Made by a program: the position numbers and the translations under genes | Origin: Deltaproteobacteria bacterium | Lineage (GTDB): Bacteria; Myxococcota_A; Polyangia; Polyangiales; JADJMO01 | Direction: 5' to 3' | Assembly: GCA_022843175.1 (NCBI GenBank) | Contig: JALHOE010000072.1 | Span: 1-38,675 of the forward strand | DNA: 38,675 nucleotides | Notes under the pieces: generated by a model | The model's input: only the letters and a program-made list of their open reading frames with translations | Told to the model about the DNA's origin: nothing | Databases searched by the model: none | Part shown: positions 1 through 38,675 of the stretch, one piece after another | Layout: each line of letters begins with the position of its first letter | Numbering within the stretch: position 1 is the first letter of the stretch

Positions 1-560
1 TCGAGGCCGCGCGCTCGGGCCGCCCTCGCCGCCGGCGCGAGCAGCGTGCGCTCGACCTCGCGCGGCACGCCGACGCGCGCGTGCGCGTAGGGGCCGGTGT
101 GGAGCTCGATCTGCTTGGCGCCGAGCGCCAGCGACGCCTCGACCTGCTCCTCGCTCGCGGCGATGAACAGCGACACCTTGATGCCAGCCTCGCGGAGGCG
201 CGCGATGCGCGGGGCGAGATGCGCGCGCTGTCCGACCGCGTCGAGCCCGCCCTCGGTGGTGCGCTCCTCGCGGCGTTCGGGCACGAGCGTGACGACGTCG
301 GGCCGGACGCGGAGCGCGATGTCGATCATCTCGTCGCTCGCCGCGCACTCGAGGTTCATCACGGTGGTGATCGCCTCGCGCATCCGCTCGACGTCGCGGT
401 CGACGATGTGGCGGCGGTCCTCGCGGAGGTGGAGCGTGATCCCGTCGGCGCCGGCGTCCTCGCACACTTGCGCGGCGTGGACCGGGTCGGGGTACTGCGT
501 GCCGCGCGCCTGGCGCAGCGTGGCGACGTGGTCGATGTTGACGTGGAGGCGGACCGGCAT
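1..560 (-). CDS. pdxJ: Pyridoxine 5'-phosphate synthase PdxJ (3' end outside window)
   Basis: PdxJ condenses 1-deoxyxylulose 5-phosphate with 3-amino-2-oxopropyl phosphate to make pyridoxine 5'-phosphate, the last ring-closing step of the DXP-dependent vitamin B6 pathway, in the cytoplasm. The first 186 codons are in the window. The N-terminus [20 protein letters not shown], then [32 protein letters not shown] and [13 protein letters not shown] follow the E. coli protein almost block by block, including the active-site [13 protein letters not shown] and the TTEGG loop. The E. coli enzyme is about 243 residues, so roughly 55 residues lie beyond the left edge. The ATG at 560 is the only start that gives the usual N-terminus. 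A terminator lies just upstream, so pdxJ probably has its own promoter in 561-604. Confidence 0.95.
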
Positions 561-603
561 GGCGCGCGGACGTTCGGTCCAACGGGGGCGAACGTCAACG
601 GGA

Positions 604-638
604 GACAAAACGAAAACTGCCCCGGAGGTCCGGGGCAG
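604..638 (-). terminator. Rho-independent terminator of the 660-1454 lipoprotein gene
   Basis: On the minus strand a perfect 10-bp inverted repeat (CTGCCCCGGA at 617-626 pairing with 629-638, two unpaired bases between) is followed by TTTTCGTTTTGT. It begins 22 nt past the stop codon of the lipoprotein gene. It is the clearest intrinsic terminator in the window and separates that gene from pdxJ. Confidence 0.8.
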
Positions 639-659
639 CTTTCGCGGTGACGAGAGCGA

Positions 660-1454
660 TCAGCCCGCGTCGGCCGCGTCGGTCACCGCGGTGCCGGTGT
701 CCGTGCCCGTGTCCATGACGCCCGTGTCCGGGGTCTTGTCGATCTTCGCGTCGGTCCAGTTGCCGTTGTCGCGGCAGGCGCCACGGAGGAACTCGAGCGG
801 CGAGATGCAGTTCTCGAACTTCGCGTCCTTCGTGCACTCGTTGTACTTCTTGTACGAGTTCTCGTAGCACGAGCCCTTGGGGATCGTGGCCGTCGCGCTG
901 GAGCGGCGCGCGCGGGTCTCGCACGCGGTCTTCTCCATGTCGTCGCACTCGCCGCACACCGTCTCGCGGCAGTCGTTCCAGCACTCGCCGGCCGCGCCGC
1001 AGCCCGAGGCCGGGTCGATCTTCTGCATGCAGGCGGGGTAGTCGAGGAAGCCGGCGCCGCTGGCGGTGGTGTAGAGCCAGGTGCCGAGCGCGCACTTGTC
1101 GCACTCCGCGTAATCCTTACGCCACTTGGTGCACGCGGCCTCGGTGCTCGTCGAGCCGAAGCACGCCGTGAGGAGCGTGTTGAGCGCGAGGTCGTTGCAC
1201 ACGGTGGCGCCGGCCTTGTTCGGCGCGGGCGGGCACATGTAGTCGGCGCCGACCGGCTGGTCGCAGCGGATGGGGGCCGTGTCCGGCGGGTTGGTGTCCG
1301 GGACCTTGGTGTCGGGCGTGCCGGTGTCGGCGGTGCCGGTGTCGGCGGGCGTCGCCGCCGCAGGCGGGTCCTCGCTGCCGCAGCCAGCGAACGCGATGCC
1401 ACCGGCAGCGCCGGTGACGACAAGGAGTGCCAAGGTAAGAGCGCCGTTCTTCAT
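660..1454 (-). CDS. Cys-rich lipoprotein with Asp/Thr-Pro linker (paralogue of 6640-7425)
   Basis: This is a 264-residue exported protein of unknown function. Residues 1-24 form a signal peptide ending FAG-C25, a slightly atypical lipobox with Phe at -3, so lipidation is likely but not certain. The mature N-terminus is a low-complexity linker of DTG/PDT units (about residues 35-60). It is followed by about 180 residues with some 18 cysteines. The Cys pattern and the phrases VCND, CFG, EAACTKWRKDYAEC and FLRGACRDNGNW recur in the lipoprotein at 6640-7425, so the two are paralogues. The C-terminus returns to TDTGTD-type repeats. The ATG at 1454 was chosen because upstream codons would bury the signal peptide. 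The gene is divergent from hemW and has a good terminator. No enzymatic motif is visible; a disulfide-stabilised surface domain is inferred. Confidence 0.85.
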   Translation of the reverse strand: MKNGALTLALLVVTGAAGGIAFAGCGSEDPPAAATPADTGTADTGTPDTKVPDTNPPDTAPIRCDQPVGADYMCPPAPNKAGATVCNDLALNTLLTACFGSTSTEAACTKWRKDYAECDKCALGTWLYTTASGAGFLDYPACMQKIDPASGCGAAGECWNDCRETVCGECDDMEKTACETRARRSSATATIPKGSCYENSYKKYNECTKDAKFENCISPLEFLRGACRDNGNWTDAKIDKTPDTGVMDTGTDTGTAVTDAADAG

Positions 1455-1583
1455 GTCGCGCGGTCTACGCGCAGATGAGGCGGAGTGCAAATGCCCAGCT
1501 TGTCGGCTACGGCCGACCTCATCCAAAAACTCTTGATTTCCGACGGTTGGCCGACCGCTGGGGGGCTAGACTGCGCGGCCCGA

Positions 1584-2798
1584 ATGCGTCCGTTGCTCGT
1601 CTACGTGCACTTCCCGTGGTGCCTCGAGAAGTGTCCGTACTGCGATTTTGTAAGCTTCAAGACCTCCCCCGACGCGATTGATCACGACGGCTACGCCGAC
1701 GCGGTCGTCCGCGAGATCGAGGCGCGCGCGGGCTGGCTCTCCGGGCACACCGTGCGGTCGGTGTTCTTCGGCGGGGGCACGCCGTCGCTGTGGCGCGCGA
1801 GCGCGGTGGGGCGCGTGATCGCGGCGATCGCGCGCGCGTTCCCGAGCACCGGCGATCTCGAGATCACCGCCGAGTGCAACCCGTCGTCGCTCGATTACGA
1901 CCGCGCGCGCGCGCTCATCGACGCGGGGGTCACCCGGCTCTCGGTCGGCGTGCAGTCGCTCGAGCCGAAGCAGCTCAAGTTCCTCGGGCGCCTGCACACC
2001 ACCGAGATGGCGCTCGCGGCGATCGACGCGGCGCTGGTCGCGTCGCCGCGCGTGTCGGCCGATCTCATCTTCGGGCTGCCGGAGCAGTCCGCCGAAGAGG
2101 CCGCGGCCCACGCCGGCGCGCTCGCCGATCGCGGGCTCTCTCACGTGTCGGCGTACTCGCTGACGATCGAGCCCGGCACCCGCTTCGGCGAGCTCGCGCG
2201 TCGCGGCCGGCTGCCGATCGCCGAAGAGGACTCGACGTGCGATGCGTTCCTCGCGATCGAAGAGGCGCTACGGGCGAGGGGGCTCGAGCACTACGAGGTG
2301 TCGAACTACGCGACGCCGGGCGAGGAGGCGCGGCATAACCTCGGGTATTGGCGGGGGGATGCGTATTTGGGGGTGGGGTGCGCGGCGTATGGGTGTGGGC
2401 CGCTCGAGCAACCGCGGGCTGACGCCCGCGGCCCCGTCGTTTCGTCCTTCGTGCGGTATCGGAACGAGGCCGAGCCGGGTCGGTATGTGGCGGGCACGAT
2501 GCGGCTCCGGCCCGGCGCTCCGGAGCTCGGGGACGGCGTCACGAGCACCGTCGAGCCGCTCGACGCGGAGACATTGCTCCGCGAGCGCATCATGCTCGGC
2601 TTGCGGCTCGCCGAGGGCTTCGATCTCGACCGTGCGGCGCGCGACGTAGGGCTCGACGGCGCGGTCGCATGGCAGAGCCGTGCGCGCGCCATTGAACGAT
2701 TGCAGAGCGAAGGGGCACTTTCGATCGAGGGCACCCGCCTTAGGATCCCTCCCGCGCGCCGGCTGGCGACGGACGGGATCGCCGCGCGCCTGTTCTAA
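1584..2798 (+). CDS. hemW: HemW-type radical SAM haem chaperone (formerly called HemN-like)
   Basis: A 404-residue radical SAM protein of the HemW branch, which binds haem and delivers it to target proteins; it should not be called an oxygen-independent coproporphyrinogen oxidase. C13-x3-C17-x2-C20 (CLEKCPYC) binds the 4Fe-4S cluster. FFGGGTPS, ITAECNP and the GVQS region follow in family order, as does HNLGYWRG. E. coli HemW is 378 residues; part of the extra length is a REP-like hairpin translated in frame at 2408-2439, between GVGCAAYGCG and RYRNEAE. The family's usual His in the GxGAxH segment is Tyr here (GCAAYG). The ATG at 1584 gives the standard N-terminus directly before the cluster motif. 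A longer frame back to 1485 exists but adds unrelated residues. The next gene starts 15 nt downstream with its own RBS. Confidence 0.92.
   Translation: MRPLLVYVHFPWCLEKCPYCDFVSFKTSPDAIDHDGYADAVVREIEARAGWLSGHTVRSVFFGGGTPSLWRASAVGRVIAAIARAFPSTGDLEITAECNPSSLDYDRARALIDAGVTRLSVGVQSLEPKQLKFLGRLHTTEMALAAIDAALVASPRVSADLIFGLPEQSAEEAAAHAGALADRGLSHVSAYSLTIEPGTRFGELARRGRLPIAEEDSTCDAFLAIEEALRARGLEHYEVSNYATPGEEARHNLGYWRGDAYLGVGCAAYGCGPLEQPRADARGPVVSSFVRYRNEAEPGRYVAGTMRLRPGAPELGDGVTSTVEPLDAETLLRERIMLGLRLAEGFDLDRAARDVGLDGAVAWQSRARAIERLQSEGALSIEGTRLRIPPARRLATDGIAARLF
2408..2439 (+). repeat. REP-like palindrome inside hemW (copy 1)
   Basis: CCGCGGGC (2412-2419), loop TGAC, GCCCGCGG (2424-2431): a perfect 8-bp hairpin. 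The whole 32-nt block matches 22364-22395 except for one loop base and one flanking base. It is translated in frame within hemW as an insert containing QPRADARGP. Confidence 0.8.
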
Positions 2799-2813
2799 CC
2801 GAAGGAAACGACC

Positions 2814-3188
2814 TTGCATCGCTCGCTCCAGCTCCAGGTTCTCTCTTGGCTCGCCGCGCTCGCCACGCTCGGTGCCGCGACCAAGCCCACCTTCGACACG
2901 ATCCTGTTCGCGACGGCGTTCGTGTTCGGCACGTTGCTGATGCACGTGCGCGAGCGGCTGGAGGGTAAGCAGTCCACGGTCGCGCACCTCGGCGGCCGCG
3001 CGCTCGGTGCGGTGTTCGCGTGGGGGGTGGTGGCGCTCCATCACTTCGCGCCCATGGTGCGGTTCCCGACGCGCATGACGGTCCCGATGCTGATCGCCGC
3101 CGCCGTCATCCCGACGGGCGTCTTCGTGATCGAGGCAGGGCTGATGCTGCTGTCGCGCCGTCGCAGCGCGGTACGAGACGAGGCCTAG
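2814..3188 (+). CDS. Small integral membrane protein, function unknown
   Basis: A 124-residue protein with about three hydrophobic segments (roughly residues 7-22, 28-44 and 60-110, the last probably two helices) and a positively charged C-terminus SRRRSAVRDEA, suggesting a cytoplasmic tail. I do not recognise the family. The start is TTG at 2814, chosen because GAAGGA at 2801-2806 lies 7 nt upstream; no ATG gives a full first helix. It follows hemW on the same strand after 15 nt, so the two are probably cotranscribed. It is convergent with the NFU gene, and both stop codons lie in one palindrome. Confidence 0.75.
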   Translation: MHRSLQLQVLSWLAALATLGAATKPTFDTILFATAFVFGTLLMHVRERLEGKQSTVAHLGGRALGAVFAWGVVALHHFAPMVRFPTRMTVPMLIAAAVIPTGVFVIEAGLMLLSRRRSAVRDEA

Positions 3189-3201
3189 GTCGGCCTAGGC
3201 C
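3182..3201. terminator. Palindrome holding both convergent stop codons; possible two-way terminator
   Basis: GGCCTAGG (3182-3189), loop TCGG, CCTAGGCC (3194-3201) form a perfect 8-bp stem. The TAG stop of the plus gene (3186-3188) and the TAG stop of the minus gene (3195-3197) lie in opposite arms. There is no T-run on either side, so termination is a guess from position and symmetry. Confidence 0.4.
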
Positions 3202-3464
3202 GCGTTGACCCGGAGGGCGCCCTCGGGGACCGTCCAGCCGGCGGTCACGTCGATGTCGCCCTTCACGCCCGCCGCGCGGAGCGCCGGCTCGATCACCTCG
3301 GTGGAGGTGATTCGATAGCCGGGACAGCCCGCGCACGCGCCCGCGAGGTGCAGGCGCACGCCGGAAGCCTTGCGCACGACGTAGAGCACACCGCCGTCCG
3401 CCTCGACCAGCGGGGCGACGATCTCTCGCAGGGTGCGAACGATGGGCTCCGGCAGGTCGAGCAC
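3195..3464 (-). CDS. NFU-domain (NifU C-terminal-like) Fe-S cluster carrier
   Basis: An 89-residue single-domain protein matching the NifU C-terminal/NFU fold, which carries a 4Fe-4S cluster between scaffolds and target enzymes in the cytoplasm. The pattern VRTLREIVAPLVEADGG, VRLHLAGACAGCPG and the following Thr and amphipathic helix are typical. The CxxC in GACAGCPG supplies the cluster cysteines of a homodimer. I chose GTG at 3464 because GGAG lies 9 nt upstream and the domain begins at once. An in-frame GTG at 3524 would add 20 residues outside the domain and has no clear ribosome site. The gene is divergent from the FHA pair. Confidence 0.85.
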   Translation of the reverse strand: MLDLPEPIVRTLREIVAPLVEADGGVLYVVRKASGVRLHLAGACAGCPGYRITSTEVIEPALRAAGVKGDIDVTAGWTVPEGALRVNAA

Positions 3465-3562
3465 TCTCGGGCTCTCCAACCTAGCACACAAAACAGTTTG
3501 CTCTCTCGGTGCTTTACGCGACACGCCCCGAGCCGCTAGCCTCGGTCGCTGGGGACCCGCGC

Positions 3563-4465
3563 GTGGCCCGATATCGCCTCCGCCTCTTGCTGCAGGAGTT
3601 CGACCTTCCGCCCGGGGAAACCATCCTCGGTCGAAGCCCGGAGTGCCACGTCACGATCGATGATCCCTTGGTATCTCGCGAACATGCGAAGATCATCGTG
3701 CACGGCGAAGAGGTCGTCTTTCGCGACCTCGGCAGCCGCAACGGATCCAAGGTGAACGGGCAACAGGTCCACGGTGAGGTCACCCTTAACGACGGGGACC
3801 GCGTTCGCATCGGCAACCAAGAGGTCGTCTTCTCGCGCGTGGTCGCGGCGCGGAGACCGGGGCGGCCGACGGGCAGCCTCCGCCATTGCCGCAAGTGCCA
3901 GACGCCCTACGTCGCAGAAGCGCCGCAGTGCCCCAACTGCGGCTATTCGCCCGGCGCCGACGAGACGCTCAGCGGCGTCGCGCCCGCCAACAACCTCGAC
4001 CGCGACAAGTGGTCGCTGCAGTTGCAGGTCGAGCTCCTCGACAAGGCGCTCTCTCTCGGCCGCGTCCCCGACGCCGAGCGCGTGCTCGGTCGCATCGCGC
4101 TCGCGGTCGACGAGCGGATGACCACCGGCCTCCCGGTCGAGCGCGCGCAGGTTGACGGCGCCTTCGGCGGTGCGATCCGGCTCGCGTCGGCGCACGGCGA
4201 GATTCAATGGGTGCGGTGGGTCCTCACCACCGCGCAGCGCCTCGGTCACCCGCCGTCTCGTGCGGTCGTCGAGGCGATCGCCGCGCTGCCGTTGATCGTG
4301 ATGGAGCCCGCGACCCGTCAGCTCGGGGACGCGGTCGCCGCGTTCGAGCTCAAGCGCCCCCAGCTCGACGCCGACGCGCGCGCCGCGGTCGATGTGCTCG
4401 TCGACGTGCGCACCCGACTGCGCCTGCAGAGCGAACGGACCTCTCCCAACGCCGAGGGCTCCTGA
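3563..4465 (+). CDS. FHA domain plus zinc-ribbon protein
   Basis: A 300-residue cytoplasmic protein. An FHA domain (about residues 1-95) carries the phosphothreonine-binding residues: GRS at 23-25, SREH at 38-41, GSRNGS at 57-62 and N65-G66. A four-Cys zinc ribbon follows (C109-x2-C112 and C123-x2-C126). The last 160 residues are helical and resemble the C-terminal half of the next protein (DKALSLGRVPDAERVLG against DKALALGNPESAERLLN). FHA domains read Ser/Thr-kinase phosphorylation, so this is likely an adaptor; its kinase is not adjacent. GTG at 3563 was chosen by comparison with the paralogue, whose FHA domain begins at the same point. An in-frame GTG at 3509 is an alternative. The next gene starts 3 nt after the stop. 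Confidence 0.85.
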   Translation: MARYRLRLLLQEFDLPPGETILGRSPECHVTIDDPLVSREHAKIIVHGEEVVFRDLGSRNGSKVNGQQVHGEVTLNDGDRVRIGNQEVVFSRVVAARRPGRPTGSLRHCRKCQTPYVAEAPQCPNCGYSPGADETLSGVAPANNLDRDKWSLQLQVELLDKALSLGRVPDAERVLGRIALAVDERMTTGLPVERAQVDGAFGGAIRLASAHGEIQWVRWVLTTAQRLGHPPSRAVVEAIAALPLIVMEPATRQLGDAVAAFELKRPQLDADARAAVDVLVDVRTRLRLQSERTSPNAEGS

Positions 4466-4468
4466 TCG

Positions 4469-5317
4469 ATGCGCTTTCGGCTTCGCTACCTGAAGCACGA
4501 TCTCGAGCTCTCGACCGGCGTCTTCTCGATCGGGCGGTCGGCGGACTGCCAGCTCTCGCTCGACGACCCGCTCGTCTCGCGTCGGCACGCGCAGCTCACG
4601 GTGCGCGACAACGAGGTGCTCGTCGAGGACGCCGGGAGTCGCAACGGCGTCCTGGTCAACGGCGTGAAGATCGACGGGCAGCGTCAGCTCTCCGACGGCG
4701 ACCGGATCACGATCGGCGCTCAAGAGATGACGATCACCGCCATCGCCGACAGCGAGATTCAGCGGCGCGCCGTGCGGGCCACGCCGTCCGCCGCCGGCCC
4801 GGTCACGCTCGTCACCATGCCGGTCGCGCAGCCGCAGCAGAGCATCGAGCCGGCGATCGGCGAGGAGTCCACCATCGCGCGGCCGAAGCGCGGCGAGGCG
4901 CTCAAGCTCCTCGGCGGCGTGGCCGACAAGGCGTTGGCGCTCGGAAACCCCGAGAGCGCCGAGCGGCTCCTCAACGGCGGCCTGCAGGAGCTGATGGCCG
5001 ACGTGCGCGCGGGCCGTGCGGTCGGGATGGACTCGCTCGAGATCGCGGCGCGGTTCGCCGCGCGCCTCGCGTCGGGCACCGGCAAGGGCAGTTGGGGCGA
5101 CTACACCATCGAGCTCTACGCGCGCGCCCACGCGCTGCCGCCGGCGCCGATCGTCGACGAGCTCTATGTCGCTGCGCGCAAGATGAAGGGGTTCGACCTC
5201 ACCCGCTTCCGCGCCTACCTCGATCAGTGCCGCGGGCGCGCGAGCGAGCTCGGGCCCACCGAGAAGTTCGTGCTGCAGCGCCTCGAGGGCCTCGAGCGAA
5301 TCCTGGCGACGCGTTAG
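4469..5317 (+). CDS. FHA domain protein, tandem paralogue
   Basis: A 282-residue protein with an N-terminal FHA domain (GRSADC, SRRHAQL, DAGSRNGVLVNG, DGDRITIG) and the same helical C-terminal module as its upstream neighbour, but no zinc ribbon. A Pro/Gln-rich linker containing PVAQPQQS takes the ribbon's place. Starting 3 nt after the upstream stop, it is almost certainly translated from the same message. The pair looks like a tandem duplication in which one copy gained or lost the ribbon. Binding of phosphothreonine is family knowledge; the partners are unknown. The ATG at 4469 puts the first FHA strand at residue 2. Confidence 0.85.
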   Translation: MRFRLRYLKHDLELSTGVFSIGRSADCQLSLDDPLVSRRHAQLTVRDNEVLVEDAGSRNGVLVNGVKIDGQRQLSDGDRITIGAQEMTITAIADSEIQRRAVRATPSAAGPVTLVTMPVAQPQQSIEPAIGEESTIARPKRGEALKLLGGVADKALALGNPESAERLLNGGLQELMADVRAGRAVGMDSLEIAARFAARLASGTGKGSWGDYTIELYARAHALPPAPIVDELYVAARKMKGFDLTRFRAYLDQCRGRASELGPTEKFVLQRLEGLERILATR

Positions 5318-5320
5318 CCG

Positions 5321-5387
5321 GAGCCGCGCGCGTCAGCGAGCGGGTTGTCTCGCGCTTGAATAACCCGCTCCCTTACGGTCGCGGCTC
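5321..5387. repeat. Large imperfect inverted repeat between convergent FHA and meaB genes
   Basis: The arms 5321-5346 and 5362-5387 are 26 nt each and pair at 22 of 26 positions around a 15-nt loop. Each arm looks like a REP unit (outer end GAGCCGCG, inner end CGGGTT). The TAA stop of meaB (5373-5375) lies within the right arm, so the repeat encodes the last residues of MeaB. Besides being a repeat pair it could fold as a terminator for both genes; no T-run is present. Confidence 0.75.
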
Positions 5388-6410
5388 TGGTCGCGGCTGC
5401 CCGGCGCGGAAGGCGGCGATGAGCTCTTCCGATGCGCTGTAGGGATCGAGCTGCTTCTCGCCGACGCGCGCGGCCGCTTCGGCGATGCGCGGGCCCAGCG
5501 TGTCGAGCGCCTCTTCGATCAGCGTGTCGCGGAACTGCGCGAGCAGTTGATCCTGCTGCTGCCGCGCCCTCCGCGTGCGCCCCTGCTCGGTGTCGAGCCA
5601 GGCGCGGTGCTGCTCGATCGCCTCGCACAGCTCGGCGACGCCGGTGCCCTTGGCCGACACCGTCTTGAGCACCGGTGGAGACCATGAGCCGTCGTCGGCC
5701 GGGACGATCGGCTCGGGCACCGCGCCGTGCACGACGTGGGTGAGCGGCGCCCGGATCTGGCCGGCCTTGATCTCGCGGCCGAGCGCGATCATCGACTCGA
5801 GGTGGCGCACCTGCGCGTCGGCGCCCTCGCGGTCGGCCTTGTTCACCACGAACACGTCGGCGATCTCGAGGATGCCGGCCTTGTTGGCCTGCACGTCGTC
5901 GCCGCCGCCGGGCGGCACCACGACGAGCGTGGTGTGCGCGGTGCGCGTGACGTCGAGCTCGTCCTGTCCGACGCCGACCGTCTCGATCAACACGACGTCG
6001 CACCCGTAGGCGTCGAGGACGCGCGCGACGTCGGTCGTCGACCGCGACAGGCCGCCGAGCGCGCCGCGCGTGGCGACCGAGCGAATGAAGACGTTGTCGT
6101 CGGTGAAGTGACGCTGCATGCGGATGCGGTCGCCCAGGATCGCGCCGCCGGTGAACGGGCTCGTGGGATCGACGGCCACGACGCCGACCTTCTTGCCCTG
6201 CTTGCGGTAGTGGTCGATGAGGCGGTCGCAGAGCGTGGACTTGCCCGCGCCGGGGGTGCCGGTCACGCCGATCAGCTGGGCTCGGCCGCAGTGGGGGAAG
6301 AGATCTTTGAGGATCTGGATGTGCCCCTCGGCGCGGTCGTCGATGAGGCGCATGACGCGAGCGGCGCCGCGGAGATCTCCGTCGAGGACGCGCTGGGCGA
6401 GCGGGTGCAT
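5373..6410 (-). CDS. meaB: MeaB/ArgK-type GTPase, chaperone of methylmalonyl-CoA mutase
   Basis: A 345-residue G3E-family P-loop GTPase. It guards and reloads adenosylcobalamin in methylmalonyl-CoA mutase, coupling GTP hydrolysis to cofactor delivery. Visible motifs are Walker A GTPGAGKS (51-58), VVAVDPTSPFTGGAILGDRIRM, the switch segment IETVGVGQDE, and NKAD for guanine recognition. The C-terminal dimerisation helices are present (QQQDQLLAQFRDTLIEEAL). Length is usual for the family. The final residues, ending QPRPEPRP, are read from an inverted repeat, so the tail is probably not conserved. The mutase subunits are not in the window. An AT-rich island just upstream has a TATAGT that would put transcription within a few bases of the ATG. 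Confidence 0.93.
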   Translation of the reverse strand: MHPLAQRVLDGDLRGAARVMRLIDDRAEGHIQILKDLFPHCGRAQLIGVTGTPGAGKSTLCDRLIDHYRKQGKKVGVVAVDPTSPFTGGAILGDRIRMQRHFTDDNVFIRSVATRGALGGLSRSTTDVARVLDAYGCDVVLIETVGVGQDELDVTRTAHTTLVVVPPGGGDDVQANKAGILEIADVFVVNKADREGADAQVRHLESMIALGREIKAGQIRAPLTHVVHGAVPEPIVPADDGSWSPPVLKTVSAKGTGVAELCEAIEQHRAWLDTEQGRTRRARQQQDQLLAQFRDTLIEEALDTLGPRIAEAAARVGEKQLDPYSASEELIAAFRAGQPRPEPRP

Positions 6411-6420
6411 GGAGGGCGCG

Positions 6421-6429
6421 TACTATACT
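6421..6429. promoter_or_regulatory. AT-island with overlapping -10-like boxes on both strands
   Basis: TACTATACT stands out in very GC-rich DNA between divergent genes. It reads TATACT (6424-6429) on plus, 18 nt before the zinc-ribbon ATG, and TATAGT (6427-6422) on minus, 11 nt before the meaB ATG. No convincing -35 boxes are visible. Both messages would have very short leaders. Confidence 0.35.
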
Positions 6430-6447
6430 CGGAGCCGCGGTTTCGCC

Positions 6448-6633
6448 ATGACCTCCCGCCACGAGCTCGACGAGTTCTGCCGCCATTGCCGTGCGGTCAC
6501 GCGCCACCGCGTCGTCGCCGAGAAGGAGAAGGGCGCCGGCGCCGACGCGCTCGGGTTCCAATCGGGCATCACCTATCTGACGATGCAGTGCACCCGTTGC
6601 GACCGCGTCGCATTCGACGAACGCCGGCGGTGA
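6448..6633 (+). CDS. Small zinc-ribbon protein
   Basis: A 61-residue protein with two Cys pairs, CRHC near residue 11 and CTRC near residue 48, spaced as in a small zinc ribbon, plus a basic stretch (RAVTRHRVVAEKEKG) between them. I do not recognise a named family. It is divergent from meaB, and the next gene starts 6 nt after its stop. ATG 6448 lies just before the first Cys pair. Confidence 0.65.
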   Translation: MTSRHELDEFCRHCRAVTRHRVVAEKEKGAGADALGFQSGITYLTMQCTRCDRVAFDERRR

Positions 6634-6639
6634 CGTAGT

Positions 6640-7425
6640 ATGGCGCCGATGCGCGCGCTCCTTCTTGCGTCGATGTGCTTGATTGCCTGCGGTGGTCGAG
6701 TCGGTCTCGAGGATCTCCAGCCGTCCTCGAATCCCACTACGGATAGCGCCGTCGTTCGCGACACGGCGACGCAGCCCGACGGGGTCGTCCCCGACACGTC
6801 CATCTTCGAGGACACGCGGCCCGAACCGCCGCCGCCCCCGCCGCCCGACGGCGGTCCGACCTCGTGCGAGGAGCCGGTGCCGAAGGACTTCCGCTGCACG
6901 GCGCCCGCCCCCATCGCGGGCAAGAAGGTGTGCAACGACGTCGCGATCCGCGCGGTCGGCGAGGGCTGCTTCGGCTTCGAGGCGACCGAGAGCACGTGCA
7001 ACGCCGCGCGCAAGAAGTACCCCGCGTGCTCCACGTGCATGTTGATCGACTGGATCAGCGAGAACCGCCTCGCGATCGGCGCGTGCATCCAGAAGGTCGC
7101 GCCGGGGAACAAGTGCGCCACCACCATCGAGTGCACCTACAGCTGCCTCGACGTCGCGTGCTCCTCCTGCGACTGGGAGCCCGGCAGCGGCAAGGGCGGC
7201 GGCAGCGAGATGGACGACTGCTGGGAGACGGCCGCGAGCGGCTCCTGCTACTCGATCGCGGCCAAGGACTACGAGGCCTGCGTCAGCGATCCGAAGCTCT
7301 CGGTGTGCGTGCCGAACACCGTCGAGGATCTGCTGCCGTTCTATCGCGGCGCGTGCCGCGACGGCGGCGATTGGAGCAAGGCGTACGTGGCGGATCCGCC
7401 CTCGACGGGGTCGGGTCCGGGCTAG
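6640..7425 (+). CDS. Cys-rich lipoprotein, paralogue of 660-1454
   Basis: A 261-residue lipoprotein with a clear lipobox LIAC (Cys17). A linker rich in Asp, Thr and Pro (VVRDTATQPDGVVPDTS, then a Pro run) leads to a Cys-rich domain. That domain shares order and spacing with the protein at 660-1454: VCNDVAIRAVGEGCFGFEATESTC against VCNDLALNTLLTACFGSTSTEAAC, and FYRGACRDGGDWSKA against FLRGACRDNGNWTDA. Roughly 18 cysteines suggest disulfides and an extracytoplasmic location. Function is unknown. ATG 6640 and ATG 6649 are both possible starts; the lipobox is the same for each. Confidence 0.85.
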   Translation: MAPMRALLLASMCLIACGGRVGLEDLQPSSNPTTDSAVVRDTATQPDGVVPDTSIFEDTRPEPPPPPPPDGGPTSCEEPVPKDFRCTAPAPIAGKKVCNDVAIRAVGEGCFGFEATESTCNAARKKYPACSTCMLIDWISENRLAIGACIQKVAPGNKCATTIECTYSCLDVACSSCDWEPGSGKGGGSEMDDCWETAASGSCYSIAAKDYEACVSDPKLSVCVPNTVEDLLPFYRGACRDGGDWSKAYVADPPSTGSGPG

Positions 7426-7516
7426 CGGCGGTCCCTCCGCCCGAAGTCGCGTGTGCGACGATGTGCGGCGTCGCGTCGTGGCGCGGTGGGTGGCTAGCGC
7501 GCGCTACGCTCGAGCG

Positions 7517-9484
7517 ATGAGGAAGCTGCGTGTCATCGTGCCGTGCGTCGTGGGCGCTGCGATCCTGCACGGGGCGCCCGCGCGTGCGGCGTCCGCGACG
7601 TTCGACGCCGGGGCGCTGATCATCCCGATGGACATTGATTTCCAGGACGCCGGGATGCTCAAGGCGTTCGGGCTCCTCGACAAGCTCTTGCGCGCGGGCG
7701 TGCCGGTGCAGTGGGTGATCAAGACGCCGAAGGTCGTCGTCGACACCGCGAAGGGGAAGTTCGAGGACGACTTCACCGCGTCGGCGAAGGACTTCAAGAG
7801 TGGCGTCACGATCCCCCCGCATGGCTATCGCGGCGGGCCGTTCGTGATCAGGGCAGCCGACGCCGAAGCCGCGAAGACCATCATCACCGCATGGCAGGCG
7901 ACCAACACGACGACCGTGCATGTCACGACCGCGCCGTTCGTCGGGTTCGTCAGCCGAACGCTGGTCGCCGCGCCGCGCATCGCGGTGTTCGCCGACGGAA
8001 GTCAGAACATCGCGTTCGACTACCTCAACGCGGCGGGAATCCGCGACAAGAGCGGAGCGGCGTGGACCGCGGCCAGCCCCGATGTCCTCACGCCGGCGCA
8101 GGTGATGGGACCGACGTCGACGAATCACGCGGACGGCGCGCTGTTCCGGCCCTCGGGGCAGCCCGCGTTCTGCGAGATCATGACCATGCACTGGAAGGTG
8201 AACGAGCCCGAGGCCGCCGAGGTGTCGGCCGAGCTCGCGTCGTTCCTCAAGTTCCCTACGCACGTGAACGCCGAGTGCCAGGCGGTCAACGCGATCGAGG
8301 GCGCTCCGCCCACGGGTGGACGGTCGAACTTCGTGAGCAGCAAGGGCTTCGCGTGGCCCGCGCCCTCGCAGCCCTCGACCGTCGAGTTCCTCAACAGCGC
8401 GCTGCCGTTCGCGCAGATGGACGGACCCTTCAAGACCGTGGGCGGCAGCGAGCCCGCGTACGCGCTCGGCGCGGGCTCCACGTACTACGACACCGGCATC
8501 GTCATGGTGAAGGGCGCCGGAAAGGCCGTCGGCGTGCAGGACGTTTGGATGACCGGCTACGCGAACACCGGCTCCGGCGTCTGCCCGATCACCGATCCGC
8601 AGTGCATCATCGGCGGCAAGTCGCTCGGGAAGGTGAGCTACCTCGGCGGGCACTCGTACGACACCAAGGTGCCGATCTCGACGAACCCCTCGACGCAGGG
8701 GGCGCGCCTGTTTCTCAACTCGCTCTACGAGGCCGGCTGCGTCACGGAAGAGGGACGCGGTGACATCTTGCTGCGGAAGAACGCGCCGAGCGAGACCGCC
8801 GCCGACACGATCACCTACTCCATCGACGCGACGAACGTCGGGAAGGGACCGGCGATCGACGTCAAGGTCACCGATACCCTTCCGGCAGGCACGACCTTCG
8901 TCAGCGCGACCAAGGGCGGCATCCTCGCCGCGGGCACGGTGACCTGGACCCTCGGCGACATCGCCTCCGGCATCACGAGCAGCGTCGAGGTGACGATCAA
9001 GCTGCCGGCGTTCGGCGCGTACGCCAACTTCGCGAAGGGTGAGTACACGGTCGGCGCGACCAGCGTCACGACCAAGAGCAACACGGTGACGACCACGTGG
9101 GTCGACTGTGCGGGCGACGGAGCGGTGAGCTGCGCCTGCTCCGACTCCGGCCCCTGTCTCGATGCCGGCGCCGATGGCGGCGCAGGCTCCGATGGCGCCC
9201 TGTCCGACGGTGCCGCGGGCGACGGCTCCTCGGAGACCGACTCCGCCGCGAGCGGCGACACCGCCATCGGCGATGGCTCGACGGAGGACACGGGCGCGAG
9301 CTCCGACGACGCGACGGTCTTCGACGGCGCGCCGGCCGACACCGGCGGCGCCGCGGATCCTCCGGCCGCGGGCGTCGACTCGTCGGGCGGTTGCGGGTGC
9401 GGCGTTGTGGCGAACGCGAACGACCCATGGCTCCTCGGGGGCGCGGCGCTCGCGCTCGCGCTCCTGCGCAGGCGGCGCCGCTAG
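7517..9484 (+). CDS. Exported DUF11 protein with MYXO-CTERM-type sorting tail
   Basis: A 655-residue exported protein. Residues 1-25 are a signal peptide ending APARA. A large N-terminal region (to about residue 410) begins with GALIIPMDIDFQDAGMLKAF and contains several cysteines; I do not recognise a catalytic motif. A DUF11 Ig-like repeat follows at about 415-510 (TITYSIDATNVGKGPAIDVK, then DTLPAGTTF). Next is an Asp/Gly/Ser/Thr/Ala-rich linker of about 90 residues. The C-terminus has CGCG, a hydrophobic helix and RRRRR, the layout of MYXO-CTERM tails, which are cut and leave the protein on the cell surface. ATG 7517 starts the signal peptide directly. The gene converges with the hydrolase gene across a 21-nt gap. 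A surface role is inferred. Confidence 0.85.
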   Translation: MRKLRVIVPCVVGAAILHGAPARAASATFDAGALIIPMDIDFQDAGMLKAFGLLDKLLRAGVPVQWVIKTPKVVVDTAKGKFEDDFTASAKDFKSGVTIPPHGYRGGPFVIRAADAEAAKTIITAWQATNTTTVHVTTAPFVGFVSRTLVAAPRIAVFADGSQNIAFDYLNAAGIRDKSGAAWTAASPDVLTPAQVMGPTSTNHADGALFRPSGQPAFCEIMTMHWKVNEPEAAEVSAELASFLKFPTHVNAECQAVNAIEGAPPTGGRSNFVSSKGFAWPAPSQPSTVEFLNSALPFAQMDGPFKTVGGSEPAYALGAGSTYYDTGIVMVKGAGKAVGVQDVWMTGYANTGSGVCPITDPQCIIGGKSLGKVSYLGGHSYDTKVPISTNPSTQGARLFLNSLYEAGCVTEEGRGDILLRKNAPSETAADTITYSIDATNVGKGPAIDVKVTDTLPAGTTFVSATKGGILAAGTVTWTLGDIASGITSSVEVTIKLPAFGAYANFAKGEYTVGATSVTTKSNTVTTTWVDCAGDGAVSCACSDSGPCLDAGADGGAGSDGALSDGAAGDGSSETDSAASGDTAIGDGSTEDTGASSDDATVFDGAPADTGGAADPPAAGVDSSGGCGCGVVANANDPWLLGGAALALALLRRRRR

Positions 9485-9505
9485 CTTGGCGACCGGGGAG
9501 GGGCG

Positions 9506-10783
9506 TCAGTCCGCGGGGTCGGCGGTGCCCTCGTATTTCGGTCGCGGTAGGGGCTGACCGGCGAGGTGCGCGAGCACGAGGTCGCGGATGAGATCCGCGC
9601 GCGCCGGCCACATCGCGTGACCCACGTCCGGCACCGTGACCACCGCGGCGCGGGTGCGGTCGCGGAGATCGAGGGTGGCGCGCCAGGGCACGAAGTCGCA
9701 CAGACCGCGGATGATGAGCGTCGGCGGCGGCGAGGGGATGGCGGGCGGCGCCTCGGCGCGTGCCTCCATCTCCCTCTTCAGCGCGAGCGCCTGGTAGGCG
9801 TCGAGCGCGGGCGAGCGGTCCATGTCGTCTCGCGCCTCCTGTACGTGCGCCGCATCTGCCTTGCAGAACCATCGCCCGAGGTTGGCCATCGCTCCCTGCT
9901 TGAACGCCGCGTCGAGCTCGTCGCGCGGGAGGAAGTTCACCGCGGCCTCCGGGTTCACCCGGTGGAGCATCGCCGCAGCGAGAAAATACGGCGGAAACGC
10001 CGCGGGCTTGCCGCCGGGTAGCGCGGTGCGCGAGACCGCGAAGTCCTTCACGTTGGATGAGATCAGTCCCGCGCCAGCGAGCACCATGCGCTCGACGCGA
10101 TCGGGGTGCGCCCTCGCGTACTCGAACGCGAGCATCGAGCCCCACGACTGACCGAAGAGCGAGATTCGTGGGGCGCCGAGCGCGACCCGCAGGGCCTCGA
10201 GATCCGCGACCGCGCGCGCCAGGGAATAGTCGTGCGGCGAGAGCCGCGGCGACGCGCCGCCACCGGCCTGATCGAACGCGATCACCTCGACGCCGCTGCT
10301 CGCGATCGAGCGCAGCAGCGCGAGGTCCGAGTCCCGGATGTAGCCGCCGGGCCCGCCGTGGAGGAACAGCAGCGGTGTCTTGATGGACGGGTTGGTCGCC
10401 GGGATCCGCGCCACCGCGACGTGCGATCCGCTCGCCAGCTGCAGGTGCTCGAAGGCCACCGAGCGTGTCGGCATCGTTCGCGAGGGCACCGGCGGCCTTC
10501 GGAAGAGCAGCAACCCCAGGAGCAGCCCAGCCAGCGCTACGGAGACGAGGGCGGGGACGAAGGTGCCGCGCGTGCGACGCGACGCGAACATCGCCAGGCG
10601 TCCGGTGCCGTATCCGACCGCGGCAGACGCGAGGAGCGCAGAGACCACGAGCCCTGCGGTGGACGACGTCAGCTTCGCGCCGCCGAGGAAGCCGGCCGCC
10701 GCCGCGGCGAGCGGCAAAACGGCGTGCAGCAGCCAGGCGACCACCACGCCGAGGACACGAGCGAGCGATCGCATGGGCGTCAT
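9506..10783 (-). CDS. Membrane-anchored alpha/beta hydrolase (proline iminopeptidase-like)
   Basis: A 425-residue protein. The first 120 residues contain three or four hydrophobic helices (about residues 8-30, 38-58 and 75-95), which would anchor it in the inner membrane. An alpha/beta-hydrolase domain follows, with oxyanion motif FLHGGPGG, AFDQAGGGASP, nucleophile elbow GQSWGS (Ser near residue 213), ARAHPDRVERMVL, a late Asp (GLCDFVPW) and catalytic His in VGHAMW. HGGPGG together with GQSWGS is typical of the S33 prolyl aminopeptidase group, but the substrate cannot be told from sequence. ATG 10783 was preferred over 10774 because an AGG lies 7 nt upstream. It diverges from the sulfur module. 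Confidence 0.82.
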   Translation of the reverse strand: MTPMRSLARVLGVVVAWLLHAVLPLAAAAAGFLGGAKLTSSTAGLVVSALLASAAVGYGTGRLAMFASRRTRGTFVPALVSVALAGLLLGLLLFRRPPVPSRTMPTRSVAFEHLQLASGSHVAVARIPATNPSIKTPLLFLHGGPGGYIRDSDLALLRSIASSGVEVIAFDQAGGGASPRLSPHDYSLARAVADLEALRVALGAPRISLFGQSWGSMLAFEYARAHPDRVERMVLAGAGLISSNVKDFAVSRTALPGGKPAAFPPYFLAAAMLHRVNPEAAVNFLPRDELDAAFKQGAMANLGRWFCKADAAHVQEARDDMDRSPALDAYQALALKREMEARAEAPPAIPSPPPTLIIRGLCDFVPWRATLDLRDRTRAAVVTVPDVGHAMWPARADLIRDLVLAHLAGQPLPRPKYEGTADPAD

Positions 10784-10831
10784 GCCTCGCCTGCAACCCT
10801 GCCCCTCGGTCAACGGAAGACGCTTCGGCGA

Positions 10832-10861
10832 GGTGTTTCACGCTGCTGCGCAGGTGTTGCA
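10832..10861 (+). promoter_or_regulatory. Direct-repeat element upstream of the TsdA-like gene
   Basis: GGTGTTTC (10832-10839) and GTGTTGCA (10854-10861) are 22 nt apart start to start, 79 nt before the cytochrome ATG. The same two words at the same spacing occur before the persulfide dioxygenase gene (13137-13166, 70 nt before its ATG). A shared activator or repressor site is inferred. Confidence 0.4.
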
Positions 10862-10940
10862 ACGTGCTTCGGTGTATGCGCAATTGTCGATGTTTTCGTC
10901 CGTTCTCTCGCGGCACGCTGGCTGCTAATCCGCGTTGACG

Positions 10941-11825
10941 ATGCTTCGATCTCGACTGCGACCACTCCTTCTGCTCGTTGGCTTCGGAGCCGGCGCGGCT
11001 CTCGCGAGCTGCGGTCGTCGTGAGGTCGGCCCGACCGAGCAGAAACCGACGGTCACCAAACCCGTGATCCCGCCGAGCGGCCCGATCCCGTTCTTCGTGC
11101 CCGACGAGAAGGGCATCCCCGACGGGGAGCTCGGGGCTCGCATCCGGCGCGGCAAGCAGCTCGTCACCCGCACCAGGGAGGAGCTGCCGGACTACGTGGG
11201 CAACGGGCTCCACTGCACGAGCTGTCACCTCGGGGCCGGCACGCAGAAGAACGCCGGACCGTGGGTCGGGCTCCTCGGCATGTTCCCCGAGTACCGCGCG
11301 CGCAACGCGCAGACCAACACGATCGAAGATCGCGTCAACGACTGCTTCGAGCGGAGCATGAACGGTAGGGTCATCCCCAAGGACAGCCCGGCGATGGCCG
11401 CGATCGTCGCGTACATCAGCTTCCTCTCGCAGGACGTCCCGAAAGGGCGCGAGATCGAGGGGCGCGGATTCCCGCGCCTCAAACCCGCCCCGAAGCCCGA
11501 TCGCGAGCGCGGCAAGGGGGTGTACGCCACGCGCTGCGCCAGCTGTCACGGCGCCGAGGGCGGCGGGCTCTCGGGCCCCGACGGCGCATACACGTTCCCG
11601 GCGCTCTGGGGCGATCGTTCGTTCAACATCGGCGCGGGGATGGCGCGCCTGCACACGGCGGCAGCGTTCGTGAAATGGAACATGCCGCTCGGGCAAGGCG
11701 GGACGCTGAGCGATCAGGACGCCTACGACGTCGCCGACTACTTCATTCATCAGCCGCGCCCCGACTTCGCCGGCAAGGCGAACGACTGGCCAAAGGGCGG
11801 GAAGCCCGAGGACGCGCGCTACTGA
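10941..11825 (+). CDS. tsdA: Dihaem c-type cytochrome lipoprotein, thiosulfate dehydrogenase (TsdA)-like
   Basis: A 294-residue dihaem cytochrome c. TsdA joins two thiosulfates to tetrathionate (or runs in reverse) in the periplasm. Haem sites are C92-T-S-C-H96 and C199-A-S-C-H203. Between them RVNDCFERSMNGRVIPKDSP carries Cys135, matching the Cys that is the axial ligand of haem 1 in TsdA enzymes, and LSDQDAYDVADYF near the end is also typical. The NMPLG Met would be a haem-2 ligand. The N-terminus has lipobox LASC (Cys24), so the protein should be lipid-anchored. ATG 10941 was chosen over an in-frame TTG two codons earlier. A porin and a persulfide dioxygenase follow on the same strand, supporting a sulfur role. 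The direction of the reaction is not decided by sequence. Confidence 0.85.
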   Translation: MLRSRLRPLLLLVGFGAGAALASCGRREVGPTEQKPTVTKPVIPPSGPIPFFVPDEKGIPDGELGARIRRGKQLVTRTREELPDYVGNGLHCTSCHLGAGTQKNAGPWVGLLGMFPEYRARNAQTNTIEDRVNDCFERSMNGRVIPKDSPAMAAIVAYISFLSQDVPKGREIEGRGFPRLKPAPKPDRERGKGVYATRCASCHGAEGGGLSGPDGAYTFPALWGDRSFNIGAGMARLHTAAAFVKWNMPLGQGGTLSDQDAYDVADYFIHQPRPDFAGKANDWPKGGKPEDARY

Positions 11826-11883
11826 CCCCAGCACCGGGCACGTGACGTGCTCGAGCAGTCGCTGCTTCCCGAAAGTCGACTCG

Positions 11884-13131
11884 ATGAAACACCTCGCGCT
11901 TCTCTTGGTCGCCGCAGCCTCGTTGTTCGCCCGGACGGCGCGAGCGGCAGACTGGCCGATCGTGCTCGGCACCGAGGAGGGAGCGCCCGACCAACCCGCG
12001 CGCCCCGTCGGCTTCCTGCAGCTCGTGGGCGAGGGGTCGTCCGGCGCGCGGGTCGAGGGCTTGAAGAGCAGCGCGTTGTCGCGCTTCGAGGGCAGGCGTC
12101 CAACCTTCAACAGCATCGGCGACTCCGACGCGACCATCGGCCTCTCGGTTCGTCGCGCGCGCGTGGGACTCCGCGGCTCGGTGCCCGCGACCAAGCAACA
12201 CATCAACTACTTCCTCACGGTCGAGCTCGGGACCGTCGCGGTCAATCGCGGCACCGCCGCTCGCCTCATCGACGCCTCGATCACGTTCAGTCAGATCCCC
12301 GGAGCGCGCGTCCGCGTGGGGCAATTCAAGCTGCCGACGATGGACGAGACCGTCGAGGCGAACCCGATCTCCGGTGAGCTCATCAACTTCAGCAACGTGG
12401 CGCTCGGCCTGATGCTCGAGAACAAGGTCGAGAACGGCGCCTACGTCGGCGGCGCCTACGCGTTCCGCGACGTCGGCGTCCAGGTATTCGACACGTTCCA
12501 GCGGAGACAGGTCGCGCTGTCGTACGCGCTCATGATCTCCAACGGCCGCTTCGGCGGCGTCGACGACGACAACCACAAGGACGTCACCGGGCGCGTCACG
12601 GCCTCCTGGGTGTTCAAGGGTGCTGCGAGCGATCCTCACCGTCAGGAGCTCTCGTTGTTCGCCTGGGGGCAGCGGGGAACCCGCGCCTTCGGGGGCGAGC
12701 GCTACGAGCGCGTCCGCGAGGGCGTGGGCGTGCACCTCGAGCGTGAGCCCGTCCGCATCCGCGCCGAGCTCGTCTACGGCTCGGGAATGCTCGTCCTCGG
12801 TCCGAACCCTTCGTTCGCCGGCCAGCCGATCGCGGTCGCACCGGAGGGCCGCGCGCTCGGCGGGTACGTTCAGGCGCGCGTTCGCCTGTTCAAGAAGCTG
12901 CTCCTCGGTCTGCGCTACGACGAGCTGCACCGGCAGCTCGACGGAGGACCGGCGCTCCGCGTGATGCGGACGTTGACCCCCGCCCTCGAGTGGGACTTCA
13001 CGCCGCGCGCCAAGCTCATGCTGAACTACGAGCGGCGCTGGCTCGCCGCGCCCGAGGGGAGCGAGGACGCGCGGCGCATCGCAGAGACGATCGCCGACCG
13101 CGTGCTCGCCCAGGCCACCGTGGCGTTCTAG
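11884..13131 (+). CDS. Outer-membrane porin, OprO/OprP-like
   Basis: A 415-residue protein with a signal peptide (1 to about 22, ending RTARA) and alternating amphipathic strands, ending in an aromatic residue (ATVAF), as expected for an outer-membrane beta-barrel. VRRARVGLRGSV near residue 95, VRVGQFKLP, and LMLNYERRW near the end follow the layout of phosphate-selective porin O/P family proteins. Anion (sulfate, thiosulfate or phosphate) passage is inferred, not shown. It starts 58 nt after the cytochrome gene, likely the same transcription unit. ATG 11884 starts the signal peptide. Confidence 0.8.
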   Translation: MKHLALLLVAAASLFARTARAADWPIVLGTEEGAPDQPARPVGFLQLVGEGSSGARVEGLKSSALSRFEGRRPTFNSIGDSDATIGLSVRRARVGLRGSVPATKQHINYFLTVELGTVAVNRGTAARLIDASITFSQIPGARVRVGQFKLPTMDETVEANPISGELINFSNVALGLMLENKVENGAYVGGAYAFRDVGVQVFDTFQRRQVALSYALMISNGRFGGVDDDNHKDVTGRVTASWVFKGAASDPHRQELSLFAWGQRGTRAFGGERYERVREGVGVHLEREPVRIRAELVYGSGMLVLGPNPSFAGQPIAVAPEGRALGGYVQARVRLFKKLLLGLRYDELHRQLDGGPALRVMRTLTPALEWDFTPRAKLMLNYERRWLAAPEGSEDARRIAETIADRVLAQATVAF

Positions 13132-13136
13132 CGGCG

Positions 13137-13166
13137 GGTGTTTCGAGGGTGTTTCGCCGTGTTGCA
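13137..13166 (+). promoter_or_regulatory. Direct-repeat element upstream of the persulfide dioxygenase gene
   Basis: GGTGTTTC at 13137-13144 and again at 13148-13155, then CGTGTTGC at 13158-13165 (GTGTTGCA 13159-13166). The three related octamers recur every 10-11 nt, i.e. on one face of the helix. The outer pair has the same 22-nt offset as the element at 10832-10861. Confidence 0.45.
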
Positions 13167-13236
13167 TGCGGCGTCGGAGAGTCGGCGAATCCTCGCCAAT
13201 GCACCGATGGCACGACGATCGCTACGTGTTCCACCC

Positions 13237-13938
13237 ATGATCCTACGCCCGCTCTTCGACAAGCAGTCGTCCACGTTCACCTATCTGCTCGCCGATGCGA
13301 GCACGCGTGAGGCCGTCCTCATCGACCCGGTGCGTGAGCAGGTCGAGCGCGACCTCGCGCTGCTCCAGGAGCTCGGCCTGACGCTCCGGTGGGTCGTGGA
13401 AACCCACGTGCATGCCGACCACGTGACCGCGGCAGATCTTATGCGGCAGCGCACCGGAGCCCAGACCGTTGCCGGACGCCGCGGCGCGCCGTGCGCCGAC
13501 CTCCATGTTGGGGACGGTGACCGCATCGCGTTCGGTCCCTATTCGCTCGAGGTCCTCGAGACGCCCGGCCACACCGACGACAGCCTCTCGTTCCACCTCA
13601 CGGCCGAGGGCGCGAGCCACGTGTTCACGGGCGACACGTTGCTCATCCGCGGCACGGGGCGCGCCGACTTCCAGAACGGCGATCCCGAGCAGCTCTACCG
13701 CTCGATCACCGAGAAGCTGTTCGCGCTCCCCGACGACACGATCCTTTGGCCGGCGCACGACTACCGCGGCTACTCGGCCTCGACCATCGGCGAAGAGAAG
13801 CGCTTCAACCCGCGCGTCGCCGGGAAGACCTGTGAGGAGTTCGTCGCGATCATGCGCGCCCTGCAGCTGCCCGCGCCGAAGCAGCTCGCGGAGGCCGTCC
13901 CCGCGAACCGCCGGTGCGGCGCGAGCGCGGCGGCGTGA
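13237..13938 (+). CDS. Persulfide dioxygenase (ETHE1-like metallo-beta-lactamase fold)
   Basis: A 233-residue protein. Persulfide dioxygenases oxidise glutathione persulfide to sulfite and glutathione with one non-haem iron in the cytoplasm. The metal motif is H57-V-H59-A-D61-H62, with a further His in TPGHTDDS and Asp in FTGDTLLIRG. GDTLLIRGTGRADFQNGD followed by LYRSITEKLFALPDD is the ETHE1/Blh signature that separates these enzymes from glyoxalase II. WPAHDYRG supplies the last His. ATG 13237 starts exactly at the family N-terminus. A rhodanese remnant follows directly; rhodaneses often act with or are fused to persulfide dioxygenases. With the upstream cytochrome this points to oxidation of reduced sulfur. 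Confidence 0.9.
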   Translation: MILRPLFDKQSSTFTYLLADASTREAVLIDPVREQVERDLALLQELGLTLRWVVETHVHADHVTAADLMRQRTGAQTVAGRRGAPCADLHVGDGDRIAFGPYSLEVLETPGHTDDSLSFHLTAEGASHVFTGDTLLIRGTGRADFQNGDPEQLYRSITEKLFALPDDTILWPAHDYRGYSASTIGEEKRFNPRVAGKTCEEFVAIMRALQLPAPKQLAEAVPANRRCGASAAA

Positions 13939-13943
13939 CCCCG

Positions 13944-14104
13944 AAGGTCGAGAGAACCGAGATCATGCCGAAGCTCGCTCCGGGCGCGCCGCGAAGGCGC
14001 TCGCCCACCGCGGGTTCACCGCCGTGATGAACCTCCAGGGCGGAATGCTCGCCTACAACCAGCGCGAGCTCCCCGTCGAACGCGTTCCGCGCGCGACGGC
14101 ATGA
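13944..14104 (+). pseudogene. C-terminal rhodanese remnant
   Basis: In the frame ending at TGA 14104, the translation gives ARSGRAAKALAHRGFTAVMN, then LQGGMLAYNQRELPVE. This matches the last third of a rhodanese domain, where the family normally reads CRSGxRS..AA..L...GF..V.NL.GGM.AW. The catalytic Cys is missing: AEARSG stands where CRSG is expected. No start codon or first half of the domain is present in the frame. It follows the dioxygenase stop after a few bases, so it is probably what is left of a rhodanese gene or a rhodanese end fused to the dioxygenase. Confidence 0.65.
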
Positions 14105-14369
14105 ACGCCGTCGCCGACTGAGCTCAGCAAGCCGCCGACCGGAGCGCAGCAATGCACTTCGCGAACGCATGCACGGTTGGATCGCTACGGGCGCGATGCA
14201 GCGCGGTGTCGTCGCATCCGATCGTTCATGACCCACCTTCGCGGGTCTGGCGCGCGACCTCAACGCAGTTGATTCATCTCTGCGCGCCGAATGCGTCGAC
14301 GCAATTCGCGCGGCCCGGTGTTGCTCGCCTGGCACGCGCATCGCAACTGCTCCATCCGTGAGGTGAGCC
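14105..14369. other. 265-nt stretch with no recognisable gene
   Basis: No coding frame here shows recognisable similarity, signal peptide or RBS on either strand. Base composition is less GC-rich than the neighbours (several AAT, TTGATTC and ATGCA words), which fits decayed DNA next to the rhodanese remnant. The last few bases hold GAGGTGAG (14360-14367), the ribosome site of the next gene. Confidence 0.5.
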
Positions 14370-14741
14370 ATGCCTCTCTCTACCGGGCAAGCCCGCAAGG
14401 TGTTCGGTCGCTCCCGCGAGACGGCATGGCTGCGTCACCTCCCGTTGCTCATCGTCGCTGTGGTTCAGCTCGCGTGTGGAGGCGCCGGCGATCTCGACAC
14501 CGAGCGCGCAGTCGATCGAGGCGAGCCCGAACGCTTCGCGAACTATCCAGTCGAGGGACCCGGTTACGCGACGCCCTGCGGGTGGTTGCCGATGCCGAAC
14601 GGGCAGACCGACTACGTTCCCTGTCCCTCGGCCGAAGCGCGCTCGCCGATCAGCGATCCGCCCGATCAGGAGTACGACGATCTCCTCGGTCCGGTGGTCG
14701 ACCCGCGCCCCGATCCGCCGGGCGATCCGCCGCCGTTGTAG
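14370..14741 (+). CDS. Small exported protein, possible lipoprotein
   Basis: A 123-residue protein. Residues 24-36 are hydrophobic and end VVQLAC-GG, resembling a lipobox but with Gln at -3, so lipidation is uncertain. The mature part is acidic and Pro-rich (DPPDQEYDDLLGP, DPRPDPPGDPPPL) with two further Cys. No family is recognised. GAGGTGAG ends 2 nt before the ATG at 14370, close but usable. Downstream, 14742-14885 has no supported gene. Confidence 0.6.
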   Translation: MPLSTGQARKVFGRSRETAWLRHLPLLIVAVVQLACGGAGDLDTERAVDRGEPERFANYPVEGPGYATPCGWLPMPNGQTDYVPCPSAEARSPISDPPDQEYDDLLGPVVDPRPDPPGDPPPL

Positions 14742-14885
14742 CTTCTTCTCGTTTGGCGCGATGTTCGCGGTGACCAGCCTCCCGCTCGCGACTCGTCTGC
14801 TCGCCGAGGCCGAGCAGCCCGAGGGGAACAAGCCCGGTGGCAGTGTCGTTCCATCGTCGGGTCGGGTAGGTAGCCCAGCGGTACG

Positions 14886-15758
14886 ATGAACTCATTCCTT
14901 CTCTATCTGGCTGCGTTGCCCGTGGTTGTGGGGTGTGCCGCGTCCAAGCCGCGGCCCGATCCGATCGCCCTGCCGAACGAGCCCTCGGATCTCACCGCAC
15001 CGCCGGCGCCCGCCCACGCGCAGGAGTACTGCCTGGACGCGCAGCTCGTCGACGAAGTACCGGGGTTGCAGCAGGAGCCGCTCAGGTACGCGCCGGAATC
15101 GAGCGCGAAGAACGGCAAGGTCGTCCTGTTCACCCGGGCGACCCCGTCGGCGAAGACGGCCGCGGTGACCACCGGCCTGTGCGCCGTCGCTGCGAAGGCG
15201 CGCGAATGCCGCAACGCCGCGGCGCTGAAGGGACCGAACAGCGGAGGATTCCTCGAGCTCGTGCTGGTGATCGACGACAAGGGGAAGCTCGTGAGCGCGA
15301 AGCGAACGGCGGGCGATATCGCCGACACCACGCTCGCCGAGTGCGTGGAGACGGCGGTGCGCGGAGCGGCCTTCGACCCCGCGGCGCATGGCGAGACGCC
15401 GATCTTCGTCGTGGCGCGCGCCGTCGGCGAGGGCAGGACCGTGATGATGGTGGAGCAGGGCACCGACATTCAGGGGGGACTCCCGCCGGAGGTGATCAAG
15501 CGGATTCTGCGGGCGAACTTCCCGCGACTTCGCGCGTGCTACGAGGCGCTCCTCAAGACGAACCCCTTCGCCGAGGTAGACGCGACGATTCGATTCATCA
15601 TCGAGGAGAGCGGCAAGGTCACGAAGCCAGAGGTGGCCGTCGCCGATCCCGCGTTCCGCACGTGCCTGACGACCACGGTCGCGAGCCTCGAGTTCCCGGA
15701 GCCGGAAAAAGGCAAAGTGTTGGTGACGTACCCGCTGCGGTTCGTGACCGACTATTAG
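14886..15758 (+). CDS. Lipoprotein with AgmX/PglI-type C-terminal domain
   Basis: A 290-residue lipoprotein (lipobox VVGC, Cys17). The second half contains the AgmX/PglI C-terminal pattern: GGLPPEVIKRILRANFPRLR, ACYEALLKTNP, RFIIEESGKVTKPEV, then a late Cys (FRTCLTTTVASLEFPEP) and a closing strand. A weaker copy lies in the first half (ECRNAAALKG, ELVLVIDDKGKLVSAKRT, LAECVETAVRGAAFDP), so the protein appears to be two TonB-C-like modules. In myxobacteria such domains occur in gliding-motility and trafficking proteins, but no motility genes are nearby. ATG 14886 begins the signal peptide. Confidence 0.8.
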   Translation: MNSFLLYLAALPVVVGCAASKPRPDPIALPNEPSDLTAPPAPAHAQEYCLDAQLVDEVPGLQQEPLRYAPESSAKNGKVVLFTRATPSAKTAAVTTGLCAVAAKARECRNAAALKGPNSGGFLELVLVIDDKGKLVSAKRTAGDIADTTLAECVETAVRGAAFDPAAHGETPIFVVARAVGEGRTVMMVEQGTDIQGGLPPEVIKRILRANFPRLRACYEALLKTNPFAEVDATIRFIIEESGKVTKPEVAVADPAFRTCLTTTVASLEFPEPEKGKVLVTYPLRFVTDY

Positions 15759-15788
15759 CTCACGTTCACGCCAACGCGCCGCGAGGAT

Positions 15789-16091
15789 ATGAACCTTGCG
15801 GTGACCCTCGGTCCCGGGTTCTCGAAGAGCGATCTGGTCGGCGTCGCGCTGTTCGCCGTGAACTACGCGTTCGTCGCGCCGGCGTCGGCGCTCGCGGTGC
15901 TCTTCGCACTCGTGCGCCGCCGCCGCGATCCGCCGTCGTGGCTCCTGGCGATCGCCGGCGTGAACCTGCTCGTGGCGCTACCCCAGCTCGTCCTGTTCGG
16001 CGCGGAGGCCGAGAGGTGGTTCAGCGCGCTGCTCATGGCGCAGACGGTCGCCGCGCTCGGGGTGGTCCGCTGGGTCGGCAGCGCTCGGTAG
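15789..16091 (+). CDS. Small three-helix membrane protein
   Basis: A 100-residue protein with three hydrophobic helices (about 15-42, 50-70 and 78-95) separated by a positive loop VRRRRDPP. No family is recognised. It follows the AgmX-type lipoprotein by 30 nt on the same strand. The positive-inside rule puts the Arg loop in the cytoplasm. Confidence 0.6.
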   Translation: MNLAVTLGPGFSKSDLVGVALFAVNYAFVAPASALAVLFALVRRRRDPPSWLLAIAGVNLLVALPQLVLFGAEAERWFSALLMAQTVAALGVVRWVGSAR

Positions 16092-16129
16092 TTGCACACC
16101 CATCCGGTGTCCGCGACGCTGCGCGTTCG

Positions 16130-16675
16130 ATGTCGGCTGCGTCCCAGGCGATCGGCGAGCTGCACAAGCTCGAGCAGCTTCACCTCGCGTACAACCGCTT
16201 CGCCGAGCTCCCGAGCGCGCTCGAGAGGCTCGCGTCGCTGCGCGTGCTCGGCCTTCAGAGCAACCCGCTCCGCGAGCTGCCCGCCTCGATGTCCTCGCTC
16301 ACCACGCTGCGACGTCTCGCGCTCGGCGACACCGCCATCACCCACCTTCCGCGCTGGCTCGGGGCGCTCGGTCTCGAGGAGCTGCAGCTCAACGGCGTGC
16401 ACCTCCGCGACTGGAACGACCTGCGCGGCCTCCGCGGACTGAAGCAACTCTGGCTGAGCATGAACGCGGCCCTCGAGCGGATTCCCGACGCGGTGTTCGA
16501 GCTCTCGTCGCTCGAGCTCCTCCTCCTCGGCGCGACGGGCATCACCGAGATCCCACCGGACATCGCGCGTCTGCAGAACCTGAAGTCGCTCGGCGTGGCG
16601 AACACCCGCGGGAGCGCTGGCCGCACATTGAGTTCTCGTGACCGGCCAAGCCTCTCGGTGCGCCGCTTCCTCTAG
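16130..16675 (+). CDS. Leucine-rich-repeat protein
   Basis: A 181-residue protein made almost entirely of LRR units of about 23 residues (LEQLHLAYNRFAELPSALER, LRVLGLQSNPLRELPASMSS, LRRLALGDTAITHLPRWL, then LELLLLGATGITEIPPDIAR). These are bacterial-type LxxLxLxxNxLxxLP repeats used for protein binding. There is no signal peptide or membrane segment, and the first repeat starts within ten residues of the ATG. Either this is a short LRR protein or an upstream domain was lost. Its stop overlaps the convergent gene's stop by 4 nt. Confidence 0.7.
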   Translation: MSAASQAIGELHKLEQLHLAYNRFAELPSALERLASLRVLGLQSNPLRELPASMSSLTTLRRLALGDTAITHLPRWLGALGLEELQLNGVHLRDWNDLRGLRGLKQLWLSMNAALERIPDAVFELSSLELLLLGATGITEIPPDIARLQNLKSLGVANTRGSAGRTLSSRDRPSLSVRRFL

Positions 16676-17250
16676 GGAAACGGGACGCAGTAATGCGGAG
16701 ACGCGAGCTGGCAGACCGTTCCTGCCGGGCAGTCGGTCGGGGCCGCCGAGCACGGCTTGAGGCACCAGGCGCCCTTACCGACCATGAGCACGCAGTCGCC
16801 GCCCTCGCAGACGCTCATGCCAGAGCAGCGCTCGCCGAGCGCCGCGACCGCGACGCAGTGGTTGCCCGCGACGCCCGGCATCGCACGGCAGAGCGTTCCG
16901 AGCGTGCACTCCGGATCGGCGGCGCATCGCTTCACGCACTCGCCGTAGCCGAGCGAGAGGGTGCCGGAGGGCGTGAGGCAGTCGGCGCCCGCGACGCACG
17001 CGTTGGGCCCACCCTGGCAGCTCCCGCCGACCGCCACGTTCTTGGGCACGGTGGGCGTGTTCTTGAAATGCAGGGCCAGGCGCAGGCCGCCGAGGGCGAG
17101 CGAGGCGACCCCGAGGATCGCGAACAGCGTCGGACCGACGCGCGACTTCTTCTCGCGCCGACACAGCGAGCACCCCTCCTGTGTCCTCGGATCGTACGAG
17201 AGTCCGTGCTGCTCGCAGCGCGCGCGCTCCCCGCCCCCGTCGCGATACAT
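16672..17250 (-). CDS. Cys-rich membrane-anchored protein with zinc-knuckle N-terminus
   Basis: A 192-residue protein. A short cytoplasmic segment with Cys/His (CEQHGL, GCSLCRREKKSR) precedes one transmembrane helix (about 45-62, LFAILGVASLALGG). The outer part has about 14 Cys in EGF-like spacing (GGSCQGGPNACVAGADC, RCAADPECTLGTLC, CEGGDC, CPAGTVCQ), so it should be disulfide-bonded outside the membrane. Function is unknown. ATG 17250 was preferred over an in-frame TTG at 17268. Confidence 0.72.
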   Translation of the reverse strand: MYRDGGGERARCEQHGLSYDPRTQEGCSLCRREKKSRVGPTLFAILGVASLALGGLRLALHFKNTPTVPKNVAVGGSCQGGPNACVAGADCLTPSGTLSLGYGECVKRCAADPECTLGTLCRAMPGVAGNHCVAVAALGERCSGMSVCEGGDCVLMVGKGAWCLKPCSAAPTDCPAGTVCQLASPHYCVPFP

Positions 17251-17298
17251 GGCACGGTCGTATCGCAATCCGTCCGCGCGCGCAGCGCCCCCCCGGGA

Positions 17299-17544
17299 TC
17301 AGCCGTTCAACGCGTGAGGCGCGCGCTCGCCGCGGCTCGAGACGCCGAGCTTGTCGAAGATGCTCCGCGCCTGCTTGGCGACCGTCGCCAGCGAAACGCC
17401 GCGCCACGCGTCGAGGAGGCGCGCGAACGCTTCCGTGCCCGCATGCGCGGGCTCCCGCTCGCGCGGCCGTGAGCCCGACCCGTCGGCGCGGCGAAACCGC
17501 GGCCGGGTGCGCCGCATCCGACCGCTCCTGATGAGCAAGCCCAA
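17299..17544 (-). pseudogene. Probable remnant of a LuxR-type helix-turn-helix regulator
   Basis: The minus-strand frame ends with TVAKQARSIFDKLGVSSRGE, which looks like the last helices of a LuxR/GerE domain (TV..H..sIf.KLGVsSR.EL). No receiver or sensor domain and no good start precede it; the N-terminal 40 residues are Arg-rich and look untranslated. Its 5' end overlaps the start of the GST gene. This call rests on one short motif. Confidence 0.4.
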
Positions 17545-18139
17545 GCTGAGCTACTTCGATGCGCCGGTGAGCCGTGGCGAGGAGTGTCGTCTCGCCCTGC
17601 ACCTCGTCGGCGTCGACTTCGAGGACAACCGCGTGAAGGGGCCCGACTGGCCCGCGTTCAAGGGGACGACGCCGTTCGGTGCGGTGCCGGTGCTCGAGAT
17701 GCCGGGCCAGCCGCCCCTCGCGCAGTCCAACGCGATCCTGGTGCTCATCGGGCGCTTGCACGGGCTCCATCCGAAAGACCTCTACGAGGCGGCGCGCCAC
17801 GAGGCGATCATGGCCCACGTCGAAGATCTCCGCGCGGCGATCACGCCGTCGATGCGCCTCAAGGACGAGGACGCAAAGCGCCAAGCGCGCGAGGCGCTCG
17901 CGACGACGACCATCCCGACCTGGGCCGCGAACGTCGAGAAGCAGCTCGGCGAGGGGCCGTTCGTCGGCGGCGCGACACCGAACGTCGTGGACCTCAAGCT
18001 GTTCACGATCGTTCGTTGGGTGAAGAGCGGCGCGCTCGATCACATCCCCGCCACGACCTTCGACGCGTTCCCGAAGCTGACGCGGGTGCACGACGCCGTT
18101 CGCGACTTCCCGGCCGTCCGGGCCTGGTACGCGAAGTAG
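17531..18139 (+). CDS. Glutathione S-transferase family protein
   Basis: A 202-residue cytosolic GST-like protein. The thioredoxin-fold N-terminus reads KLSYFDAPVSRGEECRLALH, with the GAVPVLEM cis-Pro loop and QSNAILVLIGRL, where SNAI takes the place of the glutathione-gamma-Glu-binding ESxAI. The all-alpha C-terminal domain has the conserved N-capping Asp (TPNVVDLKLF). Its Y/S at the start (YFDAPVSRGE) resembles sigma-type GSTs. Substrate is unknown. ATG 17531 begins the domain at residue 4. It converges with the DTG-repeat lipoprotein gene with 7 nt between stops. Confidence 0.85.
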   Translation: MSKPKLSYFDAPVSRGEECRLALHLVGVDFEDNRVKGPDWPAFKGTTPFGAVPVLEMPGQPPLAQSNAILVLIGRLHGLHPKDLYEAARHEAIMAHVEDLRAAITPSMRLKDEDAKRQAREALATTTIPTWAANVEKQLGEGPFVGGATPNVVDLKLFTIVRWVKSGALDHIPATTFDAFPKLTRVHDAVRDFPAVRAWYAK

Positions 18140-18146
18140 CGTCCCT

Positions 18147-19433
18147 TTACAGGCAATCGCTCGGCGAGGTGGCCGTGGTCACGGTGGCCGTGGGTGCGGC
18201 CACCGGGGTGGCAGCGAACCCGAGGCCGATCGAGATCGCGTTGCACTCCTTGGTGGTGTCCTGCAGCGAGGGCGCGCCGGCGACGAGATCCGGTGACGAC
18301 GTGGCGGTGGAGATCACCTGATCGTAGGTGGTGTTCCCCGGACAGATGCCCCATTGCTCGAGGGGCGGGGTGAACGCCTTGCCGAGGGCGACGGGATCCG
18401 CCGCGCCCGCGATGGTGCCGGCGCCGCCGCTGCTGACGTCGAAGCTGACGACTGCGCTCTCCATGGGCACGATGACGGCGCTGCCGAGCGAGAAGAGCGG
18501 GATGGGCATGGCCGCGGCGCCGAGCGCGCCACTGACCCAGACCCCGCCGGCCATGTAGCCGCCCGGGAACTTCGCGCGCGGCTCGGCCGCGTCGAGCGAC
18601 GCCGTGTCGATGGGCCACTTGTCGCTGCCGTCGTACTTGGGGAAGCCGCCGAGGTTGCCGGCGAGATACAGCGCGCCGGGGACCTTCGCGTTGTCTGCCG
18701 GCCCCACGTTGTCGAGGCGGAGCAGCAACGTCATCTTGCCCTCGGCGATCCGCTGGTTGACCGACTCTTCGGCGTCGTATTTGAGCGAGTTCACCACGGA
18801 CATGAAGTGCTGGCCGAAGTTGTTGTCTCGGCCGAGAGTTCCGTCCGTGAGGACGTAGAAGCCCGAGCCCGCGCGACGCGTGCAGGTGTTGGTGCCGGCC
18901 TTCGAGTCGTCCTTGCTGGTCGTGCGGGCGTCGAGGTTGAAGCCGTACTGACGCCAGGCCAGCGGGTCGTGCTTGCCCGTGTTTCGGTCGATCGGCCCGA
19001 GATGAAGGCGCTTGATCGCGAACCACTTGGTGGCGCCTCCGGGGACCTCGGTGGTCGGTTTCGCAGGCGGCACCGCGCCGGGGAGCGGGCCGGTGTCGCC
19101 GACGTCGGAATCCGTAGCACCGGTGTCGAGCACACCGGTCTCGAGCGGGCCCGAGTCGAAGGCCCCGGTCTCGAGGGGGCCGGTGTCCGCGGGCTCGGCA
19201 TCGCTCGTACCGGTGTCGCTCGCGCCGGTGTCGCTCGTACCGGTGTCGCTCGTACCGGTGTCGTCGCTTCCGGTCTCGCTCGCACCGGTGTCGGTCGTAC
19301 TGGTGTCGACGGCGCCCACGTCGGCGTCGGCGCCGGCGTCGGGTTCGGCCGTAGCTGGCTCGGAGGTCGAGCCACAGCCGCACATCATCACCAAGAGGAT
19401 AGAGAGACCCGCGAAGCTCGCCGAACGAAGCAT
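18147..19433 (-). CDS. Lipoprotein with DTG-repeat linker
   Basis: A 428-residue lipoprotein. The signal peptide ends VMMCGCGS, with the modified Cys in that cluster. A linker of about 90 residues (about 35-125) is built from 5-residue units of DTG type (DTGTSDTGTSDTGASDTGTS). The following 300-residue domain begins with KWFAIKRLHLGPIDRNTGKH and includes DNNFGQHFMSVVNSL; I do not recognise a family. ATG 19433 gives a compact signal peptide; a start at 19469 is possible. The linker is encoded by a 15-bp tandem array (19201-19305), so its length could vary between strains. Confidence 0.8.
   Translation of the reverse strand: MLRSASFAGLSILLVMMCGCGSTSEPATAEPDAGADADVGAVDTSTTDTGASETGSDDTGTSDTGTSDTGASDTGTSDAEPADTGPLETGAFDSGPLETGVLDTGATDSDVGDTGPLPGAVPPAKPTTEVPGGATKWFAIKRLHLGPIDRNTGKHDPLAWRQYGFNLDARTTSKDDSKAGTNTCTRRAGSGFYVLTDGTLGRDNNFGQHFMSVVNSLKYDAEESVNQRIAEGKMTLLLRLDNVGPADNAKVPGALYLAGNLGGFPKYDGSDKWPIDTASLDAAEPRAKFPGGYMAGGVWVSGALGAAAMPIPLFSLGSAVIVPMESAVVSFDVSSGGAGTIAGAADPVALGKAFTPPLEQWGICPGNTTYDQVISTATSSPDLVAGAPSLQDTTKECNAISIGLGFAATPVAAPTATVTTATSPSDCL
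19201..19305. repeat. 15-bp tandem array, seven units, in the DTG linker
   Basis: Seven consecutive 15-bp units resembling TCGCTCGTACCGGTG run from 19201 to 19305. Units 2-4 are almost identical; 5 and 7 have drifted. The unit length is a multiple of three, so gain or loss would keep the frame. Confidence 0.75.
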
Positions 19434-19574
19434 GAGCCTCGCAGTAAGCACCGCGCGCGCGGCACGCACGGGATCTTCCGATCACTTCGTGCGCGCACGC
19501 ACGCGGTCGTAACGAATCAAGCCCTGGAGGCCGGGACTGTTGCGGCGGAACTCCTTGGCTGCGATCGTTTGTGC

Positions 19575-21185
19575 ATGCGGTTTTCGGCGTGTCTCGCGGT
19601 CCTCTGGCTCGGATGTTCGTCCTCGGCCGACGAGCCCGCCACGACGTCGTCGCTCGACGTTCAGACCGAGAGCGGCGTCGTGGTCGGGGCGGCGGACGAC
19701 GGGGTGCGCTCGTGGAAGGGCATCCCCTTCGCGGCGCCGCCCACCGGGGGCAATCGCTTCCGCGCGCCGCAGCCGCCGCCGAAGTGGACGAGCCCGCGCG
19801 ACGCGAAGGCGTTCGGCAGCTCCTGTCCGCAGGTCGCCGTCACCACGGGCGCGTTCGCCAGCGGCGAGGAGGACTGCCTGTTCCTCAACGTGTGGTCGCC
19901 CGACCCGGCGCCGCGCGAGCCGCTTCCCGTGATGGTGTGGGTCCACGGCGGCGCGTTCATCGTGGGGTCGGGCTCGGGCGCGCTGTACGACGGCGCGGCG
20001 CTCGCTCGCTCGCAGCGGGTCGTCGTCGTTACGCTCAACTACCGTCTCGGCTCGCTCGGGTTCCTCGCGCACTCCGCGCTCGCCAAGGAAGATCCGGCGA
20101 CCGGCACCGGCAACTACGGCCTCCTCGATCAGCGCGCCGCGTTGCAGTGGGTGCGAAAGAACATCCGCGCCTTCGGCGGCAACGAGAAGAACGTCACGCT
20201 CTTCGGCGAATCGGCCGGCGGGGTCTCGGTCGTCGAGCATCTCGTCTCTCCGGGCAGCGCGGGCTTGTTCGATCGCGCGATCGTGCAGAGCGGCGCGGTC
20301 CCGCTCGCCCTTCGCGAGCCGACGCTGGCCGAGGGCGAGAAGCAGGCGAACGCGCTGGCGAAGGCGCTCGGGTGCGGCGCGCAGGTCGTCGAGTGTCTTC
20401 GCAGCAAGCCCTTCGGGGACGTCGTGGCCGCGCTCAAGAACCCGAGCACGGAGCCCGGCGGCCTGTTCCAGGGGGTGTTGAAGACGGCTGCGTGGTTTCC
20501 AGTCGTCGACGGGGTCTTCGTCGCCAAGCAGCCCGCCGAGCGCTTCGCCGAGGGCGCGATCGCCTCGAAGGTGCCGACGATGCTCGGGTCGAACCTCAAC
20601 GAGGGCACCTTGTTCCACTCGGGCCTGCTCGGGGATCGCCCGATCCCGGACGAGGCCGCCTACAAAGCGAGCCTCGTCCGACTCCTCGGCGCGGAGCTCG
20701 CCGACAAGGTGGCCGCGCTCTACCCGGTGACCGGCAAGCCGGACGAGGCCCTCGCGCAGGCCGAGTCCGATGCGATCTTCGCGTGCCCGACGCGGCGCGC
20801 CGCACGCGCGCTCGCGAAGGCGGGGGTCGCGGCGTATCGCTATCACTTCGTGCGAAAGCCGGACAACGGCATCGTGGCGGCGTTCGGCGCGACGCACGCC
20901 GCAGAGCTGCCGTTCGTGTTCGGCAACGACGACGGCACCCTCGGCGGCGTGTCCGACGCGGGCATGCCGCTCCGCGAGGCGATGATGCGCTACTGGACGC
21001 GCTTCGCCGCAGCGGGCGATCCGAGCGGCGCGAGCGATCCGGCGTGGCCGCGCTACGACGCCGCGACCGACCCCTACCTGAAGCTCGACACGCCGCCCTC
21101 CGCGCAGGCAGGGCTGCTCACCGAGAAGTGCGCGTTCTGGGACACGGTGCCGCCGGTGCCGCTGCCGTTGACGTACGCGGAGTAG
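19575..21185 (+). CDS. Exported type-B carboxylesterase
   Basis: A 536-residue carboxylesterase/cholinesterase-family hydrolase. The N-terminus is a signal peptide ending WLGC, close to a lipobox though Trp is at -3. Family blocks in order: SWKGIPFAAPPTGGNRF, EDCLFLNVW, VMVWVHGGAFIVGS (oxyanion hole), NYGLLDQRAALQWVRKNI, nucleophile GESAGG (Ser near residue 212), acid GSNLNEGTLF, and ATHAAELPFVFG with the catalytic His. All triad residues appear present. The substrate is unknown. It diverges from the DTG lipoprotein gene across about 140 nt. ATG 19575 starts the signal peptide. Confidence 0.88.
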   Translation: MRFSACLAVLWLGCSSSADEPATTSSLDVQTESGVVVGAADDGVRSWKGIPFAAPPTGGNRFRAPQPPPKWTSPRDAKAFGSSCPQVAVTTGAFASGEEDCLFLNVWSPDPAPREPLPVMVWVHGGAFIVGSGSGALYDGAALARSQRVVVVTLNYRLGSLGFLAHSALAKEDPATGTGNYGLLDQRAALQWVRKNIRAFGGNEKNVTLFGESAGGVSVVEHLVSPGSAGLFDRAIVQSGAVPLALREPTLAEGEKQANALAKALGCGAQVVECLRSKPFGDVVAALKNPSTEPGGLFQGVLKTAAWFPVVDGVFVAKQPAERFAEGAIASKVPTMLGSNLNEGTLFHSGLLGDRPIPDEAAYKASLVRLLGAELADKVAALYPVTGKPDEALAQAESDAIFACPTRRAARALAKAGVAAYRYHFVRKPDNGIVAAFGATHAAELPFVFGNDDGTLGGVSDAGMPLREAMMRYWTRFAAAGDPSGASDPAWPRYDAATDPYLKLDTPPSAQAGLLTEKCAFWDTVPPVPLPLTYAE

Positions 21186-21189
21186 TCCT

Positions 21190-22338
21190 TCAATCCGGTG
21201 CTGCGACCCAGTCGGCGCCGGAGAGCCCCAGCGCCGGCACCTCCACGCGGTAGATGGTCTCGAAGCTCGGGATCGCGAGCACCGACAGCTCCAACGTCGG
21301 TCCGTGACCCTTCGCGATCACGATGTGATCCGAATGGCGGCGACCGTGCTGGTGGCTGTAGAGCGATGCATGAGGAATGGCGTGCATCAGCCGTTCGTCC
21401 GGCGCGAGCGGATGGTCCTCGAACGCACCCGTCGCGACGTCGGATGCGCGCAGCGACGTCGCGTTGAACGTCGGGCCGAAGGTGCGCGCGAAGACGAGCC
21501 ACGTGGAGCGGAGCGAGCTCGAGGCCTGCGGGGCGTCGCGGCGCGTGCCACCGCCGGGGACCGACGCCGGCGTGATCACCACTGCGACCGGACTCACCGA
21601 CCGCGTCGCCACGTCGAGGACCGAGAGCTCGAGCGCTCGAGTGTTCGCCTGCGGATCGACCTTCCCCGGCTGGAAGAACGCGATGCGCCTTCCTCCGTCG
21701 AGGAAGTCCGCGTCCATCTGCTGGCTCGACGAGTGGAGCTTGCGCGGCTTTCCGCCGATCGCGTCGACGACGTAGAGATGCGTGGGGTGGTTGACGACGA
21801 GGTCGGTGAAATAGGGGGACTCCGGCCCGCCCATGCCCGGCGAATCCTTGAAGAGGTGCGCGCCGCCGGGCAGGAAGCGGAACTCCTGGGGGCGCCACTT
21901 CTCGTAGGCCATCACCACCGCCCACGGCTCTCCTCCGCGCGCACGGAGCAAGCGCGAGTGCGTCGACAGGTGTTCGAAGCGGATCGCGCTGCCGTCGTCG
22001 AGGGAGGCGACGACCGAGGGGCCGAAGCCGAGCGGCTGGAGCGCGCCGCTCGCGGCGTCCCAGGCGAAGGTCTCGTCCTTCGTCGACGCGAGGTAGCGGC
22101 CGGGGCCGTTCTGCACCACCGCGGTGGGCTTGTCGGGGAGCGCGAGGGCGCTGCACGCGGCGCCCGGCGCGCAGACCGCGAGGCCGTAGACGTATTGGCG
22201 GAGGACGAGCTTTCCGTTTCGACCGGTGGGCTTCGCAGGTGTGGCCGGCGGCGGCGGGCGCGGGGGGACGATGGGCTCGCCGGCCGGCGCGCGGGCGCAC
22301 GCGAGGAGAAGCGATGCGAGCAGCAGCGGCTTGGTCAT
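21190..22338 (-). CDS. Lipoprotein, probable beta-propeller (TolB-like repeats)
   Basis: A 382-residue lipoprotein (LLAC, Cys14). A Pro-rich linker (PIVPPRPPPPATPAKP) precedes a domain with repeated strand patterns typical of WD40/TolB-like propellers: YVVDAIGGKPRKLHSSSQQM, DADFLDGGRRIAFFQPG, LELSVLDVATRSVSPV, SDVATGAFEDHPLAPDER. No catalytic residue is apparent. It lies downstream of the kinase-cyclase operon on the same strand, separated by a 58-nt gap that holds a REP hairpin, so cotranscription is uncertain. Confidence 0.7.
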   Translation of the reverse strand: MTKPLLLASLLLACARAPAGEPIVPPRPPPPATPAKPTGRNGKLVLRQYVYGLAVCAPGAACSALALPDKPTAVVQNGPGRYLASTKDETFAWDAASGALQPLGFGPSVVASLDDGSAIRFEHLSTHSRLLRARGGEPWAVVMAYEKWRPQEFRFLPGGAHLFKDSPGMGGPESPYFTDLVVNHPTHLYVVDAIGGKPRKLHSSSQQMDADFLDGGRRIAFFQPGKVDPQANTRALELSVLDVATRSVSPVAVVITPASVPGGGTRRDAPQASSSLRSTWLVFARTFGPTFNATSLRASDVATGAFEDHPLAPDERLMHAIPHASLYSHQHGRRHSDHIVIAKGHGPTLELSVLAIPSFETIYRVEVPALGLSGADWVAAPD

Positions 22339-22363
22339 CGCTTCTCCGGGACGGAACTTATTG

Positions 22364-22395
22364 GCAACCGCGGGCTTACGCCCGCGGCCCCTTCG
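22364..22395 (+). repeat. REP-like palindrome (copy 2)
   Basis: CCGCGGGC (22368-22375), loop TTAC, GCCCGCGG (22380-22387), with the same flanks as copy 1 in hemW. It sits 1 nt past the stop codon of the last cyclic-nucleotide-binding gene, where it could stabilise or end the operon message. Confidence 0.8.
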
Positions 22396-22396
22396 C

Positions 22397-22861
22397 TCAG
22401 CGGCGCGCGATGGCTTCGCGGAGGACGCGCTGCAAGCGATCGAAGTCGCGCGCCAGCTGCCGCGCGACCACGAGCTGGAACTTGCACGCGAGCTCGGCGT
22501 TCGAGTGGAGCAGGTGATCGAACGCGGCGCGGTTGAGCGACGCGGTCTCGACGGGACCCACGGCGGTGCACGTGGCGGTGCGCGCGCCGCGATCGACGAG
22601 CGCGATGAGGCCGAAGAGCTCACCCGGCGCGAGCTCGCGCTGGAGCGCCTTTCGCGGATCACCGCTGCGGGTGACCCGCACGACGCCCGAGAGCAGGACG
22701 AAGACCGCGTCGGACACCGAGCGACGCGCGTCGCCCTCGCGAATGAACACGTGCCCGTCGCCATGCGACTCGATCGTCATGGCGCGCGCGAGCGCGTCGA
22801 TCTCTCCGGCGTCGAGCTCGGCAAAGGCCGACGCGTTGCGCAGCGCAGCGGCGAGGTCCAT
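22397..22861 (-). CDS. Stand-alone cyclic-nucleotide-binding domain protein (second copy)
   Basis: A 154-residue protein that is one cNMP-binding beta-roll with C-terminal helices and no DNA-binding domain. The phosphate-binding cassette reads FGLIALVDRGARTATCTA: the Arg that contacts the cyclic phosphate (as CRP Arg82) is present, but the Glu of the usual GEL/GEI is Leu. Whether it still binds cNMP is unclear. Its ATG shares one base with the stop of the upstream cNMP gene (TGATG), so translation is probably coupled. It is the last gene of the operon. Confidence 0.82.
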   Translation of the reverse strand: MDLAAALRNASAFAELDAGEIDALARAMTIESHGDGHVFIREGDARRSVSDAVFVLLSGVVRVTRSGDPRKALQRELAPGELFGLIALVDRGARTATCTAVGPVETASLNRAAFDHLLHSNAELACKFQLVVARQLARDFDRLQRVLREAIARR

Positions 22862-23355
22862 CACGCGCCTCCGCCGAAGAGCTTGGCGAGCGCGCTCTCG
22901 AACCAGCCGCGTTTGGGCGCGGCAGCGTCGTCGACGGCGATGGTGTTGGCGTGACGCACGCGCTCCGCGAGGTCTTCGACCAACGCGCGAAGCAGCAATG
23001 ACGCCACGACGGTGTCGGTTGCACGGAGCTTGGTGAGCGCTTCGCGCGAGAGCTTGAGGATGCGCGTGGGCTCGAGGGCGGTCGCGGTCGCGTGGGCGGT
23101 CGTTGGGTCGAGCAGCGAGAGCTCGCCGGTGAACCCCCCCGGCGTGATTCGGCCCAGGGCGACGTCGCGCCCGTCGACGTCGATCGAGAGCCCGAGCGCG
23201 CCCGTGTCGACCACGTGCAGCGCGTCGAGCGGCTGGCCATCGCGGAAGAGCACGTGACCGGCATCGACCTCGAGCGCGGCCATCGCCGTGCGCAAGACCT
23301 CGCGCTGCGTCGCGTCCATGTGCGCGGCGAGGCGGTCGAGGACGACGGCTCCCAT
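22861..23355 (-). CDS. Stand-alone cyclic-nucleotide-binding domain protein (first copy)
   Basis: A 164-residue cNMP-binding beta-roll (VLFRDGQPLDALHVVDTGAL, GRITPGGFTGELSLLD). Here the GEL Glu is kept, but the Arg expected 9-10 residues later is missing (PTTAHATATA), the reverse of the neighbouring copy. A long C-terminal helix (LRALVEDLAERVRHANTI) and a tail ending KRGWFESALAKLFGGGA follow; there is no helix-turn-helix. It begins 9 nt after the cyclase stop. It may act as a protein-bound regulator of the cyclase or kinase rather than a transcription factor. Confidence 0.82.
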   Translation of the reverse strand: MGAVVLDRLAAHMDATQREVLRTAMAALEVDAGHVLFRDGQPLDALHVVDTGALGLSIDVDGRDVALGRITPGGFTGELSLLDPTTAHATATALEPTRILKLSREALTKLRATDTVVASLLLRALVEDLAERVRHANTIAVDDAAAPKRGWFESALAKLFGGGA

Positions 23356-23364
23356 AGGGCCTTT

Positions 23365-24315
23365 CTACCGCTGCGCGCCGCCCCGCGTCGAGAGCGCGCT
23401 TCCCGAGAGCGACTCGCCGAGCAGCTCGAGCGACACCACCCCCGACAAGCGGAGCACATCGCCGACCTGCACCGGAGTGTCCTGCCCCTTGGTGACGGGG
23501 CGTCCGTTGAGCTCGACCGGACGCTCGGAGAGGGCGCGCACCACGAGGCCGTCGGGGAGCCGGCGGAGCTCGAGGTGCCAGCGGGAGAGCAGCACCGCCG
23601 CCTCGGGGTCGGGCAGCGCGATCACCAGATCGTTGGCGGGCGTGCCGTTGGGGTTCGCGCGCAGCCGGCCGATCGACACCACGTCCTTCTCGGGGATCAC
23701 GAGCTCGGTCGCGGTCTCGACCACCCGGATCGCGCGGGGGAAGCGCGCGAGATCGCGCCACTCATAGACGAACACCGGGACCTCGCCGAACCCCTTGAGG
23801 GCGATCAGCGGGAGGGCGCGACACCGCGCGCGTGCGCCGCTCTCGAGCTCGTGAAAGCCCGCGCGCGTGAGCCGGATCTCGCCGGGCTGCGCCGACGAGA
23901 CGACGCGCGCGCAGAAGTTCACCGCGTCGCCGCTGACGACCACGCCGTCGGTCAGGACGCGCCCGTGGTGCACCGCGGTGCGCACCGAGAAGCTCCCCTC
24001 CGCGCGCACCGCGTGCTGGAGCTCGGTGAGCGCGGCGATCGCCTCGTCGGTCCGCGGAAAGACGCAGAACGCGCCGTCCCCCGCGGTGTCGACGATCCGG
24101 CCGCCGTGCGCGGCGGTGACCCTTCCGACCAGGTCGACGTGCTTCTGCGAGAGGATCCGGCCCGACTCGTCGCCGTGCTGGGCCGTGTACTCGGAGGAGC
24201 CCACGACGTCGGAGAAGACGACGCACAGCGAGCGCTCGAAGCGGCGCGTCAGCGTCTCGGAGATCCGCGACTGCAGTCGAATCAGCTCGGTGAGGCCGAG
24301 AGCTTCGAAGTCCAT
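23365..24315 (-). CDS. Class III nucleotide cyclase fused to a C-terminal FHA domain
   Basis: A 316-residue cytoplasmic protein. The class III cyclase domain (about 25-195) has VVFSDVVGSSEYTA (first metal Asp), RIVDTAGDGAFCVF (second metal Asp in GDG) and GDAVNFCARV with the transition-state Asn and Arg. The site usually holding the adenine-reading Lys is Asp (VDTAGD), as in other bacterial VDTAGD-type cyclases, so ATP specificity should not be assumed. Residues about 220-310 form an FHA domain (VSIGRLRAN, LLSRWHLELR, ELNGRPV). The FHA offers a way for phosphothreonine to control or localise the cyclase. Its ATG shares a base with the upstream stop (TGATG). Confidence 0.87.
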   Translation of the reverse strand: MDFEALGLTELIRLQSRISETLTRRFERSLCVVFSDVVGSSEYTAQHGDESGRILSQKHVDLVGRVTAAHGGRIVDTAGDGAFCVFPRTDEAIAALTELQHAVRAEGSFSVRTAVHHGRVLTDGVVVSGDAVNFCARVVSSAQPGEIRLTRAGFHELESGARARCRALPLIALKGFGEVPVFVYEWRDLARFPRAIRVVETATELVIPEKDVVSIGRLRANPNGTPANDLVIALPDPEAAVLLSRWHLELRRLPDGLVVRALSERPVELNGRPVTKGQDTPVQVGDVLRLSGVVSLELLGESLSGSALSTRGGAQR

Positions 24316-25322
24316 CAGAACGAGCCGGACAGCGTGAGGAACCCGCCCCCGGGGAGCGCCGCGAATCCGGCGCGTGGGGCCCGCTCTTTTCCGTTGAAGA
24401 GGAGCACGCCGCCGACCACCGCGACGACCGAGCCGCCGATCGCGGAGACGATGCCGGTGGTGCGCAGCCCGCGCCAGGTGGCCACGCCATTCGACGCGTC
24501 CTGGGCGTCCGCGAGCTTGGCGCCGCTGCCCGCGGGGAGCTCGGTGCAATACCCGCTGCCATCCGTCTTGGTGCAGCCGAAGCTCGCCACGCGATCTTCG
24601 TAGGTATTCACCTTCGAGATCGCGACGATGGTCATGGTGACGCCCGCGATCGCGACCACCCCGCCGCCCACGACGAGCGACCAACCGAGCGTGTTGCTGG
24701 GAACCTCCGCCGGCGGAGCCGAGGGCGCGGGCGTCGGCTTCGGCGCGGGCGGGGGCACGATCGGGGGAGCGCTCGGCGCCTCGGGCGTCCCGTCGTAGGT
24801 CGACTCGGCGCCCGCGGCGATCGTCACCGCGCTGGCGCGGGCGCCCTTAGCGGACTCGACGCGCACGTTGATCGTGCCCGCGAAGACGACGAACGGCGTC
24901 GCGCGCGGCAGGGTCCCGCGGGCGCGACCGTCGATCGTCACGGTGGCGCCGTCCGGTCCCTTGACCACGAGCTTCGCCACCTTCGGTTGGCGATCGGCGA
25001 TGAACGCCTCGGCCTTCGCCCTCGCCGGCTCTCCGAGCCCGAGCGCGAGCGCCTCGCCATAGGCCTCGACCGCGAGATCGTCCTGCTTCAACCACGCGGC
25101 CGCGTTGGCGACCTCGTATTTCGATTCTTTCGTCGGACGGAGGGCGTCGGCCTCGCGGAACCGGAGCAACGCCTCCTCCCACGAAGCGGCGTCGTTGGCG
25201 TCGAGCGCCTTCTCCTTCGCGGCCGCCGCACGCGCCATCGCCGCGTCGTAGGCGTCTGCGCTCGCCGGGAGGGATGCGCACACGAGAGAGGCCGCGACGG
25301 CCCACGCGATCAGGCGCTTCAT
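24315..25322 (-). CDS. TPR/PEGA-domain membrane protein
   Basis: A 335-residue protein. The signal peptide (to about 24, ending ASLPASA) is followed by TPR-like helices (AAAAKEKALDANDAASWEEA, LLRFREADALRPTKE). Next comes a PEGA-type beta domain (KLVVKGPDGATVTIDGRARG, ATPFVVFAGTINVRV), then a Pro-rich linker, a transmembrane helix (VVGGGVVAIAGVTMTIVAIS), a short Cys-containing loop and a second helix (IVSAIGGSVVAVVGGVLLF). Such TPR-PEGA proteins often lie beside Ser/Thr kinases in this group. ATG 25322 overlaps the kinase stop as ATGA; an ATG at 25328 is an alternative. Role in sensing or scaffolding is inferred. Confidence 0.78.
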   Translation of the reverse strand: MKRLIAWAVAASLVCASLPASADAYDAAMARAAAAKEKALDANDAASWEEALLRFREADALRPTKESKYEVANAAAWLKQDDLAVEAYGEALALGLGEPARAKAEAFIADRQPKVAKLVVKGPDGATVTIDGRARGTLPRATPFVVFAGTINVRVESAKGARASAVTIAAGAESTYDGTPEAPSAPPIVPPPAPKPTPAPSAPPAEVPSNTLGWSLVVGGGVVAIAGVTMTIVAISKVNTYEDRVASFGCTKTDGSGYCTELPAGSGAKLADAQDASNGVATWRGLRTTGIVSAIGGSVVAVVGGVLLFNGKERAPRAGFAALPGGGFLTLSGSF

Positions 25323-26737
25323 TGGCATTGCTCCGCGAAACAATACCCGCTCGCGCACTCGCCGCCGCGTGCGCATGCGGCGCCGGGGGGGAGCTTGGTC
25401 TTGGCGACCGCCGCGGGCGCGCTGGCGGACGCGGAAACCGTGGGTTTCGGGGGGGGCGGGTGCGCGGGGGCGACGGCCGTCGCAGCGACCGTCTTCGCCA
25501 CCGGCACCGATGCCGACGGCGCGCTCACCGGCTCGGAGGGCTTCGTCGTGGCGATCGGAGCGGCGACCGCGATGGTGCTCGTGCTCGCGACCGGCGGCGG
25601 GGAGGTCGCCGCGCTCGGACCGGCCGGGGGTGACCGCGGCGTGAATCGAATGCCGACGAGGACGCCGCCGAGGAGGAGCAGCGCGCCGCCGAACGCCACC
25701 GCGAAGCGTCGCCGGCTCGACGTGCCCTCGCTCGGTCTGCGGTTGGTGGTGGCGGCGGGAGCGCCGGTGGCCACCGGTGCAACTCCGGTGACCGCGCTCT
25801 CGACCGCGCCCGTCTCCTTCGGCAATTGCACCGGCGTCGGCGCTTCGACGGCCAGCGCAGCGAGCGCCGCCTCGACCTGCGCGGCCGTGTTCGGATAGCG
25901 ATCGCGCGGCTCGCGCGCGCAGCACCGGAGGAACCACGCGTCGAACGCGGCGCCGAGGGGCAAGCCCTTCTCGGAGGGCGCCGCGATCGGGTCGACGAGG
26001 ATCTTCGCCATCAGCTGACCACTCGAGCGCGCGTCGCTGAAATACTCTCGGCCGGCGAGCAGCCGGTACACGATGAGCGCGAGCGCCCATTGGTCGGTCC
26101 GCGCATCGACCGTCGACGCATCGCGGATCTGCTCGGGAGACATGTACATCGGCGTGCCCAACGACGAGGGCGCCGTCTCGAGCGCGCCCGTCGCGAGCAT
26201 GCCCACCGCCGACTCGCCCACGAGCTTGGCGATGCCGAAGTCGCAGACCTTGGTGACCGGCTCCCCCTCTTCGTCGAGCGCGACGAAGAGGTTCTCCGGC
26301 TTGAGATCGCGATGGACGATGCCGCGGTCGTGCGCTTGCTCGAGCGCCTTTCCGACCTGCTTGAGCATCCAGGCGACCTCGGCGGCCGGCAGCGGCCCCC
26401 GACGCGCGGCGATCGCCTCGACGTTGCTCCCGGTGAGGAGCTCCATCACCAGGTACGGCATCGGGGTGCCGTCGAGCATGTGATCGCGCTGCGCGTCGAC
26501 GACCTTGACGACGTGCTTGGAGCGGAGGGCGGCGGCGGCGCGCGCTTCGCGAACGAAACGCTCGACCATCATTCGATCGGCCGCCACGCTCGGGTGCAAC
26601 ACCTTGAGCGCGAAGTGCTCGTGGGAGTGGATGTGCTGCACGCGGAACACCGCGCCCATGCCGCCGCGTCCGAGCCGCTCGAGCACGCGGTAGCGGCCGT
26701 CGATCACCTTGCCGGTGAGGTCGATCTCGTCAGCCAT
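25319..26737 (-). CDS. Transmembrane Ser/Thr protein kinase
   Basis: A 472-residue Hanks-type kinase. The catalytic domain (about 15-285) has the Gly loop GRGGMGAVF, ALKVLH (Lys), HRDLKPENLF (catalytic Asp), DFGIAKL and SPEQ. A transmembrane helix at about 345-365 (VAFGGALLLLGGVLVG) is followed by a Pro/Ala/Ser-rich exterior linker and a short Cys-rich end (CARGGECASGYCFAEQC). The kinase should face the cytoplasm with a small external cap. It is the first gene of a five-gene operon whose third product is an FHA-cyclase. A 67-nt gap separates it from the divergent Crp/Fnr gene. ATG 26737 is right at the domain's usual lead-in. Confidence 0.9.
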   Translation of the reverse strand: MADEIDLTGKVIDGRYRVLERLGRGGMGAVFRVQHIHSHEHFALKVLHPSVAADRMMVERFVREARAAAALRSKHVVKVVDAQRDHMLDGTPMPYLVMELLTGSNVEAIAARRGPLPAAEVAWMLKQVGKALEQAHDRGIVHRDLKPENLFVALDEEGEPVTKVCDFGIAKLVGESAVGMLATGALETAPSSLGTPMYMSPEQIRDASTVDARTDQWALALIVYRLLAGREYFSDARSSGQLMAKILVDPIAAPSEKGLPLGAAFDAWFLRCCAREPRDRYPNTAAQVEAALAALAVEAPTPVQLPKETGAVESAVTGVAPVATGAPAATTNRRPSEGTSSRRRFAVAFGGALLLLGGVLVGIRFTPRSPPAGPSAATSPPPVASTSTIAVAAPIATTKPSEPVSAPSASVPVAKTVAATAVAPAHPPPPKPTVSASASAPAAVAKTKLPPGAACARGGECASGYCFAEQCQ

Positions 26738-26804
26738 CTTCCCCTGCGCGACATCCTACCCGCGTTTCTCACCTCCGCCCAACTCGCGTGATACGAACGC
26801 TCGC

Positions 26805-27533
26805 GTGACGGACTCGTCCACCTGGCTGCGCTCGGTGCCCCTGTTCGCTTCGCTCGACGCCGCGGACCGCGCGAAGATCGCGAGGATCGCGACCCGGCGC
26901 CTGGTCAAGCGAGGCGAGACCGTGGTCCGGCAGGGAGAAGACGGGGACGCGGCGTACGTCGTGGTCCACGGCCGGCTGAAGGCCACCGTGGCCACCTCGG
27001 GCAAAGAGGCGGTGCTCTCCGTGATGGGCCCGGGGGACGTCTTCGGCGAGCTCGCGATGCTCGCTGGCGGGGTGCGGACGGCGACGGTCGTCGCGCTCGA
27101 GCCGACGCAGGTGCTCGCGATCGACGCCGCGCGATTCCACCCACTGCTGCAGACGGCGCCGGAGCTCGCCTACAAGCTCCTGCGGCACGTCGCGAAGAGC
27201 CTGGTGCGGCTGACGGCGCACGTCGGGGCGACGAGCTCGCGCGACGTGCGCAAACGGCTCATCGGCAAGCTCATCGACCTCGCCGCGACGCACGGCGTCG
27301 CCGACGCGCGCGGGGTTCGGATCTCGATTGAATTGTCACAGAGCGATCTCGCCGAGATGGTCGCTGCGACCCGCGAGAGCGTGAACAAACACCTTCGCGC
27401 GCTCGCCCGCGCAAACCTCGCCGAACACCGGCGCGGCGTGATCGTCATTCGCGATCGGGCGCGCCTCGTCGCGGCGATGGACGTCAGCGCGGACGACAGC
27501 CCTCGACCACGTACGAAACGTCGAGCGAAATGA
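26805..27533 (+). CDS. Crp/Fnr-family transcription regulator
   Basis: A 242-residue regulator. The cNMP-binding roll (about 15-125) has an intact cassette: FGELAMLAGGVRTATVVA holds both Glu and Arg, unlike the two stand-alone cNMP proteins in the operon. The C-terminal winged helix includes SQSDLAEMVAATRESVNKHL, the recognition region. There are no N-terminal cysteines for an Fnr cluster. It probably answers to the cyclic nucleotide made by the nearby cyclase. GTG 26805 was chosen because the family N-terminus (LRSVPLFASL) follows at once. Its last 50 nt overlap the convergent lipoprotein gene. Confidence 0.9.
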   Translation: MTDSSTWLRSVPLFASLDAADRAKIARIATRRLVKRGETVVRQGEDGDAAYVVVHGRLKATVATSGKEAVLSVMGPGDVFGELAMLAGGVRTATVVALEPTQVLAIDAARFHPLLQTAPELAYKLLRHVAKSLVRLTAHVGATSSRDVRKRLIGKLIDLAATHGVADARGVRISIELSQSDLAEMVAATRESVNKHLRALARANLAEHRRGVIVIRDRARLVAAMDVSADDSPRPRTKRRAK

Positions 27534-27726
27534 CGCTCCCGGTGGCGCCCTGGCAAGCGAGCGGATCGCGCTCGAGCGCCTCGATCTTGGCTTTGCGCTG
27601 CTCGTCCGGTCCGCACCACGCGGACTCGACCCGAACGACGCACTCGCAGGCGCGAGCCGCAGGTGGGGTGTCGCGGCGGCAGGCCACGCCGGACAGGGCG
27701 AGCAGGAAGAGGATGGCGAGCTTCAT
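27484..27726 (-). CDS. Small Cys-containing lipoprotein
   Basis: An 80-residue lipoprotein with signal peptide MKLAILFLLALSGVAC (Cys16, lipobox GVAC). The mature part has five or six cysteines (ACECVV, SAWCGP, DPLACQ, VEGCRPR) and no recognised family. Its last 17 codons lie antisense to the end of the Crp/Fnr gene. ATG 27726 starts the signal peptide. Confidence 0.7.
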   Translation of the reverse strand: MKLAILFLLALSGVACRRDTPPAARACECVVRVESAWCGPDEQRKAKIEALERDPLACQGATGSVISLDVSYVVEGCRPR

Positions 27727-27798
27727 GCCGATAGGCTGCCGCCGAGCCGGAGCGCTTGCTGTGAACGAGCTCACACTCGGAGGCCGATCTCGCCTGAT

Positions 27799-28053
27799 CT
27801 AGTCGGCTGGCTCTCCGGGGTGCGCGTACCACGCGACGAGCTGGCACTTCGGGCAGATGTGCGCGCGGAGGACGCCGGCCGCGTTCGTCATCGCGCCCGA
27901 CCACAGGGACGTCTCGGCGGCCCGGTCGGTCGTGTACGCGAGGCCGATGTAGAGCTTCGGACCGCTGCGATCGACGACGTTGACGGGCACGAGTGCCACG
28001 TTGCATCGCAGGCAGGTCCGATCCTCGGGAGCCTCTCGGTACGCGTCGCCCAT
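27799..28053 (-). CDS. Small zinc-ribbon protein
   Basis: An 84-residue protein with Cys pairs CLRC (near residue 14) and CPKC (near residue 68), expected to bind one zinc. The region between (YIGLAYTTDRAAETSLWSG) is not recognised. No signal peptide. It ends with HPGEPAD. Confidence 0.65.
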   Translation of the reverse strand: MGDAYREAPEDRTCLRCNVALVPVNVVDRSGPKLYIGLAYTTDRAAETSLWSGAMTNAAGVLRAHICPKCQLVAWYAHPGEPAD

Positions 28054-28112
28054 GCGCCCGAGGTTAGGCGAGTTCGACTTTGGAGAGGGCTGCGAGCTCC
28101 GCGCGCCCCGAG

Positions 28113-28214
28113 TTACTTCGCCTTCTGCTGCTTCTCCTTCTTCTTCTTCTGCTTCTCCTTGGTGCTGACCTTGGGCTTGTTGCCCTTCTTCGGTTTCTCG
28201 ATGCCTTTTGCCAT
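28113..28214 (-). CDS. 33-residue Lys-rich peptide
   Basis: A short gene on the minus strand, ATG at 28214 and TAA at 28113-28115. The product starts MAKGIEKPKKGNKPK and ends in a Lys/Gln-rich helix (KEKQKKKKEKQQKAK); 17 of 33 residues are Lys. Small proteins beginning MAKG..KPKK are known in other bacteria, from memory. It begins 11 nt after the SRPBCC stop, so the two are likely cotranscribed. Lys is coded almost only by AAG, as in the host's real genes. No strong ribosome site is visible. Confidence 0.7.
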   Translation of the reverse strand: MAKGIEKPKKGNKPKVSTKEKQKKKKEKQQKAK

Positions 28215-28225
28215 GGCTCGGTAGT

Positions 28226-28726
28226 CTAGAACGACTTCTCGCGGTTGCGATCCAGATCGCGCTCGAGGGCCAGCAGGATTCGGCTGAACAACAGCCCGAC
28301 CACCCGCGCCATGAGCCCGCCGGTCAGCGGGATGCGCGAGCGGAACGTGGCTTCCCAGCGCACGCGTGTGCGATCGCCCTCGCTCGTGAGCTCGACGGCC
28401 CCGCGATGATCGGTGACGGGGAAGCCGCCGCGCGCGATGCGGTACTCCATGCGTCGGGGCGACTCGAACGCGGTGATCTCCTCGCGCAGGCCGGGCATGC
28501 GCTGGAAGGCACGGACCGCGCCGACCCCGTTGCGCTCGGGCTGTCCCTCGCGCGCCAACCGCACGTCACCGAGACCGGCCCATTGCCCCCAGCTCTCGTG
28601 GTCGGAGTAGCGCGCGAACACGCGCTCGATGGGGTGATGGAAGACGCGCTCCGCGAGGGCTCGATGCATGGCGAGGCAGTAGCCACGGCTCGCGTCGTCG
28701 ACAACGCAGACGTTGTCATGGGTCAT
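28226..28726 (-). CDS. SRPBCC (polyketide cyclase/START-like) family protein
   Basis: A 166-residue protein whose main body matches SRPBCC lipid-binding proteins: HPIERVFARYSDHESWGQWA, RNGVGAVRAFQRMPG, REEITAFESPRRMEYRIARG, FPVTDHRGAVELTSEGDRT, VRWEATFRS. These bind hydrophobic ligands; the ligand here is unknown. ATG 28726 was chosen because AGGA lies 7 nt upstream. ATG 28669 would start nearer the domain but has no ribosome site. The Lys-rich peptide gene follows by 11 nt. Confidence 0.8.
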   Translation of the reverse strand: MTHDNVCVVDDASRGYCLAMHRALAERVFHHPIERVFARYSDHESWGQWAGLGDVRLAREGQPERNGVGAVRAFQRMPGLREEITAFESPRRMEYRIARGGFPVTDHRGAVELTSEGDRTRVRWEATFRSRIPLTGGLMARVVGLLFSRILLALERDLDRNREKSF

Positions 28727-28805
28727 GACCGTCCTGCAAAAACGCTGGAGCAACGATGGGTTCGCCGACTGTGCGCCGTTCCTGCGCGAGCGGTACGATT
28801 CGGCC

Positions 28806-29498
28806 ATGCGCCTGCTTCTTTGCTTCTCTTTCGCGCTCCTCGGCGCATGCAGCGGCGACGCGTTCGACGTCGCCGGGACCGGCAGCGAAGAGACGTCCGC
28901 GGTCGACGACACGTCGAACAACGGCGACACATCGAACAGCGGCGACACCGCCGAGCTCGAAGACGGCAGCGTCCCCGACAGCTCGATCCCCGAGACCGGC
29001 AGCAACATCGACAGCGCGATCGCCGACACCGGCGTGAAGGTCGATAGCGCGATCGCCGACACCGGCGTGAAGGTCGACAGCGCGATCGCCGACACCGGCA
29101 TGAAGGTCGACAGCGCGATCGTCGACACCGCGCCCGTGCTCGACACCTTCGTCGACTGTGACAAGGACAAGGACGGCTACAAGGCCATGGGAGCCGGTTG
29201 CGGCGGCACCGACTGCGACGACACCGACGAGAAGGCGCATCCCGGCGCCGGCTTCCAGCCGTTCACGAGCGCGAAGGTGGGCGGCGACTGGAACTGCGAC
29301 GGAGTCGTCGAGCTCGAGTTCCCGAAGTTCGGTCTCGCGTGCAAGGGCAGCGGGACCTGCTCCTCCCGCGCGAACATGTTCGAGTCCCCATCAGAGGTGC
29401 CGTGCGGCTCCAGCGCCAACTACGTGACGCTCTGCGTGGAGTCCGAGGGGATCTGCTCCACCGCCGGCGAGGGCGCGCGCACGCAGCGCTGTCGGTAG
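28806..29498 (+). CDS. Lipoprotein with DTG tandem linker and MopE-like metal motif
   Basis: A 230-residue lipoprotein (lipobox LGAC, Cys15). An acidic Asp/Ser/Thr linker is followed by four 11-residue units of the form VKVDSAIADTG (about 66-109). Then DCDKDKDGYKAMGAGC, GGTDCDDTDEKAHPGA matches the MopE/thrombospondin-3-like metal motif (D.DgDGy..GG.DCDDtd...PGA), known to bind calcium or copper. The last 90 residues hold further Cys (DWNCDG, GTCSSRA, EVPCGSS). A surface, metal-stabilised protein is inferred. ATG 28806 starts the signal peptide. Confidence 0.8.
   Translation: MRLLLCFSFALLGACSGDAFDVAGTGSEETSAVDDTSNNGDTSNSGDTAELEDGSVPDSSIPETGSNIDSAIADTGVKVDSAIADTGVKVDSAIADTGMKVDSAIVDTAPVLDTFVDCDKDKDGYKAMGAGCGGTDCDDTDEKAHPGAGFQPFTSAKVGGDWNCDGVVELEFPKFGLACKGSGTCSSRANMFESPSEVPCGSSANYVTLCVESEGICSTAGEGARTQRCR
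29001..29132 (+). repeat. 33-bp tandem repeat, four units, in lipoprotein linker
   Basis: Four units of 33 bp (29001-29033, 29034-29066, 29067-29099, 29100-29132). Units 2 and 3 differ by one silent base (GAT/GAC); the outer units differ mainly at their ends. No spacers are present, so it is not a CRISPR array. The unit is a multiple of three. Confidence 0.85.
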
Positions 29499-29514
29499 TC
29501 CCAGCGCACCTGGC

Positions 29515-29832
29515 TCACACGAGCGGCCAGCAGTGCAGCGTGCCCTCTTCGGAGGTGGCCGCCTCGATCGCGAGCTTCGCGTCGAAGAGGTGTCGCTCGA
29601 TCAGCGCGCCCCACAGCGCGCTGCCGCCGACCGCCTCTGTGGGCACGACGTAGCTCGCTTCGCGGCCGCGGACGAAGATGTAGATGCGATCGCTGCCGTA
29701 CAGGCCCTCGGCCTCGAAGCACACGCGAATCACGTCGGCGAAGCGGAACGACTCCTGCCACGGGACGCCGCCGGGCGGGGAGACGCGCAGGTGAATCTCG
29801 TCTTGGTCGTGCGTGACGACGAACCAGTCCAT
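29515..29832 (-). CDS. Conserved 105-residue protein of unknown function
   Basis: A 105-residue soluble protein. EIHLRVSPPGGVPWQESFRF, RVCFEAEGL, SDRIYIFVRG, YVVPTEAVGGSALWGALIER and TLHCWP resemble a widespread family of short proteins I remember from actinobacteria and other groups, but I cannot name a function. It starts 47 nt after the arsA stop on the same strand and may share its message. No Cys pattern suggests arsenic binding. Confidence 0.7.
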   Translation of the reverse strand: MDWFVVTHDQDEIHLRVSPPGGVPWQESFRFADVIRVCFEAEGLYGSDRIYIFVRGREASYVVPTEAVGGSALWGALIERHLFDAKLAIEAATSEEGTLHCWPLV

Positions 29833-29879
29833 GCCGGGGATGTGGGGTGCCCGCGCCGCCAGCGCAAGTACGCCGGGCG

Positions 29880-31643
29880 TTACCCGGGCGTCGTGCCGAG
29901 CAGCCCGCGCAATCGATCCCGGCCGACGGGCTCCTCGGGGACCCACGGCACGGCGGCGATCCGCTTCGCGTAGTCGCGGCGCACGCGCTCGATCTGTGCG
30001 TGCTCGTGCGCGATGCGCTGTCTGAGCAGTGGATCGCGCGTGCCGCTCGCCGCGAAGCTCGAGTTGATCACCCAGGCAAACGGCTCGATGCCCGCGCGGC
30101 GCAGATCGTCCTGGAGCTGTGCGGCCTCGGAGACCGGCGTCGGTTCCGGCAGCGTGACGATGATGATCCTCGTCTGCGTCGGATCGCGCAGGCGCATCAG
30201 CGGCGTGACGAGACGGCTCTGGTCGGCCTGCGAGATGCCGCGCAACACGTCGCGGTGGTACGCGCCCGTCGCGTCGAGCAAGAGGAGCGTGTGGCCGGTC
30301 GGCGCGGTGTCGAGCACGACATGTCCACGACGCGACTCCGCGACCATCCGGGAGAACGCGTGGAACACCGCGACCTCCTCGGTGCATGGCGAGCGGAGAT
30401 CTTCCTCCAGCAGCGCGCGCCCCTCCTCGTCGAGGGCAGCGCCCTTGCGCTGCATGACCTTGTCCATGTACTGGCGCGTCTCCTCCGCCGGATCGATGCG
30501 ACTGACCCGCAGATTCGGCACGACGCCGTTCACCGTCGCGGCCACGTGCGCGGCTGGATCGGTGGTGCTCAGTTGAACGGGAAGACCGCGCGCGGCGAGC
30601 TCCACGGCGATTGCGGACGCGATGGTCGTCTTCCCCACGCCGCCCTTGCCCATCACCATGACCAGCCCGTGGTCGCCGCGGGCGAGCTCGTCGACGAGCG
30701 CGCCGAGTCGGGGGAGCTCGACGTGTGCGACCGGGTCCACGGCCGCGATCGGGGCAGCCTGTTCATCGGCGAGCAGCGCGCGGAGCGCGCTCAACCCGAC
30801 CATGTCGAACGGTCGCAGGGGGACCTCGAGCCGCGGCAGCGAGCGCAACGACGCCGGCATCGCTTCGAGCGCGTCGGCGCCCCGTCGCTCGAAGGCGACC
30901 GCCACGCGATCGTCGGGAACCGTTGCGCGGAACACCGCGTTGACCACGAGCATCTGGTTCGCCACATCCAACGCACGCAGCTCACCGGACGTGCGCTCCG
31001 CCTCTCGCAGCGCCGACGTGTTCGGGCGCGCGACGAGCACGATCATCGTCTGCTGCGGATCGGAGAGGGCGGCCAACGCTGCGCCGAAGCGATCTCGCTG
31101 CATGGTGAGGCCGGAGTGGGGCCCGAGGCACGACGCGCCGCGCGTGTTCGTATCGAGGAACGTCGTCCATGCCCGCGGGAGCTGCAGCAGGCGCAGCGTG
31201 TGGCCGGTTGGCGCCGTGTCGAAGACGACGTGGTCGAACCGTGCGGTCTCGTCGCCGCGCCCGAGGAGCTCCGCGAAGCGGTCGAAGGCAGCGATCTCGG
31301 TGGTGCACGCGCCCGAGAGCTGCTCGCGGATCGCCGCGAGCTCCTCGGCGGTCTTCAGGCCCTCGTAGGGTGCGAGGACGCGAAGCCGGTAGTCCTCGGC
31401 AGCGCGATCCGGATCGAGGTTCATCGCGAACAGCCGAGGGACGCCCTCGACCGCGGTCGGTGCGTTCGACAGCTTCGTGAGCAGCATCTCGTCGAGGTTC
31501 GACGCGGGGTCGGTGCTCACGAGGAGCACCCGTTTGCCCGCATCCGCGAGCGAGATCGCGACGGCGCACGCGAGCGCGGTCTTTCCCACGCCGCCCTTGC
31601 CGGTAAAGAAGAGGTGACGAACCGGCGATGCGAACGGGGTCAT
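29880..31643 (-). CDS. arsA: ArsA ATPase with two fused nucleotide-binding halves
   Basis: A 587-residue arsenical-pump ATPase. ArsA drives the ArsB carrier with ATP. Each half has a P-loop (GKGGVGKTA at 15-23 and GKGGVGKTT later) and the signature DTAPTGHTLRLL or DTAPTGHTLLLL. All three metalloid-binding cysteines are present: SGACTTEIAAFD, RGASCLGPHSG and RSPCTEEVAVFHAF match E. coli C113, C172 and C422. That makes a true As(III)/Sb(III)-activated ArsA more likely than a Get3-type paralogue. No arsB, arsD, arsR or arsC is visible here. ATG 31643 was chosen; upstream codons would read through a GTGCCC tandem repeat. Confidence 0.93.
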   Translation of the reverse strand: MTPFASPVRHLFFTGKGGVGKTALACAVAISLADAGKRVLLVSTDPASNLDEMLLTKLSNAPTAVEGVPRLFAMNLDPDRAAEDYRLRVLAPYEGLKTAEELAAIREQLSGACTTEIAAFDRFAELLGRGDETARFDHVVFDTAPTGHTLRLLQLPRAWTTFLDTNTRGASCLGPHSGLTMQRDRFGAALAALSDPQQTMIVLVARPNTSALREAERTSGELRALDVANQMLVVNAVFRATVPDDRVAVAFERRGADALEAMPASLRSLPRLEVPLRPFDMVGLSALRALLADEQAAPIAAVDPVAHVELPRLGALVDELARGDHGLVMVMGKGGVGKTTIASAIAVELAARGLPVQLSTTDPAAHVAATVNGVVPNLRVSRIDPAEETRQYMDKVMQRKGAALDEEGRALLEEDLRSPCTEEVAVFHAFSRMVAESRRGHVVLDTAPTGHTLLLLDATGAYHRDVLRGISQADQSRLVTPLMRLRDPTQTRIIIVTLPEPTPVSEAAQLQDDLRRAGIEPFAWVINSSFAASGTRDPLLRQRIAHEHAQIERVRRDYAKRIAAVPWVPEEPVGRDRLRGLLGTTPG

Positions 31644-31659
31644 GGCGAGCCGATTGTAC

Positions 31660-31689
31660 GTGCCCGTGCCCGTGCCCGTGCCCGTGCCC
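31660..31689. repeat. Hexanucleotide array (GTGCCC)5 between divergent genes
   Basis: Five perfect tandem GTGCCC units lie in the 108-nt gap between arsA (start 31643) and the plus-strand gene at 31752. The array begins 16 nt upstream of the arsA ATG, so a change in copy number would move promoter elements of arsA. Confidence 0.85.
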
Positions 31690-31751
31690 GCAACCACGAA
31701 AGCACCAGCCCACCCGGAGCGCGCTCGGATTCGGTGTAGTGTCCGCCGGAT

Positions 31752-32195
31752 ATGGCTACCCCGAAGATGAGCGCGAAGGGCGAGAAGACAAAAGCGAGGA
31801 CCGCCGCCGCGGCGAGCGCGCGATCAAACACCGGCACCGCAGGCGGTGCCGCGCTGTTCATGGCGCTGCGGAAGCTGCTCCGCGCGCACGAGGCCTCGCT
31901 GGTCGTCGCGCGCGACGAGCCGGGCGGATACGAGCTCACCACGCGCACCGCGGGGCCGAACGGCAAGCCGGTCTTCTTCGGCGGCGTGCGCACCACGCGC
32001 ACCCACACGGCGTTCTACCTCAATCCACTCGCCTCCGACGCCGAGCTCGCCGCAGAGATGAGCGACCGCCTGCGCAGCCGGCTCGAGGGCAAGTCCGCAT
32101 TTCACTTCAAGACCATCGAACCGGTGGTGTTCGAAGAGCTGACCGCGCTGACCGCCAGGGCCCTCGAACGCCTCCGAGCCGCGGGAAAGCTGTAA
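31752..32195 (+). CDS. DUF1801-like protein
   Basis: A 147-residue soluble protein. A Lys/Ala/Thr-rich tail of about 30 residues precedes a domain with ALFMALRKLLRAHEASLVVA, FFGGVRTTRTHTAFYLNPLA, and GKSAFHFKTIEPVVFEELTA, which resembles the DUF1801/YdhG pattern (GKScFnFK..d..L..EL). That group has no agreed function. It is divergent from arsA. ATG 31752. Confidence 0.6.
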   Translation: MATPKMSAKGEKTKARTAAAASARSNTGTAGGAALFMALRKLLRAHEASLVVARDEPGGYELTTRTAGPNGKPVFFGGVRTTRTHTAFYLNPLASDAELAAEMSDRLRSRLEGKSAFHFKTIEPVVFEELTALTARALERLRAAGKL

Positions 32196-32275
32196 CGATG
32201 GGCTCGCCCGGGCCCTCGAAGCGCGTCTGTAGATGGCCTGGCGGTGCGCGCTCCGCGGCACCAGAGTGTTCGGTC

Positions 32276-32845
32276 ATGAAGCCCGGGTCCCAAGTGGTCG
32301 AGGTGTTGCGCGCGGGCATCGCGGGCGGCGAGGCGGTCGTCGTGCGTAACGCGGCCGAGGTCTTGTTCGCGGCCGGCGGCCACAAGGTGCTGTCCGAGGG
32401 CAGCCAACGCGTGCTCCGCGAGGTGGCGGTCAAGGCCGTCGGCCGCACGCTCGAGGCGGGGCGAAGCGCAGCGCAGCTCGCGTCGGTGGTCGTCACCAAA
32501 GAGGTCGCGAAGTCGGCCGGGCGCGAGGTGGTCAAGGGCGTCGGCCGCGCGGCCGCGCTCGGCCTCGCGTTCGACGCGGTGATCGGCACCGTCGAGGGCG
32601 TCGTCGCCTATCGCGGCGGCAAGAAGACGGCACGCGAGGCGATCGTGCACGCGGGCACCGAGGCCGGCACCGGCGCGCTCGCATCCGCGGGTGGTGTCAT
32701 CGCCGCCGCGGCGCTGATCTCGCTCACCGGCGGCCTCGCCGCGCCGGTCGTCTTCGGCGTGGGCGCCGCCACTTCCATCGGGCTCAAGCTCGGGCTCTCG
32801 TCGCTGCTTCGCGGAAGGCGCGTGCTCGCGGTCGCCGCCGTGTAA
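32276..32845 (+). CDS. Glycine/alanine-rich membrane protein, function unknown
   Basis: A 189-residue protein. Charged N-terminal helices (EVLRAGIAGGEAVVVRNAAE, REVAVKAVGRTLEAGRSAAQ) precede Gly/Ala-rich hydrophobic stretches (AAALGLAFDAVIGTVEGVVA; ASAGGVIAAAALISLTGGLA) of glycine-zipper type, which suggest helix packing in a membrane. It ends with RGRRVLAVAAV. No family is recognised. Confidence 0.6.
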   Translation: MKPGSQVVEVLRAGIAGGEAVVVRNAAEVLFAAGGHKVLSEGSQRVLREVAVKAVGRTLEAGRSAAQLASVVVTKEVAKSAGREVVKGVGRAAALGLAFDAVIGTVEGVVAYRGGKKTAREAIVHAGTEAGTGALASAGGVIAAAALISLTGGLAAPVVFGVGAATSIGLKLGLSSLLRGRRVLAVAAV

Positions 32846-32910
32846 TCGATCGGTCGCTCATCACCTCTCTCGTCGTGCGTCGGTGATCCATCGACGCGAG
32901 AGGAGGCCCG

Positions 32911-32964
32911 ATGAGCGACGCGACCCATCCCTTTCGAGCGCCCGAGGTCCCATGGACCTCGTGA
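32911..32964 (+). CDS. 17-codon upstream ORF overlapping the redoxin start
   Basis: ATG 32911 has the best ribosome site nearby, GAGAGGAGG (32898-32906), 4 nt away. The frame encodes 17 residues (MSDATHPFRAPEVPWTS) and stops at 32962-32964, 13 nt into the redoxin gene in another frame. It could be a coupling leader, or the true redoxin start followed by a frameshift. Confidence 0.35.
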   Translation: MSDATHPFRAPEVPWTS

Positions 32965-33368
32965 AGAACTCTGTCCTCCCCCCCGAGCTCGCGGCGCACG
33001 GCAGCGGCGCCCGAGCTCGCGTGTTCTACTTCATGCGCACCGCCGCTTGTCCGGTGTGCCGTCACCACGTGCGCCGCCTGAGCGAGCTCCGCGAAGTGCT
33101 CGCCGCGGCGGGCGTGGCGGTGACCATCCTCGCCCCCGACGAGGCCGCGCCGGCTTGGGCGAAGGACCTCCCGTACCCGCTGGTGCTCGGACCCGACCCG
33201 TATCGCGCTGCGGGCTTCGGGCGGACGCTCGGCGCGATCCAGCAGAGCGGGACGATCATCGCCGACGGCGCCGGCGTGGTCGTCGAGGTTCGTCGCGCGA
33301 CGCTGCCGTTTCAGGCCTTCGACGAGGCGTGGCTGCTTCGCACGGTCGAGATCGAGCGCGCCGCGTGA
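32952..33368 (+). CDS. AhpC/TSA-like redoxin protein with CPVC motif
   Basis: A 138-residue thioredoxin-fold protein. RVFYFMRTAACPVCRHHVRR has the vicinal Cys pair C33-P-V-C36 at the usual place after the first strand, followed by AAGVAVTILAPDEAAPAWAK and PYPLVLGPDPYRAAGFGRTL in peroxiredoxin-like order. It may reduce disulfides or hydroperoxides; the resolving scheme is not clear. ATG 32952 gives a short N-terminus with no ribosome site of its own, but an upstream ORF with a strong site overlaps it. The DUF4395 gene about 0.6 kb away belongs to a family that, as I recall, is often found near thioredoxins. Confidence 0.72.
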   Translation: MDLVKNSVLPPELAAHGSGARARVFYFMRTAACPVCRHHVRRLSELREVLAAAGVAVTILAPDEAAPAWAKDLPYPLVLGPDPYRAAGFGRTLGAIQQSGTIIADGAGVVVEVRRATLPFQAFDEAWLLRTVEIERAA

Positions 33369-33409
33369 GCGCCATGTAAGGACGCGGGCGCTCGACCGTT
33401 CCACAGGGC

Positions 33410-34111
33410 GTGACGCTGGTTCGCGCGCTCTCGCTGGCGGTCGCTCTGCTCGCACCCGCGGCGGCGCGCGCCGACGACCTGCCGGGCGGGGAGCCGCGCA
33501 CGTGGGAGGAGCGCACCGGGTGGAACACCGAGCTCGTGGCGGGTCACGGGATCGGTCTCTTCGGCGGGCGCGAAGCGGGTGGAGGTCATCGGAGCGGCGT
33601 GGTCGGCGACGCGACGATCCGTGTCGGCGTGCACCACGTCGGGCGGTTTCACGACAAGGGACTCCTCGGCATCAGGGCGTCCTCGCTCGCGTGGTGCATG
33701 CCGCTCATGATGTGCGGCGGTCTGCCCGGCCTGCTGATGGGGCCGACCAGCGCCTTCGCCGGCAACGAGCTCGGCGTCGACCTCGCCGCGCACGTCTTCT
33801 ACGGCCTCGGCGCCGAGGCCCCACCGCTCGGCTTCGCGCTCGGCGTGCGACCGACGTTCCGCGTCGCGCGCGACAGTCGCTTCCGCACCGCGTCGTATCT
33901 CGGCTCGCTGCTCCCCGAGGTCGGCCTCGCGTTCCCGAGCGCGCGGGCGCGGGAGCTGTACCTCGAGCTGAGCCTGTATCCGATCGCCTGGACGGTCACT
34001 CGGCAGCTGGGCGTGCAGTGGGACGTGCTCCGCGAGCGCCTCTCGATTCCGCTCGACGGCGCGCCGGTGACGGTGACCGTGGCGACGTCGTTGTCGTTGA
34101 TGTGGCTGTGA
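33410..34111 (+). CDS. Exported protein, possible outer-membrane beta-barrel
   Basis: A 233-residue protein. Signal peptide (to about 22, ALLAPAAARA). The mature part has alternating strands (GDATIRVGVHHVG, ALGVRPTFRVARDSRF, ELYLELSLYPIAWTV) and ends with VTVTVATSLSLMWL, a pattern that fits a small outer-membrane barrel. No family is recognised. The start is GTG 33410; no ATG reaches the signal peptide. Its final 116 nt are antisense to the DUF4395 gene. Confidence 0.65.
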   Translation: MTLVRALSLAVALLAPAAARADDLPGGEPRTWEERTGWNTELVAGHGIGLFGGREAGGGHRSGVVGDATIRVGVHHVGRFHDKGLLGIRASSLAWCMPLMMCGGLPGLLMGPTSAFAGNELGVDLAAHVFYGLGAEAPPLGFALGVRPTFRVARDSRFRTASYLGSLLPEVGLAFPSARARELYLELSLYPIAWTVTRQLGVQWDVLRERLSIPLDGAPVTVTVATSLSLMWL

Positions 34112-34547
34112 GCAGTCGGTAGACGAACGAGCCGACGCAGAAGTGCGTCGACGCGACGGTCGCGCCTGCGGCGGTGAGCAGCCCGCCGGCGATCGCGCCC
34201 GCGCGGCGGTGGCCGGTCGCGAAGAGCGCCCCGGTCGTTGCGGCCCACAGCGCAGCCAGCGCCATGGCGAACCGTCGCGGCGGCGGGTTCTCGGGCAACG
34301 ACTCGCCGCTCGTCAGCCGACGCAAACCGCCGTTGTAGAGGAGGTCGAAGGCGTGGCGGTGCCGTGTCGCGCTGAGCCCCGAGACGACCGCGAAGCCGAA
34401 CAGCAGGGGTGGCGATCCGAGGGCGGTGCCCGTCGCGATCCACAGCGTGCTGAGCGATGGGGTCCACCGCAGCCACGGCACGATCGCGTCGCTCGGCGAT
34501 GCGAACCCCTGCATTCGGAGGTTCCGTTGGGTAAAGGGTGACGTCAT
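33996..34547 (-). CDS. DUF4395 membrane protein with an antisense-encoded tail
   Basis: A 183-residue protein whose first 145 or so residues fit DUF4395: FTQRNLRMQGFAS, several hydrophobic helices (LLFGFAVVSGLSA, MALAALWAATTGALFATGH, AGAIAGGLLTAAGATVAS) and the end motif HFCVGSFVYRLL. In the family this motif is usually FCxGC; the second Cys is Ser here. The last 37 residues (TATSTTTTSPRSPSPARRRA and on) begin exactly where the convergent gene's stop lies and are read antisense to it, so they look acquired by stop loss. ATG 34547 has GGAGAG 5 nt upstream. Confidence 0.75.
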   Translation of the reverse strand: MTSPFTQRNLRMQGFASPSDAIVPWLRWTPSLSTLWIATGTALGSPPLLFGFAVVSGLSATRHRHAFDLLYNGGLRRLTSGESLPENPPPRRFAMALAALWAATTGALFATGHRRAGAIAGGLLTAAGATVASTHFCVGSFVYRLLTATSTTTTSPRSPSPARRRAESRGARGARPTARPAAE

Positions 34548-34601
34548 CGGTTCTCTCCGATTCGTCATCGTTGCAAGCGCCTCGCCCGCCACGCACGCGC
34601 T

Positions 34602-35774
34602 CTACCGCGCCGAATACGCCCGCGCGACGGCGTCGCGCGCGTGCACGAGATCCTGGCTCTCCTGCCCGTGGCCGGCGACCGCGAACGAGCTCGCATAGCG
34701 ACCCGCTTGCTGCGCGAGCTCCTGCTGCGCGCGCCAGCCCTGGTCCATCGGCATGCCGAGGGTGGTGCGGAACGCGTCGCCGAACTCGACGGCGTTCTGG
34801 AAGCGGTCGTCGGCGGACTTGGCCATCGCCTTGGCGACGAGCAGCTCGAGCTCGTAGGGCGCTTGCGGGAGGAACTTGCGCAGCTGCGGCGGGGGCGTCT
34901 GCACGTGATCGCAGGCGACCAGCCAGTCGCTCCGGTCCTCGGTGGGGAAGGGCAGGCGGCCGGTCAGCATCTCGAACAGGAGCACGCCGGCCGAATAGAG
35001 ATCGCTCCGGCCGTCGAGCGGCTTGCCCTGGATCTGCTCCGGGCTCATGTACGCGACCGTGCCGGCGATCATGTTGCCCGTCGCCTGCGAGAGGTTGGTC
35101 GGGACGCGCGCGATGCCGTAGTCGGTGAGCTTGGCCACGCCGTCGGTGCGGAGCAGCAGGTTGTCGGGCTTCACGTCGCGGTGGACGATGCCGAGCGCGT
35201 GGGTGGCCGCGAGGCCGCCGAGCAGCTGCTGGAAGTAGTGCCACGAGCGATCGAACGGCAGGCAGGGGAGGATGCGCACGCCGGGCGCCTGCGAGCGCTT
35301 GGCGGTCGCCTCGCGCACCTTGCGCTCGATGAGCGAGCCGAGCGTCTCGCCGCGCACGTACTCCATGGCGATCGCGAGGATCGACTGCGCGATCTCGGCC
35401 ATGCCGAAGAAGCGCACGACGTTGGGGTGCGCGAGCGTCGCGAGGATGCGCGCCTCGTTGGAGAACAGCTCGCGCATGCGGCCCTGATGCGAGAAGGTGG
35501 GGTGGAGCACCTTGATCGCGGCCTCGAGCGGCGGCTGCACGCCGCCGGCGCCGCGCGGGTGCAGCCACGCGTGCCACACCACGCCCATGCCGCCCTCGCC
35601 GAGCTGCGCGTCGAGCGAGGCGATGGCCCAGCCGAAGTCGAGCTGCGCGCCGACGCCGATCGTCGTCGCGCTCGGTGCGGCCGGCAGCGGCGCGGCGCAC
35701 CAGGGGCACGCGCGATACCCCTGCGCGGCGAGCCGGGCGCACGAGGGACAGCGAAGCAACCCCTCCGGAACCAC
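34602..35774 (-). CDS. Soluble Ser/Thr protein kinase with N-terminal zinc ribbon
   Basis: A 390-residue kinase. Residues 9-26 (C9-x2-C12 and C23-x2-C26) form a zinc ribbon. The kinase domain follows with GEGGMGVVW, AAIKVLHPTF, HRDVKPDNLLL, KLTDYGIARV (DYG instead of DFG) and YMSPEQIQGKPLDGRSDLYS. There is no transmembrane helix; the last 60 residues are polar helices (QGWRAQQELAQQAGRYASSF). GTG 35774 is the first codon that keeps the ribbon whole. It diverges across 51 nt from the zinc-ribbon FHA gene, whose product is a likely target or reader of its phosphorylation. Confidence 0.88.
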   Translation of the reverse strand: MVPEGLLRCPSCARLAAQGYRACPWCAAPLPAAPSATTIGVGAQLDFGWAIASLDAQLGEGGMGVVWHAWLHPRGAGGVQPPLEAAIKVLHPTFSHQGRMRELFSNEARILATLAHPNVVRFFGMAEIAQSILAIAMEYVRGETLGSLIERKVREATAKRSQAPGVRILPCLPFDRSWHYFQQLLGGLAATHALGIVHRDVKPDNLLLRTDGVAKLTDYGIARVPTNLSQATGNMIAGTVAYMSPEQIQGKPLDGRSDLYSAGVLLFEMLTGRLPFPTEDRSDWLVACDHVQTPPPQLRKFLPQAPYELELLVAKAMAKSADDRFQNAVEFGDAFRTTLGMPMDQGWRAQQELAQQAGRYASSFAVAGHGQESQDLVHARDAVARAYSAR

Positions 35775-35825
35775 AGAGTCACAGTAACACCCGGAGCGCC
35801 GTTCGCGCGGTATGCTCGCCCAGCC

Positions 35826-36692
35826 GTGACCCCGTGCCCCCGCTGTCACGCCCCGGTGCTGACGCACGCGCGGTTCTGCAGCGAATGCGGGACGTGGGTG
35901 GTGCACGCCGTCGCGGGGGTGAACGACCGCGCGTACGTCAGCTCGTATCCGCCGTCGTCGCTGCCGGCCCCGCCGCCCGTCGAGCTGCCGGCGCCGCCGC
36001 CGCTGCCCGGGCTCGCCGGCACGCTGCCGGCGTCGGCGGTGATGCTCGCCGCGATGACCGCGCGCGGCGCCCCGCCCGTGCCGATGTCGGCGCACCCGAG
36101 CTACCGGCCCGAGCCGCTCCACGCGGAGCAGCCGCTTGAGTTCCCCGAAGAGATGACCAGCCAGGATCTCCCCCCGGCCATGACCTTCGGGCCCAAGCCG
36201 GTGGGCGCGACGATGGTCCGCACCCTCGACACCGGCCGACCGCCGGCTCCCGATGCGATCCCGACTCCACTCGAGCGGGCTCCGCGCTCCCCCTCCAAGA
36301 CGATCGTCGACGAACGCCCGCCGGTGTCCCCCTCCCGGTCGGTCGGGCGCACCCCGCGGCCTCTCGGCGCCTTCCTCATCTCCTATCAATACGAGCCGCT
36401 CGGCACGTTCTGGCCGCTCGCGATTGGGGGAAATCTGGTGGGACGCGCGGGGGGACACCGCCCGGACATCGACGTCGGGATCTCGGACACCACCGTCTCG
36501 ACCGAGCACTCGATGATCGAGGTCGAGCCGCACGGAATCACCGTGGAAGACCGTGGTTCACGCAATGGAACGAGCGTCAATGGCCATGCGATAGGGAGGG
36601 GCGTTCGCGTCCCGGTCGTGCACGGCGATCGCGTTCGGTTCGGATCCTTCGAGACGATCCTGGTCCAGGTGCCGTACCCTGCCGGGGCCTAA
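35826..36692 (+). CDS. Zinc-ribbon plus C-terminal FHA domain protein
   Basis: A 288-residue protein. The N-terminal ribbon (C4-x2-C7, C18-x2-C21) resembles that of the divergent kinase. A linker of about 160 residues rich in Pro, Ala and Thr has many possible phosphorylation sites (GATMVRTLDTG, KTIVDERPPVSPSRS). The FHA domain is C-terminal (about 205-285): GGNLVGRAGGHRPDIDV, STEHSMIEV, DRGSRNGTSVNG. GTG 35826 starts directly at the ribbon. The vWA gene follows after 18 nt. Confidence 0.85.
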   Translation: MTPCPRCHAPVLTHARFCSECGTWVVHAVAGVNDRAYVSSYPPSSLPAPPPVELPAPPPLPGLAGTLPASAVMLAAMTARGAPPVPMSAHPSYRPEPLHAEQPLEFPEEMTSQDLPPAMTFGPKPVGATMVRTLDTGRPPAPDAIPTPLERAPRSPSKTIVDERPPVSPSRSVGRTPRPLGAFLISYQYEPLGTFWPLAIGGNLVGRAGGHRPDIDVGISDTTVSTEHSMIEVEPHGITVEDRGSRNGTSVNGHAIGRGVRVPVVHGDRVRFGSFETILVQVPYPAGA

Positions 36693-36710
36693 CTGCCTGG
36701 AGACATGCCG

Positions 36711-38675
36711 ATGAGATTGCGCAGGTTCGCCCTTCTTCCGCTCGTAGCGCTGTCCGTGTCCTCGTACGCGGCGGGCGCGAGCGCGCAGAACATGATGGCG
36801 AAGTTCATCCGGATCGATCCGGAGCCCACCACCGACGAGAAAAAGGGCACCCCGGTGATCCCCATGCTCGTCGAGCTCGGGACCCCGACGCCGATCAACT
36901 CCTTCGCCGAGGGCTGCTTCTCGTCGACCGGCAGCAAGCCGACCCAGACCGGGCTCACTTGCATGTCGAACAAGATCCAGAAGGAGGGCTACGTCAAACA
37001 GTACGAGTTCCCCGTCGAGAACGCGGTCGTCATGTCGATCGTGGGCGACGAGTCCAAGCCGATGAAGGTGATGGACGCCATCCCCTTCAAGGACGCGACG
37101 GCCGCCAACGCCGGCGTCGCTTGGCTGATCCTCATCGACGCGTCGTCCTCGGTCGGCACCCGCTGGCCCGAGATGCAGGAGACCGCGATCGCGCTCATCA
37201 ACCAGATGGGCCCCAACGACGCGGTGCAGGTCCGCATCATGGACGACAAGTCCGTGCGCGCCTCCACCAAGTGGATCGCCTCGAGCGCGAAGGCGCAGGC
37301 CGTCAACACGGTGAAGGGCATCGGCGCCACGTTCAAGACCACCGCGTCGGTCGACTCGCTCATCAGCCGCATCGAGAAGGAGACCGTCGGCGGCTTCCAG
37401 GCGCTGTTCAAGGACGGCGTGCAGGGCGCCGAAGAGGGCGTCATCCCGCTCGTGCAGTCGGTCACCATCCTCTCCGACGGCGGCGACACCTCCGCGCAGG
37501 GCTTCGGCGGCGGCGCCAAGGCGCAGGTCATCCACGAGAAGCTCGTGAAGGGAGACCTCGGCATCGCCGAGGGCATGCGCCTGCCGATCCCGGTGATCAG
37601 CATCTGGTTCCCGGTCAACGAGTGGAACGGCGTGCTCGCCGCGACCAAGCGCGAGAACGAGTACCAGTGGATGTCGAACATGGCGACGCCGGAGGTCGGC
37701 GGCTACTTCGACGTCGTGCAGGACGGCGAGACGGGCAAGGGCACCCGTATCGCGAAGGTCGTCCGCGCGCGCTTCGACAACATGTACTACGTCGAGGTGA
37801 AGGCGAGCTGCCTCTCCACGACCGGCGAGCAGAAGTTCAAGCTGGTGTTCCAGGACACCAAGTCGAAGATCCTGCCCGACACGTGGAGCAACGTCCCGAT
37901 CGCGTTCAACTTCACCAAGTGGCTGCTCGACATCGACAAGAAGAAGACCGAGGAGACGGCGTCGAAGAAGCCGCTGCAGCCGGGCGAGAACTTCAAGGTC
38001 TACGGCGAGTTCTGCTGGGGCTCCAACGCGGGCGCGGCCGAGGCGTACTTCATCACCGAGGCCGACGCGGCCGAGGTCAAGAAGGCCGCCGCCGACAAGA
38101 CCGGCGAGGACGCGAAGAAGCTGCTCCAGACGCTCTCGGCCAAGGGGCAGAAGGCGCAGACGATCTCTGCGTCCCACACCGAGGCCGAGTTCAAGGTGCC
38201 GAACACGCCCTCGCTCTTCGAGAACAAGCCCGAGAGCTTCTCGCTCAACGTCGTCATCCTCGACAACAAGGCGCTGCGCATCAGCACGCGCGACAAGACG
38301 GGCCTCCTCGTGCTCCGCGCGCAGAAGGCGCCGATCAACAAGTTCCTCATCATTGGCGCCGTCGGCGGCGGTGTCGTGCTCATCCTCCTCATCGCGATCC
38401 TCGCGCGGGGCGGTGGGGGCGGCGGTCGGGCCAAGCGTCGCAAGGGCGGCGCGCCGCCGGCTCCGGCGCCGATGCCCGGGCAACCTCCAAATATCGCGCC
38501 GGTTGCGCCGGCGATGCCGTCCCCTGTGATGTCTCCCGGGCCTGCGCCGCAGACGGCGTTTGCCCCCCCTCCTGAGATCGGGGCGACGGCTTTCGCGCCG
38601 CCGGTCCAGGTCTACGCCCAGCAGCCACCGCAGCCGGTCGCGACCGCGTTCGCGCCGCCGCAGCCCCCCGCGACC
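36711..38675 (+). CDS. Membrane vWA-like protein with Pro-rich cytoplasmic tail (3' end outside window)
   Basis: At least 655 residues. Signal peptide (about 1-25, YAAGASAQ). A von Willebrand A-like domain from about residue 140 has the MIDAS motif D-x-S-x-S in LILIDASSSVG and a later ILSDGGDTS. A further exterior domain leads to a transmembrane helix (about 545-565, LIIGAVGGGVVLILLIAILA). The cytoplasmic side begins with GGGGGGRAKRRKGG and continues as Pro/Ala-rich repeats (TAFAPPPE, TAFAPPVQ, TAFAPPQP) out of the window. ATG 36711 was chosen because GGAG lies 8 nt upstream; ATG 36705 is too close. It likely shares a message with the FHA gene. Confidence 0.82.
   Translation, partial: MRLRRFALLPLVALSVSSYAAGASAQNMMAKFIRIDPEPTTDEKKGTPVIPMLVELGTPTPINSFAEGCFSSTGSKPTQTGLTCMSNKIQKEGYVKQYEFPVENAVVMSIVGDESKPMKVMDAIPFKDATAANAGVAWLILIDASSSVGTRWPEMQETAIALINQMGPNDAVQVRIMDDKSVRASTKWIASSAKAQAVNTVKGIGATFKTTASVDSLISRIEKETVGGFQALFKDGVQGAEEGVIPLVQSVTILSDGGDTSAQGFGGGAKAQVIHEKLVKGDLGIAEGMRLPIPVISIWFPVNEWNGVLAATKRENEYQWMSNMATPEVGGYFDVVQDGETGKGTRIAKVVRARFDNMYYVEVKASCLSTTGEQKFKLVFQDTKSKILPDTWSNVPIAFNFTKWLLDIDKKKTEETASKKPLQPGENFKVYGEFCWGSNAGAAEAYFITEADAAEVKKAAADKTGEDAKKLLQTLSAKGQKAQTISASHTEAEFKVPNTPSLFENKPESFSLNVVILDNKALRISTRDKTGLLVLRAQKAPINKFLIIGAVGGGVVLILLIAILARGGGGGGRAKRRKGGAPPAPAPMPGQPPNIAPVAPAMPSPVMSPGPAPQTAFAPPPEIGATAFAPPVQVYAQQPPQPVATAFAPPQPPAT

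Follow-up and report, generated by a model that had tools for sequence, protein, structure and literature searches.

A compact gene cluster in Myxococcota with a predicted link between a Ser/Thr kinase and an FHA-bearing class III cyclase

The link from bacterial Ser/Thr kinases to cyclic-nucleotide signalling is poorly known, although the genomes considered here have at least ~80 such kinases each (~81 were scored per genome, a lower bound, with further candidates present). The stretch of 38,675 nt analysed here (the window) carries genes for a Ser/Thr kinase, a nucleotide cyclase and proteins with cyclic-nucleotide-binding (CNB) domains lying close together, and it raises the question whether the kinase controls the cyclase and which of the neighbouring proteins read the cyclase product.

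Layout and conservation of the gene cluster

Five genes follow one another on the minus strand. The gene at 25319..26737 encodes a transmembrane Ser/Thr kinase of 472 aa (Pfam Pkinase, 7e-43), and its stop codon overlaps by 4 nt the ATG of the gene for a TPR/PEGA-like membrane protein (24315..25322, minus strand, 335 aa). The latter overlaps by 1 nt the gene of a class III nucleotide cyclase joined to an FHA domain (23365..24315, minus strand, 316 aa; Pfam Guanylate_cyc, 7e-8). A gap of 9 nt separates the cyclase gene from that of CNB1 (22861..23355, minus strand, 164 aa; Pfam cNMP_binding, 3e-19), which overlaps by 1 nt the gene of CNB2 (22397..22861, minus strand, 154 aa; Pfam cNMP_binding, 1e-14); each of these two proteins has one CNB domain. 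Divergently, 67 nt from the kinase gene, a gene with a GTG start (26805..27533, plus strand) encodes a Crp/Fnr-type regulator of 242 aa (cNMP_binding, 5e-24; HTH_Crp_2, 2e-14). Direct reading of the sequence bore out this arrangement, as described in the initial annotation; a codon-usage gene caller also recovered all six genes of the locus (6/6).

Stop/start overlaps occur at every junction but one (9 nt); therefore, co-transcription and coupled translation are implied. A scan for promoters and terminators across the GC-rich locus gave nothing usable. Since three of the ~24 CNB domains present genome-wide (9.75 Mb) lie within 5 kb here, their clustering in the locus is beyond chance.

The five-gene cassette as a conserved system was rejected after order- and phylum-wide searches and the reading of 24 loci: at none of the 24 other loci of the cyclase family did the gene order recur, and it was not seen in any other genome of the order and phylum samples of Myxococcota or on the related contigs searched. 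The initial annotation had made its proposal depend on conservation of this order in related genomes; the result thus tells against the cassette, and not against the link between cyclase and kinase. The ArsA-bearing loci of the nearest relatives (G001, G002 and G004), taken as a syntenic anchor, have only the ArsA gene in common with the window and, because of this, synteny could not be used. Elsewhere, the cassette is found as three separate modules: the kinase-PEGA pair, the CNB1-CNB2 pair and the cyclase-FHA gene. The full set of five genes looks like older modules that were put together only once; overall, the locus is a new combination of known signalling modules.

The kinase has HRDLKPEN and DFG motifs in its kinase domain, a single transmembrane segment and, in its C-terminal tail, a Cys motif (ECASGYCFAEQCQ). 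Its pairing with the PEGA-like gene recurs in many genomes, identifying the PEGA-like protein as the conserved partner of the kinase, and a paralogous pair is present in the same genome (L044). The partner consists of a signal sequence, a TPR-like part and then a PEGA-like region, with hydrophobic segments at the C-terminus. The TPR/PEGA label given to it earlier needs qualifying: Pfam detected neither domain in the protein or in its homologs, and a profile of 12 sequences matched a genuine TPR-PEGA protein (96% in hhalign, E 1e-9).

Members of the cyclase family elsewhere are directly adjoined by Ser/Thr kinase genes in 5 of 44 neighbour slots, in comparison with 1 of 161 genes at a distance of three or more (Fisher P 0.002; window excluded, rates from the sampled loci). 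For 19 of the 24 members outside the window there is no directly adjoining kinase. Some have a GAF protein as a neighbour (L016, L017 and L020), and at L022-L026 the neighbour is a PAS histidine kinase-receiver, so the Ser/Thr kinase need not be the input. CNB genes were found no more than four genes from the cyclase in 4 of 24 loci (L028 and L039, for example) versus ~0.5 expected from the genome-wide rate, a significant excess; directly beside the cyclase, in comparison with local flanks, the enrichment was not significant (2/44 versus 3/161, P 0.29). One locus (L019) brings the cyclase together with a Crp-like gene, a kinase-PEGA gene and TPR-PEGA genes within ~9 kb, in a different order.

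One could argue that the three modules are unrelated, have come together by chance and share no function, given that each of them is found alone elsewhere, that the cassette was seen here only and that these genomes are rich in kinases. Such a chance juxtaposition is very improbable, however, in view of the gene overlaps and of the kinase and CNB neighbours enriched near the cyclase family at other loci.

The cyclase and its FHA domain

The cyclase is a member of a little-known, sparsely populated family, with 25 sequences from three phyla (Myxococcota, Burkholderiales and Planctomycetota). Its AlphaFold2 model (pLDDT 85.7) aligned with Ma1120 (Z 25.2, rmsd 1.7 across 159 residues) and with Rv1900c (Z 24.6, rmsd 1.8 across 161 residues); the structural alignments and a match to Pfam PF00211 above the cut-off identify a class III cyclase fold. 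The window protein is among the most diverged members, with the longest end branch and 14 of 85 conserved columns broken; the homolog from Piscinibacter sakaiensis (L034) lies nearer the consensus. As it stands in the protein tree on a long branch outside any supported group, vertical descent and transfer are not distinguishable.

The two metal-binding aspartates, Asp36 (codon 24208..24210, minus strand) and Asp80 (24076..24078, minus strand), as well as the transition-state arginine, Arg137 (23905..23907, minus strand), are each invariant in 25/25 members. This invariance, extending over very diverged members, argues that catalysis was retained. Asn133, the partner of Arg137, is present in the window cyclase and nearly invariant in the family. 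The position of the base-selecting Lys is occupied by Asp76 (24088..24090, minus strand), and by Asp in all 25 members; in 20 other cyclases from this genome and two relatives the equivalent residue is Lys (19) or Glu (1). The second specificity site, Val126 in the window cyclase, may be V, Q, I, A, S, G, L or K across the family. With Asp76 and Val126 the Lys/Asp pair of ATP-specific adenylyl cyclases is absent. In the guanylyl-cyclase pattern an acidic residue replaces Lys at the base position (PMC4215837); compared with its Glu and non-Asp second site, the family has Asp, not Glu, and a variable non-Asp residue at the second site. Judged from the acidic base-selecting residue, cGMP would be somewhat more likely than cAMP as the product. 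We found no characterised counterpart that combines an unvarying Asp at the base position with Val at the second site, so the cyclase activity is putative.

The same Asp in 25/25 members, together with the variable second site, could also indicate a pseudo-enzyme or an enzyme with another substrate, making neither cAMP nor cGMP, in which case the protein would be a phosphorylation-sensing scaffold; in line with this, the CNB domains directly next to the cyclase, both in the window and at L028 and L039, carry Ala instead of the phosphate-binding Arg. This explanation is rather improbable given the invariant metal aspartates and transition-state Arg. Moreover, XC_0250 of Xanthomonas is active with both N and R replaced (PMC3770947); hence unusual residues in the active site are compatible with activity.

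For the FHA domain (residues 189-300; 23416..23751, minus strand), the C-terminal 120 aa were modelled and searched on their own. They have a predicted FHA fold; the best matches are FHA domains, and FHA complexes of Bdellovibrio DgcB appear among the matches. The GR (216-217), SRWH (244-247) and NG (270-271) motifs are present. Though Pfam FHA, matched in 20/25 family members, is silent for the window protein, the predicted fold and the GR/SxxH/NG motifs confirm the FHA fusion that had been proposed.

Downstream of the FHA domain is a disordered tail (pLDDT <50 in the AlphaFold2 model of the cyclase-FHA protein) with Thr310 (23386..23388, minus strand) as a candidate phospho-acceptor for the kinase, selected by the conservation of a tail Thr in the family. 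A Thr lies at offset 9-13 in 21 of the 25 members and in 15 of the 17 non-redundant ones (shuffle P <5e-5), and in 21/25 members the residue after the tail Thr is I, L, V or M; the motif of the window protein, ALSTRGG, has no such hydrophobic residue after Thr310. The position is kept across phyla in a variable, disordered tail, including in members with no adjoining kinase. Thus the feature known from DgcB and GarA, a conserved Thr in a disordered tail, is found at the family level and the Thr itself in the window. By analogy, a disordered tail with a position-conserved Thr after FHA would fit, as expected, a self-phosphopeptide switch like those of DgcB or GarA/OdhI.

The FHA domain might serve instead as a docking site for autophosphorylated threonines of the kinase or for another phosphoprotein, bringing a constitutive cyclase to the membrane for a local signal. 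The FHA of GarA/OdhI docks in this way on autophosphorylated PknG (PMC8546545), and Thr310 is a poor fit to the family tail motif; on the other hand, a tail Thr kept across phyla, even in members without a neighbouring kinase, is not what docking would call for, and we regard docking as unlikely.

That the kinase controls the FHA-cyclase, as the initial annotation proposed, is therefore supported in part, by the tail Thr, the intact phosphothreonine-site residues of FHA and the adjacency to kinases above chance. We predict that the neighbouring kinase probably governs the synthesis of a cyclic-nucleotide signal by this cyclase.

Candidate readers of the cyclase product

The phosphate cassette of CRP-type receptors is complete only in the Crp/Fnr regulator, with both Glu and Arg kept (GELAMLAGGVRTA), alongside its HTH domain. 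In CNB1, Glu78 is kept and Ala87 replaces Arg; in CNB2, Arg94 is kept and Leu85 replaces Glu. In Clr, the cassette residues contact phosphate and sugar (PMC10127613); a CNB domain without them was judged unable to bind (PMC12422582). The earlier claim of three receptors for one product is thus not supported. Domains similar to CNB1 and CNB2 make one fused protein in a genome of the same genus (L056), and a related CNB pair lies away from any cyclase in two genomes (G001 and G003); in the G003 homologs the cassette Arg is kept.

A dedicated cassette, in which the kinase switches the FHA-cyclase and the cyclic nucleotide is read by CNB1, CNB2 and Crp/Fnr alike, would agree with the gene packing and domains and with the recurrence of kinase and CNB neighbours near the cyclase family. 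The incomplete pockets of CNB1 and CNB2 and the cyclase-free location of the related pair make it decidedly unlikely; CNB1 and CNB2 are more likely a scaffold or regulatory pair than two further receptors.

Our preferred reading, with a probability of about 0.42, is that the kinase acts through the tail Thr on an FHA-switched cyclase whose product goes mainly to Crp/Fnr, with CNB1/CNB2 as a scaffold or regulatory pair. Its remaining elements (phosphorylation, switch direction, product, and the ligands of the CNB proteins and Crp/Fnr) we infer as follows. An envelope cue, sensed through the outer region of the membrane kinase and through its TPR/PEGA-like partner, would lead the kinase to phosphorylate the tail threonine; the phosphothreonine would be bound by an FHA domain, either its own or that of the partner subunit, and this binding may alter dimerisation of the cyclase domain and so switch synthesis on or off. 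The main reader of the product would be the Crp/Fnr regulator encoded divergently; CNB1 and CNB2 could represent the two halves of a tandem-CNB protein, now split, whose nucleotide pockets are impaired. One could speculate further that the members of the family over all three phyla are kinase-gated mononucleotide cyclases following the logic of DgcB and GarA, switched by their own phospho-tail via their own FHA, with an unusual product set by Asp and read by Arg-less CNB domains; to this extension we give little credence.

Because the family combines an FHA reader in the same protein with a conserved tail Thr, one kinase, one cyclase and one point mutant would suffice for a direct test of the kinase-cyclase link. 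The Asp that never varies at the base-selecting site makes the cyclase product a clean biochemical question, too.

Comparison with known systems

No description of a class III cyclase-FHA system was found in the open literature searched. Myxococcus Pkn2 and the TOMM kinase/cyclase fusions (PMC1262709; TIGR03903) also link a Ser/Thr kinase with a cyclase domain. These are single fused proteins, whereas the window has separate kinase and cyclase genes and an FHA domain; its kinase scored 119.6 bits against NCBIfam TIGR03903, below the cut-off of 705.75. The closest solved structures, Rv1900c (LipJ) and Ma1120, have a comparably short loop between both specificity sites. They differ at the base position (Asn in Rv1900c, Lys in Ma1120, Asp in the window cyclase), and the solved parts are without an FHA domain.

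In Xanthomonas, a class III cyclase gene (XC_0250, producing cGMP) likewise adjoins the gene of a cNMP-binding effector, XC_0249 (PMC3770947). XC_0250, however, has TPR instead of FHA, XC_0249 is a CNB-GGDEF fusion and no Ser/Thr kinase has been described in the pair.

The tails of GarA and OdhI are phosphorylated by kinases (PMC8546545). Like the window protein, for which the kinase step and the switch are predicted, they are FHA proteins with a tail Thr as a self-switch; unlike it, they have no enzyme domain, carry the tail at the N-terminus and act on metabolic enzymes.

Bdellovibrio DgcB, an FHA-GGDEF protein, is activated by its own phosphorylated tail; it has myxobacterial homologs, and a kinase-tail-FHA-GGDEF fusion occurs in Sorangium (PMC6733907). 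DgcB shares with the window protein a nucleotide cyclase under FHA control (predicted control in the window protein), a Thr in its own disordered tail and a matching FHA fold. It differs in making c-di-GMP via GGDEF, with tail and FHA N-terminal, while in the window protein the class III cyclase comes first, followed by FHA and tail.

Gene content and origin of the cassette

Reading of the sequence confirmed exactly the coordinates and gene overlaps of the initial annotation. The first of five minus-strand genes encodes a transmembrane Ser/Thr kinase (26737-25319) and the second a TPR/PEGA-like membrane protein (25322-24315). Next come a class III cyclase carrying FHA at its C terminus (24315-23365) and the cyclic-nucleotide-binding (CNB) proteins CNB1 (23355-22861) and CNB2 (22861-22397), each with a single domain; a divergent Crp/Fnr gene starts at 26805. 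Pfam supports the kinase, the cyclase, both CNB domains and Crp/Fnr, while the TPR/PEGA label comes from a profile match, not from Pfam. For FHA there was no Pfam call in the window cyclase (it was called in 20 of 25 relatives); the fold is seen in a predicted structure model of the FHA part alone.

Among 183 other genomes sampled from the order, 13 had a full-length relative of the cyclase (36-50% identity). More came from other genomes of the phylum, as well as from Piscinibacter, Rubrivivax, other Burkholderiales and Planctomycetota; none was found in one same-genus and three same-family genomes. Conservation of the cassette was not borne out, as the neighbourhoods of 24 other cyclase-FHA loci never showed the window's gene order and component modules were found separately. 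The kinase-PEGA pair occurs in many genomes, and a paralogous pair in the window's own genome has the same 4-nt overlap (L044). The CNB1-CNB2 pair stands alone, with a 1-nt overlap, in a same-family genome (locus L055, 7613-8652), and is one fused 338-aa protein in a same-genus genome (locus L056, 2923-3939). Since the order was unseen in the 24 loci and its parts occur apart elsewhere, the window cassette is a local assembly of three modules; novelty sits in the cyclase-FHA family, not in the five-gene order.

Elsewhere on the contig, well away from the cassette, two adjacent plus-strand genes (3563-4465 and 4469-5317) have FHA-like starts, GRSPECHVTIDDPLVSRE and GRSADCQLSLDDPLVSRRH. A second Ser/Thr-kinase-like gene (34602-35774, minus strand), with a Cys-rich, zinc-ribbon-like N-terminal start, resembles kinase domains from several examined loci. 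The predicted lipoprotein-like gene at 18147-19388 (minus strand) carries DTG/TGAS-type unit repeats in its N-terminal region; a long ORF with TGVARTGV repeats lies on the opposite strand.

Neighbours of the cyclase-FHA family

With the window excluded, Ser/Thr kinases occupied 5 of 44 slots adjacent to the cyclase versus 1 of 161 genes at a distance of three or more; as the five loci (L019, L029, L030, L031 and L032) derive from four genomes, these events are not fully independent. CNB-domain genes lay no more than four genes from the cyclase in four of 24 loci (L019, L020, L028 and L039), with ∼0.5 expected. The gene adjoining the cyclase in L028 and L039 encodes a CNB protein of one common family, whose L039 member is methyltransferase-like by Pfam; L039 additionally has a CNB-patatin. 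In L019 the cyclase shares ∼9 kb with a Crp-like gene, TPR-PEGA genes and the gene of a PEGA-domain kinase, a rearranged echo of the window.

In L028 (3231-8589) the genes for cyclase-FHA, the CNB protein and an MPAB/Lcp-type oxygenase form one run, from which another CNB gene diverges. In L039 (4590-7878) the cyclase-FHA gene is planctomycete, and the genes for the CNB-patatin (NTE-like) and the CNB-methyltransferase are divergent from it; as in window CNB1, the CNB domain of this methyltransferase has Ala in place of the phosphate-binding Arg.

Several kinds of input seem possible for the family, since the cyclase gene follows one for a PAS histidine kinase-receiver in L022-L026 and one for a GAF protein in L016, L017 and L020. 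Throughout L022-L026, all from one genus, the PAS hybrid gene (called as two ORFs in L022) ends 39-47 nt upstream of the cyclase-FHA gene, which suggests a different input to the same enzyme.

Predicted cyclase product and its candidate receivers

The best structural fits of the predicted cyclase model were Ma1120 and Rv1900c. The metal aspartates (Asp36 and Asp80) and Arg137 never vary within the family, and Asn133 hardly does. At the position of the base-selecting Lys all 25 members have Asp (Asp76), whereas 20 other cyclases of the window genome and two relatives have Lys (19) or Glu (1) there. The second specificity site is Val126 in the window and V, Q, I, A, S, G, L or K in others. An acidic first residue with a variable second one resembles the guanylyl-cyclase pattern (PMC4215837), although known guanylyl cyclases carry Glu; from these residues cGMP would be somewhat favoured as the product.

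The phosphate-binding cassette holds cyclic nucleotides through two of its residues, a Glu and an Arg (PMC10127613; PMC12422582). Both are present in Crp/Fnr, while in CNB1 the Arg is replaced by Ala and in CNB2 the Glu by Leu; 17 of 24 CNB domains of the window genome, in an alignment counted by eye, have both. Three receptors for one product, as initially suggested, are thus unlikely, and one receptor with a degenerate CNB pair fits better. In relatives of the pair from two related genomes (G003 and G001) the first domain has Glu and Arg and the second Gln and Arg; the missing Arg of CNB1 is thus not a trait of its nearest relatives.

FHA domain and tail threonine

Every family member has a short tail after the FHA domain, disordered in the window model (pLDDT <50). 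A tail Thr at 9-13 residues is present in 21 of 25 members (15 of 17 non-redundant), a positional count exceeding all of 20 000 within-tail shuffles, and 21 of 25 have a tail Thr with I, L, V or M as the next residue. The phosphothreonine-reading FHA residues (GR, SR) are invariant. For the proposed step from kinase to cyclase there is now independent evidence in favour, together with a specific candidate site, the tail Thr. The tail of the window cyclase, ALSTRGG, exemplifies the motif poorly, and this cyclase is among the most diverged of the family.

In Bdellovibrio DgcB the phosphorylated tail is bound by the FHA domain of the same protein, which activates a diguanylate cyclase (PMC6733907); GarA and OdhI follow the same logic (PMC8546545). 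The cyclase-FHA family is like these proteins in combining FHA with a Thr-bearing tail of its own, the predicted phosphorylation site, and by this analogy we infer that it would be a class III counterpart of the DgcB/GarA/OdhI-type switch.
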